Source of the DNA: Sphingopyxis sp. CCNWLW2
GTDB lineage: Bacteria; Pseudomonadota; Alphaproteobacteria; Sphingomonadales; Sphingomonadaceae
Length of the DNA: 64,000 bases
Reading direction: 5' to 3'
Assembly (NCBI RefSeq): GCF_037095755.1
Contig: NZ_JBAWKJ010000001.1
Span: forward strand, 2,173,001 to 2,237,000
A program made the position numbers and the translations under genes. The notes beneath the pieces are model-generated. The model saw only the letters and a program-made list of their open reading frames with translations. It was not told the origin of the DNA and did no database searches. Shown piece by piece: positions 1-64,000 of the stretch. The stretch's first letter is position 1; each line of letters begins with the position of its first letter.

Positions 1-1
1 C

Positions 2-304
2 GGCAGCCGCCCCTTCTATTGGCTGGGCGAGCTGTCCTATGGCACCTATCTGATCCACCTGCTGATCCTGCAGCCAGTCGCGGCGGCGGTCATCGGACAA
101 TTCGGCACCGGGCTCGGCGCCGCCGGGCGGTTCGCCTTGACCGGAGCGATCGTGGTTCCGGTGACCTATGCCCTTGCTTTTGTGACCTACAGGTTGGTCG
201 AGCTGCCCGGGCAGCGGCTGGGCAAGGCGATGATCAAGCGCGTGGCCGGGGGCAGCACGCCGCGCGCGCTTCAGACAGTGCCCGAAAAGATCGCCGCGCC
301 CTAG
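2..304 (+). CDS. Acyltransferase 3 family membrane protein, C-terminal part (partial)
   Basis: The gene enters from the left edge, and only the last 100 residues are visible. They open with YWLGELSYGTYLIHLLIL, the typical last-helix region of OafA/YrhL-type acyltransferase 3 proteins, which transfer acetyl or other acyl groups to surface polysaccharides from the inner membrane. A second hydrophobic helix (about residues 45-65) follows, then a basic cytoplasmic tail. It lies next to exopolysaccharide genes, so polymer acylation is a reasonable inference. The substrate and the N-terminal catalytic histidine cannot be seen. Confidence 0.7.
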   Translation, partial: GSRPFYWLGELSYGTYLIHLLILQPVAAAVIGQFGTGLGAAGRFALTGAIVVPVTYALAFVTYRLVELPGQRLGKAMIKRVAGGSTPRALQTVPEKIAAP

Positions 305-319
305 CTATAGGATATGGCA

Positions 320-598
320 ATGGATCGACGAACACTTCTGACTTCGATGGCCGCCGCGGCCGCGGGCAGTGCATGTAACGTAAAAGATGCCGGCTCCGGG
401 TCCGAAAAGACGGGACGGCCGACGCTGGCGATCGATTCCGACGGGCCGGGGCGCTGGCGAATTCGCAGCTGGGAGTGGCGCAAGAACGCGTGGCACCCGC
501 GGATCGCGCGCGCGACGCGGACCGGCGCGGGTATTGAAGTGAGCGGGCCGATCGATACGGCGGACCGGGCGAAAGTCCTCGCCCGGCTCGGCGCCTAA
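320..598 (+). CDS. Small Tat-signal protein of unknown function
   Basis: A 92-residue protein starting MDRRTLLTSMAAAAAGSAC, which has a twin-arginine motif followed by a short hydrophobic stretch and a Cys that could be a lipobox cysteine, although the preceding residues fit poorly. The ATG at 320 is preferred over the one at 314 because AGGA at 309-312 is spaced correctly for it. The mature part is short, rich in Arg and Trp, and matches no family I recognise. It follows the acyltransferase by 15 bases and its stop overlaps the stop of the convergent glycosyltransferase (CTAA). The exported location is inferred from the signal only. Confidence 0.55.
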   Translation: MDRRTLLTSMAAAAAGSACNVKDAGSGSEKTGRPTLAIDSDGPGRWRIRSWEWRKNAWHPRIARATRTGAGIEVSGPIDTADRAKVLARLGA

Positions 599-1785
599 GC
601 TTCCACCGCGTCGGAATAATTGGGCGCGCGCGGCGCCGTCCGGCCCGGCGCAAGCGTGGCGCGATAGACGTCGAGCGTGTCCTCCGCCGCCTTGTCCCAG
701 CTGAAGCGCGCGCGCACGGCGTCGCGATCGATCTGAAATTCCGCGCAATCGGCGTTCAGCCGTTCGGTGAGCGCCGCGACATCGCCAACCGGGAAATAGT
801 TCGGCGCGTCGAGCCCAATGTCGAGATTGGCGGAGATGTCGCTCAGCAGCATCCGCGCGCCGCAGCTCGCCGCCTCGAGCGCCGCGATCGGCAGGCCCTC
901 GTGATAGGAGGGCATCACGAACAGCGCGCAATGCTCGTAGAGGCACTTCAGCGTCGCGCGTGACTGGACGCCGGCAAAGATCACGCGGTCGCTGGCGCGC
1001 GCGAGCAGGTCGCGCGCATATTCGCTTTCGTGATCGGCCGAACCCGCGATGACGAGCTTCGCCGTACAGTTCGACCGCTCATGCGCGTCGATCAGGTCGT
1101 GCAGGCCCTTTTCGGGAACGAGCCGCGCGACCGCGAGGAGGAAATCGCCGTCCTCGAGCCCCAGCCGTTCGAGCACGAGCGCCGGATCGGCGTCGCCGGG
1201 CAGGTCGGACGTGCCGTTGGGAATGTAGGAGATCGCGTGCGCGCGTTTCGGGAAGCTCTGCCGCAGCTGCGCGGCGAGCGAGGGCGAGACGGCGATCACC
1301 CGGTTGGCGAAACTCAGCGCTAGCCACTCGCCGGCGCGCAGCGCGGTGCGCGCGGCGAGGCCCCATTTGGCGCGGTGATAATCGGTGCCGTGGTGCGTCA
1401 CCACCACCTTCAGACCGAGCAGCCGGGCCAGCGGCGCGAGCAAACCGGGGCCGATCGCATGGATATGGATCAGCCCGGCGCCGCGCTTGCGGGCGGAAAG
1501 GACCGCGAGCAACGTCGACACCACCGCCTCGAGATTTTGCGAGCGCGGGCAGGGGATACCGACGATCTCGACACCGCGATGCTCGCCCACCGGCTCGGGC
1601 AGATAGGGCGCGCGGCCGAGCACGACCGACCGATGATCGGGCCAGATCGCCTTGATCCGCGGGAGAAGCTCCTCGCAATGGCTTTCGATCCCGCCCATCA
1701 CATGCGGAAAGCCGCGAAGGCCGGTCACGCAGATGATAGGCGCGCCCGCGGGGGCGCTGGAAGACAGACTTGTCCGTTGCAGCAT
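595..1785 (-). CDS. Glycosyltransferase family 4 (exopolysaccharide)
   Basis: A protein of about 396 residues with the GT-B fold signatures of family 4. The N-terminal motif GLRGFP...GGIE binds acceptor and membrane in this family, and the C-terminal donor-binding motif EGLPIAALE has the E-x7-E pattern. It should transfer a sugar from a nucleotide donor to a lipid-linked repeat unit at the cytoplasmic face of the inner membrane. The start is taken at 1785 because GGAG sits 6 bases before that ATG; an ATG at 1797 has no ribosome binding site. It lies downstream of the epimerase and UDP-glucose dehydrogenase on the same strand, so a shared exopolysaccharide operon is likely. Sugar specificity cannot be read from the sequence. 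Confidence 0.85.
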   Translation of the reverse strand: MLQRTSLSSSAPAGAPIICVTGLRGFPHVMGGIESHCEELLPRIKAIWPDHRSVVLGRAPYLPEPVGEHRGVEIVGIPCPRSQNLEAVVSTLLAVLSARKRGAGLIHIHAIGPGLLAPLARLLGLKVVVTHHGTDYHRAKWGLAARTALRAGEWLALSFANRVIAVSPSLAAQLRQSFPKRAHAISYIPNGTSDLPGDADPALVLERLGLEDGDFLLAVARLVPEKGLHDLIDAHERSNCTAKLVIAGSADHESEYARDLLARASDRVIFAGVQSRATLKCLYEHCALFVMPSYHEGLPIAALEAASCGARMLLSDISANLDIGLDAPNYFPVGDVAALTERLNADCAEFQIDRDAVRARFSWDKAAEDTLDVYRATLAPGRTAPRAPNYSDAVEA

Positions 1786-1821
1786 ATTCAACTCCATTAG
1801 CGCCCGGCCGGATTTTCCGGT

Positions 1822-2835
1822 TCAGGCCACCGCTGCCATCGGCCCTCTTCCACCATTTTCTATTTCGCCCAGATACCAGTCGACGAACCGCTCGATCCCG
1901 CGGGCAAGCGGGACCTTGGGGCTGTATCCGGTGAGCGCGTTGATCGCCGAGATGTCGGCGTAGGTCGCGGTCACGTCGCCCGGCTGCATCGGCCGCATCA
2001 GCTTGATCGCGGGCCGGCCGAGCGCGCGTTCGAGTACCGCGATCATGTCCATCAGCCCGACGGGATTGCAGTCGCCGATGTTGAGCAGCCGGTTCTCGCC
2101 GCCCGCCGGCGGCCGGTCTAGCACACCGACGACGCCGTCGACGATATCGTCGATATAGGTGAAATCGCGCGCCATCCGGCCTTCGCCGAACACCTCGATC
2201 GGCTGGCCGAGCAGGATCTTCTGCGCGAAACCATAATAGGCCATGTCGGGCCGGCCCCAGGGTCCATAGACGGTGAAGAAGCGCAGGCCGCTGAGCGGCA
2301 GGTGATAGAGCTTGGCATAGCTTTCGCTCATCAGCTCGCAGCTGCGCTTGGTCGCCGCATAGAGCGAGACCGGCGCGGTGCAGGGCTCGTCCTCGCGAAA
2401 GCCCGTGCCGCCGAGCGGGCGGTCGCCATAGACCGAACTCGACGAGGCGTAGACGAGATGCTCAATGTTGCCTGCGTGGCGCGCGGCCTCGAGCACCGCG
2501 AGATGCCCTTTGAGGTTGCTATGCTCATAGGCGAAGGGGTTTTCGAGGCTGTAGCGCACCCCCGCCTGCGCGGCGAGGTGGACGATGCGGCGGATGCCGT
2601 TCGCCTCGACCAGCTCGCTGATCAACCCGGGGCTGGCGATGTCGCCATCGATCAGCCGGAAACTGAAATTATCGACCAGCCGCGCGGTGCGCGCCTTCTT
2701 GAGCGCGACGTCGTAGTAGTCGGTGAAATTGTCGAGCCCGAGTACGCGTTCGCCGCGCGCGAGGAGCCGTTCGGACACCGCATGGCCGATGAAGCCGGCG
2801 GCGCCGGTTACCAGGATGGGGCTGTCGTCGGTCAT
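1822..2835 (-). CDS. UDP-glucuronate 4-epimerase (NAD-dependent epimerase/dehydratase)
   Basis: A 337-residue short-chain dehydrogenase-like protein. The NAD-binding motif TGAAGFIG lies at residues 10-17 and the catalytic YAATK motif at about 160, preceded by SSSSVYGD. The segment LDNFTDYYDVALKKAR is characteristic of UDP-GlcA 4-epimerases. The expected reaction is UDP-glucuronate to UDP-galacturonate. The ATG overlaps the stop of UDP-glucose dehydrogenase by four bases (ATGA), so the product of the upstream enzyme would be its substrate. The assignment as UDP-GlcA rather than UDP-Glc epimerase rests on this motif and context. Confidence 0.88.
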   Translation of the reverse strand: MTDDSPILVTGAAGFIGHAVSERLLARGERVLGLDNFTDYYDVALKKARTARLVDNFSFRLIDGDIASPGLISELVEANGIRRIVHLAAQAGVRYSLENPFAYEHSNLKGHLAVLEAARHAGNIEHLVYASSSSVYGDRPLGGTGFREDEPCTAPVSLYAATKRSCELMSESYAKLYHLPLSGLRFFTVYGPWGRPDMAYYGFAQKILLGQPIEVFGEGRMARDFTYIDDIVDGVVGVLDRPPAGGENRLLNIGDCNPVGLMDMIAVLERALGRPAIKLMRPMQPGDVTATYADISAINALTGYSPKVPLARGIERFVDWYLGEIENGGRGPMAAVA

Positions 2836-4184
2836 GCGGCGTGCCTCTCGTCTGCGGCTTCGGCTTCGCCCGCGGGCTGGCCCGGCCGGCCGATGCCGAC
2901 ATAGCGCAGGCCCGCTTCCTCGGCCCGCGCGGGCGGATAGATGTTGCGGAGGTCAACAAGCACCGGTTCGGCCATCGCGGCCTTCAGGCGCTTAAGGTCG
3001 AGCGCGCGGAACGCGTCCCATTCGGTGACGATCACTGTCGCCGCCGCGCCTTCGGCGGCGGCATAGGCGGAGGATGCATATTCGACGTCGGTCAGCACCG
3101 CTTTCGCCGCGTCCATGCCTTCGGGATCGTAGGCGCGGACCTTGGCGCCGGCATCCTGCAGCGTCTGGATGATCGCGATCGACGGCGCGTCGCGCATATC
3201 GTCGGTGTTGGGTTTGAAGGTCAGGCCGAGCACCGCGACGGTGCGGCCGCGCACCTGCCCGTTCATCGCGGCGATGACCTTGCGGCCCATCGCGCGCTTG
3301 CGCTGTTCGTTCACCGCGACGGTCGCCTCGATCAGCCGCAGCGGCGCGTCGTGATCCTGCGCGGTCTTCATCAGCGCGAGCGTGTCCTTTGGGAAGCAGG
3401 AGCCGCCATAGCCGGGGCCGGCATTCAGGAACTTCGCGCCGATCCGGTTGTCGAGCCCGATGCCGCTGGCGACCTCCTGGACGTCCGCGCCGACCTGTTC
3501 GCACAGGTCCGCCATCTCGTTGATGTAGGTGATCTTCATCGCGAGGAAGGCGTTGGCGGCATATTTGATCAGCTCGCTGGTGCGGCGGCTGGTGAATACG
3601 ATCGGCGCCTTGTTGAGCGAAAGCGGGCGATAGACTTCTTCCATCGGCGCGCGCGCGCGTTCGTCCTCGATACCGATCACGACGCGGTCGGGGCGCTTGA
3701 AATCCTCGATCGCGGCACCTTCGCGCAGGAATTCGGGGTTGGAGGCGACGGCGAATTCGGCCGCCGGGTTGCACTCGCGGATGATGCGCTCGACCTCGTC
3801 GCCGGTGCCGACGGGCACGGTCGATTTGGTGACGATCACGGTGAAGCCGGAGAGCGCGCCGGCGATCTCGCGCGCCGCGTCGTGGACATAGGACAGGTCG
3901 GCGTGGCCGTCGCCGCGGCGGCTGGGGGTGCCGACCGCGATGAACACGACATCGGCGGCGCCAACGGCCTCGGACAGTTCGGTGGTGAAGGCGAGATTGC
4001 CCGCCGCGACGTTGCGCGCGACCAGATCGTCGAGACCGGGCTCATAGATGGGGATGCCGCCGGCCTGCAGGCGGGCGATCTTGTTCGCGTCCTTGTCGAC
4101 GCAGGTCACATGATGGCCGAAATCGGCAAAACACGCGCCCGAAACGAGCCCGACATAGCCGGACCCGATCATTACGATACGCAT
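2832..4184 (-). CDS. ugd: UDP-glucose 6-dehydrogenase
   Basis: A 450-residue enzyme that oxidises UDP-glucose to UDP-glucuronate with two NAD+. Rossmann motif GSGYVGLVSG lies at the N-terminus, and the catalytic cysteine is in GYGGSCFPKD near residue 262. The C-terminal UDP-binding domain contains GLTFKPNTDDMRDAPS. The start is placed at 4184 (MRIVMIGSG), supported by AAGGGAG 8-15 bases upstream; the open frame extends further 5' to 4238, but that part has no homology. It is the first gene of the minus-strand run ugd, epimerase, glycosyltransferase. GalU encoded at 6932 supplies its substrate. Confidence 0.95.
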   Translation of the reverse strand: MRIVMIGSGYVGLVSGACFADFGHHVTCVDKDANKIARLQAGGIPIYEPGLDDLVARNVAAGNLAFTTELSEAVGAADVVFIAVGTPSRRGDGHADLSYVHDAAREIAGALSGFTVIVTKSTVPVGTGDEVERIIRECNPAAEFAVASNPEFLREGAAIEDFKRPDRVVIGIEDERARAPMEEVYRPLSLNKAPIVFTSRRTSELIKYAANAFLAMKITYINEMADLCEQVGADVQEVASGIGLDNRIGAKFLNAGPGYGGSCFPKDTLALMKTAQDHDAPLRLIEATVAVNEQRKRAMGRKVIAAMNGQVRGRTVAVLGLTFKPNTDDMRDAPSIAIIQTLQDAGAKVRAYDPEGMDAAKAVLTDVEYASSAYAAAEGAAATVIVTEWDAFRALDLKRLKAAMAEPVLVDLRNIYPPARAEEAGLRYVGIGRPGQPAGEAEAADERHAA

Positions 4185-4495
4185 TACGCGTTGCTCCCTT
4201 TTTATATGAAGTCGGCTTTTTGCTGCACGTGCGAACAATCGCGTCGCAACGGTTAACGGTCAACTTGCCAGCTTTGAGCGGAGGCAATTGAAAGGCGAAA
4301 TGATCGTTCCCAAAATCCCGACCCAGAACGGGACAGGGAGAAAAAATGCGATAGTTTAGAAGCGGATAATTCGAGGCTTTGCCTAAACGACGGCCAGCCG
4401 AATTGGCTGCAATGCGACGAAACGCTTCGACTTGAACTTGCCACGGGTCAGCGTCGGAGTAGAAGCTGGACGGGATAAAATGCGGGAAGGGTGAG
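4185..4495. other. Intergenic region between divergent exopolysaccharide genes
   Basis: A 311-base non-coding stretch between ugd (minus) and the aldehyde dehydrogenase-like gene (plus). It should hold both promoters. Its base composition is less GC-rich than its neighbours, and a short inverted repeat TCCCG...CGGGA occurs around 4316-4333. I could not assign a -35/-10 pair with confidence on either strand. Confidence 0.4.
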
Positions 4496-5767
4496 ATGCT
4501 GGAAGCGCAACGTGGGGCATTTTTCGCCGACTTGCCGGTGTCGTTGGCCCTTCGCCGCGACCGGCTGCGGCGTGCGATGCTGATGATCGAAAAAAACGCC
4601 GACGCGCTGTGCGACGCCCTCGCCGCCGACCAGCCGAATCAGGATTCGGACTCCGCCAGGCTTATCGAAGTGGCGCCGGCGCTGGCGGCGCTGCGGACAG
4701 CGATCGACGGAGTGGGCCGCTGGATGCGCCCCAAAGGCGGGCGCAGCCTGCTCGCGCGGCTGCGCGGGGCCGGCGACTATGTGGAATATCTGCCGGTCGG
4801 GGTGATCGGCATCGCGGCGCCGGCGTCGCTGCCGCTGCTCCGGACGGCGGGCATCCTCGCGGGGGCGCTCGCCGCAGGCAACCGGGTGACGTTGAAATTC
4901 GACGCGGCCTCGGAGCAGTTGAGCCGGCTGATCGGCGAACTCGCGCCCGATTTCTTCGATCCGCTCGAACTGGCGGTCGCGTCCGATGGCGACTTTGCAC
5001 AGCAGCCGTTCGACCTGCTGGTGACAAGCGAACCGCAGGAAGGTGATGGGGTTATGATTGCGCGCTCGGGCCCGTCGCCGGTCATCCTCGGACGCTCGGC
5101 CGATTTTGCCAAGGCGGCCGACAATGTGATCGCACGCAAGCGCCTCAAGGGCGGAAGCGCACCGCTCGCGCCCGACTATCTTCTCGTGCCCGAAGAGCAG
5201 GAAGAGGCGATTGCGTCCTGGCTGTGGCGCGCCGCGATGCAGCCCGGGGCGAACGAAGCGGCGCTGCCGGGCGCCGAACAGCAACGGCTGGCGCGGCTAT
5301 TGGATAACGCGCGCGCGCGCGGAGGCGAGGTGATGACGGCGGAGCCGCGCGGGGCGGGAATGCCGCTCCACATCATTCGCCACGCCAGCGAAGACATGCT
5401 GGTGATGCAGGAGGAGTTTCGGGGGCCGATCCTGCCGCTGCGCAATTATGCGCGGATCGAGGATGCGATCGCCACGATCCATCGGCGACCGCCGCCGCTC
5501 GCCATCACGTATTTCGGCCGCGATGCTGCGGAGCGCCGCCATGTGCTCGAACATACGCTGTCTGCGGCGATCGCGATCGACGGGCGAATTCCGTCCGCGG
5601 CGAAGGCCGATGCGGGCATGACGCTCAACATCGATCACGGCGAAGCTGGTTTCCGGCGATTCAGCCGGACGCGGCACGTTTGTCGCCAGCCTTTGGCCGG
5701 TTTTGCGCGTGCGTCCGCGCGCGACGGCGGCGACGATTTGGGTGGAGCGGCGCCCGCGCTGCACTGA
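4496..5767 (+). CDS. Aldehyde dehydrogenase homologue lacking catalytic residues
   Basis: A 423-residue protein that aligns by eye over its whole length with coniferyl/long-chain aldehyde dehydrogenases. It keeps landmarks such as YLPVGVIGI, the APDYLLVP segment and EEFRGPILPL. The residue corresponding to the catalytic cysteine (family GQTCIAPDY) is Pro223 (here GSAPLAPDY), and the general-base glutamate of the ELGGKSP motif is Ala189. The protein therefore should not be a working aldehyde dehydrogenase. It lies divergently from ugd and upstream of a beta-helix protein and galU, so a structural or regulatory role in polysaccharide production is possible but unproven. The reading frame is intact, so it is not obviously a pseudogene. 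Confidence 0.75.
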   Translation: MLEAQRGAFFADLPVSLALRRDRLRRAMLMIEKNADALCDALAADQPNQDSDSARLIEVAPALAALRTAIDGVGRWMRPKGGRSLLARLRGAGDYVEYLPVGVIGIAAPASLPLLRTAGILAGALAAGNRVTLKFDAASEQLSRLIGELAPDFFDPLELAVASDGDFAQQPFDLLVTSEPQEGDGVMIARSGPSPVILGRSADFAKAADNVIARKRLKGGSAPLAPDYLLVPEEQEEAIASWLWRAAMQPGANEAALPGAEQQRLARLLDNARARGGEVMTAEPRGAGMPLHIIRHASEDMLVMQEEFRGPILPLRNYARIEDAIATIHRRPPPLAITYFGRDAAERRHVLEHTLSAAIAIDGRIPSAAKADAGMTLNIDHGEAGFRRFSRTRHVCRQPLAGFARASARDGGDDLGGAAPALH

Positions 5768-5835
5768 CCCCGGACGCGCCACGCCGCGCCGCATCGCGCT
5801 GGCCTTGATCGGTGCGCTCCGATTAGCGCGGCGGC

Positions 5836-6774
5836 ATGGACGACCCATCCTCTCGTTTCGCCGCCAAGCCGGTTCAGATCAATGCAGGGGGCGAACCGGT
5901 CTATTTCGTGGAGTCGGGCGCCGTCTATCGCGGCGTGCGCGCGCGCGACGTCGGCAACGGCCTGTTCGTGATCCGCGAACCGGTGCGAAATGTGCAGATC
6001 GCCGATATCCGGGTGGAGGGCGGCTACCGGGTGATCGAGAACAAGGCGGCACCCGAACGGGCGGGGGCGGGCAGCGTCGGGCTTCGCGTCCGGGGGGCGA
6101 AGGCGAGCAATCTCGAACGCAGCTTCGCGCGAATCCGGTATGACAGCCATGACGGGGTGATCGAGGATGTCAGCGCGAGCGGCATGCGGACGACGGGCGC
6201 GACCGACCTGCCCGTGGGCATCGCCTTCGACGGCACGGCGCACGACTTCCGGGTCGAGCGCTGCTCCATGCGCGGCTTTCAATGGCAGCGCAAGGCCAGG
6301 CAATATTGGAACGGCGACGGTTTCTCGACCGAACGCGGCAATGCGCGGATCCTGTTCCGCCAATGCGCCGCATGGGATAATAGCGACGGCGGGTTCGACC
6401 TGAAGTCGACCGAGACTTTGCTCGACGATTGCATCAGCGGCCGCAACGCGCGCAACTTCCGGCTCTGGTCGAGCATCCGCGCGACGCGGCTCACCAGCGT
6501 CGATCCCGTCAAGGTCGGGGGGATCGGCGACACCAACCATTTCACGATCATGGCGGCGAAAGGCGCAAGCGAGCCGCTGATCATCCATATCGAGCATCTG
6601 GTGGTGAAGAGCGCCCGGGGCTGGCCGATCTTTGACGTGCATCATGGGCCGGCGAAAATCATCATCGGCTCGCACGATATCCAGGTTCCGCCGGGCACAC
6701 CGCTGGTCCGCTCGCGCGGCGGCGGTTCGGTGCCGGGCGGAGTGTCCTTTGCCGGAACACCTCCAAAGCTCTGA
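5836..6774 (+). CDS. Right-handed parallel beta-helix protein, no signal peptide
   Basis: A 312-residue protein with a repetitive pattern of short strands and stacked residues (for example VRNVQIADIRVEGGYRVIEN and IEDVSASGMR) like the pectate-lyase/polysaccharide-lyase beta-helix fold. Aromatic and acidic residues in YWNGDGFSTERG and NSDGGFDLKSTE could form a sugar-binding groove. A stop codon at 5824 fixes the 5' limit, and the ATG at 5836 has no signal sequence and only a weak ribosome site. It lies between the dead aldehyde dehydrogenase homologue and galU in the exopolysaccharide region. A lyase or polymer-binding role is inferred from the fold only; no catalytic triad could be assigned. 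Confidence 0.65.
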   Translation: MDDPSSRFAAKPVQINAGGEPVYFVESGAVYRGVRARDVGNGLFVIREPVRNVQIADIRVEGGYRVIENKAAPERAGAGSVGLRVRGAKASNLERSFARIRYDSHDGVIEDVSASGMRTTGATDLPVGIAFDGTAHDFRVERCSMRGFQWQRKARQYWNGDGFSTERGNARILFRQCAAWDNSDGGFDLKSTETLLDDCISGRNARNFRLWSSIRATRLTSVDPVKVGGIGDTNHFTIMAAKGASEPLIIHIEHLVVKSARGWPIFDVHHGPAKIIIGSHDIQVPPGTPLVRSRGGGSVPGGVSFAGTPPKL

Positions 6775-6931
6775 ATGGCCTGGCGCACTTTGCACACGCT
6801 TCGACGCCGGGCTCTTGCTGCAATGCAGCGTAAAGGCGCAGGTCGCTCCCCGGCAGTACGCGGCGATCGTGCCTGCCGATCCAATGCTGGTTAATTGGGG
6901 GGGAACCCAGCGACCAGAAAAGGGTGAAAAA

Positions 6932-7789
6932 ATGCGAAAAATACGCAAGGCCGTGTTCCCCATCGGCGGCCTTGGAACCCGGTTCCTTCCGGCGACCAAG
7001 TCGATGCCTAAGGAAATGCTGCCGGTCGTCGATCGGCCGCTCATCCAATATGCGGTCGATGAGGCCCGCGAGGCGGGCATCGAGCAGTTCATTTTCGTGA
7101 CCAGCCGCGGCAAGAGCCTGATCGAGGATCATTTCGACCATGCCTTCGAGCTTGAGGAAGCGATGGCCCGGCGCGGCAAGTCGCTTTCCGCGCTCGACGG
7201 CACCCGTCCCCCGCCGGGCGACATCAACATCGTGCGGCAGCAGGAGCCGCTCGGGCTGGGCCATGCCGTGTGGTGCGCCCGCCGCCTCGTCGGCGACGAA
7301 CCCTTCGCGGTGCTGCTGCCCGACGATCTGATGGTCGGCGAACCCGGCTGCCTCAAGCAGATGGTCGAGGCCTATGCCGATCTTGGCGGCAATCTGATCT
7401 GCACCGAGGAAGTCGCCGCTGCGGACACGCAAAAATATGGCATCGTCACGCCGGGTGCGAGCGCCGGGGCGATTACCGAGGTCCGGGGACTGGTCGAGAA
7501 GCCGGCGCCGGACGTCGCGCCGTCGCGGCTGGCCGTCATCGGCCGCTACATTCTCCAACCCGAGGTGATGAACGTCCTCGGCAGCCAGGAGGAAGGTGCG
7601 GGCGGCGAGATCCAGCTCACCGACGCACTGGCGCGGATGATCGGCCAGCAGCCGTTCCACGGCGTCACCTTTCAAGGTCAGCGTTATGATTGCGGCGACA
7701 AGAGCGGCTTTGTGACCGCGACGCTCGCGCTCGCGCTCGCCCGTCCTGACATCGCGCCCGCGGTGCGTGCCTTTCTGGCTGCCGCATAA
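6932..7789 (+). CDS. galU: UTP--glucose-1-phosphate uridylyltransferase
   Basis: A 285-residue nucleotidyltransferase making UDP-glucose from UTP and glucose-1-phosphate in the cytoplasm. The N-terminal signature GGLGTRFLPATKSMPKEMLP contains the nucleotide-binding loop and catalytic Lys. ADTQKYGIV and GRYILQPEV are typical of bacterial GalU. The ATG at 6932 is preceded by AGGGTGA and matches the normal family N-terminus; the open frame upstream is non-homologous. The next gene, the Wzc-like protein, starts two bases after its stop, so the two are probably co-transcribed. It feeds the UDP-glucose dehydrogenase and glycosyltransferases of this locus. Confidence 0.95.
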   Translation: MRKIRKAVFPIGGLGTRFLPATKSMPKEMLPVVDRPLIQYAVDEAREAGIEQFIFVTSRGKSLIEDHFDHAFELEEAMARRGKSLSALDGTRPPPGDINIVRQQEPLGLGHAVWCARRLVGDEPFAVLLPDDLMVGEPGCLKQMVEAYADLGGNLICTEEVAAADTQKYGIVTPGASAGAITEVRGLVEKPAPDVAPSRLAVIGRYILQPEVMNVLGSQEEGAGGEIQLTDALARMIGQQPFHGVTFQGQRYDCGDKSGFVTATLALALARPDIAPAVRAFLAAA

Positions 7790-7790
7790 T

Positions 7791-9968
7791 ATGGACGCAG
7801 TAACACGGCATATTCCGCGCGGCCGGGAAGCGGACCCTGAGGTCGATCGCGGCGCGCTGATCGACCTGCGCCGGGTCGGCGGTGTGCTGCGCCGGCGATG
7901 GATGATCTTATGTGCGGCGATGGCCGCGGCGATCGTGATCGCCGCGGCCGCCTATCTCGCCGCCGAACCGCGCTACCTCGCCACCGCGCAGGTCGCGCTG
8001 GAACGGACGGCGGAGCAGGTCATCAAGGTCGATTCGGTGATCCCCACGACCGATCCCGATTCGGCAGCGGTCGATACCGAGGTGCAGGTCTTGCGCTCGC
8101 CCGAGCTCATCGGGCGCGTGGTCGATCGGCTGAAGCTCGAACGCGACCCGGCGTTCAACGAGGCCGCCGGACAGGGCCAGCCGACCGCGCAGCCCGACCT
8201 GATCGGGCGCCAGCGCGCGATCGGTACGCTGCTGGGCGGGCTGACGGTGAAGCGCGACGGGCTATCCTATGCGATCAGCGTCTCGTTCGAGGGCGCCACG
8301 CCGGTGCAGTCGGCGCAGATCGCCAATGCGCTAGTCGACGATTATGTATCGGGGCAGGTCGGATCGAAGACCGAGGCGACGCATCGCGCGCGCGGATTCC
8401 TCGAAGAGCGCCTTCAGGATCTTCGCGCGCAAGTGGTCGGCGCCGAGCGCGCGGTCGCCGATTATCGCGCCGCGCACAATCTTTTCGCGGTCTCCGAAGC
8501 GAGCAGTGTGACGCAGCAGGAGCTGTCGGGGCTGTCGACCCAGCTTGCCCAAGCCAAGGCCGAAAATGCCGCGGCGCAGGCGCGCCTTTCGGCCGCGCGC
8601 GCGCAACTGAGCGGCGGGCGGACTGGCGAGGAGCTTGGCGATTCGCTCGATTCCCCCGTGGTCAGCCAGCTGCGCGCCCAGCGCGCCGAGGTGGCGCGCG
8701 AGGTCGGGGCGCTCGAAAAACGCTATGGCCCCCGGCATCCCGATCTCGTTCGCGCGCAGAGCCAGCTCCGCGTCGCCGATCAGCAGATCGCGGCCGAGGT
8801 GCAGCGCATCGTCTCCAACGTCGCGATCCAGGCGAGTATCGCCAACCAGCGCGCGGGTTCGCTCGCGGGGTCGGTGGCGCAGTCCGAGGGTAAGCTCGCC
8901 AGCGACAATGCGGCATCGGTGCGGCTGAACGAGCTGGAGCGCAACGCCGAATCGGCGCGGACGCTCTATCAGGCGTTCCTCGATCGCTATCGCCAGACGG
9001 TCGCGCAATCGGGGCTGGAGCGCAGCGATGCCTATGTCGTCAGCCGCGCGCGCGTTCCCGGCGCGCCGAGTTCGCCGAACATGCTGATCTATGCGGCGAT
9101 GGCCGTGGTCGGCGGGCTCGGCATCGGCGTGCTGCTCGTTGTCCTGCTCCAGCTGCTCGAACGCGGCATCGAAACGAGCGATGCGATCGAGGAAATGCTG
9201 GGGCTGTCGACGCTCGCTTCGATCCCCGACGCCAACACGCTGCCCGGCTATCGCAAGCTGGGTCCGCCGGCGCCCCCGGCGGAGCTGCTGCTCAAGCGGC
9301 CCCAATCGACCTATGCCGAAGCCTTCCGCACGCTCCGTACGTCGATCCAGTTCGCCGAGGCGGCGGGCCCGATCCGCGTCGTCGCGATCACCTCGGCGGT
9401 GCCGGGCGAAGGCAAGACCACCACCGCGATGGGGCTGGCCCGCGCGGTGGCGGCGGCGGGCGGCAAGGTGCTGCTGATCGACGCCGACGCACGGCGGCGT
9501 GCGTCCAGCCGGCAGTTCGCCGACGGCGTGAAGCTGGGGCTGGACGAAGTGCTGGCGGGGCAGGCGACGCTGGAACAGGCGATTGTCAAGGACAGCATGT
9601 CGGGCGCTTTCCTGCTGCCGCAGCGGCTCGATTCCAAAGGCGTCGGGTTGACCGAAAGCCCGCGGCTGGCCGAGCTGATCGAGGAAGTGCGCGGGCGGTA
9701 CGACCTCGTGATCCTCGACACGCCGCCGGTGCTGCCGGTCGACGAGGCGCGCGTGATCGCGAGCATGGCCGACGGGGTGGTGTTCCTCGTGCGCTGGCGT
9801 AAGACGCCGGCCAAGGCGGCCTCGGTGGCGCTGCGGCGATTGTACGATGTCCATGCCGAGATGCTGGGCGCGGTGCTGACGCTGGTCGACGTGCGCGAGC
9901 AGGAGCGGGCGGGCTATGAGGATGGCGGCACCTTCCTGAAGGCGTACCGTCCTTATTATGCCGACTGA
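7791..9968 (+). CDS. Polysaccharide co-polymerase with tyrosine autokinase domain (Wzc/ExoP type)
   Basis: A 725-residue inner-membrane protein. The N-terminal Wzz/GumC domain is bounded by a transmembrane helix at about residues 37-58 and another near 428-450. The periplasmic part between them is coiled-coil rich. A C-terminal BY-kinase domain follows, with Walker A VPGEGKTTTA at about 537, Walker A' LLIDAD near 562 and Walker B VILDTPP near 640. The extreme C-terminus ends YRPYYAD, a short tyrosine cluster that may be autophosphorylated. It controls chain length and links polymerisation to export. The start at 7791 (MDAVTRHIP) is two bases after galU. The Wza-type outer-membrane channel is not in the window. 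Confidence 0.9.
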   Translation: MDAVTRHIPRGREADPEVDRGALIDLRRVGGVLRRRWMILCAAMAAAIVIAAAAYLAAEPRYLATAQVALERTAEQVIKVDSVIPTTDPDSAAVDTEVQVLRSPELIGRVVDRLKLERDPAFNEAAGQGQPTAQPDLIGRQRAIGTLLGGLTVKRDGLSYAISVSFEGATPVQSAQIANALVDDYVSGQVGSKTEATHRARGFLEERLQDLRAQVVGAERAVADYRAAHNLFAVSEASSVTQQELSGLSTQLAQAKAENAAAQARLSAARAQLSGGRTGEELGDSLDSPVVSQLRAQRAEVAREVGALEKRYGPRHPDLVRAQSQLRVADQQIAAEVQRIVSNVAIQASIANQRAGSLAGSVAQSEGKLASDNAASVRLNELERNAESARTLYQAFLDRYRQTVAQSGLERSDAYVVSRARVPGAPSSPNMLIYAAMAVVGGLGIGVLLVVLLQLLERGIETSDAIEEMLGLSTLASIPDANTLPGYRKLGPPAPPAELLLKRPQSTYAEAFRTLRTSIQFAEAAGPIRVVAITSAVPGEGKTTTAMGLARAVAAAGGKVLLIDADARRRASSRQFADGVKLGLDEVLAGQATLEQAIVKDSMSGAFLLPQRLDSKGVGLTESPRLAELIEEVRGRYDLVILDTPPVLPVDEARVIASMADGVVFLVRWRKTPAKAASVALRRLYDVHAEMLGAVLTLVDVREQERAGYEDGGTFLKAYRPYYAD

Positions 9969-9980
9969 TCCGGCGGCGCC

Positions 9981-11342
9981 GTGACCGCGCAGGCGCTACC
10001 TTATGGCCCGGCGTTCGGGCTTGGCATCCTGCTGCCGGTCACGGCGGTGCTGCTCGTCGCGCTCGTTATCGCGGCGCGGCGGGCGGGCAGCGTCGCGGGC
10101 GCATTCGTCGTGGTGGCGCTGTGGATGCGCTACACGGCGGGCGCCTATCATCTCTATATGTTCCAGCCGCTCGCGGGCGGGCTTTCGGGCAATGCCCTGC
10201 TTTCGATCGGGGTCACCGCGTTCGGGCTGCTCTTTGTGGTGCGGCCGGCCAATCTGGCGCTCAAATGGCTGCTGCCCGTCTACGCGCTGGTCGGGCTCGC
10301 GCTGTTCAGCGCCGCGCTCAACGGCGATGCGACCGGCGGGATCAACGTGGCGGTCAAATATGCCTATATGATCGTCATCATGCTCGCGGTGTTCCAGGCG
10401 CTGCGCAGCGATCCCGACGCGCGGTTCCTGAGCTGGGCGATGGTTTCGTTTCTGCCGCTGCTCGTCTTTCAGGCGCTGTCGCTGGCGCTCAACCTGCCCA
10501 AGGGGTCCGAGGATGGCGACGGGCTGGTCTGGATCGGCGGCTATAATCACGAAGCGGCCTTCTCGGTCGCGATGATGACGGGGTTTCTGGTCGGCTGTTT
10601 CGCCCGGTCGGCGCCGCGCGCGGTGCGCATCGCCTTCCTGCTCGCGACATTGATCGGCATCCTGCTCGCGGGTTATCGCACGACGATCCTCGCGTTCGCG
10701 CCGCTCGCGCTGGCGGCCTTCCTAAGCGGGCTGACGCTGAGCGTGCGGCGCGACCAGCGCGCGCCGATGGCGGTGACGGCCATGGTCGCGGGGGTGCTGC
10801 TCGTCTCGGTCGCCGCCCTGTCGTACAGCGCGAGTTTCGCGGACCTTTCCGCCTTCCTCGCGGACCCCGCCGGGCTGATCAAACCGCCGCGCGACTTCGA
10901 CCTGCTCGAACGGCAGGTGATGTCCGGGCGGCCGCTGATCTGGAGCAGCTATATCTATGCCTGGGCCGCGGGCACGCCGCTCCAGCATCTGTTCGGCCTG
11001 GGGCCGGAGAGCTGGGAGGGCGTGTTCAAGGTCTATCCGCACAACACACTGATCGCGACGCTCTACGAACTCGGCTGGTTCGGCGTGGCGGCGATGATCG
11101 CGCTGTGGACGGTCATGTTCACCGCGGCCGCCTCAGCGCACGGCGAGCGCTTCAAGCTGCTCGCGGCGCATTTCGCCTTCTTCCTGCTCAACATGGCGAC
11201 GATGCCGTTCTGGCAGGTCGAGGGGCTGGCGCTCTACGGCCTGCTCTGCGGCTACACCATCCATGCCGCGCGGGCGGCGCCGCGTCCGCAGAAGCGTTCG
11301 CGGCGCCCGATCCCGGGCGCGAAGGTGCGGCCGTCACTGTAG
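9981..11342 (+). CDS. O-antigen ligase/polymerase-like membrane protein (Wzy type)
   Basis: A 453-residue protein beginning with GTG and containing about ten to twelve hydrophobic helices. A large periplasmic loop at about 290-350 contains GRPLIWSSYIYAW and PHNTLIATLYELGW, resembling the PglL/WaaL/Wzy-C signature with an essential His. It starts 12 bases after the Wzc-like gene, in the usual order for a Wzy-dependent polysaccharide locus. Polymerase function is inferred; the family also includes ligases. The C-terminal tail is basic. Its stop lies only six bases from the convergent acyl-CoA dehydrogenase gene, which probably marks the end of the exopolysaccharide region. Confidence 0.78.
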   Translation: MTAQALPYGPAFGLGILLPVTAVLLVALVIAARRAGSVAGAFVVVALWMRYTAGAYHLYMFQPLAGGLSGNALLSIGVTAFGLLFVVRPANLALKWLLPVYALVGLALFSAALNGDATGGINVAVKYAYMIVIMLAVFQALRSDPDARFLSWAMVSFLPLLVFQALSLALNLPKGSEDGDGLVWIGGYNHEAAFSVAMMTGFLVGCFARSAPRAVRIAFLLATLIGILLAGYRTTILAFAPLALAAFLSGLTLSVRRDQRAPMAVTAMVAGVLLVSVAALSYSASFADLSAFLADPAGLIKPPRDFDLLERQVMSGRPLIWSSYIYAWAAGTPLQHLFGLGPESWEGVFKVYPHNTLIATLYELGWFGVAAMIALWTVMFTAAASAHGERFKLLAAHFAFFLLNMATMPFWQVEGLALYGLLCGYTIHAARAAPRPQKRSRRPIPGAKVRPSL

Positions 11343-11348
11343 GGGCCG

Positions 11349-12593
11349 TCAGTGTCGTCCCAGTTCCTCGCGGCCGACCACCATATAATGGACCTCGTCG
11401 GGACCATCGGCGAAACGCAGGTGGCGCACATCGGCATAAAGGTCGGCAAGCGGCGTCCATTGCGAGATGCCGGTCGCGCCGTGGATCTGGATCGCCTGGT
11501 CGATGATCTGGCAGGTGCGTTCGGGAACCATCGCCTTCGCCATGCTGACCCAGACGCGCGCTTCGCGGTTGCCGAGCAGGTCCATCGCCTTCGCGGCCTT
11601 GAGCACGATCAGGCGCATCGCCTCGATCTCGATCCGGGCGCGTGCGATCACTTCCAGATTCTTGCCGAGCTGCGAGATCTGGCGGCCAAAGGCGGTACGC
11701 GAATTGCCGCGCTTGACCATCAGGTCGAGCGCGCGTTCGGCCTTGCCGATCGTGCGCATGCAGTGATGTATACGCCCCGGCCCGAGGCGCATCTGCGAAA
11801 TCTCGAACCCGCGGCCCTCGCCGAGCAGGATATTGTCCTTCGGCACGCGGACATTGTCGAAGCGCATGTGCATATGCCCCTGCGGCGCATGGTCGGCGCC
11901 AAAGACGTGCATCGGGCCGAGGACCTGCACGCCGGGCGTGTCCATCGGCACGAGGATCTGTGAATGCTGCGCCTTCCGCGCCGCCTCGGGGTTGGTGTTG
12001 ACCATGCAGATCAATATCTTGCAGCGCGGATCGCCGGCGCCGCTGATGAAATATTTCTCGCCGTTGATGACCCACTCATCGCCTTCGAGCCGCGCGCGCG
12101 TTTCGAGGTTGCTCGCATCCGACGAGGCGACGCCGGGCTCGGTCATCACATAGGCCGAGCGGATTTCGCCGTTCAAAAGGGGTTTAAGCCAGCGCTCCTT
12201 CTGGTCGGGCGTACCGACCATTTCGAGCACTTCCATATTGCCCGTGTCGGGCGCCGAGCAGTTGAGCGATTCCGACGCGAGCGGCGACTTGCCGAGCTCG
12301 GCAGCGATATAGGCATAGTCGAGGTTGCTGAGCGGGGTGCCGGTGTCGCCGTGCGGGAGGAAGAAATTCCACAGGCCCGCGGCCTTCGCCTTGTCCTTCG
12401 CGCCTTCGAGCAGTTCGAGCTGGCCCGGCGCCCAGCTCCAGCGATCGGCGCGGCCTTCACCGAGGCGGAAAAATTCCTCGGTGATCGGATCGACATTCTC
12501 GGCGATGTGGCGCTTGACCGCGTCGAACAGCGGCTGCGCCTCCTTCGACATTCTGAGGTCGTTGAGTTCGGCTTCGAGTTCGATCTCGGTCAT
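11349..12593 (-). CDS. Acyl-CoA dehydrogenase (ACAD10/11-like)
   Basis: A 414-residue FAD enzyme for alpha,beta-dehydrogenation of an acyl-CoA. The order is an N-terminal helical domain, a middle beta domain (AYVMTEPGVASSDASN, which binds flavin and substrate) and a C-terminal helical domain (IHGATGISQWTPLADLYADVRHLRFADGPDEVH). The segment RLGPGRIHHCMRTIGKAERA is typical of the ACAD10/11-like branch. Start ATG at 12593 is preceded by CGGAGAA. It is a single gene on the minus strand, downstream of the LysR gene, which might regulate it, with a gap of about 95 bases. Chain-length specificity is not readable. Confidence 0.92.
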   Translation of the reverse strand: MTEIELEAELNDLRMSKEAQPLFDAVKRHIAENVDPITEEFFRLGEGRADRWSWAPGQLELLEGAKDKAKAAGLWNFFLPHGDTGTPLSNLDYAYIAAELGKSPLASESLNCSAPDTGNMEVLEMVGTPDQKERWLKPLLNGEIRSAYVMTEPGVASSDASNLETRARLEGDEWVINGEKYFISGAGDPRCKILICMVNTNPEAARKAQHSQILVPMDTPGVQVLGPMHVFGADHAPQGHMHMRFDNVRVPKDNILLGEGRGFEISQMRLGPGRIHHCMRTIGKAERALDLMVKRGNSRTAFGRQISQLGKNLEVIARARIEIEAMRLIVLKAAKAMDLLGNREARVWVSMAKAMVPERTCQIIDQAIQIHGATGISQWTPLADLYADVRHLRFADGPDEVHYMVVGREELGRH

Positions 12594-12688
12594 GGCAATT
12601 CTCCGCTGGGTTTCGCCCGCAGTCTAGCCGCACCATGTCATCAAGGAAAATGATAGGAGCGAATATAGGATATTCGCGAAGTGAATGA

Positions 12689-13600
12689 CTATGCGGGCCG
12701 CGCCAGCTCGTCGGCGATGATCGTGCGCAGCCAGCCAAGTCCCGGATCGGCCTGCGCCGCCTGATGCCAGTAGAGATAGCTTCCGCCCGGTTCGACCGGC
12801 AGCGGCAGGTCAACGAGCTGCATCGGCCACATCGCGCCCAACACCTCGGCATGCGAGCGCGGCAGCGAAAACAGCATGTCGGACGTGGCGACGATCTGCC
12901 ACGCGGTGATCGCGTGCTGGCAGCGCACCGCTACGCGCCGGGCGAGGCCCATGCGGCCGAGCGCAATGTCCTCGATCCCGGGACCATAAGGCCGCGAGGT
13001 CGCGATGATATGTTCGAGCGCGAGATAGGTATCGAGGTCGATCGCGCCGTCGACGCGCGGATGCCCCTTGCGCGCGACAACGACGATGGGCTCGGTCCCG
13101 AGATAATGGCGCTGGAGCCGGTCGTCGGCGGGCAGCGCGACATCCAGCGCGAGGTCGAGGTCGCCGCTCGCGAGCATGATCACGAGGTCGCGGCGGCGGA
13201 AGGTCACGCTGGCGAGCGCGACATGCGGGGCTTCGCGCCGGACGCGCGCGACGAGCGAGGAGAAGCGCGGCATCTCGCCCGACAGGCGCACCCCGATGCG
13301 GAACTCGCGCGTCGCCTCGGCGGGGTCGAATGACGCCGCGGCGTCGAGCGCCGCGTCGAGCCCGCGCAATGCCTCGCGCACCGGCCCCGCGATCGCACGC
13401 GCCGCCGGGGTTGGCACCAGCCCATTGCCCTGCCGTACGAAGAGCGGGTCGTCGAACTGTGTTCGTAATCGTGTCAGGGCGTGGCTGATCGCCGGCTGCG
13501 AGAGGTTCAGGTGGCGAGCCGCCGCCGACACGCCGCCCTTGACGAAGATCGCGTCGAATATCCGCAGCAGGTTGAGATCGAATCTGGCGAGCTGCCGCAA
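12689..13600 (-). CDS. LysR family transcriptional regulator
   Basis: A protein of about 303 residues with an N-terminal winged helix (LNLLRIFDAIFVKGGVSAAA, then HLNLSQPAISHALTRLR) and a LysR substrate-binding domain. The start is taken as the TTG at 13600 because GAGGAGG lies just upstream of it; the open frame begins at another TTG at 13618. It is divergent from the TonB receptor at 13789, with 188 bases between, and upstream of the acyl-CoA dehydrogenase. Either or both may be targets. The inducer is unknown. Confidence 0.88.
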   Translation of the reverse strand: MRQLARFDLNLLRIFDAIFVKGGVSAAARHLNLSQPAISHALTRLRTQFDDPLFVRQGNGLVPTPAARAIAGPVREALRGLDAALDAAASFDPAEATREFRIGVRLSGEMPRFSSLVARVRREAPHVALASVTFRRRDLVIMLASGDLDLALDVALPADDRLQRHYLGTEPIVVVARKGHPRVDGAIDLDTYLALEHIIATSRPYGPGIEDIALGRMGLARRVAVRCQHAITAWQIVATSDMLFSLPRSHAEVLGAMWPMQLVDLPLPVEPGGSYLYWHQAAQADPGLGWLRTIIADELARPA

Positions 13601-13788
13601 GACGTCCTCCTCTCCCAAACCGGCGTGTGACGGATCATGGGCCTAATCGCTAATGATGCGGAAAGGAACCGCCGCCCGCAGCAACGCTCCCGATCCGCAT
13701 CGAGCGACACCGGTTTGTCACAATGAATTCCTAGGTCGCGACGGCAATCAAAACATAACTCTCCCCCGTCGAGATCCAAGGAGCATCC

Positions 13789-16164
13789 ATGAAAAGCCTC
13801 ACCGCCTGCGCGCTTGTCGCGCTGCAATTTGTTGCGCCCGCGACGGCCTCGGCCGAAGAGATGGCGACGGCCGGAACCGAAAGCGCCGAGGGCGAGACGA
13901 TCATCGTCACCGGCACGCGCGACGCGCGGCGGACCCAGTTCGACACGCTGGCCCCGATCGACGTGCTGTCGGGCCGGGCGATCGACAGCAGCGTGTCGAA
14001 CGACCTGTCGGATACGCTCGCGCAGCTCCTGCCGTCGTTCAACGTGCAGCGCCTGCCCGCCGCCGATGGTCAGGCGTTTGTGCGCCCCGCGACGCTGCGC
14101 GGGCTGTCGCCCGACCAGACGCTCGTCCTCGTCAACGGCAAGCGCTATCACCGCTCCGCGCTGCTCGGGACGCGCGGTGCGCAGGCGGCCGATCTCGCCA
14201 CCATCCCGAACCTTGCGATCAAGCGGATCGAGGTGCTGCGCGACGGCGCATCGGCGCAATATGGCTCGGACGCGATCGCGGGTGTCATCAACATCATCCT
14301 CGACGACCAGCCCGGCATGACCGCCTTCGGCCAATATTCGAGCTATTATGAAGGCGACGGGCAAAGTTATCAGACCGGCGGGCAGGGCGGCGTAGCGCTC
14401 GGCGATCGCGGCACATTGGTCTTCGCTGGCGAATTTTCGAAGTCCGACGCGACCTCGCGCACGCGGCAGCGCCCCGATGCCGAGGCGTTCCAGGCGGCGA
14501 ACCCGAACCTCGACGTCCCGAACCCGGTGCAACGCTGGGGCCAGCCCGACCTGCGCTCGGTACGCGGCGCGGTAAACGCCGATTACGAGATTGCCGATGG
14601 CGCGACCGTCTATGCCTTTGGCACTGTGGGAAGCGGCGAGGGGGTAACCGACTTCAACTGGCGCAATCCCGCCGGCACTGCGAATGTCTACAACCCCAGC
14701 ACGGCGTTCCCCGGCTTCAGTTTCCGGAGCTTGTATCCGGCCGGCTTTACGCCGCGGTTCGGCACAAAATACGACGATTTCCAGACCGCGGGCGGGCTTC
14801 GCGGCGGGCTTGGCGATCAGTTTACCTATGACCTCAGCGCGGCGCTGGGACGCAGCCGCATCAATTATAACATGGGCGAGTCGCTCAACGCGTCGCTCGG
14901 CCCCAACAGCCCGACCAGCTTCTATCTCGGGCGGTTGCGGCAGAACGAGTTCAACCTGAACGCCGATTTCGTCTACCGGCTGCCGCTTGGGCTGGCCGAA
15001 CCCGCGAATATCGCGTTCGGCGCCGAACGGCGCAACGAAAGCTATGCCATCCGGCCCGGCGATCCCGCTTCCTACGCGATCGGTCCCGGCGCAGCGACGG
15101 GGCTGGCGCCGAACAGCAACGGCTTCCCGGGTTTCAGCCCCTTGAGCGCGGGTGAATGGTCGCAGACGAGCTACGCCGGCTATCTCGATGTCGAGGTCAA
15201 GCCGACCCAGATGCTGACGCTTGGCGCGGCGGGGCGTTACGAGGATTTCTCGGCCTTTGGCGACACGTTCAACTACAAGCTGTCGGCGCGTCTCGAACCC
15301 CTGAGCGGCGTGGCGCTGCGCGCGACCTGGTCGACGGGTTTCCGCGCGCCGACCCCGGCACAGCTCAACGCGCTCACCACCAGCCAGGGGCTCGACACGC
15401 GGACGCTGCAGATCTTTAACACCGGACGGCTGTCGCCCAGCGACCCGATCGCGGTCGCCCTCGGCGCCAAGCCGCTGACGCCTGAAAAATCGCGTACGCT
15501 GACCGCGGGCCTGACCTTCCAGTCGGACTTCGGACTGACGGGCAGCATCGACGTCTATCAGATCAAGCTGCGCGACCGTTTCGGCCAGTCGGCGACCTTC
15601 GCGGTGCCGGCCAATCTGCCCAATCCGCAGCGCTTCACCGCGGTTACCTATTTCACCAACGACTTCGACACGCGCACGCGCGGGATCGACGTCGTGCTCG
15701 CCTATGCGCGCGACGTCGGCCCGGGCAAGGCCGACATCAGCCTCGCCTACAACTACAACCAGACGCGGGTGACGAGCGGCACAAGCGCGTCGATCGGGAA
15801 CGAAACGCAGCGGGTCCTGTTCGAGGACCGCTTGCCCAAGCATAATGGCACCGCCTCGCTCGGCTACACGATCGGCCGCTTCGGGTTGCAGGGCCGCGCG
15901 CGCTATTATGGCGCGTGGACCGACGTCAGCGGCAATGCGACGGGCGAGGTCTTCCAGCGCTTCGGATCGATGGTGATGTTCGACCTGTCGGCCAGTCTCC
16001 AGCTGAACGATCATCTGTCGATCCGCGCCGGGGCCGAGAATATCTTCGACACCTATCCCGACGAGGCGACCAACCAGGCGGTGCGCGGGCTCATCTATTC
16101 GCGCAATGCCCCCTATGACACCGACGGCGGTCAATATTATGTCCGCGTCGGGATCAATTTCTGA
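13789..16164 (+). CDS. TonB-dependent receptor
   Basis: A 791-residue outer-membrane receptor. It has an N-terminal signal peptide of about 23 residues ending ATASA, a plug domain starting ETIIVTGTRDARRTQFDT, and a 22-strand barrel ending in the aromatic residue of YYVRVGINF. A strong ribosome site AAGGAG precedes the ATG. The barrel resembles receptors of the CirA/colicin group, but the ligand cannot be predicted. It is followed 17 bases later by the class V aminotransferase-like gene, so the two are likely co-transcribed. The LysR gene lies divergently upstream. Confidence 0.92.
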   Translation: MKSLTACALVALQFVAPATASAEEMATAGTESAEGETIIVTGTRDARRTQFDTLAPIDVLSGRAIDSSVSNDLSDTLAQLLPSFNVQRLPAADGQAFVRPATLRGLSPDQTLVLVNGKRYHRSALLGTRGAQAADLATIPNLAIKRIEVLRDGASAQYGSDAIAGVINIILDDQPGMTAFGQYSSYYEGDGQSYQTGGQGGVALGDRGTLVFAGEFSKSDATSRTRQRPDAEAFQAANPNLDVPNPVQRWGQPDLRSVRGAVNADYEIADGATVYAFGTVGSGEGVTDFNWRNPAGTANVYNPSTAFPGFSFRSLYPAGFTPRFGTKYDDFQTAGGLRGGLGDQFTYDLSAALGRSRINYNMGESLNASLGPNSPTSFYLGRLRQNEFNLNADFVYRLPLGLAEPANIAFGAERRNESYAIRPGDPASYAIGPGAATGLAPNSNGFPGFSPLSAGEWSQTSYAGYLDVEVKPTQMLTLGAAGRYEDFSAFGDTFNYKLSARLEPLSGVALRATWSTGFRAPTPAQLNALTTSQGLDTRTLQIFNTGRLSPSDPIAVALGAKPLTPEKSRTLTAGLTFQSDFGLTGSIDVYQIKLRDRFGQSATFAVPANLPNPQRFTAVTYFTNDFDTRTRGIDVVLAYARDVGPGKADISLAYNYNQTRVTSGTSASIGNETQRVLFEDRLPKHNGTASLGYTIGRFGLQGRARYYGAWTDVSGNATGEVFQRFGSMVMFDLSASLQLNDHLSIRAGAENIFDTYPDEATNQAVRGLIYSRNAPYDTDGGQYYVRVGINF

Positions 16165-16181
16165 CGGCAAAGGGAGCGGGC

Positions 16182-17450
16182 GTGGAGCTGAATCGAAGGC
16201 AGATGCTGATGGCCGCCGCGGCGGCGCCGGTGGCGGGGCGGCTCGAAGCCGCGCCGCTGCCGGCGGGCGCCCGCCCCGACGACGAGCAATATTGGGCGAA
16301 GATCGCGGCGCAATATGATGTGATCGACGACATCATTCAGCTCGAAAACGGCAATTGGGGCATGATGGCGCGGCCCGTGCTTGAGCACTATGAAGCCGCC
16401 GTGCGGCGGGTGAATCGCGCGACGAGCTATTACGCCCGCCGCGGGCTTTTCCCCGACCTTCTCGCGGTGCGCGCGCGCGTCGCGGCGAAGCTGGGCGTCG
16501 CGCCCGAAGAAATCGCCTTCACGCGCAACGCGACCGAGGCGCTCAAGGCGTTGATCGGCGGGTATAACCGGCTGCGCGCGGGGGACGCCGTGCTTTATGC
16601 CGATCTCGATTATGACAGCATGCAGGCGTGCTGCGACTCGCTCAAGAAGAGTCGCGGCGTCGATGTCATGCGCATCGCGCTGCCCGAACCCTCGACGCAT
16701 CAGGGGCTGATCGACTGCTACGAAGCCGCGCTCAAGGCCAACCCCCGCGTCCGCCTGATCCTGCTCACGCATCTGAGCCACCGGACCGGCCTGGTTATTC
16801 CGGTCCGCGAAATCGTCGCGATGGCGCGCGCCCGCGGCGTCGATGCGATCGTCGACGCCGCGCACAGCTGGGGACAGCTCGATTTCTCGCTTCCCGATTT
16901 GGGCGCCGATTTCGTCGGGCTGAACCTGCACAAGTGGATGGGAGCCCCGCTGGGGGTCGGTGCGCTCTATATCCGCAAGACCAAGGTCGAGCTGATCGAT
17001 CCCGACATCGCCAACGACCCGCCGTTCGCCGCGACCGCCCAGGCACGCGTGCATACGGGCACGGTCGATTTCGCGGCGCAGCTCACCGTTCCCGCCGCGC
17101 TCGATTTCCAGGATGCGATCGGCGATGCGCCGCGTGCGGCGCGCCTGCGCTATTTACGCGATCGCTGGGCCGAACCCCTGCGCGGCACGCCGGGGGTCGA
17201 GATATTGACCCCGGTCGATCCACGGCTGCACGGCAGCATCACATCGTTCCGTCTCGCCGGGCGCACCAGCGAAGCGGACAATATCGCGCTCGCCAAACGC
17301 CTGCTCGACGATCACCGGATCTTCTCGGTGCATCGCGGCGGGCCGGCGCGCGGGGCATGCGTCCGGATCACGCCGGCGCTGTTCAACGGGCCGGGCGACG
17401 TGGACATGCTCGCCAGGGCGATCAGGGCATTGGCTTCTGCCTCAGGATGA
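16182..17450 (+). CDS. Class V aminotransferase fold protein with Tat signal (isopenicillin N epimerase-like)
   Basis: A 422-residue PLP-dependent protein. The start GTG at 16182 is preceded by AAGGGAG. The N-terminus MELNRRQMLMAAAAAPVAG looks like a twin-arginine signal, so the enzyme may act in the periplasm. The PLP lysine is expected in LNLHKWMGAP (about residue 251), with AHSWGQLDF upstream of it carrying the PLP-binding Asp/His region. Family members catalyse epimerisation, desulfuration or transamination of amino acids. The TonB receptor upstream suggests uptake of an amino-acid or peptide-like compound, but this is inference. The 3' end overlaps the convergent HTH_42 gene by nine bases. 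Confidence 0.85.
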   Translation: MELNRRQMLMAAAAAPVAGRLEAAPLPAGARPDDEQYWAKIAAQYDVIDDIIQLENGNWGMMARPVLEHYEAAVRRVNRATSYYARRGLFPDLLAVRARVAAKLGVAPEEIAFTRNATEALKALIGGYNRLRAGDAVLYADLDYDSMQACCDSLKKSRGVDVMRIALPEPSTHQGLIDCYEAALKANPRVRLILLTHLSHRTGLVIPVREIVAMARARGVDAIVDAAHSWGQLDFSLPDLGADFVGLNLHKWMGAPLGVGALYIRKTKVELIDPDIANDPPFAATAQARVHTGTVDFAAQLTVPAALDFQDAIGDAPRAARLRYLRDRWAEPLRGTPGVEILTPVDPRLHGSITSFRLAGRTSEADNIALAKRLLDDHRIFSVHRGGPARGACVRITPALFNGPGDVDMLARAIRALASASG

Positions 17451-18656
17451 CGCGACCGTCAGGCCGATCCGGACGCCTTCCAGGCCAAGCCATGCCGCCA
17501 TCCGGTCGAGTTCGATCGCGAGACGCTCGAGGGTTTCGGCAGGAGCGCCCGGTTCGAGGGTAATCCGGTGCGCGAGCAGGACGCCGGCCTGGCGATCGGC
17601 CTTGAGGTCGACGCGCGCCACCAGCGCGTCGTCCATCAGGAGGGGCAGGACGTAATAGCCATGGGTGCGCTTGTCCTGCGGGACATAGATTTCGATGCGG
17701 TAGCGGAACCCGAACAGACGTTCGGTGCGGCTGCGCTCCCAGATCAGCGGGTCGAACGGGGCGAGCAGCGCCGCACCGGTCACGCGGCGGGGCAGGCGGG
17801 CGTCGCGGTGCATCCAGACCTTCTGGCTCCACCCTTCGACGCATGCGGGGATGAGGGTGCCGGCCTCCGCCTCAGCAGCGATCGCATGATCGGCTTCGTC
17901 GGGCTTCAGGCGATAATAGTCGCGCAAATCTGCGGCCGTCGCGACGCCAAGCGCGCGGGCGCTCCGTTCGATCAACGCGCGCTGCGCGCTTGCGGCGTCG
18001 GGGGTTGGCAGGGCGAGTACGGCCTTGGGCAACACGCGTTCGGGCAGGTCATAGACCCGCGCAAAGCTGCCGCGTCGCGTCGCGGTGGTGATCCGGCCCG
18101 ACCAGAACAGAAATTCAAGCGCGTGTTTGGTGTGGCTCCACTCCCACCAACCGCTTTTGCTCGATCCATTCTCGAAATCGGCGGCGGCCAACGGCCCTTC
18201 GGCGATGATCCGGTCGAGCACCGCCTGCGCTTCGGCGCGGTGCTCGATCGCAAAGCGCTTCAGGGCCTGATAGCCGATCTCGCCCCGCTCGGCGCGCGCC
18301 ATCCGCCAGCGGAGCAGCGGATGAAGGTCGAGCGGAAGCAGCGAGGCTTCATGCGCCCAATATTCGAACAGGCGCCGCTGGCGGGTGGGGCCCCAGGCAT
18401 CGCGCTCGAGCAAAGTCCGATCATAGCTGCCGAGCCGAGAGAAGGCGGGAAGATAGTGCGCGCGCGCCAGAACGTTGACGCTATCGATCTGGAAGAGCCC
18501 CAGGCGGCCCAGCGATTTGCGCAAATGGAGGGCCGTCGGCTGTTCGGGGCGACCGACGCCGAAACCCTGCGCGGCGAGCGCGATCCGGCGCGCTTCCTTG
18601 AGAGAGAGGGTGATCGTCACTTGCGGAGGCTTGGCGCCGGCTTCGGGGAGCGTCAA
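17442..18656 (-). CDS. Winged-helix DNA-binding protein of the HTH_42 (YcaQ/AlkX-like) family
   Basis: A 404-residue protein with the YcaQ family landmarks: LGRLGLFQIDSVNVLARAHYLP, then WGPTRQRRLFEYWAHEASLLP and the later WSHTKHALEFLFWSGRI. Family members are winged-helix proteins related to DNA glycosylases that unhook interstrand crosslinks. Whether this one has that activity is not shown here. The start is the TTG at 18656; a GTG at 18620 is an alternative. It is a standalone gene lying divergently from the LacI gene. Confidence 0.85.
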   Translation of the reverse strand: MTLPEAGAKPPQVTITLSLKEARRIALAAQGFGVGRPEQPTALHLRKSLGRLGLFQIDSVNVLARAHYLPAFSRLGSYDRTLLERDAWGPTRQRRLFEYWAHEASLLPLDLHPLLRWRMARAERGEIGYQALKRFAIEHRAEAQAVLDRIIAEGPLAAADFENGSSKSGWWEWSHTKHALEFLFWSGRITTATRRGSFARVYDLPERVLPKAVLALPTPDAASAQRALIERSARALGVATAADLRDYYRLKPDEADHAIAAEAEAGTLIPACVEGWSQKVWMHRDARLPRRVTGAALLAPFDPLIWERSRTERLFGFRYRIEIYVPQDKRTHGYYVLPLLMDDALVARVDLKADRQAGVLLAHRITLEPGAPAETLERLAIELDRMAAWLGLEGVRIGLTVASS

Positions 18657-18763
18657 CCGTCATGGATGCCGCTGGCTGCGAAGCGGCTTGTGAAAGCCGG
18701 CCGTCGGGCGTTAGGGGTGCGGCATGGCTCAGCGCATCGATTCTCGCCATCCGTCACCATGCG

Positions 18764-19771
18764 ATGCCGCGGGTGAGTAAAGCAAAGCCCAGCGATGGCG
18801 CGCGGCCGACCATGGCCGATGTAGCCCGCGAACTGGGCGTCGCGAAAATCACCGTTTCGCGCGCGCTGTCGAACCATTCGACGGTCAAGGACAGCACGCG
18901 CACGCTGATCCGCGAGACGGCCGAGCGCATGGGTTACCGGCTCAATGTGTCGGCGCGCAACCTGCGGCAACAGCGCACGCGGACGATCGCGGTCGTGATC
19001 GAAATGACGCCGTCGCACGAGCGCCTGATGAGCGAGCCCTATCCGTTGCTGCTGCTCGGCGGCATCCTTCAGGAACTGAGCGCGGCGGGGCAGAATATGG
19101 TGCTCACCACCATCGACCTGTTTTCGGAAGCGCCGCCCTCGGCCGACGGCGTGATCCTGTTGGGGCAGGGGGTGCATGACGACGCCGCCGCCGTGATCGA
19201 GGCGACCGGGCTGCCCTATGTCGTGTGGGGCGCCGAACATGGCCCGCCCGAACGGATCGTCGTCGGCAGCGACAATCGCGAGGGCGGGCGGCTCGCGGCC
19301 GAATATCTGCTCGGGCGCGGACGGCGACGGCTCCTGTTCCTCGGCGACGCGGAGCATGGCGAGGCTGAGGATCGCCTCAATGGTTTCCATGCTGGGCTCG
19401 CGGGTTCGAACGCGGTGCTGGTCGCCAATATTCCCTGCGCCTTCACCCTCGCCGCGGGCCGCGACGCGGTCGCGCCGCTGCTCGAAGGCGGCAAGCCCGG
19501 CTTCGACGGCATTTTTGCGAGCAGCGATGCGATTGCGATGGGCGCCATCGAGGCGCTGCAGGCGCGCGGACATGATGTGCCCGGTGCCGTGTCGGTGGTC
19601 GGTTTCGACGATTCGCCCGGCGCCGCGCTTTTTTCGCCCCGCCTGACGAGCATTCGGCAGGATTGGGGCTTCGGTGGCGAGTTGCTCGCGCAAAAGGTGC
19701 TCGACCTCGTCGCCGGAAAAGCGGTCGAATCGCGCGCGATGCCGGTCGCACTGATCGTCCGCGACAGCTAG
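18764..19771 (+). CDS. LacI family transcriptional regulator of the disaccharide operon
   Basis: A 335-residue regulator with an N-terminal helix-turn-helix (MADVARELGVAKITVSRALS) and hinge, then a periplasmic-binding-protein-like effector domain (VVGFDDSPGAALFSPRLTSI). The start at 18764 gives a 16-residue leader before the HTH; upstream in-frame sequence is non-homologous. It precedes the GH65 phosphorylase fusion by 135 bases, in which a large palindrome with two LacI-type CG-centred sites lies. Control of the downstream sugar genes by a disaccharide or glucose derivative is the likely role. Confidence 0.92.
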   Translation: MPRVSKAKPSDGARPTMADVARELGVAKITVSRALSNHSTVKDSTRTLIRETAERMGYRLNVSARNLRQQRTRTIAVVIEMTPSHERLMSEPYPLLLLGGILQELSAAGQNMVLTTIDLFSEAPPSADGVILLGQGVHDDAAAVIEATGLPYVVWGAEHGPPERIVVGSDNREGGRLAAEYLLGRGRRRLLFLGDAEHGEAEDRLNGFHAGLAGSNAVLVANIPCAFTLAAGRDAVAPLLEGGKPGFDGIFASSDAIAMGAIEALQARGHDVPGAVSVVGFDDSPGAALFSPRLTSIRQDWGFGGELLAQKVLDLVAGKAVESRAMPVALIVRDS

Positions 19772-19801
19772 CTCACAGGATAGTTTATCATTGCCTTCCA
19801 G

Positions 19802-19859
19802 CGGTTTCCCGCAAAATGGTATCGATACCTTGACATCGATACCATTTTGCGGGAAACCG
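19802..19859. promoter_or_regulatory. 58-bp palindrome with two putative LacI-family operators and a -35-like TTGACA
   Basis: A perfect 25-base inverted repeat (19802-19826 and 19835-19859) with an 8-base spacer. Inside the left arm is the complete 12-base palindrome GGTATCGATACC (19818-19829), the usual CG-centred form of a LacI operator. A second half-matching copy with the same ATCGATACCAT core occupies the right arm. TTGACA at 19830-19835 sits at the centre, so repressor bound to either site would block a promoter using it. No good -10 is visible 17 bases downstream. The structure could also act as a hairpin in RNA. Confidence 0.75.
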
Positions 19860-19906
19860 AGCCCCAGAGCGGAGGGCCAAGCAGCCTTCGCCGTGGGTGA
19901 GGGTGC

Positions 19907-22867
19907 GTGGCGACAATCGAAAATCCTTCAGAAGCGATGCGGCTTGTCCGCCATGGCGATGCCGCGACCGGCGCGCAGGCGGCGGCGCTCTTTGCGCTCG
20001 CCAACGGGCTGGTCGGCGTCGAAGGGGTGATCGACGAGCGCGCGGACCGGCCCTGCGCCTATCTGCCCGACGCCTATGTCAGCCGGCCGATCGCCTATCA
20101 TGAAAGCTTTCCGGGTTATGCGAGTGCGACCGATACGCGCGTCCCGTGCCCCAGCCCCGTGCTGCTGCGCCTCCATATCGACGGCCAGCCCGTAGACTTT
20201 GGCGCCGCCGAACTCGTCTCGACCGAAAGCGCGCTCGATTTTGCGACCGGCCAGCTTCGCCGCGTCTCGCGCTGGCGGCTTGCCGGCGTCGGCACGCTCG
20301 AAATTGCGGTCGACCGCATCGTCCCACTCGCTGGCGGCGCTTGTGTCACGTCGCGCATCCGCCTCCGGCCGATCGATTTCGGCGGAGCGGTCGAGGCATC
20401 GCTGACTTATGGGATCGAAGACAAGGGCGCGAGCGGCGGCGAAGCCGACGATCCGCGCATCTCGGCCCGGTTGCGGCCGGTCTGGACCATTGCCACCCCC
20501 CTGCCGGGCGACCCGTCCACGGTTACCCGGTTCGCGCAGGATGCCGTCGAGCTCGCCTATCGCCAGCATGTCGCCGCCCCCGCCGCCGAAGTGGCGGCCG
20601 AGGGCGCGGGGCATGTCGTGCGCGGCGCGCTGGTCGCCGGCGGCACCCTGACGATCGACCGGGTGGTCGCGCTGGCATCGGCGCGCGGCCGCCCGGTCGA
20701 CCCCGCGGTGTTCGACGATGTGGCAACCGATTTCGACGCGATCGCCGCCAGCCAGCGTGCAGCGGTCGAGGCGCTATGGGACAGCGCGGCTTTCGCGATC
20801 GACGGCGACGATGCGCTGACGCAGGCGCTTCGCTTCGACCTGTTCCAGCTCCACCAGTCGGCAAGCCGCGACCCGAACCACAGCATCGGCGCCAAGGGGC
20901 TGACCGGCGAGGGCTATGAAGGCCATTATTTCTGGGACGCCGAAACCTTCATGCTGCCGGTGCTCGCGTTGCAGGCGCCCGACAAGGCGCGGACCTTGCT
21001 CGCCTATCGCATGGGGAAGCTCGACCGCGCGCGCGCGCATGCAAAGGCGCTCGGCCATGCGCGCGGCGCGCTCTATCCGTGGCGGACGATCGCGGGGGCA
21101 GAATGCTCGTCGCACTATCCGACGGGGTCGGCGCAATATCATATCAATGGCGATATCGCTTATGCGCTCGCGCTCTATGTCGCGGCGACGGGCGATGCGG
21201 ATTTTCGCGCCGAAGCTGCCGAAATGCTGTTCGAAACCGCGCGCATGTGGATGGAGATCGGGGCGTTCGACGCGCGGCGCGGCGGCGCCTTCTGCCTCTA
21301 TGGCGTGACCGGGCCCGACGAATATTCGGCGCTTGTCGACAATGATTTTTACACCAACGCCATCGCGCGCCGCCATCTGGCCTATGCTGCGGAGACCGCG
21401 GACTGGCTCCGCGCCCGCGGCGATTTTGCGGCGCTGGCCAGCGCGATCGGTCTCGGCGACGCCGAAATCGATGATTGGCGCAAGGCGGCGGACGCGATGT
21501 GGCTGCCCGCCGACCCGGTCCTCGGTGTCCACCCGCAGGATGATGCGTTTCTGGGCCGTCCGGAGCTGCCCGATCTTGCGTCGCGCGGCGGTCATGGTCC
21601 GCTGCTGATGCGTTATCACCCGATGATCCTGTTCCGCCATCAGGTTGCGAAACAGGGCAATGTCGTCCAGGCGATGGCGATGGACCTCGTCGATGTGCCG
21701 CTGTCGCGGCAGCGGCGGAATTTCGATTATTATTCCCGCGTCACGACGCATGATTCGACGCTGTCGTCGGTGTCCTTCGCCATCATCGCGGCGCGGCTCG
21801 GCGACGAGGCGGCTGCGCTCGGTTTCCTCGGCGAATGCGCCTTCGTCGATCTTGAGGATCGGCACGGCAACACCTCGCACGGCCTCCACATGGCGGCGCT
21901 GGCCGGTAGCTGGCTTATCCTCGCGCAAGGCTGGGGCGGCCTTTCTCTCGCCGGCGCGGTGCCGTCGTTCCGGCCGCAGCTTCCCGCCGCGTGGAAAGCC
22001 TATCGCTTTCGCCTGCAATGGCGCGGCAGCGTGATCGAGCTTGCGGTGGACGCGGCGGGTTGCACCTATCGCCTGCTGTCGGGCGCGCCGCTCGATATCG
22101 TCGACCATGGGCGCGCGCTGCGCATCAGCGACGCGCCGGTGGCCGCGCCGCGGCCGACGCTGAAAGGCGTGATCTTCGACCTCGACGGCGTGCTCACCGA
22201 TACGGCCGAGGATCATTATCAGGCGTGGCAGGCGCTCGCCGATCGGCACGGGCTAGCGTTCGACCGCGAAACCAACCACCAATTGAAGGGCGTCGACCGC
22301 GCGGGTTCGCTGCGCCTGATCCTCGATCATGCCGGGGCTGCGGTTGATCCCGCGACCTTCGACGCGATGCTCGCCGAAAAGAACGACCTCTATCGCGAGC
22401 GGCTGGCGGGCTATTCGCCCGCAAACCTGTTCGCCGGCGTTCGCGAGCTCTTTGCGGCGTGCCGCGCGGCGGGCATGAAAATTGGCCTCGCGTCGGCCAG
22501 CCGCAACGCGCCCGACGTGGTGCGCCTGCTCGGCATCGCGGGCGAATTCGATTTTATCGCCGACGCCGGCGCGGTTGCCCACGCAAAACCCGCGCCCGAC
22601 ATCTTTCTGGCCTGTGCCGACGGCATGGGCCTGTCTCCCGGACAGTGCATCGGCGTCGAAGACGCGCGCGCCGGAATTTCGGCCATCCATGCGGCGGGCA
22701 TGGTGGCCATTGGCATCGGGCCGGAAGAGGCGCTGCCCGATGCCGAGATCAACGTCACCGCCATAGGCGATCTGACGCTCGACCGGATCCTGTCGGCAGA
22801 ACAGGAAGCGGCGGCGCGCGGACGCCTTTCAATCAGAACAGGTAAAGTGGAGGATATGCCATGTTGA
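19907..22867 (+). CDS. Fusion of GH65 disaccharide phosphorylase and beta-phosphoglucomutase
   Basis: A 986-residue bifunctional protein. Residues 1 to about 745 form a GH65 phosphorylase: GH65 N-terminal domain, (alpha/alpha)6 barrel with HYFWDAETFMLP near 340, the catalytic acid in TGPDEYSALVDN near 467 and the phosphate-site motif TTHDSTLSS near 612. Residues about 751-970 form a HAD-fold beta-phosphoglucomutase with nucleophile motif VIFDLDGVLTDTAEDHYQAW, and GVEDARAGISAI near the C-terminus. Together they would convert a disaccharide such as maltose plus phosphate to glucose and beta-glucose-1-phosphate, then to glucose-6-phosphate. The start is GTG at 19907. The stop overlaps the start of the TonB receptor by seven bases. 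Maltose, kojibiose or trehalose specificity is not decided by these motifs. Confidence 0.9.
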   Translation: MATIENPSEAMRLVRHGDAATGAQAAALFALANGLVGVEGVIDERADRPCAYLPDAYVSRPIAYHESFPGYASATDTRVPCPSPVLLRLHIDGQPVDFGAAELVSTESALDFATGQLRRVSRWRLAGVGTLEIAVDRIVPLAGGACVTSRIRLRPIDFGGAVEASLTYGIEDKGASGGEADDPRISARLRPVWTIATPLPGDPSTVTRFAQDAVELAYRQHVAAPAAEVAAEGAGHVVRGALVAGGTLTIDRVVALASARGRPVDPAVFDDVATDFDAIAASQRAAVEALWDSAAFAIDGDDALTQALRFDLFQLHQSASRDPNHSIGAKGLTGEGYEGHYFWDAETFMLPVLALQAPDKARTLLAYRMGKLDRARAHAKALGHARGALYPWRTIAGAECSSHYPTGSAQYHINGDIAYALALYVAATGDADFRAEAAEMLFETARMWMEIGAFDARRGGAFCLYGVTGPDEYSALVDNDFYTNAIARRHLAYAAETADWLRARGDFAALASAIGLGDAEIDDWRKAADAMWLPADPVLGVHPQDDAFLGRPELPDLASRGGHGPLLMRYHPMILFRHQVAKQGNVVQAMAMDLVDVPLSRQRRNFDYYSRVTTHDSTLSSVSFAIIAARLGDEAAALGFLGECAFVDLEDRHGNTSHGLHMAALAGSWLILAQGWGGLSLAGAVPSFRPQLPAAWKAYRFRLQWRGSVIELAVDAAGCTYRLLSGAPLDIVDHGRALRISDAPVAAPRPTLKGVIFDLDGVLTDTAEDHYQAWQALADRHGLAFDRETNHQLKGVDRAGSLRLILDHAGAAVDPATFDAMLAEKNDLYRERLAGYSPANLFAGVRELFAACRAAGMKIGLASASRNAPDVVRLLGIAGEFDFIADAGAVAHAKPAPDIFLACADGMGLSPGQCIGVEDARAGISAIHAAGMVAIGIGPEEALPDAEINVTAIGDLTLDRILSAEQEAAARGRLSIRTGKVEDMPC

Positions 22868-25224
22868 ATCGAACCTATCTGCTGTCGTCGATTGCGCTGA
22901 TCGCGCTGCCGGCCACGGCTTTCGCCCAGGAAGCGCCTCAGCCCGACGACGCGGCGGCGGCCAATGAAGAAATCATCGTCACCGGCACCGCCGGCGGCGG
23001 GGTCAACCGCCAGGACGCGGCGTTCGCGATCACCAGCATCAATTCGGACGCGATCGATCGCGCCGCGCCGAACAGCACCGCCGACCTGTTCAAGGTCATC
23101 CCGGGCGTGTCGGCGGAAAGCTCGGGCGGTCAGAATGGCGCGAACATCTTCGTGCGCGGCTATCCGTCGGGCGGCGACGCCGAATTCGTCACGCTGATGG
23201 TGCAGGGCGTTCCCTTCTTCTCGCCCCCGACCTTGTCGTTCCTCGAAAACACCCAGCTGATCCGCATCGACGAGACGATCGAGCGCGTCGAGGCGGTTCG
23301 CGGCGGCACCGGCGCGCTGTTTGGCAGCGGTCAGCCCGGCCTCACCGTCAACTTCGTCCAGAAGGAAGGCGGGCGCGATTTCGAGGGTCTGGTGAAGGCC
23401 AGCATCACCGACTATGGCGACCTGCGCGGCGACATGCTGCTCTCGGGCCCGCTCGGTGAGAACACCAGCTTCATGGTCGGCGGCTATTATTCGAGCGGCG
23501 AGGGCATCCGCAGCCCCGGCTTCACGGCCGAAAAGGGTGGCCAGATCACCGGCAATATCCGCCACGATCTCGACAAGGGCTCGATCCTCGTCTTCGCGCG
23601 CTACCTCAATGATCGCGGGCAGTGGCTGCTGCCGATCCCCGTGATCCGCGACGGCAACAAGGTGCGCCAGTTCGGCAATATCGATCCGGGCACCGGGGTG
23701 CTCGCCGGCCCCGAAACGCGGCTCAGCACGCTTCCCGACGGGACGCGCGCCGACCTCGCCGACGGTCGCGGCGCCAAGCTGGTCAACCTCGGCACCAATT
23801 TCGATTATGAGATCGGTGAGGGTTTCCAACTGCGTTATCGCGCGAGCTATCTCAAGGGTGATGCCGACACGACCGGTCTCGTCCCCGCCAGCACCGCAAC
23901 GACCGCTAACGCCTATGCCGCCTCGCTCGGCAGCGCCGTCGGCAGCCTGACCTATGTCAACGGCGGGCAGGCGGTCGCCGGCACGCAGCAGGTGATCCGT
24001 GCGGGCACGTGGATCGTGCGCAAGCAGATCGAGGATTTCACCAACGATCTCGCGGTCGAATGGGAAAGCGGGAGCAACAAGTTCACCGTCGGCGCCTATT
24101 ATTCGGACTTTTCGTCGAACGACCAATGGAACCTCGGCAACGTCCACCTGCTGACCGCCGAAAACCACGGACGCCTGCTCAACCTGACGCTCGCCGATGG
24201 CCGGGTCGCGTCGAGCAACGGCTTCACCCAAGGGTCGTTCTTCAACGTCAACGCCGCCTATGACGGCCGCGAATATGCCTTCTATGCGGTCGACGAATTC
24301 CAGATTACGCCCGAACTGCGATTTGACGCGGGCATCCGCTACCAGAATTACAAGGCGACCGGCACGATCGAGAATAACAGCTCGGTCGACACCGACAACA
24401 ACCCGAATACGCTGTATAACAATGGCACGGCGGTGCTCAACGGCACCTTCCGCAACATCGCGTACAAGAAGGGCGCCTGGTCGTGGACTGCGGGGCTGAA
24501 CTACGACATCTCGTCGTCGGTCGGCGTCTATGCCCGCTATAACCGCGGCAACACCAACCCATTTTTCGACAATCTGCGCGACGGGATTTTCGTGTCGCCG
24601 CGCGTCGACAATTTCGAGGGCGGGGTGAAGGTCCGCACCGATCTCGTGTCGCTCTATGCCACGCTGTTCCATACCAAGTTCAAGGGGCTGGTGACGACGG
24701 TGATCCAGAATGGCGCGCCGGTTGCCGACATCGGCGGCGCGCGCAGCACCGGGATCGAGCTCGAAGGGCAGATCCGCCCAATCGACAATTTCGCCATCGC
24801 TTTTTCGGGCACCTGGCTCGACGCGAAATACCGTGACTTCTTCGCGGGTGGCGGGACGATCGACCTCAGCGGCAACCGCGTGCAACGCCAGCCGAAATGG
24901 CAATGGCGTGTGACGCCGTCGTACGACATCGAGTTCGGCGACAATAGCAAGGTCTCGCTCTATTCGACCTTCAGCTACGTCGGCGACCGCTTCTCCGACA
25001 CCGCGAACACCCAGTCGCTGCCGCATTATTTCAAGATCGATGCGGGGGTGACCGTCGATGTCAACGACGCGCTGACCTTTGCGGTGACCGGCGACAATCT
25101 GACCGACAAGGTCGGGCTGACCGAAGGCGATCCGCGCACCCTGGGGCAGACGGGGGGCGAAGTCGTCAACGCGCGCCCGATCCTCGGCCGGTCGTTCCGC
25201 TTCAGCGCCGCCTATAAATTCTAG
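22861..25224 (+). CDS. TonB-dependent receptor for the disaccharide operon
   Basis: A 787-residue outer-membrane receptor: signal peptide ending in ATAFAQ (about residue 22), plug domain beginning EEIIVTGTAGGGVNRQD, and a barrel ending FRFSAAYKF. Translation is coupled to the upstream phosphorylase fusion (seven-base overlap), which suggests it imports the substrate of that enzyme or a longer glucan. It is followed by a probable terminator or attenuator and then the MFS carrier. The plug resembles FhuA/siderophore-type receptors by eye, so the sugar role is from context. Confidence 0.9.
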   Translation: MLNRTYLLSSIALIALPATAFAQEAPQPDDAAAANEEIIVTGTAGGGVNRQDAAFAITSINSDAIDRAAPNSTADLFKVIPGVSAESSGGQNGANIFVRGYPSGGDAEFVTLMVQGVPFFSPPTLSFLENTQLIRIDETIERVEAVRGGTGALFGSGQPGLTVNFVQKEGGRDFEGLVKASITDYGDLRGDMLLSGPLGENTSFMVGGYYSSGEGIRSPGFTAEKGGQITGNIRHDLDKGSILVFARYLNDRGQWLLPIPVIRDGNKVRQFGNIDPGTGVLAGPETRLSTLPDGTRADLADGRGAKLVNLGTNFDYEIGEGFQLRYRASYLKGDADTTGLVPASTATTANAYAASLGSAVGSLTYVNGGQAVAGTQQVIRAGTWIVRKQIEDFTNDLAVEWESGSNKFTVGAYYSDFSSNDQWNLGNVHLLTAENHGRLLNLTLADGRVASSNGFTQGSFFNVNAAYDGREYAFYAVDEFQITPELRFDAGIRYQNYKATGTIENNSSVDTDNNPNTLYNNGTAVLNGTFRNIAYKKGAWSWTAGLNYDISSSVGVYARYNRGNTNPFFDNLRDGIFVSPRVDNFEGGVKVRTDLVSLYATLFHTKFKGLVTTVIQNGAPVADIGGARSTGIELEGQIRPIDNFAIAFSGTWLDAKYRDFFAGGGTIDLSGNRVQRQPKWQWRVTPSYDIEFGDNSKVSLYSTFSYVGDRFSDTANTQSLPHYFKIDAGVTVDVNDALTFAVTGDNLTDKVGLTEGDPRTLGQTGGEVVNARPILGRSFRFSAAYKF

Positions 25225-25241
25225 AGGATCATCCCTCCCTG

Positions 25242-25280
25242 GGTGGCCGCGGCCTCTTCGCGGTCACCCCTTCTTTTTCT
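25242..25280 (+). terminator. Putative intrinsic terminator or attenuator between receptor and MFS gene
   Basis: A stem of GGTGGCCGCG (25242-25251) and CGCGGTCACC (25259-25268) with a seven-base loop, nine of ten pairs canonical and one G-T, is followed by CCTTCTTTTTCT. It lies between the TonB receptor stop and the MFS start. It would end or reduce transcription from the sugar operon before the carrier gene. Confidence 0.65.
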
Positions 25281-25294
25281 GCTAAGGACAGCCG

Positions 25295-26524
25295 ATGGCC
25301 CGCACCCGACTGATCGCCGCGCTGATCCTGACTTATGTCGCCTTTGCGATGCTGCTCAACAGCGTCGGGACGGTGATCCTTCAGTCGATTTCCAGTTTCG
25401 ATGTCACCAAGCCGCAGGCGAGCACGCTAGAGGGGTTCAAGGACATCACGATCGCGGTCGTGTCGTTTGTGACCGCGAGCTATCTGCCGCGTTTTGGCCT
25501 TCGCAACGCGTTGATCGGCGCGCTCATCCTTGCGATCGCCGGCTGTATCGTGATGCCGCTGGTTGGCAGCTTCGGCGCCGCGCAGCTCCATTTCGCGATG
25601 GTCGGCGCGGCCTTTGCGGTTGCCAAGGTGGTCGTCTATTCGATGATCGGCCTCGTGACCGACAGCCCGCGAAAGCATGCCAGCCTGACCAGCCTGATCG
25701 AAGGCATGTTCATGGTCGGCGTCCTCTCCTCCTATTGGGTGTTCAGCGCCTTCATCGACCCGACCGGCCTCCGCTGGCTGAACGCCTATTGGGTGCTCGG
25801 CGCGATTACGGCACTGGCGCTCGCGCTGTTACTCACAGCGCGGGTCGACGAACATCGCACGCACGAGGGCGAAGAAGCGGCCGCAAGCGAGGGGCCGCCG
25901 TTCGTCGCGATGCTCAAGCTCGCGGCGCTGCCGCTGGTGCTGGTCTTCGTCGCCTGCGCCTTTCTGTTCGTGCTGATCGAACAGGGAATCCAGAGCTGGC
26001 TGCCGACCTTCAACAACGAGGTGCTGCACTTGCCAGCGCAGATGAGCGTGCAGGCGGCCAGCCTGTTCGCTGCGTGCCTCGCGATCGGGCGCTTCGGCGC
26101 GGGCGCGGTCATGGCGCGCTTCGACTGGTATCCGGTACTGAACGTCTGCCTCGCATCGCTTGCCGCGCTGATCATCCTCGTGCTGCCGCTTGCCGACGGC
26201 GTCGCCCCCGGGGCGATCCATAGGTGGGGCGACGCGCCGATCGCGGCCTTCCTCTTTCCGCTGATCGGCATCGCGCTGGCGCCGGTCTATCCAACGATCA
26301 TTTCGGTGATGCTGAGCGCCATGCCCAATCGCCAGCACCCGTCGCTGATGGGGCTCGTCGTCGTCTTCTCGGCGCTCGGCGGGACGACCGGATCGGTCAT
26401 TACCGGCGCCATCTTCGCGCATCTCGACGGGCGCACCGCGTTCACGCTGATGCTTGTCCCGACGGCGATGCTTGCTGGCGGGCTCTTTTTGCTCCGCCGC
26501 AGGATCCAGGTCATAGAAGCCTGA
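25295..26524 (+). CDS. MFS transporter (FucP/TsgA-like), probable sugar carrier
   Basis: A 409-residue protein with about twelve membrane helices in two halves. The central loop at about residues 195-215 is acidic and basic. The N-terminus VTKPQASTLEGFKDITIA and the weak motif A region resemble sphingomonad carriers found next to GH65 phosphorylases. It should move the disaccharide across the inner membrane so that it reaches the cytoplasmic phosphorylase. ATG at 25295 is preceded by AAGGA. The hairpin just upstream may limit read-through. Direction of transport and substrate are inferred from the operon. Confidence 0.85.
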   Translation: MARTRLIAALILTYVAFAMLLNSVGTVILQSISSFDVTKPQASTLEGFKDITIAVVSFVTASYLPRFGLRNALIGALILAIAGCIVMPLVGSFGAAQLHFAMVGAAFAVAKVVVYSMIGLVTDSPRKHASLTSLIEGMFMVGVLSSYWVFSAFIDPTGLRWLNAYWVLGAITALALALLLTARVDEHRTHEGEEAAASEGPPFVAMLKLAALPLVLVFVACAFLFVLIEQGIQSWLPTFNNEVLHLPAQMSVQAASLFAACLAIGRFGAGAVMARFDWYPVLNVCLASLAALIILVLPLADGVAPGAIHRWGDAPIAAFLFPLIGIALAPVYPTIISVMLSAMPNRQHPSLMGLVVVFSALGGTTGSVITGAIFAHLDGRTAFTLMLVPTAMLAGGLFLLRRRIQVIEA

Positions 26525-26656
26525 TTCCAGAGGGGGGCGAGCCATGGTCGCCAACCGACTGGGTACACCGAGGGGGGCGGCCTGCGTTTTCCTGCGAGCG
26601 ATTCCGAGGTCCGCTATGCGCTCCCGGAAGTCCAGTTCGCCGGCGATCGGACCCTC

Positions 26657-27127
26657 CTAAAGCAGCTCGAACACATCGTAGCGTACCGCGCCGCCGATGC
26701 TGGCGCCGAGCCCGACGGCGACGATGTCGTTGAGCCATAGATAGCGCTCGTCCCCGGTCTCGAACATCGGGGTGGTGCGGAAATAGACTTCGGCCTTTTC
26801 CTCCGGCGTCCGCGGGCCGCCGTTCCGCGCATGTTTGTGCGCGGCCGACAGCGGGCGCAGCACGCCGCGATAGGAGACATAGATCAAGGCGCCATCGTGC
26901 GTTTCCATCGTGATGCGCGCGTCGAGCCGCAGCGTGTCATTGTCGTCGATCGTCGCCCAGTCGCCGCCGCTCGGCATCACGCGGCCGTGCAGCCGCTCGC
27001 CCTCGACCTCGCCGCCGGTCAGCGCAGCGATCATCCGGCGCCCGAAATGCGCCTTGCCGATCATCTGCTGCGGCTCGGTGAAGCTGGCTCTGTACGAACA
27101 GAGGTAGCGGAAACGGGGTTCTTCCAT
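26657..27127 (-). CDS. DUF3237 domain protein
   Basis: A 156-residue protein covering essentially the whole DUF3237 domain: GRVMPSGGDWATIDD, then ARITMETHDGALIYVSYRGVLRP, and a C-terminal FRTTPMFETGDERYLWLNDIVAVG with the typical Trp-Leu-Asn. The function of the domain is unknown, although it is frequently found near aromatic or steroid degradation genes. It is followed upstream (on this strand) by a TonB receptor with 67 bases between. The start ATG at 27127 has GAGAGG upstream. Confidence 0.85.
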   Translation of the reverse strand: MEEPRFRYLCSYRASFTEPQQMIGKAHFGRRMIAALTGGEVEGERLHGRVMPSGGDWATIDDNDTLRLDARITMETHDGALIYVSYRGVLRPLSAAHKHARNGGPRTPEEKAEVYFRTTPMFETGDERYLWLNDIVAVGLGASIGGAVRYDVFELL

Positions 27128-27194
27128 CGGTCATCCTCTCACTAGTGCAGGGGAGCGGGCGCGGCGGCGAAAGGGGTGCCGCCGCGCCCGCGGG

Positions 27195-29381
27195 TCACAT
27201 CTTGAATGCGACCGTTACGCCGTAGGTGCGCGGCGGCGCGTAGGGCGTCAGGATCTGGCGAAAGGGTCCGAAATAGGTGACGTAAGTCGGCGTCAGCTCG
27301 TCGGTCAGATTCTTGCCCCACAGCGACAACTCCCAGCGATCGTCGGGACCCGAAAGCGAAAGGCGCGCATCCAGATTGTCGTGCGAAGGCCAGAGCTGCT
27401 GCGGGATGTTCGACGCCTCGAAAAACGCATCGTCGACCCAGCTGTAATCGACGCGCAGCTTTGCCGACAGGTCGCCGACCGGGGTTTCGAACTGGCCGCC
27501 GATGTTGAACTTGTTCTTCGGCGAGCGCGGCAGCTGGTTGCCGGTATAGTTCAGGCCCGGGATCGTATATTCGGTGAACTTCGCGTCGAGATACGCATAG
27601 CTGCCGTCAATCTGGAATCCCTCGAACGGCCGCGCCACCGCCTCGACCTCGATCCCCTTGATCCGCGCCTTCGCTGCGTTGCTGACGACGACGCAGCACA
27701 GCGGGACGAGCTGCGAGACCTGGAGGTCCGAATAGTCGGTGCGGAACGCCGCGACGTTGAGCCGCAGGCGCCGGTCGAGCCAGTCGGTCTTCGCCCCGAC
27801 CTCGTAACCCCAGGCGAATTCGGGGTCATAGGGGGTCGAAGCCCCCGCCGCGGTGCCCGACAGTCCCTGAAAGCCGCCGCTCTTGTAGCCGCGCGCGACC
27901 GAGGCATAGAGCAGCACGTCATCGGTCGCCTTCCAGTTGAGCGCGAAGCGCGGCGTGAAGGCCTTCCAGTTCTTTTTGCCGGTCACGTCATAGCCGGCGA
28001 GCGAGCCCAGCGGCGGCGGCAGGCCGGGGCCGCTGTCGGCCTTGAAGCCCGCGAAACGGCCGCTCTTGCGTTCCCATGTCATGCGCGCGCCGACCGTTGC
28101 GGTCAGCGACGGGACGATCTCGAAATCGACCTGCCCGAAGACCGCGACGCTGCGCGCGTTGACCGACTGCGGATAAATGCCGATCCCCGAATTGGCGGGG
28201 CTCGGGAAATCCTGGATCTGCCCTTCGACGCGATCGTTATTCTCCTTCAGGAAATAGACGCCCGTCTGGCCCTTCAGGCGCCCGCCCCATGCGTCGAAGG
28301 ACAGGCGCAGCTCCTGGCTGAACTGGCTGTTGTCTTCTTCGCCGAAACTCGTCGATTCGATCTGCGCCGGCGGGTTGACCGGGTTGCTGAAGAAGGGGGT
28401 GACGAAATTGAACTTCACCTTGCGCAGCGCGGTGAGCGAGGTCAGCGTCCCGAACGGCAGGTCGAGGTTGGCCTCGGCCGAATAGGTCTGGATCGTCCGT
28501 TTGACCTCGCCGTCGATATAGGCGTTCACGACGCGTGGATCGGGGTTGATGCCGACGCAGTGGATGCCGCCCTGAAAGCTGGTGTCGCAATTATTGTGGC
28601 GCGGATTGCCCTTCTGGTCCTGATGCGAAATGTCGGCGCGCAGGATGATGTCGAGCGTGTCGGTGGGCACGAAACGCAGCGCGACGCGGCCCGTCGTCAG
28701 GTTGAGGTCGTTGACGTCATTGCCCGTTGTCTCATTATATTCGAAGCCGTCGCGCTGCTTGTGCGACAGCCCCGCTGACAGATACACCTTGTCGGTCAGC
28801 GCCATATTGCCGCGCGCGATCACCCCGACACGGTCGTAATTGCCGTAGGTGCCCTCGAAAAAGAAGCTCGTCTCGTCGGTCGGCTTGCGGCTGATGAACT
28901 GGACGAGGCCGCCGATCGCATTCTTGCCGAACAAGGTGCCCTGCGGTCCGCGCAGCACCTCGACGCGCTCGAGGTCGAGCGCGTCGAGGTCGGGGGTGCC
29001 GCCGCGCCCGGCATAGACGCCGTCGATGAAGACGACGACCGACGGGTCGCCGCCGGCGTTCTGACTGATGCCCGGCGCGCTGCCGATACCGCGCATCGCG
29101 AAGTTGGTGTTGATCGGGTCGACCGCGCTGACCGCAAGGCCCGGGGTGCGGATCGCGATGTCCTGCACCGTTTCGATGCTGTTGTCGCGAAGCTGCTCGG
29201 CGCTGAAGGCGGTGACCGAGACGGGGACGTCCTGCAGCCGCTGTTCCTGCCGCTGCGCGGTGACGATGATGTCGCCGCTCGTGTCGTCGGCGGCCTCCTG
29301 CGCCGCGGCGGCTGCGGGCAGCGCGGCGATCGCCGCGCCGGCCAAGAAGAGGATGGACTGCTTCCTTCCGAAATTTGTCAT
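27195..29381 (-). CDS. TonB-dependent receptor of the catabolic island
   Basis: A 728-residue outer-membrane receptor with a signal peptide ending AAAAAQE (about residue 28), a plug starting GDIIVTAQRQEQRLQDVPVS and a barrel ending VTVAFKM. The plug and barrel (for example VYAGRGGTPDLDALDLERVEVLRGPQGTL) match the group of receptors common in sphingomonad catabolic clusters. It lies divergently from the MFS carrier at 29528, and the 20-base palindrome at 29444-29463 lies in the shared promoter region. Probably imports the substrate of the monooxygenase/sulfatase pathway. Confidence 0.9.
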   Translation of the reverse strand: MTNFGRKQSILFLAGAAIAALPAAAAAQEAADDTSGDIIVTAQRQEQRLQDVPVSVTAFSAEQLRDNSIETVQDIAIRTPGLAVSAVDPINTNFAMRGIGSAPGISQNAGGDPSVVVFIDGVYAGRGGTPDLDALDLERVEVLRGPQGTLFGKNAIGGLVQFISRKPTDETSFFFEGTYGNYDRVGVIARGNMALTDKVYLSAGLSHKQRDGFEYNETTGNDVNDLNLTTGRVALRFVPTDTLDIILRADISHQDQKGNPRHNNCDTSFQGGIHCVGINPDPRVVNAYIDGEVKRTIQTYSAEANLDLPFGTLTSLTALRKVKFNFVTPFFSNPVNPPAQIESTSFGEEDNSQFSQELRLSFDAWGGRLKGQTGVYFLKENNDRVEGQIQDFPSPANSGIGIYPQSVNARSVAVFGQVDFEIVPSLTATVGARMTWERKSGRFAGFKADSGPGLPPPLGSLAGYDVTGKKNWKAFTPRFALNWKATDDVLLYASVARGYKSGGFQGLSGTAAGASTPYDPEFAWGYEVGAKTDWLDRRLRLNVAAFRTDYSDLQVSQLVPLCCVVVSNAAKARIKGIEVEAVARPFEGFQIDGSYAYLDAKFTEYTIPGLNYTGNQLPRSPKNKFNIGGQFETPVGDLSAKLRVDYSWVDDAFFEASNIPQQLWPSHDNLDARLSLSGPDDRWELSLWGKNLTDELTPTYVTYFGPFRQILTPYAPPRTYGVTVAFKM

Positions 29382-29443
29382 ATCGCGTCTCCCAACACGT
29401 TGTTTTTTCGTGCGTCCCGATCATGCTTGACTCGGTCGCCAAT

Positions 29444-29463
29444 TTACTTAGTTTGCTAAGTAA
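29444..29463. promoter_or_regulatory. Palindromic operator TTACTTAG-N4-CTAAGTAA in a divergent promoter
   Basis: A perfect eight-base inverted repeat with a four-base spacer between the divergent TonB receptor (minus) and MFS carrier (plus). The inner core CTTAG-N4-CTAAG recurs at 32890-32903 in front of the sulfatase gene. A nearby MarR regulator is encoded at 30999, so this is a likely binding site. The site is 64 bases before the MFS start codon and 63 before the receptor start. Confidence 0.7.
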
Positions 29464-29527
29464 CTGTTTCTATATAACAGGCCGGCTTGCGGTGCAAGAG
29501 CGAGCGGCGATCGGGAGGACAGGATCG

Positions 29528-30904
29528 ATGGCGACGGAGATCGCGACAGGCGCGCCGCAAGGCGAACTGGGCGGGGAAGCGGGTGCAGAGCCGGGCTGGC
29601 CGCGCCCCGCCTATAGCTGGTACGTCGTCGGCGTTCTGCTGCTCGCCTATACGCTGTCCTTCGTCGACCGGATGATTCTCAGCCTGCTCGTCGCGCCGAT
29701 CCGCGCTGCGCTGAACATTTCGGATACCGAGGTCAGCCTGCTTATCGGGCTCGCCTTCGCGCTCTTCTACACCGTGCTAGGCCTTCCGATCGCGTGGATC
29801 GCCGATCGCTGGAACCGCCGGAACCTGATTGTGTCGGGCGTGGCGCTGTGGAGCGTGATGACCGCAGCGTGCGGCTTCGCCGGAAGCTATGCGACACTGT
29901 TTCTTACGCGCATGGGAGTGGGGGTGGGCGAAGCGGCGCTGTCGCCCGCCGCCTATTCGATGCTCAGCGACATGTTTCCGCGCAACAAGCTTGCACGCGC
30001 GATGGCGGTCTATTCGATCGGGGTGCCGCTCGGATCGGGCGTCGCGATGATCCTCGGGTCTTTTGTCGTGCAGGCTGTGCTTGCCGCGCCGATGGTCGAC
30101 CTGCCGCTGATCGGTCCGGTCGACGCCTGGCGTACGATCTTCCTGTGGGTCGCAGCGCCGGGGCTGCTCGTCTGCCTGTTGCTGCTGACCGTGCGCGAAC
30201 CGCTGCGGCATGGCCTCCAGCGGACCGCCGCACCCGACGATATGGCCTCGGCGCCCGGCTTTCTGGCGCATCTTGCCGGACAGCGCGCCGCGCTGGGGGC
30301 GTTGTTCGCGGGCATGTCGCTGATCGGACTCGTCATGTACGGCGTGATCGCATGGGTGCCGACCTTCTTTGCGCGCACCTATGGCATGGATGTATCGCAG
30401 GCCGGGCTGTGGTTCGGGCTGATCATGGCGACCGGGGGTGCGGCGGGGCTGGTGATGGGCGGGACGCTCGCCGACCGGATGTTCGCAAAGGGCGTTCCCG
30501 ACGCGCATCTGCGCGTGATGCGGCTGTCGATCCTGCTTGGTGGGCCGCCCTTGCTCGCGGCGGCGCTGATGCCGGATGCGACGCTCGCCTTCGTGATGCT
30601 CGCGCTCGCCTTTCCGATGCTGACGATGCACGGCGTCGGAACGGTCGCGTTGCAGTTCATCACGCCGAACGAATATCGTGCGCGTGTCACGGCGCTCTAT
30701 TTCTTTGTCGTCAACCTGACCGGGCTCGGTTTCGGTCCGATGCTGATGGCATTGCTCACCGATCATCTGTTCGGTGACGACGGGGCGCTGCGCTATTCGA
30801 TCGCCTTGGTGACGGGTATCGCGTTGCCGCTCGCGGCGATCATCCTCACCGCGGGCTTTTCGGCTTTCGCCCGCGATCTCGCCAAAATGACGGACGCCGG
30901 TTGA
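29528..30904 (+). CDS. MFS transporter (spinster-like), aromatic or organic acid type
   Basis: A 458-residue carrier with twelve predicted helices. Motif A-like sequence GLPIAWIADRWNRRNLIVSG lies between helices 2 and 3, and GVGVGEAALSPAAYSMLSDMFP follows. This pattern is typical of spinster-type carriers often linked to aromatic or sterol catabolism. The start at 29528 is supported by GGGAGG upstream; the open frame to 29375 runs into the promoter and the operator. It is the first plus-strand gene of the island and precedes the MarR gene by 94 bases. Confidence 0.85.
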   Translation: MATEIATGAPQGELGGEAGAEPGWPRPAYSWYVVGVLLLAYTLSFVDRMILSLLVAPIRAALNISDTEVSLLIGLAFALFYTVLGLPIAWIADRWNRRNLIVSGVALWSVMTAACGFAGSYATLFLTRMGVGVGEAALSPAAYSMLSDMFPRNKLARAMAVYSIGVPLGSGVAMILGSFVVQAVLAAPMVDLPLIGPVDAWRTIFLWVAAPGLLVCLLLLTVREPLRHGLQRTAAPDDMASAPGFLAHLAGQRAALGALFAGMSLIGLVMYGVIAWVPTFFARTYGMDVSQAGLWFGLIMATGGAAGLVMGGTLADRMFAKGVPDAHLRVMRLSILLGGPPLLAAALMPDATLAFVMLALAFPMLTMHGVGTVALQFITPNEYRARVTALYFFVVNLTGLGFGPMLMALLTDHLFGDDGALRYSIALVTGIALPLAAIILTAGFSAFARDLAKMTDAG

Positions 30905-30998
30905 CCGTAACCGGACCGGGCTCCATGCCGCTGCGGATTGCCCGGAGATCGTCGCGGACATTATGACGGGCCCGCACCGCGGCCAAAGGAGGACGACG

Positions 30999-31481
30999 AT
31001 GGATAGCCCGTTCCTGATGATGAATCTGCTGAGCGCCGTCTACTGGTTCGACGAAGCGCTGCAGGCCGCGCTCAAGGAAGCTGGAATTCCCAACGTCAGC
31101 CGCGCCCAGTCGATGCTGATCGCCAATATCGCGGCGGGTGAGCATCGCGCGACGCGCATCGCCCGCAATCTCGGCGTCACGCGGCAGGCGATCAGCCTGA
31201 TGCTCAGCGAGCTCGAGGCGCGCGGGATCGTCGAACTCGTCCCCGACCCCGGCGACCGGCGCGCGCGGATCGTCCGTTTCGCCGAACAGGCGAACGACAC
31301 GCGCCGGGCGGCCGCAAAGGCGCTGCATTATCTGGAATTGAAGCTCGTCGAGCGGATCGGCCTTCCGGCCTACCACGGGCTGCGCGACGCGATGCGGATG
31401 GATTGGGGCGATCCGCCGCGCGTGCCGCCCGAAGCGCTGGAAGAGCCCGAGGGGTCGGCCGGACGGGCTTTGCCAATTTAG
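30999..31481 (+). CDS. MarR family transcriptional regulator of the catabolic island
   Basis: A 160-residue winged-helix protein. The recognition region is ATRIARNLGVTRQAISLMLSEL, followed by the wing DPGDRRARIV, which contains the DxRxxR signature of MarR. The start at 30999 (MDSPFLMMN) is set by AAAGGAGG seven bases upstream; upstream in-frame codons would add only 12 residues. It sits between the MFS carrier and the monooxygenase. The CTTAG-N4-CTAAG sites at neighbouring promoters are the natural candidates for its operators. Confidence 0.85.
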   Translation: MDSPFLMMNLLSAVYWFDEALQAALKEAGIPNVSRAQSMLIANIAAGEHRATRIARNLGVTRQAISLMLSELEARGIVELVPDPGDRRARIVRFAEQANDTRRAAAKALHYLELKLVERIGLPAYHGLRDAMRMDWGDPPRVPPEALEEPEGSAGRALPI

Positions 31482-31519
31482 TTAAGTTTCTTGACATTAT
31501 TTCTGCCCGGCCTATGGTG
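31481..31519 (+). promoter_or_regulatory. Putative promoter of the monooxygenase gene
   Basis: TTGACA (31492-31497), a 16-base spacer and TATGGT (31514-31519) lie just after the MarR stop and 42 bases before the monooxygenase start. The preceding AATTTAGTTAAGTTTCTTGA matches the operator region at 29441 at 13 of 20 positions, so a degenerate operator may overlap the -35. The spacer resembles that of the sulfatase promoter at 32862 (ATTTCTGCC against ATTTTTCGCC). Confidence 0.6.
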
Positions 31520-31560
31520 GCCGCAACAGCCGATTCAACGGCTCGCCGGGAGAGAATGTC

Positions 31561-32835
31561 ATGAATATCGCCGTTCAGACGTGCAGGGCAGACGAGGAGC
31601 CTTTCGCCGATCGCCGGATTCCGAAAGGCGGCGACTGGCTGTCGCGCGCGGAACTCGTGGCGCTGACGCCCGAGGAACTGGTGCGCCGCACGACCGCGCT
31701 CAAGCCGCTCGTCGCCGCGCACGCACTCGAATGCGAACGGCTGCGCCGCCCGGTCGATGCCGTGTGGGACGCGATCCGCAAGACCGGCGTCTTCTATCAT
31801 TTCGTTCCCAAGCGCTATGGCGGGCTGGAATTCGATATCGACAGTTTCATCGACGCGATGCTGCCGATCGCCGAGGGCTGCGGTTCGACCGGCTGGGTCA
31901 CCGCTTTCTGCGTCGAGCATAACTGGATGCTCGCGCAATTCCCCGAAAAGCTGCAGGACGAGACCTTCGGCGGCGACTTTCCCTATGTCATCGCACCCGG
32001 CGCCACCAACCCGCCGGGCGTCGCCCAGCCGGCCGACGGCGGCTATCGCCTGACGGGCCGGTGGAAATGGGGCACGGGCGTCATGCATGCCGACTGGGTG
32101 ATGGTGACCGGCATGATTCCCGGCGAAAACCCGCCGCGCCAGCTTTTCCTGGCGTTGCCGGCGGACCAGGTCGAGGTGCTCGACACCTGGCATGTCGACG
32201 GGATGATCGGCACGGGCAGCAACGACATTCGCTGCGCCGACATTTTCGTCCCCGAACATCGCGTGATGGACATGGGCGAAATGCGCATGGGCTGCGCGCC
32301 CGGCGCAAAGATCCACGCGCACAATCCGGTTTACCGAATGCCGATGACGCCTTTCCTTGCGATCACGGCGGCGATCGGCGCGGTCGGCGTCGCCCGGTCG
32401 GCGGTCGATCATTTTCGCGAACGCATCGGGGTTCGCACCATGCTCGGCACCACGGTCAAGCAGAACGAAAAGGCCTCGGCACATATGCGGCTCGGCGAAG
32501 CTGCGGCGAAGACGCAGACCGCCGAGATGATCCTGCGCGAGGTCGGGCGGCGCAATGTCGCACTGACCGAAGCGGCCGGAGACGGGCTGGTGAGCAACGA
32601 GGACCGCATCGCGCTCCGCGCACAGGTCGCGCTCGCGATGGACCTGTGCCGCGACGCGATCCGGCTGCTGGTCGAAGGCGCGGGGTCGAGCGCGCATATG
32701 ACGAGCAGCCCGCTCCAGCGCGCGCTGCGCGACGTCAATGTGATGGCGAGCCACGTCGTCTATGATTTCGATGGCGCGACCGAACTGCTCGGACGGTCGC
32801 TGATCGGCTTGCCGCCCAACACCCCGGTCTTTTGA
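31561..32835 (+). CDS. Flavin-dependent monooxygenase of the acyl-CoA dehydrogenase fold (HsaA/DszC-like, oxygenase component)
   Basis: A 424-residue protein with the three-domain acyl-CoA dehydrogenase fold. The middle domain contains GRWKWGTGVMHADWVMV and TWHVDGMIGTGSNDIRC, and the C-terminal domain ends YDFDGATELLGRSLIGLPPNTPVF. These are features of group D monooxygenases that use reduced flavin from a separate reductase, not of true acyl-CoA dehydrogenases. The catalytic Glu of acyl-CoA dehydrogenases was not recognised. The FMN reductase at 36960 could be its partner. The substrate is probably an aromatic or polycyclic compound, inferred from family. It has its own promoter-like sequence at 31492. 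Confidence 0.8.
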   Translation: MNIAVQTCRADEEPFADRRIPKGGDWLSRAELVALTPEELVRRTTALKPLVAAHALECERLRRPVDAVWDAIRKTGVFYHFVPKRYGGLEFDIDSFIDAMLPIAEGCGSTGWVTAFCVEHNWMLAQFPEKLQDETFGGDFPYVIAPGATNPPGVAQPADGGYRLTGRWKWGTGVMHADWVMVTGMIPGENPPRQLFLALPADQVEVLDTWHVDGMIGTGSNDIRCADIFVPEHRVMDMGEMRMGCAPGAKIHAHNPVYRMPMTPFLAITAAIGAVGVARSAVDHFRERIGVRTMLGTTVKQNEKASAHMRLGEAAAKTQTAEMILREVGRRNVALTEAAGDGLVSNEDRIALRAQVALAMDLCRDAIRLLVEGAGSSAHMTSSPLQRALRDVNVMASHVVYDFDGATELLGRSLIGLPPNTPVF

Positions 32836-32861
32836 GATTGACAAAATTTTACGCAAGCAAC

Positions 32862-32904
32862 TTGACAATAATTTTTCGCCTGCCATGATCTTAGCATACT
32901 AAGA
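32862..32904 (+). promoter_or_regulatory. Sulfatase promoter with CTTAG-N4-CTAAG operator
   Basis: TTGACA (32862-32867) is followed 17 bases later by ATGATC as a possible -10, then immediately by TCTTAG-N4-CTAAGA (32889-32904). A regulator bound there would sit on the start of transcription. The palindrome core is identical to that at 29444-29463. The sulfatase ATG is 34 bases further on, preceded by GGGAGG. Confidence 0.65.
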
Positions 32905-32937
32905 AACTTCGGCACGACCGGCTTTGGGAGGTGCGGG

Positions 32938-34677
32938 ATGCGCGATACGGGAGAGATCGACCGGCGGACATTGCTCGCCGGGGGCGCTGCGGCCCTGGCG
33001 GCGGTGCAGGGCGCGAGCGCGAAGGGGGCTGCCGCCGCCGAACGCGCCGCGCCGGTGCGGGCGGACCAGAAGCGGCGCGGCGGCCGCCCGAACATCCTTT
33101 TGGTGGTCAACGACCAGGAACGGGCGCTCGCCGACATTCCCGCCGCGCTGCCGCTGCCCGCGCACGACTGGTTGCGCGAACGCGGCATTCTCTTCGATCG
33201 CTTCCATGTGAACACGACGCCGTGCGGCCCGTCGCGCTCGAACATCTACACCGGGCTGCACACGCAGCACAGCGGCGTCTATGCCAATCCCAACTCGCCG
33301 CCGCATCCCCAGCTCAGCCCGAAGATTCCGACGATCGGGACGATGCTGCGCCGCGCCGGTTACCGCACGACCTACAAGGGCAAATGGCATCTTTCGAACA
33401 TCAACGAGGGGCTGAACCTGCGCGGCGTCGCCGGCGGAATTTTCCCCAACACGCGCGATATTCTCGAGCCCTTCGGTTTTTCGGGCTATAATTTCAACGG
33501 CGAGCGCGAGGGACTTTCGTGGGAAGGATTCATGAGCGACGGGGTGACCGCCGCCGAAGCCGCCGGCCAGCTTCGCGCCTTTGCCGACGACGACGATGCG
33601 GCGCCGTGGTTCATGGCGGTCAATTTCGTCAATCCGCACGACATCATGTTCTATGACCCGAGCGGCGAGGGCGAGGCGACGCGCGCGCGGCCGAACCTCG
33701 TCGCGCCGCTGCTCGCCGCGCCGGGCGACCCTGTCTATGGCCGCGACTGGAAATTCCCGCTGCCGCGCAGCTTTCATGCCGACGACCTGTCGCGCAAGCC
33801 GCGCGCCCACGCCGCGATCAACGCCAGCTCGGGCGCCTTCTACGGCCGGATGCGGCACGAGGACGAGGCGGTCTGGCGCCGCAACCAGAATTATTATTTC
33901 AACTGCATCCGCGACGTCGACCGGCACATGCAGACGGTGTTCGACGCGCTTGTCGCTTCGGGGCAATTCGACAACACGATCATCCTCTTCACCTCCGACC
34001 ATGGCGAACGCGCCGGCGCACACGGGATGCGGCAGAAGGGCGGGACGATCTACAAGGAGGATGTCGGCGTGCCGCTGATCGTCGTCCACCCCGACCTTCC
34101 GGGCGGGCGCACGACCCATGCGCTCGGCAGCGCGGTCGACCTCGTCCCGACGATGCTGGCGCTCGCCGGGGTCGATGAAGCGGCGGCGCGCGAAATGCAG
34201 CCGAAGCTGGCGGGCCATGACCTGTCGGCGGCGATCGCTTCGTCCGCCGCGCGGACGCGCCGCGACGACGCCGGAATCCTCTTCAACTATGCCGTGCGCT
34301 ACGGGTGGAACGCCCCCGATGTGCCAAAAGGCGCTGCCGAGACGAAGCCGCTGCCCGAAAACGACCTGATGCTTCGCCGCCTGCACCGCGGCGTCCACGA
34401 CGGCCGTTACAAGTTCGCGCGCTATTTCGCGCCTTCGCAGCATCATATCCCGAAGCGCTGGGACGACCTCGTCGCGCATAACGACCTCGAACTCTATGAC
34501 ACGGCGGCCGACCCCGACGAGATCGACAATCTCGCCTGGCGACCGGACGCTCACAAATCGCTGATCGAACGCCTGAACGCCCGGACCAACACGCTGATCG
34601 AAGCCGAGGTTGGTGAGGACAAGGGTGCCGAATATCCGGGTCCGGCCACACAATATGAGACGCTGAAACTCGCCTGA
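32938..34677 (+). CDS. Tat-exported type I sulfatase
   Basis: A 579-residue hydrolase. The N-terminus (MRDTGEIDRRTLLAGGAAAL) has a twin-arginine signal. The formylglycine motif CGPSR starts at Cys96, whose conversion would need a sulfatase-modifying enzyme, and Arg100 completes the C-x-P-S-R pattern. Metal-ligand regions are NILLVVNDQ (Asp59), with ND-Q as in choline-sulfatase/phosphonate hydrolase relatives, and FTSDHGE (near 352). It should cleave a sulfate ester in the periplasm, releasing sulfate. It has a promoter and operator of its own, and lies between the monooxygenase and a TonB receptor. The exact ester (aryl, alkyl or sugar) is not known. Confidence 0.9.
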   Translation: MRDTGEIDRRTLLAGGAAALAAVQGASAKGAAAAERAAPVRADQKRRGGRPNILLVVNDQERALADIPAALPLPAHDWLRERGILFDRFHVNTTPCGPSRSNIYTGLHTQHSGVYANPNSPPHPQLSPKIPTIGTMLRRAGYRTTYKGKWHLSNINEGLNLRGVAGGIFPNTRDILEPFGFSGYNFNGEREGLSWEGFMSDGVTAAEAAGQLRAFADDDDAAPWFMAVNFVNPHDIMFYDPSGEGEATRARPNLVAPLLAAPGDPVYGRDWKFPLPRSFHADDLSRKPRAHAAINASSGAFYGRMRHEDEAVWRRNQNYYFNCIRDVDRHMQTVFDALVASGQFDNTIILFTSDHGERAGAHGMRQKGGTIYKEDVGVPLIVVHPDLPGGRTTHALGSAVDLVPTMLALAGVDEAAAREMQPKLAGHDLSAAIASSAARTRRDDAGILFNYAVRYGWNAPDVPKGAAETKPLPENDLMLRRLHRGVHDGRYKFARYFAPSQHHIPKRWDDLVAHNDLELYDTAADPDEIDNLAWRPDAHKSLIERLNARTNTLIEAEVGEDKGAEYPGPATQYETLKLA

Positions 34678-34700
34678 CCTGTCACCTTGGGAGAGGGACT

Positions 34701-36941
34701 ATGAAAATGAAAACACTGCTTTGCGGCGGCGCGATGGCGCTCGCCCTCGGAACACCCGCCTTTGCGCAGGAAGCTGCGGCAGACGGCGCGAGCGCGCGCG
34801 ACGACCAGACGATCATCGTCACCGCGACCCGCCGCGAGCAGACGCTGCAGGAAGTACCGATTTCCGTCGCGGTGGTCGGTGGCGAACAGCTTGAGGAAAA
34901 GGGCACGCTGTTGTTCGACGATGTCGCCGATAGCGTCCCCAACCTCCAGATCGACCGCACCAATGGCAATTTCGCGATCACGATGCGCGGCCTCGGCGCC
35001 GGGACGGGCAATCTGTCGTTCGAGCAGTCGGTCGGGCTGTTCATCGACGGCGTCTATCTCAGCCGTTCGCGAGCCTTCCAGAACCCGCTGCTCGATATCC
35101 AGCGCGTCGAGATCGTGCGCGGGCCGCAAGGCGCGCTGTTCGGCAAGAACACGAACGCGGGCGCGATCAGCGTCGTCACGCGCCGCCCGACGCGCGATTT
35201 AGAGGGCTTCGTCCGCGCGAGCGGCGAGGTCGAGCATGGCGGCTGGAACCTCGACGGCGCGGTCTCGGGACCGGTATCGGACACGATCAGTGTCCGCCTG
35301 ACCGGGCGCGCCGGCGCGATCGGCGACTATATGAAAAATACGCTGACCGGCCGCGATGAATTCGGGTCCCGTTATGAAGCGGTGCGCGGCCAGATCCTGT
35401 GGGAACCGGGCGACGATTTCGAGGCACTGGTCAAGGTCGAGCATTCGTCGAACCGCGTCGACGGCGGCGCGCTGGTGTTCAATTATATCGGCGATGCGAG
35501 CTGCTTCCTCTGCAACAAGGTGCGCAATTCGGGTGCCAATGTCCCCGAATATCCCTCGTTCCGCCGTGCGTCCGCGGGGACCAATCCCGAATATGACAAC
35601 ACCAAAACGACGATGGCGCAGCTGACGATGAACCTCGATGCCGGCGACTGGCGCTTTACGTCGGTTACCGCCTGGCAGGAGCTGAAGGGCGGCGTGAATA
35701 TGGACTATGACGGTCCGCTGACCTTTTTGGAATCGGACATCACCGAACAGTCCAATTCGCTGTTTCAGGAAGTGCGCGCGCAGCACCCGATCGGCGACGA
35801 TGGCGCCTTTATCGCCGGGCTGACCTATATCGACACCGATTTGCACATCCAGCAGGCGTCGACCTTCAACGCAGCAAGCGCGGGATTTCCCGCCCCGCTC
35901 AACGGCCTGTCGCTCCGCCAGTTCAACCAGACCGGCGAATCCTGGTCGCCCTTTGCGTCGGTCGAGGTGCCGGTCAGCGAGCGGATCATGCTCAGCGGCA
36001 GCCTGCGCTATTCGAAGGAACGCCGCGTGGGCAACGCGATCTCGAGCAATGTCGGCGTCTTTCCGCCGACCTATCTGCCCTATGATCTGACCGAAACGCG
36101 CAAGGAGAGCCTGTGGGATTATTCGGCGCGCATCCGGTACGAATTTTCGCGCGATGCCTATGTGTACCTCAGCTATGCGACGGGCACCAAGGGCGGCGGG
36201 TTCGTGTCGAACGATGCGCTGCTCCTTTTCAACATCCAAAGCGGCGTCGCGACCTTCCAATATGATTCCGAACGGGCGAGGTCATGGGAGCTCGGCGGGA
36301 AATTCCGTTTCCTGGGCGGAAAGGGGCAATTCAACGTCGCGCTGTTCCGCACCAATTTCGCCGACCTGCAGGTGTCCGAATATAATGGCACCGCCTTCAT
36401 CACCGGCAACGCGGCGTCGGCGATCGCCCAAGGGGTCGAGATGGACGCGAATATCGGCCTCGGCGACCATTGGCGCGTCGGCGGCAGTTTTGGGTATCTG
36501 GATGCCCACTACAAGGATTATCCGGGCGGCGCCTGCCTCTATAATGCACCGGCGACCTGTAACCCGCGAACCAATAATTTGGCGGGGGTTCGCCTTGTCC
36601 GCGCGCCCGAATGGACGGGCAATGCGTTCATCGAGGCCAAATATCCGGTGTCCGGCAGCCTGTATGTGCTCGGCAATGTCTCGGCGAACTATCAGTCGCG
36701 TTCCTTCTTCCAGCCCGACATGAGTCCGCTCAACTCGCAGCCCGCTTTCACCAAATATGACGCTCGGCTGGCGGTGGGCCGCGAAGACGGGCGATGGGAA
36801 CTCGCGCTGGTGGGCCGCAACCTCACCAACAAGGTCACCACCAGCCAGGGATTCAATACCCCGGTATTTGGCGGCAACAGCCACATGGCGCTCGTCGGAT
36901 CGCCGCGGACGGTGACGCTGCAATTGTCGCTCGACTTCTGA
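34701..36941 (+). CDS. TonB-dependent receptor next to the sulfatase
   Basis: A 746-residue receptor with a signal peptide ending GTPAFAQE (about residue 24), a plug domain starting DQTIIVTATRREQTLQEVPI and a barrel ending VTLQLSLDF. It follows the sulfatase by 23 bases, with GGGAGAGG before its ATG, so both are probably in one transcript. A second member of the island's receptor type, it may import the sulfated compound, or the desulfated product made in the periplasm would instead pass the inner membrane through the MFS carrier. The FMN reductase starts 18 bases after its stop. Confidence 0.9.
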   Translation: MKMKTLLCGGAMALALGTPAFAQEAAADGASARDDQTIIVTATRREQTLQEVPISVAVVGGEQLEEKGTLLFDDVADSVPNLQIDRTNGNFAITMRGLGAGTGNLSFEQSVGLFIDGVYLSRSRAFQNPLLDIQRVEIVRGPQGALFGKNTNAGAISVVTRRPTRDLEGFVRASGEVEHGGWNLDGAVSGPVSDTISVRLTGRAGAIGDYMKNTLTGRDEFGSRYEAVRGQILWEPGDDFEALVKVEHSSNRVDGGALVFNYIGDASCFLCNKVRNSGANVPEYPSFRRASAGTNPEYDNTKTTMAQLTMNLDAGDWRFTSVTAWQELKGGVNMDYDGPLTFLESDITEQSNSLFQEVRAQHPIGDDGAFIAGLTYIDTDLHIQQASTFNAASAGFPAPLNGLSLRQFNQTGESWSPFASVEVPVSERIMLSGSLRYSKERRVGNAISSNVGVFPPTYLPYDLTETRKESLWDYSARIRYEFSRDAYVYLSYATGTKGGGFVSNDALLLFNIQSGVATFQYDSERARSWELGGKFRFLGGKGQFNVALFRTNFADLQVSEYNGTAFITGNAASAIAQGVEMDANIGLGDHWRVGGSFGYLDAHYKDYPGGACLYNAPATCNPRTNNLAGVRLVRAPEWTGNAFIEAKYPVSGSLYVLGNVSANYQSRSFFQPDMSPLNSQPAFTKYDARLAVGREDGRWELALVGRNLTNKVTTSQGFNTPVFGGNSHMALVGSPRTVTLQLSLDF

Positions 36942-36959
36942 TTGCGCGGACGAGGCAGG

Positions 36960-37550
36960 ATGGCGCGGCCGGAGCTCTTGCTGCTCGCCGGGGGCATTCG
37001 CCCGGGCTCGCTCAACGAGAAGCTGATCGGCTGCGCGGTGCAGGCGGCGCGCGATCGCGGGCTGCCTGCGACGCGCCTGTCGCTGGCGGACTATCGCCTG
37101 CCGTTGTTCGGCGCCGAAGCGCTGTCGATCGACGAGGTGCCCGAGGCGTTGGCGCTCAAGGCGATGTTCCGGCGCCATGACGCCGTGATCATCGCGAGCC
37201 CCGAGCATAATGGCTCGGTCACGGCGATGCTGAAGAACGCGCTCGACTGGATTTCCTGTCCGGGGGAAGGCGAGGCGGCGCAGGCCTATGGCGCCTTTCG
37301 CCGCAAGCCTTTCGCGATGCTGTCGGCGTCATCGAGCCCGTTCGGAGGGTTGCGCGGCCTGTCCCAGCTTCGCCAGATTCTGACCACCGTGAACGCCTGG
37401 GTGGTGCCCGAACAGCTCAGCGTGCCGCACGCCCATCGCGCGTTCGACGCGACCGGCAAGCTCGCCGATCCCCTCCTCCGGACCCTGCTGGATGAACTGG
37501 TCGACACGGTGGCAGGTGCGGTCCGCCACGAAGCGGTCGAAGGGAAATGA
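36960..37550 (+). CDS. NAD(P)H-dependent FMN reductase
   Basis: A 196-residue flavodoxin-like protein. The phosphate-binding loop GGIRPGSLNEKL lies near the N-terminus, and ASPEHNGSVTAMLKNALDWIS is the family-typical flavin site. The ATG at 36960 follows GAGGCAGG; an upstream TTG at 36942 is less likely. It would supply reduced FMN to the monooxygenase at 31561, though it lies after the sulfatase and receptor rather than next to it. The following MarR gene overlaps its stop by four bases (ATGA), so it is in the same operon. Confidence 0.88.
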   Translation: MARPELLLLAGGIRPGSLNEKLIGCAVQAARDRGLPATRLSLADYRLPLFGAEALSIDEVPEALALKAMFRRHDAVIIASPEHNGSVTAMLKNALDWISCPGEGEAAQAYGAFRRKPFAMLSASSSPFGGLRGLSQLRQILTTVNAWVVPEQLSVPHAHRAFDATGKLADPLLRTLLDELVDTVAGAVRHEAVEGK

Positions 37551-38080
37551 TGAGCGAGCGGCTGCCTGCCGGGAATTACTGGGCTTTTGATGACAGCCTC
37601 GGCTATCTCGCTCGCCTGATCTTTCGCTCCTTTTCCCGGCTACGCGAGCAGCACACCCGCGAATATGACATATCCTCGGGTCAATGGACGTTCCTCCGCC
37701 AACTTTGGAGCGACGACGGGATCAGTCAGCGCGAACTCAGCCGCCGGCTCGCGATGCGCGATGCGACGACTGCGGTTGCGCTCCGCGCACTGGAACGGGC
37801 GGGTTTGGTGCGCCGCGCCGTCAACCGCCGCGACCGGCGTGAAATACTGGTTCATCTGACTCCGCATGCCAGGCGCCTGGAAAAGCTGCTCATGCCGAGG
37901 ACCGCCGAAATCCAGGCGCTTGCCACCCAAAATTTATCGGATACCGAAGTCGATACCCTCAGGCGGCTGCTGTTCCACGTGATCGACAATCTCGCTTCCG
38001 CCGATCCCGAGCTTCAAGACAGTCGGCGAATCATTCCTCACCCCAAGCAGATCGACAGAGGGCCGCCATCTCGCGACTAG
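37547..38080 (+). CDS. Second MarR family regulator of the island
   Basis: A 177-residue winged-helix protein with SSGQWTFLRQLWSDDGISQRE, then RRLAMRDATTAVALRALERAG, and the MarR signature NRRDRREILVHLT. It starts with ATGATG at 37547, overlapping the reductase stop, which couples translation. It may respond to a pathway substrate or intermediate and either supplement or replace the regulator at 30999. No matching operator downstream of it was recognised. Confidence 0.85.
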   Translation: MMSERLPAGNYWAFDDSLGYLARLIFRSFSRLREQHTREYDISSGQWTFLRQLWSDDGISQRELSRRLAMRDATTAVALRALERAGLVRRAVNRRDRREILVHLTPHARRLEKLLMPRTAEIQALATQNLSDTEVDTLRRLLFHVIDNLASADPELQDSRRIIPHPKQIDRGPPSRD

Positions 38081-38221
38081 TTTGACCTGGCGCGATGCTG
38101 AAAGCGGAGCAATCGCGAAGTGCGCACAAAGTGACAACATTGCGGGAAGTGCTACCGAGTTAATCTTATTCGGCGGAACGCCCGTGCGGTGGAGGGATCG
38201 GCTTGCGGATCAATCGCTGAC

Positions 38222-38842
38222 CTAAGCCGACAACGTCGCGCGATAGTCGTCGACGGCAAGCAATAGCCCTTCGATCTCGGCCGGAACGATCCGGATCCGG
38301 AGGTCGTCTCGGCCATTCGGCCGCCCCTTGAATTTGAGATCCCAGCCTTCCGCGCGGGTCATGGCGGCCCTGAGCTGGGTTTCGTCGACCGAGAAGACCA
38401 GCTTCATCGTCAGCGCGCAATCGCCGTTGAAGTCGCTATTCGGGCACATGGTGTCGTCGCCGCGCCGCGCGTGATCGAGCCGCTGTGCCACGAGGTTGCC
38501 ATCGCGATCCGCGAAGTGGACCGTGTCATAGAGACGCTGCGAGCCCCAATAGCGCAGGGACTGGTGCACCTCGAACCGGGTTTCGCCGGTGCGTTTGTCG
38601 ACATGGGCTTCGACATGGCTGTCGAACGAAGTAGAGCCATTCAGCCGCCGTTTTTTGCGAAAACCGTTGCGGGTCGAGATAATTGTTGCGAACTCCAGAT
38701 CGTCGTCGTCGATCGTGGCTTTGGCGCGGAAGGCTTCCGCATCCATTTTTGCGAGCTGTCTCGGCACCGCGGGAGCGTTCGCCACCGCGGGCGAAGCGAG
38801 GACAACTGCGACCAAGCCAAGGGTCAGGCTGGAAAAACGCAC
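38222..38842 (-). CDS. Secreted protein of unknown function
   Basis: A 206-residue protein whose start is taken at GTG 38842, where AAGGAG lies 8-9 bases upstream. The N-terminus VRFSSLTLGLVAVVLASPAVANA is a clear signal peptide. The mature part is charged, with paired Cys in CPNSDFNGDC that could form a disulfide and the repeated-looking RNGFRKKRRLNG. I do not recognise a family. It is encoded divergently from the two-component system, whose control region includes a weak copy of the presumed regulator box at 38936-38949. A sensing or envelope role in that system is possible but not supported by sequence. Confidence 0.6.
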   Translation of the reverse strand: MRFSSLTLGLVAVVLASPAVANAPAVPRQLAKMDAEAFRAKATIDDDDLEFATIISTRNGFRKKRRLNGSTSFDSHVEAHVDKRTGETRFEVHQSLRYWGSQRLYDTVHFADRDGNLVAQRLDHARRGDDTMCPNSDFNGDCALTMKLVFSVDETQLRAAMTRAEGWDLKFKGRPNGRDDLRIRIVPAEIEGLLLAVDDYRATLSA

Positions 38843-39228
38843 GAGTGAAACTCCTTGAAGACCATGAAACCGGCGGGGGGACGCCGCCATGGCTCGAGCA
38901 AATACCGGGCGAATAATGCACTCAGGTGTCGCCAACGTAAGGAAACATTGCTGAACTGCGCGGGTGGTCTCAGCCATCAAGCAGCTCGATCGGATTGTTC
39001 CGCAGCCTCTGCTCTCCCGCTGCCGACCGTCTGTCTTTCAACAGGCCCAAAGCTCACTGTCGGGAAGCATGCGCGCGCGCCGGGGATGTTGTAAGAAAAT
39101 GTTTCTGCGCCCACGCGCGCACTGGAAGGGCGGCGCGTCGTCCCTATCTGGAGCTGGCGGGTCGCCTGACCATCAGCCCTCCGGGCTTTCATCACCAGAG
39201 ACTACGAACGAACGGCATAGACTTTCCC
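38843..39228. other. Divergent intergenic region upstream of the response regulator
   Basis: A 386-base non-coding stretch. It holds the inverted copy of the box shared with the carbonic anhydrase promoter (39091-39105) and a partial copy around 38936-38949. There is a GC-rich block GCGCGCGCGC near 39071. I saw no open frame with family homology. It probably contains promoters for both flanking genes. Confidence 0.5.
39091..39105 (-). promoter_or_regulatory. Putative response-regulator box GTAAGAAAATGTTTC
   Basis: Read on the minus strand this is GAAACATTTTCTTAC, matching the copy at 41277-41291 (GAAACATTTGCTTAC) in 14 of 15 positions. It lies 124 bases before the response-regulator start, consistent with autoregulation. 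It is in opposite orientation to the two copies downstream of the kinase. Confidence 0.6.
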
Positions 39229-39939
39229 ATGACTGCCTCCACAATTTTGATCGTTGAGGACGATCCCGCCTTGCGCACGCTTACGGCTCGCGCACTTCAG
39301 CAAAATGGCTATCAAGTCCGGCCTGCAGCTTCCGCTCCCGAAATGTGGCTGGCGCTGGATGTCGGGGCCGTCGATCTTGTGCTGCTCGACGTCATGCTGC
39401 CCGGAACCAGCGGCCTCGATCTCTGCCGTCAGCTTCGCCAGCAGAGCGAAGTGCCTATCATCTTCGTGAGCGCCAAGGGCGGCGAGACCGATCGAATCGT
39501 CGGGCTCGAACTGGGTGCCGACGATTATCTCGCCAAGCCATTCAGCACCCGCGAGCTGACCGCTCGCGTGCGTGCCGTGCTTCGCCGCGGGCGTCTGGAT
39601 CGTCAGCATGGCAAAGGGGGACAGCAGGTCGCTGAATTCGCTGGTTGGATAGTCAATTTTTCGAGGCGCGAGCTGCATTCTCCGACGGGCGCGATCGTCG
39701 AGTTGACGGGGGCAGAGTTTGATCTGTTGTCGAGCTTTCTGGAGAATCCTCAACGTGTGATTGCGCGTGAACGGTTGATCGAACTGTCGCGAACGCGGCT
39801 CGGCGATGCTTCGGATCGCAGCGTCGATGTCCTGGTCAGCCGCTTGCGGCGCAAGCTTTCGCACAAGGATGCGAGCGCGCCGATCATCACTGTTCGCGGC
39901 GTCGGCTATATGTTCAACGTCGAAGTGTCGCGTCGGTGA
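39229..39939 (+). CDS. OmpR/PhoB family response regulator
   Basis: A 236-residue regulator with a receiver domain and a C-terminal winged helix. The acidic pocket is VEDD (residues 9-12), the phosphoacceptor is Asp54 in VLLDVMLP, and the conserved Lys103 is in AKPF. The DNA-binding domain includes ELTGAEFDLLSSFLENPQRVI and ends with the wing RGVGYMF. ATG at 39229 is chosen because it precedes the family N-terminus; the open frame upstream lacks homology. Its stop overlaps the kinase start (GTGA). Likely targets are the promoters carrying GAAACATTT-N-CTTAC boxes. Confidence 0.93.
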   Translation: MTASTILIVEDDPALRTLTARALQQNGYQVRPAASAPEMWLALDVGAVDLVLLDVMLPGTSGLDLCRQLRQQSEVPIIFVSAKGGETDRIVGLELGADDYLAKPFSTRELTARVRAVLRRGRLDRQHGKGGQQVAEFAGWIVNFSRRELHSPTGAIVELTGAEFDLLSSFLENPQRVIARERLIELSRTRLGDASDRSVDVLVSRLRRKLSHKDASAPIITVRGVGYMFNVEVSRR

Positions 39940-41249
39940 CCGACGCCATGCGGCCGTCGCTCGGGCTGGTCGGGCGGATCTTTCTGATCCTGCTATTGGC
40001 GATCACGATCGAATTTACCGTCAGCACCTTCCTTCACGAGCGCGCGGGGCAGTTGCGCGTCGAAGAGGATGAGGCGCACCGCGTGGCCGAGCATCTCGCC
40101 GCTGCCAGCCGTTTGCTGAATGCGAGCCCGCGCAGCGAACGCCCGGCCCTCGCGGCCCGTCTGTCGAGCGAAACCTTCATCGTCGAATGGCATCCTACCA
40201 GCCTCCCGCTCATGCCAATGGCGGCGCCGCTGAACGAAATGCGCACGCAGATCATCGGATGGGAGCCAGCTCTGGGGCATGAGAATTTGCGCCTGCATCT
40301 GAAGGAGCCGGGACGTAACGGCAAGGTCACCGGCCAACTGTCGCTTGCCGACGGAAGCTCGCTGGAGTTCAAGGCGACGCAGCTCGTCGATCCCTCGCGG
40401 CTGCGGATCAATCGGTTCCTGTTGGCGCTGGTGCCCGCGATCGCACTGATCCTCATTGGCGGACTGCTCATGCGCCGCGTCCTCTCTCCGATGCGAATGC
40501 TCGCGCGCGCCGCGGTACGGATCGGCGAAGGCGACGCCGTGGTTCTTCCCGAGGTCGGCGTATCGGAAATCCGGCGCGTGATTGCCGCCTTCAACGAAAT
40601 GCAGGCGCGCATCCATCAGCTGATCACCGATCGCACGGAGGCGCTTGCCTCGGTCGGCCACGACTTGCGCACGCCGCTCACAAGGCTGCAGCTTCGCACC
40701 GAGGCAATCGACGATCCGTTTTTGCGCCTTTCGATCGAGAAGGACGTCGGCGAAATGGAAGCGATGGTCGCTTCGCTGCTCGCTTTCTATGGCGGCGACA
40801 GCGATCCTGAAAAGCCCGTACAGACGGACATAGCGGTCTTGGCGGCCACAATCGTCGACGATGCTTCGGACATGGGCGATCTGGCGGCCTATCAAGGGCC
40901 GGACCATCTCGAGATCGTCGTACGTCCGTTGGCGCTCAAGCGCGCTCTGTCGAATCTCGTTGAGAATGCGATCAAATATGCCGGCGGGGCGCAGGTCAGT
41001 ATTCGAATGGAGGATGGCCGGGTCGTCCTCTGCGTCGAGGACGACGGCCCGGGCATTCCCGAAGATGAACTGGAGCATGTGCTCGAGCCCTTCGTCCGGC
41101 TGGACCTTGCGCGGAGCCGCGATACGCTCGGGTTAGGCTTGGGAATCCCGATCGCGCGGCGCGTTGCGCACCGGGAGGGCGGCATGCTGCGTCTGTCGAA
41201 CCGGCCAACAGGCGGGCTGCGCGCCGAGATTGATATTCCGCTAGGCTGA
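39936..41249 (+). CDS. Sensor histidine kinase
   Basis: A 437-residue membrane kinase starting with GTG. One transmembrane helix at about residues 10-31 and another at 160-178 flank a periplasmic domain of about 130 residues that would sense the signal. A HAMP linker follows, then the DHp histidine at His242 in SVGHDLRTPLTRL, and the ATP-binding domain with NLVENAIKYA, EDDGPGIPEDEL and GLGLGIPIARR. It overlaps the response regulator by four bases. The periplasmic domain has no family I recognise, so the stimulus is unknown; the context with carbonic anhydrase and SulP suggests inorganic carbon or pH. Confidence 0.92.
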   Translation: MTDAMRPSLGLVGRIFLILLLAITIEFTVSTFLHERAGQLRVEEDEAHRVAEHLAAASRLLNASPRSERPALAARLSSETFIVEWHPTSLPLMPMAAPLNEMRTQIIGWEPALGHENLRLHLKEPGRNGKVTGQLSLADGSSLEFKATQLVDPSRLRINRFLLALVPAIALILIGGLLMRRVLSPMRMLARAAVRIGEGDAVVLPEVGVSEIRRVIAAFNEMQARIHQLITDRTEALASVGHDLRTPLTRLQLRTEAIDDPFLRLSIEKDVGEMEAMVASLLAFYGGDSDPEKPVQTDIAVLAATIVDDASDMGDLAAYQGPDHLEIVVRPLALKRALSNLVENAIKYAGGAQVSIRMEDGRVVLCVEDDGPGIPEDELEHVLEPFVRLDLARSRDTLGLGLGIPIARRVAHREGGMLRLSNRPTGGLRAEIDIPLG

Positions 41250-41255
41250 GCGGGC

Positions 41256-41291
41256 GGAAACACTTCCTTACAACCGGAAACATTTGCTTAC
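41256..41291 (+). promoter_or_regulatory. Two direct repeats of the presumed response-regulator box
   Basis: GGAAACACTTCCTTAC (41256-41271) and GGAAACATTTGCTTAC (41276-41291) match at 14 of 16 positions with a 20-base period, about two helical turns. They lie between the kinase stop and the carbonic anhydrase start, upstream of the 5' leader. A further inverted repeat CATTTG-N6-CAAATG (41281-41298) overlaps the second copy, and GCTGCG-T-CGCAGC follows at 41298-41310. A direct repeat arrangement is usual for PhoB-type binding sites. Confidence 0.65.
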
Positions 41292-41377
41292 ACAAATGCT
41301 GCGTCGCAGCAAAGTTCGGGGCCTAACTCCGGGTTCGCGCCGCTTCTCCCTTCGGCGCCAATCAAGGAGTCCCCTCG

Positions 41378-42064
41378 GTGAACGAGCTGATCGGCCGTGT
41401 CTTTTCTTTCGAAAAGCAAACATTTCCCAATCAAAGCACACTCTATGGACGCCTCGCCAGCGACGGACAAAGTCCGAAGGCGCTGATGATATCCTGCGCG
41501 GACTCGCGCATCGTCCCGGAACATATCATGCAGGCCGAGCCTGGCGATCTGTTCGTGTGCCGCAACGCGGGCAACATCGTGCCTCCCTTTGCCACGCAAA
41601 ATGGCGGTGTCTCTTCGACCGTCGAATATGCGGTCGCCGCGCTTGGTGTCCGAGACATCATCGTGTGCGGGCACTCGGATTGCGGCGCGATGAAGGCGCT
41701 GGCTGTCAATCAGGACCTGAGTAGCATGCCGAATGTCGCGGCATGGCTGCGTCATTCACACGCCGCGCACAAGGTTGTGACCGATAGTTATCCCGCGATG
41801 GATGACATCCAGCGGATCCGCGCGGTCTCGCTCGAAAATGTGGTCATTCAGCTTGCCCATCTGCGCACGCATCCCGCGGTAGCGGCGGGTCTCGCGCGCG
41901 GGGAAATCGCGCTGCACGGCTGGTTCGTCGATATTCATGCCGGCTGCATACTCGGCCTGGACGGAGCGACCGGCCGCTTCATGCCGCTGCGCGAGGACGC
42001 TCCGCTGCCCGTCGCTCTGCCGCATGCCTCGCGGCGCGCCGCCGATTTCGCGGAAGCGGTGTGA
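41378..42064 (+). CDS. Beta-carbonic anhydrase
   Basis: A 228-residue enzyme catalysing interconversion of CO2 and bicarbonate. The zinc-site residues are visible: Cys40, Asp42 and Arg44 in SCADSR, and His99 and Cys102 in CGHSDCGAM. The start GTG at 41378 is set by AAGGAG eight bases before. The stop overlaps the following SulP gene (GTGATG), so they are translationally linked. It would supply or consume bicarbonate carried by SulP. The repeats upstream imply control by the two-component system. Confidence 0.93.
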   Translation: MNELIGRVFSFEKQTFPNQSTLYGRLASDGQSPKALMISCADSRIVPEHIMQAEPGDLFVCRNAGNIVPPFATQNGGVSSTVEYAVAALGVRDIIVCGHSDCGAMKALAVNQDLSSMPNVAAWLRHSHAAHKVVTDSYPAMDDIQRIRAVSLENVVIQLAHLRTHPAVAAGLARGEIALHGWFVDIHAGCILGLDGATGRFMPLREDAPLPVALPHASRRAADFAEAV

Positions 42065-43575
42065 TGAACGTCGCCCTGCCGACACTCGGCAAAACCTTCT
42101 CGCGCGATTTGACCGCGTCGATCGTCGTCTTTCTCGTTGCGATGCCATTGTGCATGGGGATCGCGATCGCCTCGGGGGTTCCGCCCGAAAAGGGCCTGAT
42201 AACCGGAATTATCGGCGGCATTGTCGTCGGTGCGTTCGCCGGATCGCCGCTTCAGGTGAGCGGGCCGGCGGCCGGACTTGCCGTCATCGTCTTCGAAATC
42301 GTGCGCGACCAGGGGCTTTCGGCCCTCGGCCCGATCCTCGTTCTCGCTGGGCTCATCCAGATTGCGGCCGGCGTTTTCCGGCTCGGCGGCTGGTTTCGCG
42401 CAATCTCGCCCGCCGTCGTTCACGGGATGCTTGCAGGTATCGGCTTGTTGATCGTGCTCGGCCAATTCCATGTGCTATTCGATGCCAAGCCGCTTCCCGG
42501 TGGGATCGACAATCTCGTGGCGATGCCCGGCCGCATCCTTGGGCTCACGCCCGGTGGCGGAGCGCTGGCCGCTTTCGCTGTTGGCGTGCTGACGATAGCG
42601 GCGATGCTGGGGTGGGAACGCGTGCGTCCGCAGAGCCTGCGCCTCGTGCCCGGCGCACTCATTGGTGTGGTGGCTGCCACCTTGGTCGCCTATGGTTTCG
42701 GGCTCGACGTTATTCGCGTCGATGTTCCGCAATCGATCGTCGGCGCGATTGCTCTGCCCGATGCGGGCATGCTGCAGCGTTTTGCCGAGCCCACGCTGAT
42801 CGCCACGGCGGTTGCGATCGCCTTTATCGCAAGCGCCGAGACGTTGCTCTCCGCGGCGGCGGTGGACCGGATGCACGACGGCGTGCGGACAAACTATAAT
42901 AAGGAACTGCGCGCGCAAGGTGTCGGAAATCTGCTCTGCGGCGTCGCTGGCGCGCTTCCGATGACCGGTGTGATCGTACGCAGCTCGGCCAATGTGCAGG
43001 CTGGCGGTGCCACGCGGCTTTCGACGATCCTGCACGGTGTGTGGATCCTCGGGTTCGTCGCGCTGCTGCCCTGGCTTCTGCGCGAAATCCCGATGGCGGC
43101 GCTTGCCGGCGTGCTCGTCGTCACTGGCGTCAAGCTCGTCAGCCTCGATCATGTAAAGCATCTGTTCGACCGCTATGGCCCGCTTCCCGCGCTGATCTGG
43201 GCGGGCACGTTCCTGATGGTCGTCACGACCGATCTGCTGACCGGTGTGCTCGTGGGTCTGGCGCTTTCGACGCTCGAACTCGCGCCGCACGTCCGGAGGC
43301 TGCGGCTGCGCACCGATCAGCGGCAAGAGGGTGAGACGCGGGAGATCGTGCTCGACGGCACAGCGACCTTCGTTGCGCTGCCCAAGCTGACGGCGCTCCT
43401 CGATGACCTCCCGGCGGCGGGACGACTGAAGCTAAATGTCGAACGGCTGAAGCACATCGACCATACCTGCGCCGAAATGCTCGAAGAGTGGATCAAGCGG
43501 CGGCGTAGCTCGGGCCTCATTGTCGAACTCCAGGGCGCAACGGGAAGGCTCGAACGACTGGCGGCCGCGGCATGA
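42064..43575 (+). CDS. SulP/SLC26 family anion transporter with STAS domain
   Basis: A 503-residue permease with about twelve to fourteen membrane helices. N-terminal LGKTFSRDLTASIVVFLVAMPLCMGIAIASG has the SulP signature, and a cytoplasmic STAS domain follows (about residues 420-503) with KLNVERLKHIDHTCAEMLEEW. The ATG at 42064 overlaps the carbonic anhydrase stop; a GTG at 42061 is an alternative start. Next to carbonic anhydrase, bicarbonate (BicA-like) transport is the best inference, but sulfate is equally possible from the family. The downstream protease gene overlaps by four bases. Confidence 0.9.
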   Translation: MNVALPTLGKTFSRDLTASIVVFLVAMPLCMGIAIASGVPPEKGLITGIIGGIVVGAFAGSPLQVSGPAAGLAVIVFEIVRDQGLSALGPILVLAGLIQIAAGVFRLGGWFRAISPAVVHGMLAGIGLLIVLGQFHVLFDAKPLPGGIDNLVAMPGRILGLTPGGGALAAFAVGVLTIAAMLGWERVRPQSLRLVPGALIGVVAATLVAYGFGLDVIRVDVPQSIVGAIALPDAGMLQRFAEPTLIATAVAIAFIASAETLLSAAAVDRMHDGVRTNYNKELRAQGVGNLLCGVAGALPMTGVIVRSSANVQAGGATRLSTILHGVWILGFVALLPWLLREIPMAALAGVLVVTGVKLVSLDHVKHLFDRYGPLPALIWAGTFLMVVTTDLLTGVLVGLALSTLELAPHVRRLRLRTDQRQEGETREIVLDGTATFVALPKLTALLDDLPAAGRLKLNVERLKHIDHTCAEMLEEWIKRRRSSGLIVELQGATGRLERLAAAA

Positions 43576-44690
43576 TCGGTGCCTCGCCAGCGCGTGCCGT
43601 ACCGGAACGAGGAGGCGAGGCACCCACTGGAAACTGGGTCGCCTGCGGGAACGGGGAGGATTCGTTACTGACTCTCCCGGTTAAGATCCGCGGCGTCGAA
43701 ACGAGAGCGGTTCTTGACAGCGGCGCCACCCGCTCCGCGGTGGATGCTGGCTTTGCGGCTCGCCATCGGCTGCATGGCGTGCGCGATCATCGCGTTACGG
43801 CGCTCACACGAGAGACCGTAGCCAGAATGACCGGCCCGTTACACATCGAGGCTGGCGCCGCGCATTTGCTCACGACGTCAGCCTTGATACTCGATCTGGC
43901 ACCGATGGCACGCGCTGCGCGAATGTCGATCGAACTGGTGCTCGGGCGAGAATTCTTTGTACGCAACATGGTCGAGATAGACCCCGATCGGGCCGCGCTC
44001 CGGTTTTGGGCCAATGGCAGCGATAACATAAATCACTGGCTGCCGGTCGTGCAGACGGCCGACGGGCTGTTCTGCACCACCATCTCACCGAAGGAGGGTT
44101 TGGAGGCCGCAGCGATCATCGATCTGGGCTGCTCGACGCCGCTCTACGTCGACCCCGAATATGCCGAGGCAAATAATCTGTTCGGCCGCATGAGGCGAGG
44201 TTCCAGCGCAAGCCTCGGGGTCGAAGGCGTCGCTATCAGCCAGCTCGGCCGTTTGGAAAGCTTGCGTGTGGGTGACGTCATTCTCCGTGACGTGCCCTTC
44301 GCGGTTCCACCCGTCTGGCATTTTGCTGCGCCCATGATAGTGGGCCTTCCGCTTCTCATGCGCTTTCGTTGTTGTCTGGCTTTCGGGCGCGCCCGGATGC
44401 AGCTGGTTCGTGCAAACGGATCGAACAGGCCATTTGTGCGAGACGCGTCCGGGCTCAGCGTGCTTCACGCGGGCGATCACCTGCAAGTCATCCATGTGGC
44501 CAAAGACAGCCCGGCAGCAAAAGCAGGCCTCCATGAAGGAGACAGCATTGTCGCAATCAACGACGAGCAGGTCGGTCCGGCCAGCGTCCAGAACCATCGC
44601 AATCTCGGCAAGCGGCCGCCAGGGACACGCTATGCGCTCTCGATGCTTGCCAAAGACGATGTGGAATTGGTTCTCGAGGATTATTATTGA
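43572..44690 (+). CDS. Retropepsin-like aspartic protease with C-terminal PDZ domain
   Basis: A 372-residue protein with two retropepsin lobes in tandem and a PDZ domain at about residues 285-365 (HVAKDSPAAKAGLHEGDSIV). The first lobe has AVLDSGATRSAV, the aspartate being Asp49; the second lobe has IIDLGCSTPLYV, with Asp184 but Leu where Ser or Thr is normal (D-L-G). No signal peptide or membrane helix is evident. Its start overlaps the SulP stop (ATGA), so it is in the same operon as carbonic anhydrase and SulP. Known relatives such as PerP of Caulobacter cleave specific partners. A role in processing another protein of this module is inference. Confidence 0.78.
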   Translation: MIGASPARAVPERGGEAPTGNWVACGNGEDSLLTLPVKIRGVETRAVLDSGATRSAVDAGFAARHRLHGVRDHRVTALTRETVARMTGPLHIEAGAAHLLTTSALILDLAPMARAARMSIELVLGREFFVRNMVEIDPDRAALRFWANGSDNINHWLPVVQTADGLFCTTISPKEGLEAAAIIDLGCSTPLYVDPEYAEANNLFGRMRRGSSASLGVEGVAISQLGRLESLRVGDVILRDVPFAVPPVWHFAAPMIVGLPLLMRFRCCLAFGRARMQLVRANGSNRPFVRDASGLSVLHAGDHLQVIHVAKDSPAAKAGLHEGDSIVAINDEQVGPASVQNHRNLGKRPPGTRYALSMLAKDDVELVLEDYY

Positions 44691-44882
44691 TTGGCCGCAC
44701 CCGCTTTTTTGGCGGGTCGAAATCGCAGGCGCGCTGGCGGTTATGCCAGCGATATGTGGGCAGGGCTGGCCCGTTCAGCGCCGTCTACAGCGTAACAATG
44801 CTGGCCGTGAGCGGACGGCCGCTATCGGCCCTAGGCTCCGTCAGGTGCATAGATCGCGATTGATCGCGTGCCTGAAAAAATT

Positions 44883-44903
44883 ATTGAACAATCGTTCCAT
44901 AAT
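44883..44903 (-). promoter_or_regulatory. TetR operator copy 1, upstream of the regulator
   Basis: A 21-base site with a core of TGGAAC-GATT-GTTCAA on the minus strand (one mismatch from a palindrome). It agrees with the site at 45502-45522 in 19 of 21 positions and lies in reverse orientation. It is in the promoter region of the TetR gene, within TTGAAC-16-TATATC (44885-44912), so autorepression is likely. The TetR start codon follows 15 bases after it. Confidence 0.75.
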
Positions 44904-44918
44904 CTCTATATCGTGGCC

Positions 44919-45485
44919 ATGGCGAGACCGAAGACCTTTGACGACGATGTTGCGCTCGACGCCGCGATTGGCGTATTTCGCGAGCACGGCTATGAGGGCA
45001 CGTCAGCTCAGATGCTCGTCGACGCGATGGGGATCGGGCGGCAGAGCCTCTACAACAGTTTCGGCGACAAGGCGGGGCTCTATGGCGCCGCCGTGCATCG
45101 CTATGTGCTAGGCGAGACACAGGCCCATAGGGAGACCCTCCGAACCGGCGACCGTGCCATAAATGGCATTCGCGCAATGGTCGACCGCGTCGTTCGGGCG
45201 GCGGGCCAGCCCTGTCTGGGCGTCAATTCGATCGCCGAACTCGGGACGTCCTGGCCCGCGCTCAACGAAATCCGTGCGACGGCCGATCGTTCGCTTCGGA
45301 CCGCGATCGTCGCGCAGGTGGAGGTCGCGCAGGCCGACGGCGACATCGCCGCCGATCTCGATCCCGATATGATCGCGACATGGTTCGTGGCGAGTTTTGC
45401 GGGGATAAGGATCGCCGCGCGGGGCGGGGCAAGTCCCGAACATCTGGCCTACCTGGGAGAGTTGACGCTTCGCGCACTTCGATGA
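44919..45485 (+). CDS. TetR/AcrR family repressor
   Basis: A 188-residue regulator with an N-terminal helix-turn-helix (YEGTSAQMLVDAMGIGRQSLYNSFGDKAGLY), followed by an all-helical ligand domain. The start is taken at 44919 (MARPKTFDD), consistent with the family; upstream in-frame codons overlap the operator. It has a matching operator on each side: in front of itself and in front of the quinone oxidoreductase. It very likely controls both. Confidence 0.9.
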   Translation: MARPKTFDDDVALDAAIGVFREHGYEGTSAQMLVDAMGIGRQSLYNSFGDKAGLYGAAVHRYVLGETQAHRETLRTGDRAINGIRAMVDRVVRAAGQPCLGVNSIAELGTSWPALNEIRATADRSLRTAIVAQVEVAQADGDIAADLDPDMIATWFVASFAGIRIAARGGASPEHLAYLGELTLRALR

Positions 45486-45494
45486 CCCCCTTTT

Positions 45495-45523
45495 TTGACT
45501 AATTATGGAACGATCATTCAATA
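45495..45523 (+). promoter_or_regulatory. Promoter and TetR operator copy 2 of the oxidoreductase/hydrolase operon
   Basis: TTGACT (45495-45500), a 17-base spacer and TCAATA (45518-45523) form a promoter. The 21-base operator at 45502-45522, with core TGGAACGATCATTCAA, occupies the whole spacer, so repressor binding would exclude RNA polymerase. It matches the copy at 44883-44903 in opposite orientation. The gene's start codon is 12 bases downstream of the -10, with AAGGAAG between. Confidence 0.78.
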
Positions 45524-45534
45524 AGGAAGATGAG

Positions 45535-46497
45535 ATGAAAGCAATTGCAATGACATCGCTCGACGGCGACCTCAGCCCGATCGACGTTCCCGAACCTGTG
45601 CCCGGTCCGGGACAGGTGGTAGTCGCGGTCGCGGCGGCGGGGGTCAATTTCATGGATATCGGGGTGCGCCGGGGCATCGCGTGGACCGATGTTCCAGAAT
45701 CCAAGGTGATCGGGGTCGAAGGCGCGGGGCGCGTGGTCGCTTTGGGTAAGGGGGTTACCGGCTTTGCGATCGGCGAGCGCGTCGCCTGGGTCTATGCGCC
45801 CGGAAGCTATGCCGAGCAGGTCGAGGTGCCGGCGGGCGCGCTGGTTCCAATCCCCGATGCGATCGACAACCGCACGGCGGCGGCGATCATGATGCAGGGG
45901 CTGACCGCCAGCCATTTCGCGACCGACTTTTATCCCGTGCAGCCTGGTGACGTTGCGCTCGTCCACGCCGCGGCTGGGGGACTCGGCATGATGCTGACGC
46001 AGATCGTCAAGCTGCGCGGCGGCACGGTGATCGGGCGCCTGTCGAGCGTGGCAAAGGCCGAAGCGGCACGCAATGCCGGCGCCGATCATGTCATCGTCGA
46101 TGCCGAGGGGCATTTCGCGGATCAGGTCCTGGCGCTGACCGGCGGCGAAGGGGTGAATGTCGTTTTCGACGGTTCGGGCCCGGCGACATTCGCGGACTCG
46201 CTCGCCTCGCTCCGGCGGTCGGGCACCTTTTGCTGGTTCGGACCGGTACTCGGCGGTCCGGGGCCGATCGATATCATGAGCCTGCCGAAGAGCATCAAGC
46301 TCGGTTACGCGGTCTTTTCCGACCATATCCCCACGCCCGCATTGCTGCGCGAGCGATCGGCGCAATTATTCCAATGGGTTATTGAAAGAAAGCTGCGGGT
46401 CGAAATAGGCGGCGTCTATCCGCTTGTCGATGCGGCGCGCGCGCATGCCGATATGGAAAGCCGCCGGAGCACCGGCAAGCTGCTACTTATTCCCTGA
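45535..46497 (+). CDS. Zinc-free NADPH:quinone oxidoreductase-like protein (MDR family)
   Basis: A 320-residue medium-chain reductase. It starts at MKAIAMTSLDGD (45535), preceded by AAGGAAG. The nucleotide-binding segment is VHAAAGGLGMMLTQIVKLRG (about residues 140-160), and the QOR signature GEGVNVVFDGSG follows. Zinc-binding cysteines of alcohol dehydrogenases are absent. The reaction is probably NADPH-dependent reduction of a quinone or enone. It is under the TetR operator, and the hydrolase gene follows within 20 bases. Confidence 0.9.
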   Translation: MKAIAMTSLDGDLSPIDVPEPVPGPGQVVVAVAAAGVNFMDIGVRRGIAWTDVPESKVIGVEGAGRVVALGKGVTGFAIGERVAWVYAPGSYAEQVEVPAGALVPIPDAIDNRTAAAIMMQGLTASHFATDFYPVQPGDVALVHAAAGGLGMMLTQIVKLRGGTVIGRLSSVAKAEAARNAGADHVIVDAEGHFADQVLALTGGEGVNVVFDGSGPATFADSLASLRRSGTFCWFGPVLGGPGPIDIMSLPKSIKLGYAVFSDHIPTPALLRERSAQLFQWVIERKLRVEIGGVYPLVDAARAHADMESRRSTGKLLLIP

Positions 46498-46515
46498 CGC
46501 CACCTAGGAGATGAT

Positions 46516-47535
46516 ATGATGACTCTGTTTCGCGACACCGATCGACGCGGCTTCATGGCGCAGGCGCTGGCCGGGTCGGCTGCGACGATGCTGCTTTCGG
46601 CGCCGGCCCGCGCGGCGGCGGCGCCTGCCGATTTCGGACCGCTCAAACATGTCCGCACGAGCTTGCTCGACATCGCCTATGCTGAGGTTGGGCCGGCGGA
46701 CGGCCCGCCGGTGCTGCTTGTCCACGGCTGGCCGTACGACATCCATACCTATGTCGATGCGGCGCAGATATTGGGGGCGCAGGGCTATCGCGTTCTCGTG
46801 CCTTATCTTCGCGGCTATGGCGCCACACGCTTCCTGTCCGATGCGACGCCGCGCAATGGACAGCAGGCCGCGCTCGCGATGGACGCGCTCGACTTTCTCG
46901 ATGCGCTCGGGATCGAGCGGGCGATCGTCGGCGGATGCGACTGGGGCGCGCGCACGGCGTGCATCTTGGCCGCGCTCCACCCCGACCGCGTCCGTGCCCT
47001 GGTTTCGGTCAGCGGCTATCTGATCGGCAGCCAGGCTGCGAACGTCAAACCGCTGTCGCCCGAAGCCGAGCGGCGCTGGTGGTATCAATATTATTTTGCG
47101 ACCGAACGCGGACGACAGGGCTATGCCGCCAACACACATGAATTCGCACGGCTAATCTGGAAGACGGCCTCGCCGCACTGGGCGTTCGACGAAGCGGTGT
47201 TCGCGCGGTCGGCCGCTGCGCTCGACAATCCCGATCATGTTGCGATCAGTATCCACAATTATCGCTGGCGGCTGGGGCTTGCCGAGGGCGAAGTGCGCTA
47301 CGACGCGATCGAAGCGAAGCTCGCGACCTTTCCGGCGATCGCGGTGCCGACGATCACGCTCGAAGGTGATGACAATGGAGCGCCGCACCCGCTGCCGCAG
47401 GATTATCGCGCCAAATTCATTGGCCATTACGAGCATCGGACGAGCGCGGGTGGCATCGGACATAATCTTCCGCAAGAAGCGCCGCAGGATTTCGCCCGCG
47501 CCATCGTCGACGCCGACCGGATGGCCGGGCGGTGA
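46516..47535 (+). CDS. Alpha/beta hydrolase with Tat signal (epoxide hydrolase/haloalkane dehalogenase-like)
   Basis: A 339-residue protein. The N-terminus (MMTLFRDTDRRGFMAQALAG) contains a twin-arginine signal and the mature part starts near residue 36. The oxyanion motif HGWP is at residues 70-73. The nucleophile elbow GGCDWGA has Asp142, not Ser, which is characteristic of epoxide hydrolases and haloalkane dehalogenases. GGIGHNLPQEAP near the C-terminus supplies the catalytic His. Export by Tat suggests it acts in the periplasm. It follows the oxidoreductase and precedes the P460 remnant, whose GTG overlaps its stop. Confidence 0.85.
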   Translation: MMTLFRDTDRRGFMAQALAGSAATMLLSAPARAAAAPADFGPLKHVRTSLLDIAYAEVGPADGPPVLLVHGWPYDIHTYVDAAQILGAQGYRVLVPYLRGYGATRFLSDATPRNGQQAALAMDALDFLDALGIERAIVGGCDWGARTACILAALHPDRVRALVSVSGYLIGSQAANVKPLSPEAERRWWYQYYFATERGRQGYAANTHEFARLIWKTASPHWAFDEAVFARSAAALDNPDHVAISIHNYRWRLGLAEGEVRYDAIEAKLATFPAIAVPTITLEGDDNGAPHPLPQDYRAKFIGHYEHRTSAGGIGHNLPQEAPQDFARAIVDADRMAGR

Positions 47536-47722
47536 CGCGCTTCGGCCCGGCGCTGTTCGGCGTCGCGGCCGCTCTTGCGGCGATCTCGATCGTCGGCCGC
47601 GTTCTCGACCCCTGCGCCGGCTCCTACGTCGGTGTCGCCCCTCTATGGCATCGCGATTCCTGAAGGGCTATCGCGGCTGGGAGCTGATTGCGCCGGCGCT
47701 TGAGGACGCGCCGTTCGCCAGC
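47532..47722 (+). pseudogene. Cytochrome P460 domain gene, frameshifted and truncated remnant
   Basis: The GTG at 47532 overlaps the hydrolase stop and opens a signal-peptide-like sequence (VTRFGPALFGVAAALAAIS), then GSYVGVAPLWHRDS and a stop. The expected continuation reads in a second frame as LYGIAIPEG and in a third as GYRGWELIAPALEDAPF, similar to the start of cytochrome P460 domains. Two single-base losses would explain this. The match ends near 47720 and the heme-binding C-terminus is missing. The protein would have been periplasmic. The identification rests on this short segment, so it is moderate. Confidence 0.5.
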
Positions 47723-48526
47723 ACGGCTTGCCGACGAGGAACCTGCTCGATTTGCAGACAAACGGCACGACCCTCCACGAGAAGGCTAGGTTCGGCAGTT
47801 CGGTGGTGTCGAAGCAGACGGGCAAGAGAGGCGCGCTTTTTTGGATGCCCACCGAATAGGCAGTCCCGAGGCGGAAGCTCAACCTTCACCATCCAAATCG
47901 CTATTTCGTTTATGCTCTTTTCATCGCCGCGCCGAAGTAAGGGTGCCGCTGGCGAAATGTCGCGCAAAGCAAGAGTGCTTTGGCGTAGCCCTTCGTGCAT
48001 CTGGAAAGAAATGGCTCCGGTTCGTAGATGAAGTTCGAACTGCTCTTCGAAAAGAGGCGGGAAGCATGGCTTTGCTGCTGCAGAGCTACCGCATGATCTC
48101 GGAGGAGATCGCAAACGGACGGACGAAAGGCATGAGATAGCCGACGTCCGCTTGGCGCCTCATAGCCGACGTTCCGGGGCTCGGACCCGCAGCTGCAAAC
48201 TGGTCATCGCGTTGATATGTCTATCTCCGCAATCGGCGATATTCGATATCCAATCTGTCACCAAGCGTCCAACGTGCTCAAATCACTAACTGCCGTGAAC
48301 GCTCGCTTTGCCACCGCGCAGCACGTGCCTTCGCGTTGCCATTCGGACAGACACATCGTCCAGGAACATGCATGTATTGCGTGACGACGATGTTCGAGCC
48401 CTGCCTCATTTGCATCGAGGCGGACTTTCCAGGGTTGGCGCCCGAAAATTCTGCCAGTTTCACTGGAGTCACAACACCTCGTTCCGATCGAGGCTTCGCG
48501 GACAGCGCTTTGCTTTGCCTGCGTCA
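47723..48526. other. Gene-poor stretch after the P460 remnant
   Basis: About 800 bases without a convincing gene. The base composition is less GC-rich than the neighbours. A possible peptide FVDEVRTALRKEAGSMALLLQSYRM is readable around 48025-48140 on the plus strand, which may be the tail of a lost gene. The 11-base direct repeat ATAGCCGACGT occurs at 48137 and 48162. I see no transposase, tRNA or inverted repeats. It is probably a scar of deletion or of an excised element. Confidence 0.4.
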
Positions 48527-49555
48527 TCATCCGCGTTGTGTAACCGGATAGGGTTCATTCGCAGCATGATGCGCGGCCGGCCGAAACAGCGCGCCACAAA
48601 CGCTCCAGACGATCGCCGTGATCAGGATGGAGACATAGCCGTCGACCGCATAATGATAGGCCAGATGGACCGACCCGATGAGGATCGTCACAAAGAAGAT
48701 GAAAAACAGGACTCCGAGCGTGTGGTTGACCTGACGGATGGCGAGGAAGAAGAGGAAGGCGAGCGCGACATGCATCGACGGCATCGCGCTGATCCCGCGG
48801 CCGAGGCCGTGCGATCCGCTGGCGTGCCAGGCGATAAGCTGCTGTTGAACATCGATGACCATCACGGGATAGGTTTCGTTGGCCTTGGCTAGATAGGCCA
48901 TTTGTTCGGCATAATGCGCATTCCCGATCAAGGGCTCGAGGAAGCAGGGACCGACCGATGCCATCAGCGTCGCCAATATGACGCCGTTGATTGTCCATAT
49001 GCCGAAGAAGGCCGCAAAATAACGGACCCGTAGCTGGCGGTCCTTTACATAGAGCGCGAAATAGATCGTTCCGGCATAGATCAGCAGAATCCACAGGTGA
49101 TAGGCGACCGAGATGGCGGAGGTGACGAGCGGGTGGCCCAGCATCGGTTGCAGAATGCGCCACGGATCCCGTCCATGCAGCGCGATGTCGAGGTCGATGA
49201 AGCTTTGGTCCCAGTCATAATCGTTGAATAGCGGGATCGCGCTTTTCATTGCCGAAAAGCCCGGCATGAAGATCACGACCCCGACCAGAAGCGGCAGCGA
49301 TTCCCGGATTTGCCGACGATAGGCGGGGCCGAATGCGCCATCGCGGAGGTAGCGCAGCGGACGGTCCGGGCGGTGCCGGTACAGGCTCCACAGCGTCTGC
49401 GCGGCTGCCAAAAAGAACCAGGCCGCGAGATACAGGACCAGATTGGACAGGTAGGACAGCAGGCCGACTGGCTCGACACCGGCCGAGGCCAATGTCGTCC
49501 ATATCAGGATAAGAACAAACAGAAAAAATAGGCTGACGCGCATTTCGCCGGTCAT
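48527..49555 (-). CDS. PAP2 family phosphatase/transferase, multi-pass membrane protein
   Basis: A 342-residue integral membrane protein with about seven to eight helices. PAP2 motifs are SAMPSMHVALAFLFFLAIRQ (the PSMH of motif 2) and HLAYHYAVDGYV (the H-x3-D of motif 3), as in inositolphosphotransferase/Aur1-like PAP2 proteins. The start ATG at 49555 is placed by GGGGGAG upstream; a TTG at 49576 is possible. It may act on phospholipid or undecaprenyl phosphate intermediates. A second membrane protein gene lies about 100 bases upstream on the same strand. Confidence 0.85.
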   Translation of the reverse strand: MTGEMRVSLFFLFVLILIWTTLASAGVEPVGLLSYLSNLVLYLAAWFFLAAAQTLWSLYRHRPDRPLRYLRDGAFGPAYRRQIRESLPLLVGVVIFMPGFSAMKSAIPLFNDYDWDQSFIDLDIALHGRDPWRILQPMLGHPLVTSAISVAYHLWILLIYAGTIYFALYVKDRQLRVRYFAAFFGIWTINGVILATLMASVGPCFLEPLIGNAHYAEQMAYLAKANETYPVMVIDVQQQLIAWHASGSHGLGRGISAMPSMHVALAFLFFLAIRQVNHTLGVLFFIFFVTILIGSVHLAYHYAVDGYVSILITAIVWSVCGALFRPAAHHAANEPYPVTQRG

Positions 49556-49657
49556 CGGGACTGCTCCCCCAAGCAATCAGGTCGGGGGCAGGATAGTCTG
49601 CGGCGACGGAATCTCAAAGTCCCGTGCAACTCCCCTCTGATTGTTAAGGTCCTGACA

Positions 49658-50449
49658 CTAGGCCGGTTGGCGCCAGCGATAGGTGACGTTCACGCGCTCG
49701 GACAGGATCAGATAGGGCATCCAGACGATGATGCTGATGAACGCCTTTGTGAGGTTGCTTTCGAGTAGCGGCGCGATAGCCGCCGCGACCTGCGCGGGCA
49801 GGTTTGGGGCGCCGCTGACATATTGCGCGATCACGACTTGCGAGGCGACATCGACGCCCCAGGCGAGAAGCAGCATGCGCGGGAAAAAGGGCATGCGGCG
49901 CAGCGCCATGAAGAAGCAGAGCGTATAGAGGAAATTCATCACGATCAGGTCGGTCGCCATCGCGAAATAGATCATCTGGCCCCATATGGGCGCCGATCCT
50001 GTCATTGCCGGAACGCCCGCCATGAATTCGGCGGTACGAATGGGTATGTTCAGCAACATGCCAAGCAGCAGCGATGCCATGACCCCGACGGGACCGAAGG
50101 CCGAATGGTCGCGCGCCGCCAGGGCGTCCAAGGGGCGCCAGTTTCCAATACGCGCGAGGCGGATTTCGGGTTGCGCGAAATCGGTGCCGCGCGGGAACAG
50201 TGCGTTGGCGGTCCAATAGGCGAAGAAGGGGCTGGCGAGGATCAGCATGTGCGGTACGAGCAGGATCAGCATCGACGACAGGCCATGCGCGGGCGAGGCG
50301 GGGAACAGGATGCGCGCAAGGCAGATCGACGCGACGACGATCGTCCAGCCCAGCAACAGCGCGCGAACCTTGCCTTCCAGCGGCGCGACGAAGCGTATGC
50401 TTTGGCGAAGCAGCCTTTCCCTGATCGTTCGGATCGCTACGCTGGTCAT
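49658..50449 (-). CDS. Multi-pass membrane protein of unknown function
   Basis: A 263-residue protein with five to six hydrophobic helices, for example ALLLGWTIVVASICLARILFP and VGVMASLLLGMLLNIPI. The start at 50449 (MTSVAIRTI) is preceded by GGGAGAGG. No catalytic motif or known family is apparent. It is followed by the PAP2 gene with a gap of about 102 bases, so a joint role in the envelope is possible. Its 5' end faces the tad locus. Confidence 0.6.
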   Translation of the reverse strand: MTSVAIRTIRERLLRQSIRFVAPLEGKVRALLLGWTIVVASICLARILFPASPAHGLSSMLILLVPHMLILASPFFAYWTANALFPRGTDFAQPEIRLARIGNWRPLDALAARDHSAFGPVGVMASLLLGMLLNIPIRTAEFMAGVPAMTGSAPIWGQMIYFAMATDLIVMNFLYTLCFFMALRRMPFFPRMLLLAWGVDVASQVVIAQYVSGAPNLPAQVAAAIAPLLESNLTKAFISIIVWMPYLILSERVNVTYRWRQPA

Positions 50450-50930
50450 GCCGTAAAGCCTCTCCCGCTTCGCCCTCTCTGTAAAGTCGGCATGGTTAAC
50501 AAATGATGCCGGACCCGGGCGGTTGCGGGTGAAGGACGGCGCCCTGTCGCCGACGTCGCAGCGAGCATGGCATGCGCCCTGATTCACCAGGCCAGGGAAA
50601 AGCGTCGGAGCAACCCATGATTTCGACTCGGCCGCGACTCGCGCAAATCGATTCGCCGTTAACTTAAATTTAGCGAATGGTTAACAAAGTATGCTTGCCA
50701 GGGCATTGAGAACATGGGTTAATAATTCATTGACCGCCGGGAGTAAAAGGGATTGAATCATGGGGTTCCTGAGGGGGGCCGCATTGACAGGTTGAACCGG
50801 CGCAAGCCGCAGTTTCAAAACCGGGTCGCGTCGGTTCTTATGCACTCCTTCCCCGGGAATGTCTGACCGCCTCCATGGGGGAGGGAAGGTTGGGCATGAC
50901 CGCCTCTCGGTGGCGGTAAGGAGTCAGACC
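50450..50930. other. Divergent control region of the tad locus
   Basis: A 481-base stretch between the membrane protein and the Flp pilin gene. It contains A+T-rich blocks with repeated TTAA words (CtrA-like sites, listed separately), then a leader with the 10-base direct repeat TGACCGCCTC (50864 and 50897) and a hairpin ACCGCC-N7-GGCGGT (50899-50917), ending in TAAGGAG before the pilin ATG. I saw no coding frame of interest in it. Confidence 0.5.
50659..50733. promoter_or_regulatory. Two CtrA-like half-conserved boxes upstream of flp
   Basis: TTAA-CTTAAAT-TTAG (50659-50673) and TTAA-TAATTCA-TTGA (50719-50733) each match seven of eight fixed positions of the alphaproteobacterial CtrA consensus TTAA-N7-TTAA. 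Other TTAAC words lie at 50681. In Caulobacter, pilin expression is CtrA-controlled, so cell-cycle control of this tad locus is a plausible inference. Confidence 0.45.
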
Positions 50931-51128
50931 ATGAAGAATTTCCTCAAGAATTTCGTGCGTGACGAAAGCGGCGCTTCGGCCGCGGAATATGTCCTCATTC
51001 TCGCGATTATCGGCACCGGCATTGCAATTGGCGCCGTGACCTTGGGCAACGCCATCGGCGGTGCTATGAGCGAAGCAGCCGACGAAATCGACAAACTCGA
51101 ATATGCGGCGCCCGTCACCACGCCGTAA
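50931..51128 (+). CDS. flp: Flp/Fap family type IVb pilin
   Basis: A 65-residue pilin precursor. The leader MKNFLKNFVRDESGASAAEYVLI has the Flp cleavage context G-A-S-A-A-E-Y, with the processing site after Gly and the conserved Glu-Tyr pair, followed by a hydrophobic helix. The mature pilin is the fibre subunit of Tad adhesive pili and is cut by the CpaA-type peptidase encoded at 60224. ATG 50931 follows TAAGGAG. It is the first gene of the tad locus and has a strong hairpin just after it. Confidence 0.95.
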   Translation: MKNFLKNFVRDESGASAAEYVLILAIIGTGIAIGAVTLGNAIGGAMSEAADEIDKLEYAAPVTTP

Positions 51129-51137
51129 ACGACTATC

Positions 51138-51169
51138 TGCAGCGGGCTCGATGAATTCGGCCCGCTGCA
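51138..51169 (+). terminator. Hairpin between flp and cpaB
   Basis: A perfect ten-base stem TGCAGCGGGC (51138-51147) and GCCCGCTGCA (51160-51169) with a 12-base loop follows the pilin stop. There is no T-run after it, so it may be an attenuator or an mRNA-stabilising element that favours pilin over downstream expression rather than a full terminator. Confidence 0.6.
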
Positions 51170-51202
51170 ATATCATACATTGAGGTCAGTGGGGGCGGGC
51201 CA

Positions 51203-52156
51203 ATGTTTTCGGGACGAAATGCTATAGTTGCCGGGGCGGCAATAATCTTGGGCTTGATCGTCGTTTTTCTGGCGAACGCCTATTTCAGCGGGGTCGAAAA
51301 GAAGGAAAAGCTGCGGACCGAACAGGCCCAGCTCGTTCAGGTGCTCGTGGCGTCGCAGCCTTTGGATTTCGGCACTGAATTGACGGTGCAGAACACGAAG
51401 CTGGTCGGCTGGCCCGCCGCTTCCTTGCCTGAGGGCGCCTTCAAGACCAGCATCGGTATCATCAACAACCCGCGCGGCGCGCGCGTGGCGCTTCGCCCGA
51501 TCGCGGTCGGCGAACCCATCCTTTCATCGAAGATCACCGGCATCGGCGGCCGCGCCGCGGTTTCGGCGCTGCTCCCCGAGGGGATGCGCGCGGTGGCGGT
51601 CGGGGTCAATGCGGTGACCGGCGTTGGCGGATTGCTGACGCCCGGCGATGTCGTCGATGTGCTCGTGACCCGCGAGATGGGGGGCGAAGCCGACGACAAG
51701 GACCAGATGACCGACATCGTGCTCGAAAAGGTACGTGTCATCGCGATCGACCAGGTGTCCGACGAGGACAAGACCGACCCGAAGGTCGCGAAGACCGCGA
51801 CGCTGGAGGTCGATGCCTTTGGCGCGCAGAAACTCGCGCTGGCGCGCGAGATCGGCACCATATCGCTCGCGCTGCGCAATGTGACGAGCCTCGAGGACGG
51901 CGCGAACCTGACCGTCACCCAGCAGGATCTGGGCAGCGGCTGGCGCTCGGCGCCGCGCCGCGGGCAGCCGCAATCCTCGCCCGGCCTCGCGGGCCTGCCG
52001 CCCGGCTTCTACAGCGAAACGCCGATGGCGGCCCCGCGTTATGCCGCACCGCGCGCTGCAGCGCCCGCCGCGCCGCCGCGCCCCGCCGGGCCGTCGGTTG
52101 AAATCGTCCGCGGCGTGTCCACCACCACTTATGAGGTCAAACGCCATGGCTCGTGA
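51203..52156 (+). CDS. cpaB: Flp pilus assembly protein CpaB/RcpC
   Basis: A 317-residue protein with an N-terminal hydrophobic anchor (AIVAGAAIILGLIVVFLANA) and an SAF-like domain (LLPEGMRAVAVGVNAVTGVGGLLTPGD), characteristic of CpaB. The C-terminal third is Pro/Ala-rich and probably periplasmic. It is thought to assist the CpaC secretin in the periplasm. The 3' end overlaps the cpaC start by 11 bases, indicating coupling. Confidence 0.92.
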   Translation: MFSGRNAIVAGAAIILGLIVVFLANAYFSGVEKKEKLRTEQAQLVQVLVASQPLDFGTELTVQNTKLVGWPAASLPEGAFKTSIGIINNPRGARVALRPIAVGEPILSSKITGIGGRAAVSALLPEGMRAVAVGVNAVTGVGGLLTPGDVVDVLVTREMGGEADDKDQMTDIVLEKVRVIAIDQVSDEDKTDPKVAKTATLEVDAFGAQKLALAREIGTISLALRNVTSLEDGANLTVTQQDLGSGWRSAPRRGQPQSSPGLAGLPPGFYSETPMAAPRYAAPRAAAPAAPPRPAGPSVEIVRGVSTTTYEVKRHGS

Positions 52157-53609
52157 TATTCGCCGCCGCGCCATGCGCCGGGTCGCCCTTGCGCTCGCGC
52201 TGCCGCTGGCCTTCGCCGCCGCGGCGCCTGCCGCCCATGCGCAGATGAGCGCCGCCGGCGTCCATGCCGGCCAGCTCGACGTACCGCTGAACAAGAGCCA
52301 GACGGTGACGCTCGACCGCCCGTTCGGCCGCGCGATGATCGGGTCCGAAGAGATTGCGGACATCATGCCGATCTCCGACCGCTCCATCTATGTGCTGGGC
52401 AAGAAGATGGGGACGACCAGCCTGACCGTCTATGACAAGGGCGGGCGCGTCATCACCATCGTCGATGTCGCGGTCGGCCCCGATGTGCTGTCGCTGCGCC
52501 GCCAGCTTTCCGAACTGATGCCCGGAGAGAATATCAGCGCGCGCATCGCGAATGACGCGGTCGTGCTGTCGGGCGTCGTCAGCAGCGCCTCGGCGGCGCA
52601 GAACGCCGTCCAGATCGCGGGAACCTACGCGGGCGAGAAGGTCGTCAACATGATGGGGGTCGGGTCGAGCCAGCAGGTGATGCTGGAAGTCCGCTTTTCC
52701 GAAATCAACCGCCAGACCGGCAAGGAAATCGGGGTCAGCGGCTTCTTCCGTAACGGATCGGGGAGCTTCGATGGTGTGATCGGCAACGGCGCATCCCTTG
52801 TTCCCGATGCCGATACCGGTGAAGGCGTGCTGAAACTCGGGTCGATCACCGAAAGCTTTGGCATCTTTCGCAAGAGCTTCAGCCTCGGCGGGCTCGACAT
52901 ATTGGGCGTGCTCGACAGTCTGGAGGACAAAGGACTGGCGAAGACGCTCGCCGAACCGACGCTGGTCGCGCTGTCGGGCGAAAAGGCGAGTTTCCTGGCC
53001 GGCGGCGAATTTCCGATCCCGGTCGTGCAAGGCGGGGGCAGTGGCGGCGGGAACAACGGATCGAGCATCACGATCGAGTTCAAGCCGTTCGGCGTCAGCC
53101 TGGGTTTCACGCCGACGATCCTTGCCGACGGCGTGATCAACATGATCGTCGAGCCCGAAGTCAGCTCGATCGACCCCAATAATTCGATCGTCCTCAACGA
53201 CATCACTATTCCCGGGCTGCAGACGCGGCGCGCGTCGACCACGCTCGAATTGCGCGACGGTGAATCCTTCGCCATCGCGGGGTTGATCCGCCAGGATTTC
53301 GCGACGACGGTGCGCCAGGTGCCGCTGCTCGGATCGATCCCGATTATCGGGTCGCTGTTCCGCTCGTCGGGATTCAAGCGCGGCGAAACCGAATTGTTGA
53401 TCGTCGTCACCCCACGCCTCGTTCAGCCGATCAGGCCGAACCAGGTGGCGTTGCCCACCGAGCGCGTGGGCGAACCGGCGGAGATCGACCTGTTCCTGTT
53501 GGGTCGCACCGACACCGCGGTTCCCGCCGTTCCCCCGGTTCAGCAGATGCCACCGGCGACGACGGGAACCGCGGCACGCCCCAAGGAAGGAAGCGGCTAT
53601 GACTATTGA
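52146..53609 (+). CDS. cpaC: Tad pilus secretin CpaC/RcpA
   Basis: A 487-residue outer-membrane secretin. Signal peptide at residues 1-33 ends AAHAQM, then the pilus/secretin N-terminal domain (IMPISDRSIYVLGKKMGTTS), a BON-like/N-domain region, and the secretin domain (VALSGEKASFLAGGEFPIPV ... LLGSIPIIGSLFRS). It forms the outer-membrane channel for the Flp fibre. Start ATG 52146 overlaps cpaB; its stop overlaps the next small gene by 11 bases. Confidence 0.93.
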   Translation: MARDIRRRAMRRVALALALPLAFAAAAPAAHAQMSAAGVHAGQLDVPLNKSQTVTLDRPFGRAMIGSEEIADIMPISDRSIYVLGKKMGTTSLTVYDKGGRVITIVDVAVGPDVLSLRRQLSELMPGENISARIANDAVVLSGVVSSASAAQNAVQIAGTYAGEKVVNMMGVGSSQQVMLEVRFSEINRQTGKEIGVSGFFRNGSGSFDGVIGNGASLVPDADTGEGVLKLGSITESFGIFRKSFSLGGLDILGVLDSLEDKGLAKTLAEPTLVALSGEKASFLAGGEFPIPVVQGGGSGGGNNGSSITIEFKPFGVSLGFTPTILADGVINMIVEPEVSSIDPNNSIVLNDITIPGLQTRRASTTLELRDGESFAIAGLIRQDFATTVRQVPLLGSIPIIGSLFRSSGFKRGETELLIVVTPRLVQPIRPNQVALPTERVGEPAEIDLFLLGRTDTAVPAVPPVQQMPPATTGTAARPKEGSGYDY

Positions 53610-53862
53610 TCCCCGCCATGGCGCCGCCGCGGCGCTCGCGCTGATCGTTGCCGGCTGTGCGCCGACCGATGCCACCTTCGGCAATGCGGTGCGACAGACG
53701 ATGGCGGCGCAGGTCGTCAATCCCGACCCGCAATATGAGGATCCGATCCTCACGACAGAGGCGGCAAAGGCCGCCAAGGCGGTCGATCGCTACCGGACCG
53801 ACAAGGTGAAGCGGCCCGACACGATCCGCACGACCGACACCCAGGTGGGCGCGCCGAAATAG
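53599..53862 (+). CDS. Small lipoprotein of the tad locus
   Basis: An 87-residue protein with a lipoprotein signal peptide ending LIVAGC (Cys19), then a hydrophilic region with QVVNPDPQYEDP and AVDRYRTDKVKRPDTIRTTD. It sits where cpaD is normally found but is much shorter than CpaD (about 200 residues). Its tail (AVDRYR..KV) faintly resembles the C-terminal region of CpaD. It overlaps cpaC and precedes cpaE by 15 bases. It may replace CpaD or be an extra pilotin-like part; this is inference. Confidence 0.72.
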   Translation: MTIDPRHGAAAALALIVAGCAPTDATFGNAVRQTMAAQVVNPDPQYEDPILTTEAAKAAKAVDRYRTDKVKRPDTIRTTDTQVGAPK

Positions 53863-53877
53863 GATGGGGATGGGACC

Positions 53878-55065
53878 GTGGGCAAGAATATCGACATGGA
53901 AACGCCCGTAAGCGATGGATTTCTCCGCTTGAACTGCAAGATCAAACTGTTGATTTCGGAGGAGGAGTTCGGACGGTCGGCGCTCGCGAGCGATGAATTT
54001 TCGAAACTGTCGTTCGAACTGGTGAGCCTCGCCGCCGATGCACCGATCCTGCCCGACATAATCGGCGATGCCGAATTGATCGTCGTCGAACTTGGTGCGG
54101 GCGATCCGCGGTCGATGCAGCGGCTGACCGCGCTGCGCACGCGCCACCCGGGCTTGCCACTGATCGTCGCGCTGCGCGACGGCGATCTCGCTACCACGCG
54201 CGCGTTGATCCGCCAGGGCGTCGACGATGTGATCGCGCTGCCGATCCAGCGCGCCGAATTCGACGATGCGGTCAACAACCTGCTCGCGGTGACGGCAAAG
54301 GAGGCGATAGCCGACGCCGGACTGGCTCCGGTGATCGCGGTTGCGCAAAGCGTCGGCGGGATCGGCGCGACGACCGTCGCGACGCACATCGCCCATTATC
54401 TGGGCGGGGTGAGCGAGCGCGGCTGCTGCCTCGTCGATCTGGACCTCCAGTTCGGCAATGCGGCCTCCTATCTCGGCCGCCCCTCCGGGCTCACGATGGA
54501 CGAACTGCTCGGCGCGGGCACGCGGGTGGATGGCGAACTGCTGCGCAGCGTCGCCGCCAGCGATGGAGGCGTTGCGGTGATCGCGGCGCCCGAGAAGATC
54601 GCGCCGCTCGAAGCGGTCGAGATCGATCAGTTGATGCGCGTACTCGACCTCGCGCGGCGGCAATATAGCCATGTGGTACTCGACCTGCCCGGCAATTGGG
54701 CCAATTGGACGCTGTCGGCGATCGACAAGGCAGATATGATCCTGCTGATCGTCGATCTGTCGATCGGCAGCTTGCGTCAGGCGCGCCGACGGCTGACCCT
54801 GTTCGAGGAAACGGGGATCGATCCCTCGCGCATCCGGGTCGTCGCCAATCGTGTCGAAAAGAGAATGTTCCGGACTATCGGCGTACAAGACGCCGCCGAC
54901 GCGCTCCGTTATCCGGTCTTTGCGACCGTCCACAGCGACTATGCGGTCGTTCAGTCGGCGCAGGACCAGGGCGTCCTCGTCAGCGCGGTGGCGCGCAAGA
55001 ACAAGGTCGCAACCGATCTCGCGGCGCTCGCCGAACAGGTCGCCGCTGCGTTGGGCAAGGACTAG
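53878..55065 (+). CDS. cpaE: Pilus assembly ATPase CpaE/TadZ
   Basis: A 395-residue protein with an N-terminal pseudo-receiver domain (about residues 20-140) and a MinD/ParA-like ATPase domain. The Walker A region reads AQSVGGIGATTVATHIA, the CpaE variant of the deviant Walker A in which the invariant Lys before the Thr pair is replaced by Ala. TadZ proteins position the pilus machinery at the pole. GTG at 53878 is the start; ATG at 53896 is an alternative. It is followed by cpaF after five bases. Confidence 0.92.
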   Translation: MGKNIDMETPVSDGFLRLNCKIKLLISEEEFGRSALASDEFSKLSFELVSLAADAPILPDIIGDAELIVVELGAGDPRSMQRLTALRTRHPGLPLIVALRDGDLATTRALIRQGVDDVIALPIQRAEFDDAVNNLLAVTAKEAIADAGLAPVIAVAQSVGGIGATTVATHIAHYLGGVSERGCCLVDLDLQFGNAASYLGRPSGLTMDELLGAGTRVDGELLRSVAASDGGVAVIAAPEKIAPLEAVEIDQLMRVLDLARRQYSHVVLDLPGNWANWTLSAIDKADMILLIVDLSIGSLRQARRRLTLFEETGIDPSRIRVVANRVEKRMFRTIGVQDAADALRYPVFATVHSDYAVVQSAQDQGVLVSAVARKNKVATDLAALAEQVAAALGKD

Positions 55066-55070
55066 ATCGC

Positions 55071-56444
55071 ATGTGGCAGGTCCAGCGGCAGAAAAGTTCG
55101 AAAACCGATGGGCCGACGGCGCCCGCGCCGGCTCAGGCCGCCGTGTCCGGAGACGGCGCACCCGAACGTGGCGCTGCCCTGTTGTCGCTGAAAGTGCGGG
55201 TCCATCGCGAACTGCTCGATGAAATCAATCTCGCGCAACTCGACAAGATGTCGCGCGCGCAGATCGAGGCGGAGGCAGGTGACATGATCGCCGGCATTCT
55301 TGCACGGCACCAGACGGCGCTGACCGCGATCGAGCGTAAAATGCTCGTCGCCAATGTGCTCGATGAACTCCTCGGATTGGGCCCGCTCGAACCGCTGCTC
55401 CAGGACGAAACGATCACCGATATCCTGGTCAACGGTCACGACACGGTTTTTGTCGAACGGCTGGGCCTGCTCGAACCTGTCGATACGCGCTTCAAGGATG
55501 AGCGACACCTTTTTCGTATCATCCAGAAGATCGCGAGCGGCGTGGGGCGCAGGATCGACGAGTCCTCACCGTTTGTCGATGCGCGCCTTCCGAACGGGGC
55601 GCGCGTCAACGCGATCGTGCCGCCGCTCGCGCTCGATGGCTCGCTGCTCTCGATCCGCAAATTTTCGCATATTCCGATCGACATGGCGAAACTTGTCGAA
55701 TTCGGCAGCGTTCCGGTTGCCGTCGCGCAGGTGCTGCAGGGCGTGGTGGCGGCACGGCGCAATATCCTGATTTCAGGCGGCACCGGATCGGGCAAGACGA
55801 CTCTACTCAATGCGGTTTCCTCCTTTATCGACGAACGTGAGCGTATCGTCACCATCGAGGATTCCGCCGAACTGCAATTGCAGCAATCTCACGTCGCGCG
55901 CCTCGAAACGCGCCCCGCCAATATCGAAGGAAGGGGTGAGGTGACGCAGCGCGACCTCGTGAAGAACGCGCTTCGCATGCGTCCCGACCGCATCATCATC
56001 GGCGAAGTCCGCGCCGGCGAGGCGTTTGACATGCTTCAGGCGATGAACACCGGCCATGACGGGTCGATGACGACGGTCCACGCCAACACCGCACGCGATG
56101 CGCTGGCGCGCGTCGAGCAGATGGTCGGCATGAGTGGCATCGAAATGTCGCCGCGGGCGGCACGGGCGCAGATCGCGTCGGCGATCAACGTCGTGATACA
56201 GATCGGCCGCCTTTCGGATGGCCGTCGACGGCTGCTCAGCCTGTCCGAAATCACGGGCATGGAAGGCGAGATCGTTACGATGCAGGATATTTTCCTGTTC
56301 CGTATGACCGGGCGAGATGCCGACAACCGTGTGCTGGGCCATTTCGAGGCGACGGGCATCCGCCCCAAATTTCTCGAGACCTTGTCGGCCCATGGCGTCG
56401 AATTGTCGCCGGACCTGTTCCGGCCTGATCGCCCGGTGACCTGA
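55071..56444 (+). CDS. cpaF: Pilus secretion ATPase CpaF/TadA
   Basis: A 457-residue type II/IV secretion ATPase. Walker [13 protein letters not shown], Asp box [10 protein letters not shown] and Walker [16 protein letters not shown] are present, with the His box MTTVHANT. It powers Flp pilus assembly at the inner membrane face. ATG at 55071 starts five bases after cpaE; the frame upstream is in another reading frame of cpaE. It is followed by tadB after one base. Confidence 0.95.
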
Positions 56445-56445
56445 C

Positions 56446-57447
56446 ATGAACGATACGGCTCTTCGTTTTCTGACGATGCTGGCCCTTTTCGCGTTCATCG
56501 TGCTGGTCGCGCAGCTGGCGGGTGGCGCCATTGCCGACCGGCGCGCCAAGAGCCGGGCGGTCAATGCGCGTTTGCGGATGATCGAGTCAGGTGTTGACCG
56601 GGAAACGGTGACCGCCAGGCTGCGCAAGGACATGCCGCACGATATTCCGGGGGCGCCGCAATGGGTTTCCAACGCTGCGCGTGCTTTTCACCGGATGCTC
56701 AATGCCGCGAACATAAAACGTTCGGCGCGCGAGGTGTTCGGCGCCATGCTGCTCGGCGCGCTGGCGGTTGCCGCGCTGATCCTCGTGCTCGCCGGTTGGT
56801 CGGGTGTCGCCGTCACCTTCGGCGTGATCCAGCTGGCGGTGGCGATGGGCGCAGTCGTCGGCATATTATTGCCCTGGATGGTGATTGGCCGGCTAGCCGA
56901 CGCGCGCCGTCGGCGCATGGAGAGTCAGTTTCCGGTGGCGCTCGATATTTTTGTTCGCGGATTGCGCGCGGGTCATCCGATCCCTGCGGCGCTCAATCTG
57001 CTGGTCGAGGAAATGGAAGATCCCGTCGGCACCGAATTCGGTATCGTCGCCGACGAGATCGCTTTTGGTTTCGGGTTGCGTGAAGCTCTGTCGCGTATGG
57101 CTCAGCGCTGGGGTTTGCCGGATATCGACATGTTCGTCGTATCCGTTTCCGTTCAGATGGAAACGGGCGGAAACTTGGCGGAAATCCTCGAAAATCTCAG
57201 TCGGGTCATTCGCGAGCGCGCGAGCATGTTCATGAAGGTTCGCGCTCTGAGTTCCGAAGGCCGGATGACCGCTCTCGTTCTCACAGTTCTGCCGATCCTT
57301 GCTTTCGCAGGCTTGTTTACGGTCAACCCGGGGTTCTATCTCGACGTCGCGGGGGATCCGATTTTCATCTTCGGCTTTGCCGGGGTTTTGCTCCTTTACC
57401 TGATCGGCTTTATCGCCATCCGGCGGATGGTGGACCTGAAAGTATAG
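56446..57447 (+). CDS. tadB: Flp pilus assembly protein TadB
   Basis: A 333-residue inner-membrane protein with a type II secretion F (GspF-like) domain at about residues 160-290 (VALDIFVRGLRAGHPIPAAL ... QMETGGNLAEILENLSRVIRERASM). Hydrophobic helices are at the N-terminus, about 100-145 and at the C-terminus. Together with TadC it forms the inner-membrane platform for pilus assembly. It begins one base after cpaF and is followed after one base by tadC. Confidence 0.93.
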   Translation: MNDTALRFLTMLALFAFIVLVAQLAGGAIADRRAKSRAVNARLRMIESGVDRETVTARLRKDMPHDIPGAPQWVSNAARAFHRMLNAANIKRSAREVFGAMLLGALAVAALILVLAGWSGVAVTFGVIQLAVAMGAVVGILLPWMVIGRLADARRRRMESQFPVALDIFVRGLRAGHPIPAALNLLVEEMEDPVGTEFGIVADEIAFGFGLREALSRMAQRWGLPDIDMFVVSVSVQMETGGNLAEILENLSRVIRERASMFMKVRALSSEGRMTALVLTVLPILAFAGLFTVNPGFYLDVAGDPIFIFGFAGVLLLYLIGFIAIRRMVDLKV

Positions 57448-57448
57448 C

Positions 57449-58429
57449 ATGGTCGAGCAAATCGCCTTGTCTCCGTTCATGCGATGGGCCGTCCTGCTGC
57501 TTCTGTTCGCCCTCGTATCCGCAGGCGCCTTTCTGGCGATCAGAGCCTTGCTCAGCCGCCGATTGATTCTAAGCCGCCTCGGAGAGGAATCGAAGACCGC
57601 CATCTCCGAAAGTGCGGCGGCCGTGCTGGACGCCTCGACCGCCAAGGCCAGTGCCTGGGCCAGGCTGACCGAAAGGATCGAGCGAGGAGGATTCTCGCTC
57701 GGCGACTCCGACCCCAAGGCTCTACAGGGCAAGATGATCGCGGCAGGTTACCGGTCGCCGCAGGCCCCGAAGATTTTCACGCTCGTTCGTCTTCTGCTAA
57801 TCTTCCTCTTGCCTTCGCTAGTTGTCTTTCCACAACTGGCATCGGACAAGCCGGTCTCCCTGCTGAGCCTTTACCTCCAGGGGGCGGGCCTTGCCGCGAT
57901 GGGGCTCATTCTGCCCAGCCTTTACCTAACTGCCAGGGCGGATCGCCGCCGGCAGGAAATCGTGAATGGCTTTCCCGATTGCCTTGATCTCATGCTGGTC
58001 TGCGTCGAAGCAGGGTTGGGGCTCGAAGCAGCGCTCGACCGGGTGGCGCGCGAGATGACGACATCGCACCCGCTTGTTGCCGAAACGCTCTTGCAGACGA
58101 CCTTGGAATTGCGTGCTGGTGCCAGTCGCGAAGAGGCGTTGCGCGCCATGGCGGACCGCACGCGCGTTGACGAAATTCGAGCCTTTTCGACCCTCTTGAT
58201 CCAGTCCGACAAGCTTGGTTCCAGCATCGCGACGACGCTTCGCACCTACGCCTCCGAAATGCGCGAAAAGCGTCGGATGCGGGCGGAAGAAAAGGCCCAT
58301 CGTCTACCTGTCCTCCTATCGATTCCTCTGGTTGCCTGCATGTTACCCGTGATGGTTGGTGTGCTGATGTTGCCGGCTGCCGTTCGCGTGATCCGCGACG
58401 TCGCACCGGCGATGGCGGGAGCTGGCTGA
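57449..58429 (+). CDS. tadC: Flp pilus assembly protein TadC
   Basis: A 326-residue inner-membrane protein with a GspF-like domain (NGFPDCLDLMLVCVEAGLGLEAALDRVAREM ..., then SDKLGSSIATTLRTYASEMREKRRMRAEEKA) and helices at both ends. It partners TadB in the platform complex. The ATG follows the tadB stop by one base, and the next gene starts two bases after its stop, so the row is tightly coupled. Confidence 0.93.
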   Translation: MVEQIALSPFMRWAVLLLLFALVSAGAFLAIRALLSRRLILSRLGEESKTAISESAAAVLDASTAKASAWARLTERIERGGFSLGDSDPKALQGKMIAAGYRSPQAPKIFTLVRLLLIFLLPSLVVFPQLASDKPVSLLSLYLQGAGLAAMGLILPSLYLTARADRRRQEIVNGFPDCLDLMLVCVEAGLGLEAALDRVAREMTTSHPLVAETLLQTTLELRAGASREEALRAMADRTRVDEIRAFSTLLIQSDKLGSSIATTLRTYASEMREKRRMRAEEKAHRLPVLLSIPLVACMLPVMVGVLMLPAAVRVIRDVAPAMAGAG

Positions 58430-58431
58430 TC

Positions 58432-59337
58432 ATGCATATCCGCGCCCCCGCCTATATGCTGATTGCCGGGCTGGCGTTGGCCAGTTGCTCATTCGGCCCG
58501 CGTTTGCAATCCGCGCTACCCGTGGTCAGGGATGTTCCGGTCCTCGCCGGTCTTTCGTCGGCGCAATCGCTCGAACGCGGGCGCGCCTTTCTCGCCTCCA
58601 GGCAGTATGGACTGGCAATCGAGCTGTTCAAGGCAGCGAGCCGCGATCCGGCGCTTGAGGTCGACAGCCTGAATGGCTTGGCGATCGCCTATGACGGTAT
58701 CGGTCGGCGCGACGTCGCGGAGCGCTATTTTCAGAAAGCGCTGGCCTTGCGGACCGATGATCAGCGGACGCGTCACAATCTTGCGACCTTTTATGCCGCA
58801 TCGCGGCAACCCGAAAAACGTCGATCGCTGTTGGCCGATGGTGCGGGTGCGCCCGTAGCCGAGCCGGCCGCGGCGTCCCGGTCTCCCGTCATCGATCCGG
58901 GATTGTCCGCCGAAATGCCGCGGGCCGAACAGGCATCGGCGGTCGCGAGCGAAGAATTGCGGAAACCAAGCCCACTCGGCGTCAGCTTTCGCCCCTTGCT
59001 GATCGAGGCCGGGCTTTCCGACGGGCCATCCGCGCCGTCCATGGCGCCGGCAGACGAAATGTCGATCGCTTGCTTGGCGAGTGCAGATCCTGCGGACCCG
59101 GGCGACGCAAAGGGCGGGATGCGGATGCTCCGCATCAGCGTTGGCGAGGTCTTCATCGCGACCCAGGCCGCCGGATCGCTCTGTTCGATCGTTCCGGAGA
59201 CAGCCGTCGCCGCGTTCCCGCCGGTGGCGATGAGCAACAAGGCCTATCTCGGATTGGTTGCGGCTTATCTCGACCAACTCAATCGCCTGAGCCATTTCGC
59301 GGGCATCAGCCTGCCAACCGCACCCGGGGCGACGTGA
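58432..59337 (+). CDS. TPR lipoprotein, TadD-like
   Basis: A 301-residue protein with a lipoprotein signal ending LALASC (Cys19). Two to three TPR-like units lie at about residues 45-130, for example SLERGRAFLASRQYGLAIELF and NGLAIAYDGIGRRDVAERYFQKAL. The C-terminal half is Ala/Pro-rich and has no clear domain. TadD is thought to be an outer-membrane pilotin-like lipoprotein. The start is two bases after tadC and the stop overlaps the next gene (GTGA). Confidence 0.82.
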   Translation: MHIRAPAYMLIAGLALASCSFGPRLQSALPVVRDVPVLAGLSSAQSLERGRAFLASRQYGLAIELFKAASRDPALEVDSLNGLAIAYDGIGRRDVAERYFQKALALRTDDQRTRHNLATFYAASRQPEKRRSLLADGAGAPVAEPAAASRSPVIDPGLSAEMPRAEQASAVASEELRKPSPLGVSFRPLLIEAGLSDGPSAPSMAPADEMSIACLASADPADPGDAKGGMRMLRISVGEVFIATQAAGSLCSIVPETAVAAFPPVAMSNKAYLGLVAAYLDQLNRLSHFAGISLPTAPGAT

Positions 59338-60227
59338 TATATCCGCGCAGCAATCGGATCGTTGCCGTTGCGATGGCGGTCATCCTTTATGGGATTTCGG
59401 CCGCCTGTCTGTTGGCGACCGAACCGCCCGGCTCGTCGGCAAGCGAAACAGATTCGGCGCGCGCGGATATGCTTCGTGCAGTCGACGACGCGCTGGTCGG
59501 CCAGCGATATGTCGAAGCGGGGGCGCTGTTGGACCGCTTGGCGAAGCAACCGGGGGGCGACAACGGCGATATCGCCCTGATGCGCGCGGAATGGCTCATC
59601 GCCGTCGGGCGGCCCTCCGAGGCGGTGCCGCTTTTGACGTCGATCAACGCTCACGAGCGGTGGCAATGCCGGAAATTATCCGCCGAAATGGCGGCTCTCG
59701 TCCAAATTTCCGATTTTGATCGGGCCGACCGAGTTGTGACCAGCGCCGAAAATGCCTGCCGCGAGGATCCGGTGTTCTGGCGCAGTTCGGGGCGGCTGTA
59801 CCTCGCTCGCGACCGGGCGCTCTCAGCGATCGTGGCGTTTCGCAACAGCCTTTCGCTCGATCCCGCGAACATCGGCGTGCGGGGGGACCTTGGCGTCGCC
59901 CTGATTTTCGCTGGCGATGGCGTGGAGGCGGCGCGCGTCCTTTCCGGGCTGCTGATCCTCGATCCCGATCAGGCGGAAGCCCGGATCAACCTGGATTACG
60001 CAAACGGGATGCTGGGTCAGCAACCGTCGCGGCGGTCATCGGATAGCGATCTGATGTGGAGCCGACGCCTGCAATATGCGGGCCTCGGCGCCGAGCGGGC
60101 GAACCATCCCCTCCTTGCCGAGGCGTTATTGAGTCGGGCGTTGCTCGAACGCCCGCGTCATGATGAGCAACTCTGGCAGCAATATGCCGCAGTAACGGGC
60201 CGCGGTGGTGAAAGGGTCGCGCATTGA
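59334..60227 (+). CDS. Second TPR protein of the tad locus
   Basis: A 297-residue protein starting at GTG 59334, which overlaps the preceding stop. It has a hydrophobic N-terminal anchor or signal (VAVAMAVILYGISAACLLA), then TPR-like repeats (YVEAGALLDRLAKQ, RADRVVTSAEN, ALSAIVAFRNSLSLDPANIGVRGDLGVALI). It looks like a second TadD-type scaffold or a variant used for pilus assembly. The peptidase gene begins at its stop (TTGA overlap). Confidence 0.75.
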   Translation: MIYPRSNRIVAVAMAVILYGISAACLLATEPPGSSASETDSARADMLRAVDDALVGQRYVEAGALLDRLAKQPGGDNGDIALMRAEWLIAVGRPSEAVPLLTSINAHERWQCRKLSAEMAALVQISDFDRADRVVTSAENACREDPVFWRSSGRLYLARDRALSAIVAFRNSLSLDPANIGVRGDLGVALIFAGDGVEAARVLSGLLILDPDQAEARINLDYANGMLGQQPSRRSSDSDLMWSRRLQYAGLGAERANHPLLAEALLSRALLERPRHDEQLWQQYAAVTGRGGERVAH

Positions 60228-60694
60228 TTGTGATCGAGGCAGCATATGTCGTCATCCTGGCGCTGGCGGCCTATTCCGATGCGCGCCGCTTCATCATTCC
60301 CAATATCTATCCGCTGCTCCTGCTCCTGCTCGGGGGTATCGCGTCGTTCGCCGGCTTTCCCTTCGCCGCGCCGCTGTGGTCGCACCTCCTGCATTTCGCG
60401 ATCGCGCTCGGGGCGGGAATGCTGCTGTTCCATCTCGGCTGGTTCGGCGGCGGCGATGTCAAGCTCTATGCCGCCGTCTCCTTATGGTTCGCCCTTTCAA
60501 ACGGCCTGTTTCTGCTGCTCGTCGTCTCGCTGAGCGGTGTGGCGGTCGTGTTGCTGTCAATCGTGCTCCGCCTGGGGCTGACCGCCTTCGGTCGCGCCGA
60601 TCGGACAAAGGGCAGCTTTATGAAACGCCGGATCGCCTATGGACTGGCGATAGGGGGCGGTGGGATCGCCTCGATGCTTTTGGTTTATCCTTGA
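60224..60694 (+). CDS. cpaA: Prepilin peptidase CpaA/TadV (type IV-B)
   Basis: A 156-residue inner-membrane aspartic protease. The two catalytic aspartates lie in AYSDARRFIIPN and in GGGDVKLYAA (GxGD). It cleaves the Flp leader peptide and possibly the TadE/F prepilins. Start codons here are ambiguous: TTG at 60224 or GTG at 60230. It is the last plus-strand gene of the tad locus and converges with the minus-strand tadE-like gene. Confidence 0.9.
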   Translation: MIVIEAAYVVILALAAYSDARRFIIPNIYPLLLLLLGGIASFAGFPFAAPLWSHLLHFAIALGAGMLLFHLGWFGGGDVKLYAAVSLWFALSNGLFLLLVVSLSGVAVVLLSIVLRLGLTAFGRADRTKGSFMKRRIAYGLAIGGGGIASMLLVYP

Positions 60695-60750
60695 GGCAGG
60701 AATCCGACTGCCGTCGTCGCGGCGCGGGCGCCGGGGAAAGCTAATTGGTA

Positions 60751-61143
60751 TCAAACCGGGATCGGGCGGCACGCGCGGGCGTTGATCGTGTAGTCGAGCG
60801 GGATCACCGGGACGACCGAGGTGAATGGATATGTCACCGTCACCTGCTTGCCGCTGACGCTGCCGCAAGCCGCCGGCGCGGCTGCGAAGGCGTCGGCGGC
60901 TACGGGAACACCCATGGCCTTGCTGGCGGCATAAATTTTGACATCGGCGATCGTCGCACATTCGGGTCGCTTGAGGGCATAGCAGCGCGCGGCATCCTCG
61001 ACCGCGGATTGCAGCGAGTTGCGCACCCACATCGTTCGGCCGAATTCGATGATCCCGAAGGACATGAGCAGTAGCAAGGGGATGACGAGCGCAAATTCCG
61101 CGGCGATCGAACCGCGACGGTCCGAGTGCAAGCGCCGCGTCAT
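60751..61143 (-). CDS. TadE-like minor pilin
   Basis: A 130-residue protein with a TadE-like N-terminus: RRGSIAAEFALVIPLLLLMSFGIIEFG, whose G-S-I-A-A-E context is like a pseudopilin processing site, followed by one hydrophobic helix. A disulfide-capable pair of Cys lies near the middle (RCYALKRPEC). It ends the minus-strand tadG-tadE-tadE-like group. Its start overlaps the preceding gene's stop by four bases. Confidence 0.85.
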   Translation of the reverse strand: MTRRLHSDRRGSIAAEFALVIPLLLLMSFGIIEFGRTMWVRNSLQSAVEDAARCYALKRPECATIADVKIYAASKAMGVPVAADAFAAAPAACGSVSGKQVTVTYPFTSVVPVIPLDYTINARACRPIPV

Positions 61144-61613
61144 GAGATGCGAACCTTCGCCTCTGCCTCAAGCTGCACCGGATCAGCGAGCCCCGGCCAA
61201 CCGAAGATCGGGCTATAGTCGGCGCTCGCACCCACGGTCACATAATCCCCTGGCAGTTCCCCGCTGTCGGGGCACACCACACTGTCGTCCACCGCCACGA
61301 CGATCCCGGTCGGGGTCGGGCACCCGGATTCTTTTCCGGGGACGGTGGGTGTGACCGTCAAGCCCGTCGCATTGGTCACCGCGCTGCTGATTCCTGTTTC
61401 GTCAAAGCCCTTCGTCAGCGCATAGCTCGCGCCAGCGCGTGCGGCTGCGCCAACCTGTATCTTGGTCCACGCCAGCCCTCCGACATCGACCGCGCCGAAA
61501 AGCAGGATCACCAGGATCGGCAAGACCAGAACGAACTCGGCGGCGCTCGCGCCCGACTGATGCCGCAGCAATCGTTTGATCAAAGCGGAGCGTTCCATCT
61601 GCAACTTCCTCAT
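61140..61613 (-). CDS. tadE: TadE family pilus assembly protein
   Basis: A 157-residue protein. The prepilin-like N-terminus is HQSGASAAEFVLVLPILVILLFGAVDVGG, with a probable cleavage before Ala, followed by a soluble domain containing a Cys pair (GKESGCPTP and DDSVVCPDS). It starts at ATG 61613, whose first bases overlap the stop of tadG (ATGA); an ATG at 61601 preceded by AGGAAG is a good alternative. TadE and its paralogue are minor pilins of the Flp fibre. Confidence 0.87.
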   Translation of the reverse strand: MRKLQMERSALIKRLLRHQSGASAAEFVLVLPILVILLFGAVDVGGLAWTKIQVGAAARAGASYALTKGFDETGISSAVTNATGLTVTPTVPGKESGCPTPTGIVVAVDDSVVCPDSGELPGDYVTVGASADYSPIFGWPGLADPVQLEAEAKVRIS

Positions 61614-62809
61614 ACCAGCAATTCCACCTTCCCGGTGCCGGGATCCCGGATTCCCGACCCAGGGCATTCGTCGTTCATATTGGCGTTGTTGTTGATCGAA
61701 ACGACGAGGCCGACCAATTGCGTACATTGCGCAGAGTTGAACACGCTGTTGTTCTTGATCGATAGCTCCTGATTGGGGAAGTAGAGAGCGCCCTGAACGT
61801 TGAAGGTGGCGTTGTTCCAGGCGAGAATATTCGTTCCGAGATTGCGCCCCATCATCGCAATGCCGGCATAGTTCCCGCTTGTCGGTGCCGTTATGTTGAA
61901 GACAAGATTATTGCCGAGCGAGACGGTTGCGCCGGGCATCAACACTAGCGTAACCCCGCTTCCGTTGATCGTGACGCCGTTATCCAGTCTCAGAATGCCG
62001 CCGACAACATAGGTGCCCGATGCGAGGTTCAGTGTAGGGTTGCTGGCGTTGTTCTTGATTTCGATGCCGGCACAGAATTGCCCAGCGGAATAGCTGCCGC
62101 CATTCGTGATCTTCGCCGAGTTGGTGCAGGACCCGGGCGACGGAACATCGGCGTAGGGGTCGGGAACGGGCGTTACGCCGGTGACTTCCTGACCGATCAT
62201 GATCTGGCTGGCATTCTGCTTGTCGATGGAGCCTGCCACGAAGGCTGCACCATTGATCGTACTGCCGTTTTTCATCGACATGTTGGCGTTCGAATAAACG
62301 GCGCATCCCGGATTGCTGATGCTGTTGTTGTTGTCGATCGAGATGGCCGTGCCGCTGGTTTTCAGCCCGATGATACAGGCGGCGCCGCCCGATGCGGTTC
62401 CGGCAACGGCGCGCGCGCGCGCTGTCGGCGCGCTGCCGAGGAAAAGCGCCGCAAGCCCCATCGACTGCGGCTTCTCTATGATGACTTCCCAGAACTCGCC
62501 CGACTTCCCGTCAAGGCTGTCGAGCTTGGTCGTCTCTACGGTGACCTCGTCCTGCCCGTCGACGAAACCCACGCTGGCCGCGACGGCTTTGCCTTCGAGG
62601 TGTCCGGCATCGTCGTCGTCGGCCTTCGCGGCGATCGCGGCCGAAAAAGCCGCCTGATCCGCGGCGCCCTGCGCTTCGCGTTTCTGCACCGTCCAGAGTC
62701 CAACATCGACGGCGAGTGCGCCCATGCCAACCAGAACGGGCATGGCGATCGCGAAAATAGCAGCCGTTGCGCCGCGGCTGTCTCTGGCTAAATTGGTCCT
62801 ATTCCGCAC
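61610..62809 (-). CDS. tadG: TadG-like pilus protein with repetitive C-terminal domain
   Basis: A 399-residue protein. The start is taken at GTG 62809 because GGGGAG lies upstream of it; the open frame extends to 62878. The N-terminus RGATAAIFAIAMPVLVGMGALAVDVG is the TadG-like anchor helix, and VQKREAQGAADQAAFSAAIAA follows. Residues about 140-390 are rich in Asn, Gly and Ser with regularly spaced short strands (for example SISNPGCAVYSNANMSMKNG, LSIKNNSVFN), suggesting a beta-solenoid domain. It may be the tip adhesin. It is the first gene of the minus-strand tad group. Confidence 0.85.
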   Translation of the reverse strand: MRNRTNLARDSRGATAAIFAIAMPVLVGMGALAVDVGLWTVQKREAQGAADQAAFSAAIAAKADDDDAGHLEGKAVAASVGFVDGQDEVTVETTKLDSLDGKSGEFWEVIIEKPQSMGLAALFLGSAPTARARAVAGTASGGAACIIGLKTSGTAISIDNNNSISNPGCAVYSNANMSMKNGSTINGAAFVAGSIDKQNASQIMIGQEVTGVTPVPDPYADVPSPGSCTNSAKITNGGSYSAGQFCAGIEIKNNASNPTLNLASGTYVVGGILRLDNGVTINGSGVTLVLMPGATVSLGNNLVFNITAPTSGNYAGIAMMGRNLGTNILAWNNATFNVQGALYFPNQELSIKNNSVFNSAQCTQLVGLVVSINNNANMNDECPGSGIRDPGTGKVELLV

Positions 62810-63702
62810 GCGAGATCTCCCCAAAAGAATCACGCTGCAACCCTGAATGAAATTAGATCGTAGTTTATGACTCTTCAATCAATAAAATGACGCAAAGCAG
62901 GGTTTTTGACACAAAACGAGACGCTTCGGAGCGTATCCGGAACCGAATGAAAGGTGTCGGCAGTTTTTCCTGGCTTTTGGTAGTCCGCGCCAGATGGGGC
63001 TGCATTTCTGAGGCGCTTACCTTGCGATATTGAGATGTGGATAAGGGGCTAAACAAGTAACTATAATTTTATTATAAAACAGAGAATTGCTTCATAGACT
63101 GGGTGTTTTTTCGTTCCGCCCAGCGATCTGAAAATGTCAAAGAGCTATGATCGCGCTTGCGTATTCAAATGCACTAACGCTTCATCCCGTCTTTACCTTA
63201 TTCCGATATGTGCTCACTGCTCTCCCGCGATCCGGAGGGTATCCCCGCCCCGTCGAGCCACGCGCTCGACGGGGCATCTTATTCCTTATGTGGCGATGTG
63301 GCCTCGCATCGAGCCATGTTTGTGAAATGGGAATTTCAAAACCGCATCCGACCGGTCTCTCGCGTCCTGAACCCTATTTCCAGAGATGTTCGGCAGTTTT
63401 TGCCGAAACGACGAGAAATGCGGCCTATCGGTGTTCGGTAGTGAGCAACTGTTATCGTCGGCACGACCGCGAAGGTCAGTTTTTCACAATTTGCGCCGGA
63501 AAGCAGACAGTCCGCTAACGGCCAGAGGAGGCCACTGACCGCAGTCGTCATGCGCGAGACCAAAATGTCACAGGTCCACTCTATGGAGTCGGCAGCTGGA
63601 GTAGGCTGTGTGGCCAAGCGCGGCAGAAAGCGGAAAGACGTCAAGCGACTTCGGGGCGTAGATGCGTTTCGAGAGTTTGAGCCGCGGATGTTTTGAGCAA
63701 AA
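62810..63702. other. A+T-richer gene-poor region upstream of tadG
   Basis: About 890 bases without a convincing gene, noticeably richer in A and T than the rest (for example AATTTTATTATAAAAC near 63065). It must carry the tadG promoter. It also holds the hairpin at 63248-63274 and a second one TTCGGCA-GTTTT-TGCCGAA at 63389-63407. No transposase or tRNA was seen. Open frames are short and without family features. Confidence 0.4.
63248..63274. other. Perfect 10-bp-stem hairpin in non-coding DNA
   Basis: CCCCGTCGAG (63248-63257) and CTCGACGGGG (63265-63274) with a seven-base loop, followed on the plus strand by CATCTTATTCC. It resembles a terminator stem without a strict T-run. Its flanking sequence is A+T-richer, so it stands out; function is unknown. 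Confidence 0.4.
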
Positions 63703-63849
63703 TTGGTCGAAGAGACCAAGGCGTTCTGGGAACCCTATTATGGTCGGTCGCTGTCCGATTGCGAGGCACGTGATCTGCTCGCAAATGCGTGCAACGTTTA
63801 TCTTCTGCTCATTGCCGCGAACAAGCGTTCGGACAAGGATTCAGATTAA
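63703..63849 (+). CDS. Short open frame, possible hypothetical protein or gene fragment
   Basis: A 48-residue frame that reads like protein rather than noise: KAFWEPYYGRSLSDCEARDL, then LANACNVYLLLIAANKRSDK. The only start in frame is the TTG at 63703, with no ribosome site, and a stop (TGA at 63694) sits just before it. An in-frame stretch upstream (MRETKMSQVHSMESAA..., 63550-63696) ends at that stop. It resembles small proteins encoded near integrases in sphingomonad mobile DNA, from memory only. It may be the tail of a gene broken by a stop. Confidence 0.3.
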   Translation: MVEETKAFWEPYYGRSLSDCEARDLLANACNVYLLLIAANKRSDKDSD

Positions 63850-64000
63850 CCCACGCTACGGTCTACCTGGATCCACGGTTGATAGCGGGCTCCGCCAGTA
63901 ATCATTTATTACAAGATTCCGCATTCCAGCTTGCGGCTGGAGGCAATATTATTTCACGAAGTTCCGCAACACCCTGCTGGGATTCGAACTTTTTTCGAAA

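Follow-up and report, generated by a model that had tools for sequence, protein, structure and literature searches.

The window, the whole 64,000-nucleotide stretch of Sphingopyxis DNA that was analysed, carries at positions 38222 to 44690 a group of genes that includes a two-component system (TCS). The ORF list and domain search found all five genes named in an earlier note on this DNA: an OmpR-family response regulator (RR; 39229..39939, + strand; Response_reg 105.7 bits and Trans_reg_C 71.4 bits, both above the cut-offs, which places it in this family), an EnvZ-like sensor histidine kinase (HK; 39936..41249, +; HAMP and HATPase, with HisKA slightly under the cut-off), a β-carbonic anhydrase (CA; 41378..42064, +), a SulP-family anion transporter with a C-terminal STAS domain (42061..43575, +), and a probable single-chain retropepsin-like aspartic protease with a C-terminal PDZ domain (43572..44690, +), which is accessory and not core. 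The CA was identified by Pro_CA (161 bits) and by the zinc-site motifs CxDSR (CADSR) and HxxC (HSDC), read by eye, and SulP by Sulfate_transp (212.8 bits, cut-off 23.2) and STAS (29.9 bits, cut-off 29.2). The stop/start overlaps claimed for CA/SulP and SulP/protease were confirmed at 4 bases each, and RR and HK share a 4-base overlap as well. The stretch 38222-39228 had been wrongly assigned to the regulator; it is occupied by a divergent gene coding for a 206-aa exported protein (38222..38842, −; signal-peptide-like N-terminus by inspection) and a 386-bp intergenic stretch. The divergent gene starts with GTG and has a copy of the box described below 93 bp upstream. Its product gave no Pfam match at the cut-off and no NCBIfam match. 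Relatives of this protein adjoin the module in other genomes, part of them with the box upstream, and the gene is predicted from the sequence to be a target of the regulator.

The box had been described as two direct repeats before CA and one inverted copy before the RR, and an exact search agreed: the three exact copies of GAAACAYTTNCTTAC in the window, all at the module, are also the only ones in the 4.62-Mb genome, and the reversed control gave no match in either. When up to two mismatches were allowed, the window contained four matches against 0.07 expected, of which the fourth, at 29456, is unrelated. A degenerate pattern matched four sites in the 4.62-Mb genome, again all at the module, including one copy (38936-38951, −) overlooked by the earlier reader. 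This copy, box 1 (GCAATGTTTCCTTACG; 38936..38951, −; PWM score 23.5, degenerate search), has the TA of a −10-like element at +47, as read from the sequence, and its equivalent is found in L004 and L005 and, at a different distance, in L006. Box 2 (GAAACATTTTCTTACA; 39090..39105, −; PWM score 31.8) is the inverted copy before the RR. The TA at +47 is missing here, which leaves its target ambiguous between the RR itself and a lost gene. Box 3 (GAAACACTTCCTTACA; 41257..41272, +) and, 20 bp after it, box 4 (GAAACATTTGCTTACA; 41277..41292, +) were detected by exact, degenerate, and PWM searches, and the sequence of both places the GAAACA and CTTACA half-sites 10 bp apart.

Conservation was evaluated in 298 genomes of the family Sphingomonadaceae, 80 Sphingopyxis genomes, 50 TCS loci, and 15 held-out loci. 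A SulP orthologue is present in 59 of the 298 family genomes and in 19 of the 80 Sphingopyxis genomes, and CA lies immediately before SulP in 58/58 family loci. The order RR-HK-CA-SulP, which the earlier note had regarded as one module, is strictly kept in 46 of the 50 TCS loci and in all 15 held-out loci. The module is carried by 70 genomes of 26 genera, one of these outside the family, and is recurrent but patchy. The PWM, from whose construction L073 (box score 21.4) was left out, detected the box before CA in 48/50 TCS loci and 15/15 held-out loci, at 83-121 bp wherever it was carried; no CA box above 16 bits was found in L062 and L095. Over 0.53 Mb the matrix gave 101 matches, whereas shuffled sequence totalling 2.66 Mb gave 3. 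CA-SulP loci of the family that lack the TCS also lack the box (0/8 by PWM), and these natural controls make the regulatory claim strong even ahead of experiments: the TCS very probably controls the CA and SulP genes through the recurrent box. Missing synteny or a non-conserved box would have refuted the earlier note's reading, and RR-HK-CA-SulP withstood both checks. An exact-box scan of the 298 family genomes matched seven others, four of them in orthologous loci, with the box between HK and CA, and three (L019, L020, L022) outside any such locus. Across the 80 Sphingopyxis genomes the degenerate pattern matched 144 times and its reversed control 50 times. On inspection, 37 of the 144 fall within the module, and the remaining 107 appeared to be mostly background, one sequence being repeated across many genomes.

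The CA promoter contains, 20 bp after box 4 and at the expected −35 position, a palindrome (TGCTGCGTCGCAGCA; 41297..41311, no strand), and a predicted −10, CTAACT (41323..41328, +; position read from the sequence), lies at +46 from box 4. The spacing of the box, the element 20 bp on, and the −10 is fixed across CA promoters, and the TA at +47 occurs in 43 of 51 aligned CA promoters against 21 of 57 other boxes. The palindrome might be the site of a second regulator, for which PhaR was considered, so that CA-SulP would integrate two signals; its near-perfect form occurs in 31/48 CA promoters at ≤2 mismatches, compared with 0.7% of shuffles. However, among the 39 promoters that match at ≤3 mismatches, its offset from the box is exactly 20 or 40 bp in 27, with five of the remainder at −12, and the fixed 20-bp phase favours the RR over PhaR as its owner. 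Its half GCAGCAA is identical to the left half of the box consensus, and G21, A24, and G32 are kept in the same phase at other boxes. The home genome has four exact copies of the palindrome, one of them at the module; at ≤1 mismatch the count rises to 66 places, and the reversed pattern gives 12. No exact copy stands in the phasin and phaR promoters there, where related but different palindromes were seen by eye. We consider a second regulator possible, with a minor share of the probability. Gene order, box, coupling of the box to the TCS, and promoter spacing were computed here; we infer that this RR binds the box and acts as an activator.

The best solved relative of the CA is 5swc (173 bits), and SulP has the solved relatives 5da0 and 6ki1; it scored 118 bits with the BicA equivalog model, whose cut-off is 880. 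SulP-CA fusions have reportedly been noted by Felce and Saier. As in the SulP-CA partnerships of BicA/SulP bicarbonate uptake, CA and SulP are encoded together here, whereas in the Sphingopyxis-type module they stand beside a dedicated TCS, and most genomes that have it give no RuBisCO match. SulP transporters that act on bicarbonate have been described from cyanobacteria and autotrophic proteobacteria (PMC10880623, PMC12628692), and the terms "two-component" and "porin" do not occur in the main text of these two papers. RuBisCO (PF00016) gave no match in 66 of the 70 carriers and none in G000; with matches in just 4/70, a CO2-concentrating mechanism for autotrophy was rejected. No paper on a TCS with CA and SulP in sphingomonads was among the matches listed from the open-licence literature, which is weak evidence of novelty.

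It seems fairly probable that a local EnvZ/OmpR-like TCS activates bicarbonate acquisition in heterotrophs. The HK would read a periplasmic signal, plausibly inorganic carbon or pH, and the phosphorylated RR would bind the head-to-tail half-sites GMAACA-N4-CTTACA, its site being extended by the second element 20 bp on, which would cover the −35 region. The RR would activate the CA-SulP operon from the −10 at a fixed distance, the exported-protein gene on the opposite strand, and, in some relatives, also a TorF-family porin and small exported proteins. CA and SulP, together with the porin where present, would import bicarbonate, the likely substrate of SulP, and balance it with CO2, and the carboxylases of the heterotroph would stay supplied at low CO2 or in alkaline medium.

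The same genes would also suit pH homeostasis in place of carbon supply, as the CA reaction releases protons along with bicarbonate and SulP is an anion exchanger. The HK has two transmembrane segments by inspection and a periplasmic domain of ~125 aa, whose model gave no Foldseek match at E≤0.001. Its best but weak matches include RisS domains from structures determined at low and at neutral pH, which is suggestive only; RisS/RisA is among the closest known systems. We consider control by pH alone possible, with a minor share of the probability.

A response to envelope or osmotic stress, as in classical EnvZ/OmpR, is unlikely. CA-SulP would then be one target among exported or outer-membrane proteins, with inorganic carbon not the signal. 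The enterobacterial system is among the closest known: the best NCBIfam models are OmpR for the RR and EnvZ for the HK, but at 213 bits (cut-off 331) and 209 bits (cut-off 415) both Sphingopyxis proteins score below the equivalog cut-offs. The box half-sites, in tandem and phased at 10 bp, resemble those of OmpR. Among the targets other than CA, several are a porin or proteins that are exported: the TorF-family porin (Gcw_chp) adjoins the module in 23/50 TCS loci and is preceded by the box in 14/50, and the box also stands before small exported proteins in some relatives. Nevertheless, the constant target is carbonic anhydrase, at nearly all TCS loci and every held-out locus, and the degenerate pattern has no site outside the module in the home genome, where the regulon apparently comprises one locus.

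The bicarbonate reading can be extended, tentatively, to a low-CO2 or bicarbonate-sensing TCS of heterotrophs, present in Sphingomonadaceae and in one or more genomes from a further alphaproteobacterial family, that runs inorganic-carbon acquisition from one recurring promoter architecture, with CA, SulP, and, in part of the relatives, the TorF porin forming a full route through both membranes. The porin is absent from the home locus and from all 15 held-out loci, and the latter lowers the odds for a CO2-sensing reading that includes the porin route. The sensing of scarce CO2 by heterotrophic bacteria is, to our knowledge, little understood. The module may show how bacteria not living on CO2 sense its shortage, and it makes this question testable by supplying a sensor, a regulator, a predicted binding site, and a target set in ~25 genera of the sample. 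The porin family, described under PF09694 (TorF/Gcw_chp) as of unknown function, would gain bicarbonate or another small anion as a candidate substrate.

The proteolytic step that the earlier note had proposed for the module did not hold up: the protease gene follows SulP in only 4 of the 19 SulP-bearing Sphingopyxis genomes and in 2/50 TCS loci elsewhere, a distribution on which the protease was rejected as a core part, and the gene is a clade-specific passenger. Although the protease gene overlaps SulP, control of proteolysis by the TCS with this protein as effector is highly improbable given this distribution, the at least 18 relatives at E≤1e-10, the weaker relatives (26-30% identity) in Sphingopyxis genomes without this SulP (G006, G021, G050, G078), and the absence of a signal peptide, by eye, in this clade. 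In retropepsin-like aspartic proteases, each of the two lobes carries a D-[TS]-G catalytic motif. In the model, the protein has the form of a tethered retropepsin dimer to which a PDZ domain is joined, and its fold matches tethered HIV-1 protease. It has two Asp_protease_2 stretches, and D49 and D184 do not vary among 17 aligned sequences, but the second catalytic motif reads DLG.

The locus consists of five genes in the same direction, which encode an OmpR-like response regulator (RR, 39229-39939), an EnvZ-like sensor kinase (HK, 39936-41249), a beta-carbonic anhydrase (CA, 41378-42064), a SulP-family anion transporter (SulP, 42061-43575) and a retropepsin-PDZ protein (43572-44690). Upstream of RR, a divergent gene on the minus strand (38222-38842) encodes an exported protein of 206 aa. 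The stop/start overlaps reported in the earlier note for CA/SulP and SulP/protease are indeed present, each of 4 bases, and RR/HK overlap likewise. RR resembles OmpR and HK resembles EnvZ, yet both score under the corresponding equivalog cut-offs. Orthologues of the locus are present in named Sphingopyxis records.

SulP was detected at E<=1e-120 in 59 of the 298 genomes of Sphingomonadaceae, and the remaining 58 loci were all fetched for neighbourhood comparison. CA preceded SulP in all 58; RR was found within the fetched stretch in 50 (hereafter the TCS loci, for two-component system) and HK in 49, the stretch of locus L063 ending inside RR. The strict order RR-HK-CA-SulP was observed in 46 of the 50 TCS loci. 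The exceptions are L062, L063 and L065, where the closest RR is downstream of SulP, and L078, where an insert separates HK from CA. The former three, from genus g76, carry a second, diverged RR (51-54% identical) before CA, with the closer RR situated downstream of both SulP and the porin. Within Sphingopyxis, SulP was present in 19 of 80 genomes, and 15/15 newly fetched loci had the four genes in order. The gene order proposed earlier thus recurs in relatives, but only as far as SulP: among the 19 Sphingopyxis genomes with SulP, only 4 have the protease gene after it, and among the 50 TCS loci only L059 and L060 do. Since it is so rarely found there, the retropepsin-PDZ gene is accessory, and its inclusion in the module was not borne out. 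Its structure model (pLDDT 84) shows a two-lobed retropepsin and a PDZ domain, with the best structural matches to 9iy9 and to tethered HIV-1 protease. In an alignment of 17 sequences (that of the window and 16 of at least 18 relatives), D49 and D184 do not vary.

In a class-wide sample, SulP was detected at E<=1e-110 in 3 of 385 genomes, this one included. One of these loci, L140, has neither TCS nor the box described below in the fetched stretch. L139, from another alphaproteobacterial family, contains two successive CA-SulP pairs and a convergent HK-RR, with boxes before both CA genes.

The box is composed of the half-sites GAAACA and CTTACA at a 10-bp repeat interval; 20 bp separate the two boxes that precede CA. 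OmpR-family sites have the same head-to-tail layout. The three copies noticed earlier were confirmed as the only genome-wide matches to their pattern (reversed control, 0), all at the locus. The degenerate pattern GMAAYRNTTNSTNACR gave four matches, again all at the locus (reversed control, 1). The fourth, absent from the earlier note, is located at 38936-38951 on the minus strand. It precedes the divergent gene by 93 bp, and a TA can be read at +47 in the sequence; the inverted box at 39090-39105 lacks this TA.

The exact box GAAACANTTNCTTACA occurs in 8 of 298 family genomes including this one (10 sites; reversed control, 1). In four of the seven others it falls in the HK-CA gap of an orthologous RR-HK-CA-SulP locus; in the remaining three it does not. 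Three family genomes have exact boxes elsewhere than at the CA locus (L022, L019, L020), which may be further targets or chance; G110, the genome of L022, carries the module too. We then used a 24-bp PWM (threshold, 16 bits) trained on HK-CA gaps; 47 of 48 loci were kept, and 45 of the 48 are TCS loci, the remainder being L004-L006. In 48 of the 50 TCS loci, a match >16 bits began 83-121 bp upstream of CA, a result that is circular for the training loci; one was also present at 86-114 bp in all 15 held-out Sphingopyxis loci, where it is not circular. Since the latter belong to one genus and 8/15 share a nearly identical box, they do not represent 15 independent events. The conservation of the box at related loci, as predicted, is thereby upheld. 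In 19/19 SulP-bearing Sphingopyxis genomes, by our own reading of the matches, the degenerate pattern occurred ~0.8 kb upstream of SulP, which places it before CA. Overall, 101 matches were found in 532 kb of the TCS loci versus 3 in 2.66 Mb of dinucleotide shuffles. The eight CA-SulP loci lacking the TCS (85.6 kb), likewise free of circularity, contained no match >16 bits anywhere; box and TCS occur together. In these eight loci (L109-L116), a short gene stands just before CA, and it was ArsR-type in 3/3 scanned, which suggests an alternative regulator for the same CA-SulP cassette. The PWM also gave two weak matches (20.0 and 15.3), 45 bp apart, near the window end (63894-63962).

The nearest PDB relative of CA is 5swc, which we take to be cyanobacterial CcaA. 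Since SulP scores under the cut-offs for BicA, DauA and sulfate permeases, it is the constant pairing with CA that points to its substrate. Among 70 carriers, made up of the genomes of the 50 TCS loci, 18 Sphingopyxis genomes, G607 and this one, 4 had a RuBisCO-family match; this genome had none. The simplest role is bicarbonate supply to heterotrophic carboxylases under CO2 shortage, a signal that we infer. Bicarbonate-active SulP transporters have been described from cyanobacteria and autotrophic proteobacteria (PMC10880623; PMC12628692), and a TCS for ammonia neutralisation from Burkholderia glumae, whose kinase, unlike HK here, has six transmembrane helices (PMC12918730). Among the listed matches in open-licence papers, no description of a TCS, CA and SulP module in sphingomonads was found.

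When 51 CA promoters were aligned on the proximal box and compared with 57 other boxes, the CA promoters showed a second element spanning +20 to +36; TA stood at +47 in 43/51, with C46 in 69% and T51 in 80%. The other boxes had G21 (84%), A24 (70%) and G32 (70%) in common, and TA at +47 in 21. In the consensus, nothing resembling a -35 hexamer stands 17 bp upstream of the -10, as would suit an activator. At CA, the palindrome TGCTGC-N3-GCAGCA forms the second element, found with <=2 mismatches in 31/48 promoters versus 0.7% of shuffles; its spacing from the box is exactly 20 bp or exactly 40 bp for 27 of the 39 promoters that match with <=3 mismatches.

Non-CA boxes, whose matches are also not circular, precede small exported proteins of ~90 aa (the two that were scanned matched no Pfam family at its cut-off), members of the exported family of the divergent gene (206-229 aa) and a TorF-family putative porin. 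The porin was present in the fetched stretch of 23 of the 50 TCS loci, 14 of the 50 having a box >16 bits before it, and was absent from all 15 held-out loci, L004-L006 and this locus. In 19/50 TCS and 7/15 held-out loci, an inverted box was located no more than 450 bp upstream of RR. In genome G072, a second HK-RR pair stands upstream of the module, and an extra box (L192, 829-852, plus strand) lies beyond that pair. Besides the palindrome at CA, this genome (G000) contains three other exact copies of TGCTGC-N3-GCAGCA; of these three, the one that by eye looks intergenic (L120, G000:C1:966606-966620) follows a peptidase-like ORF and precedes a TonB-receptor-like ORF.
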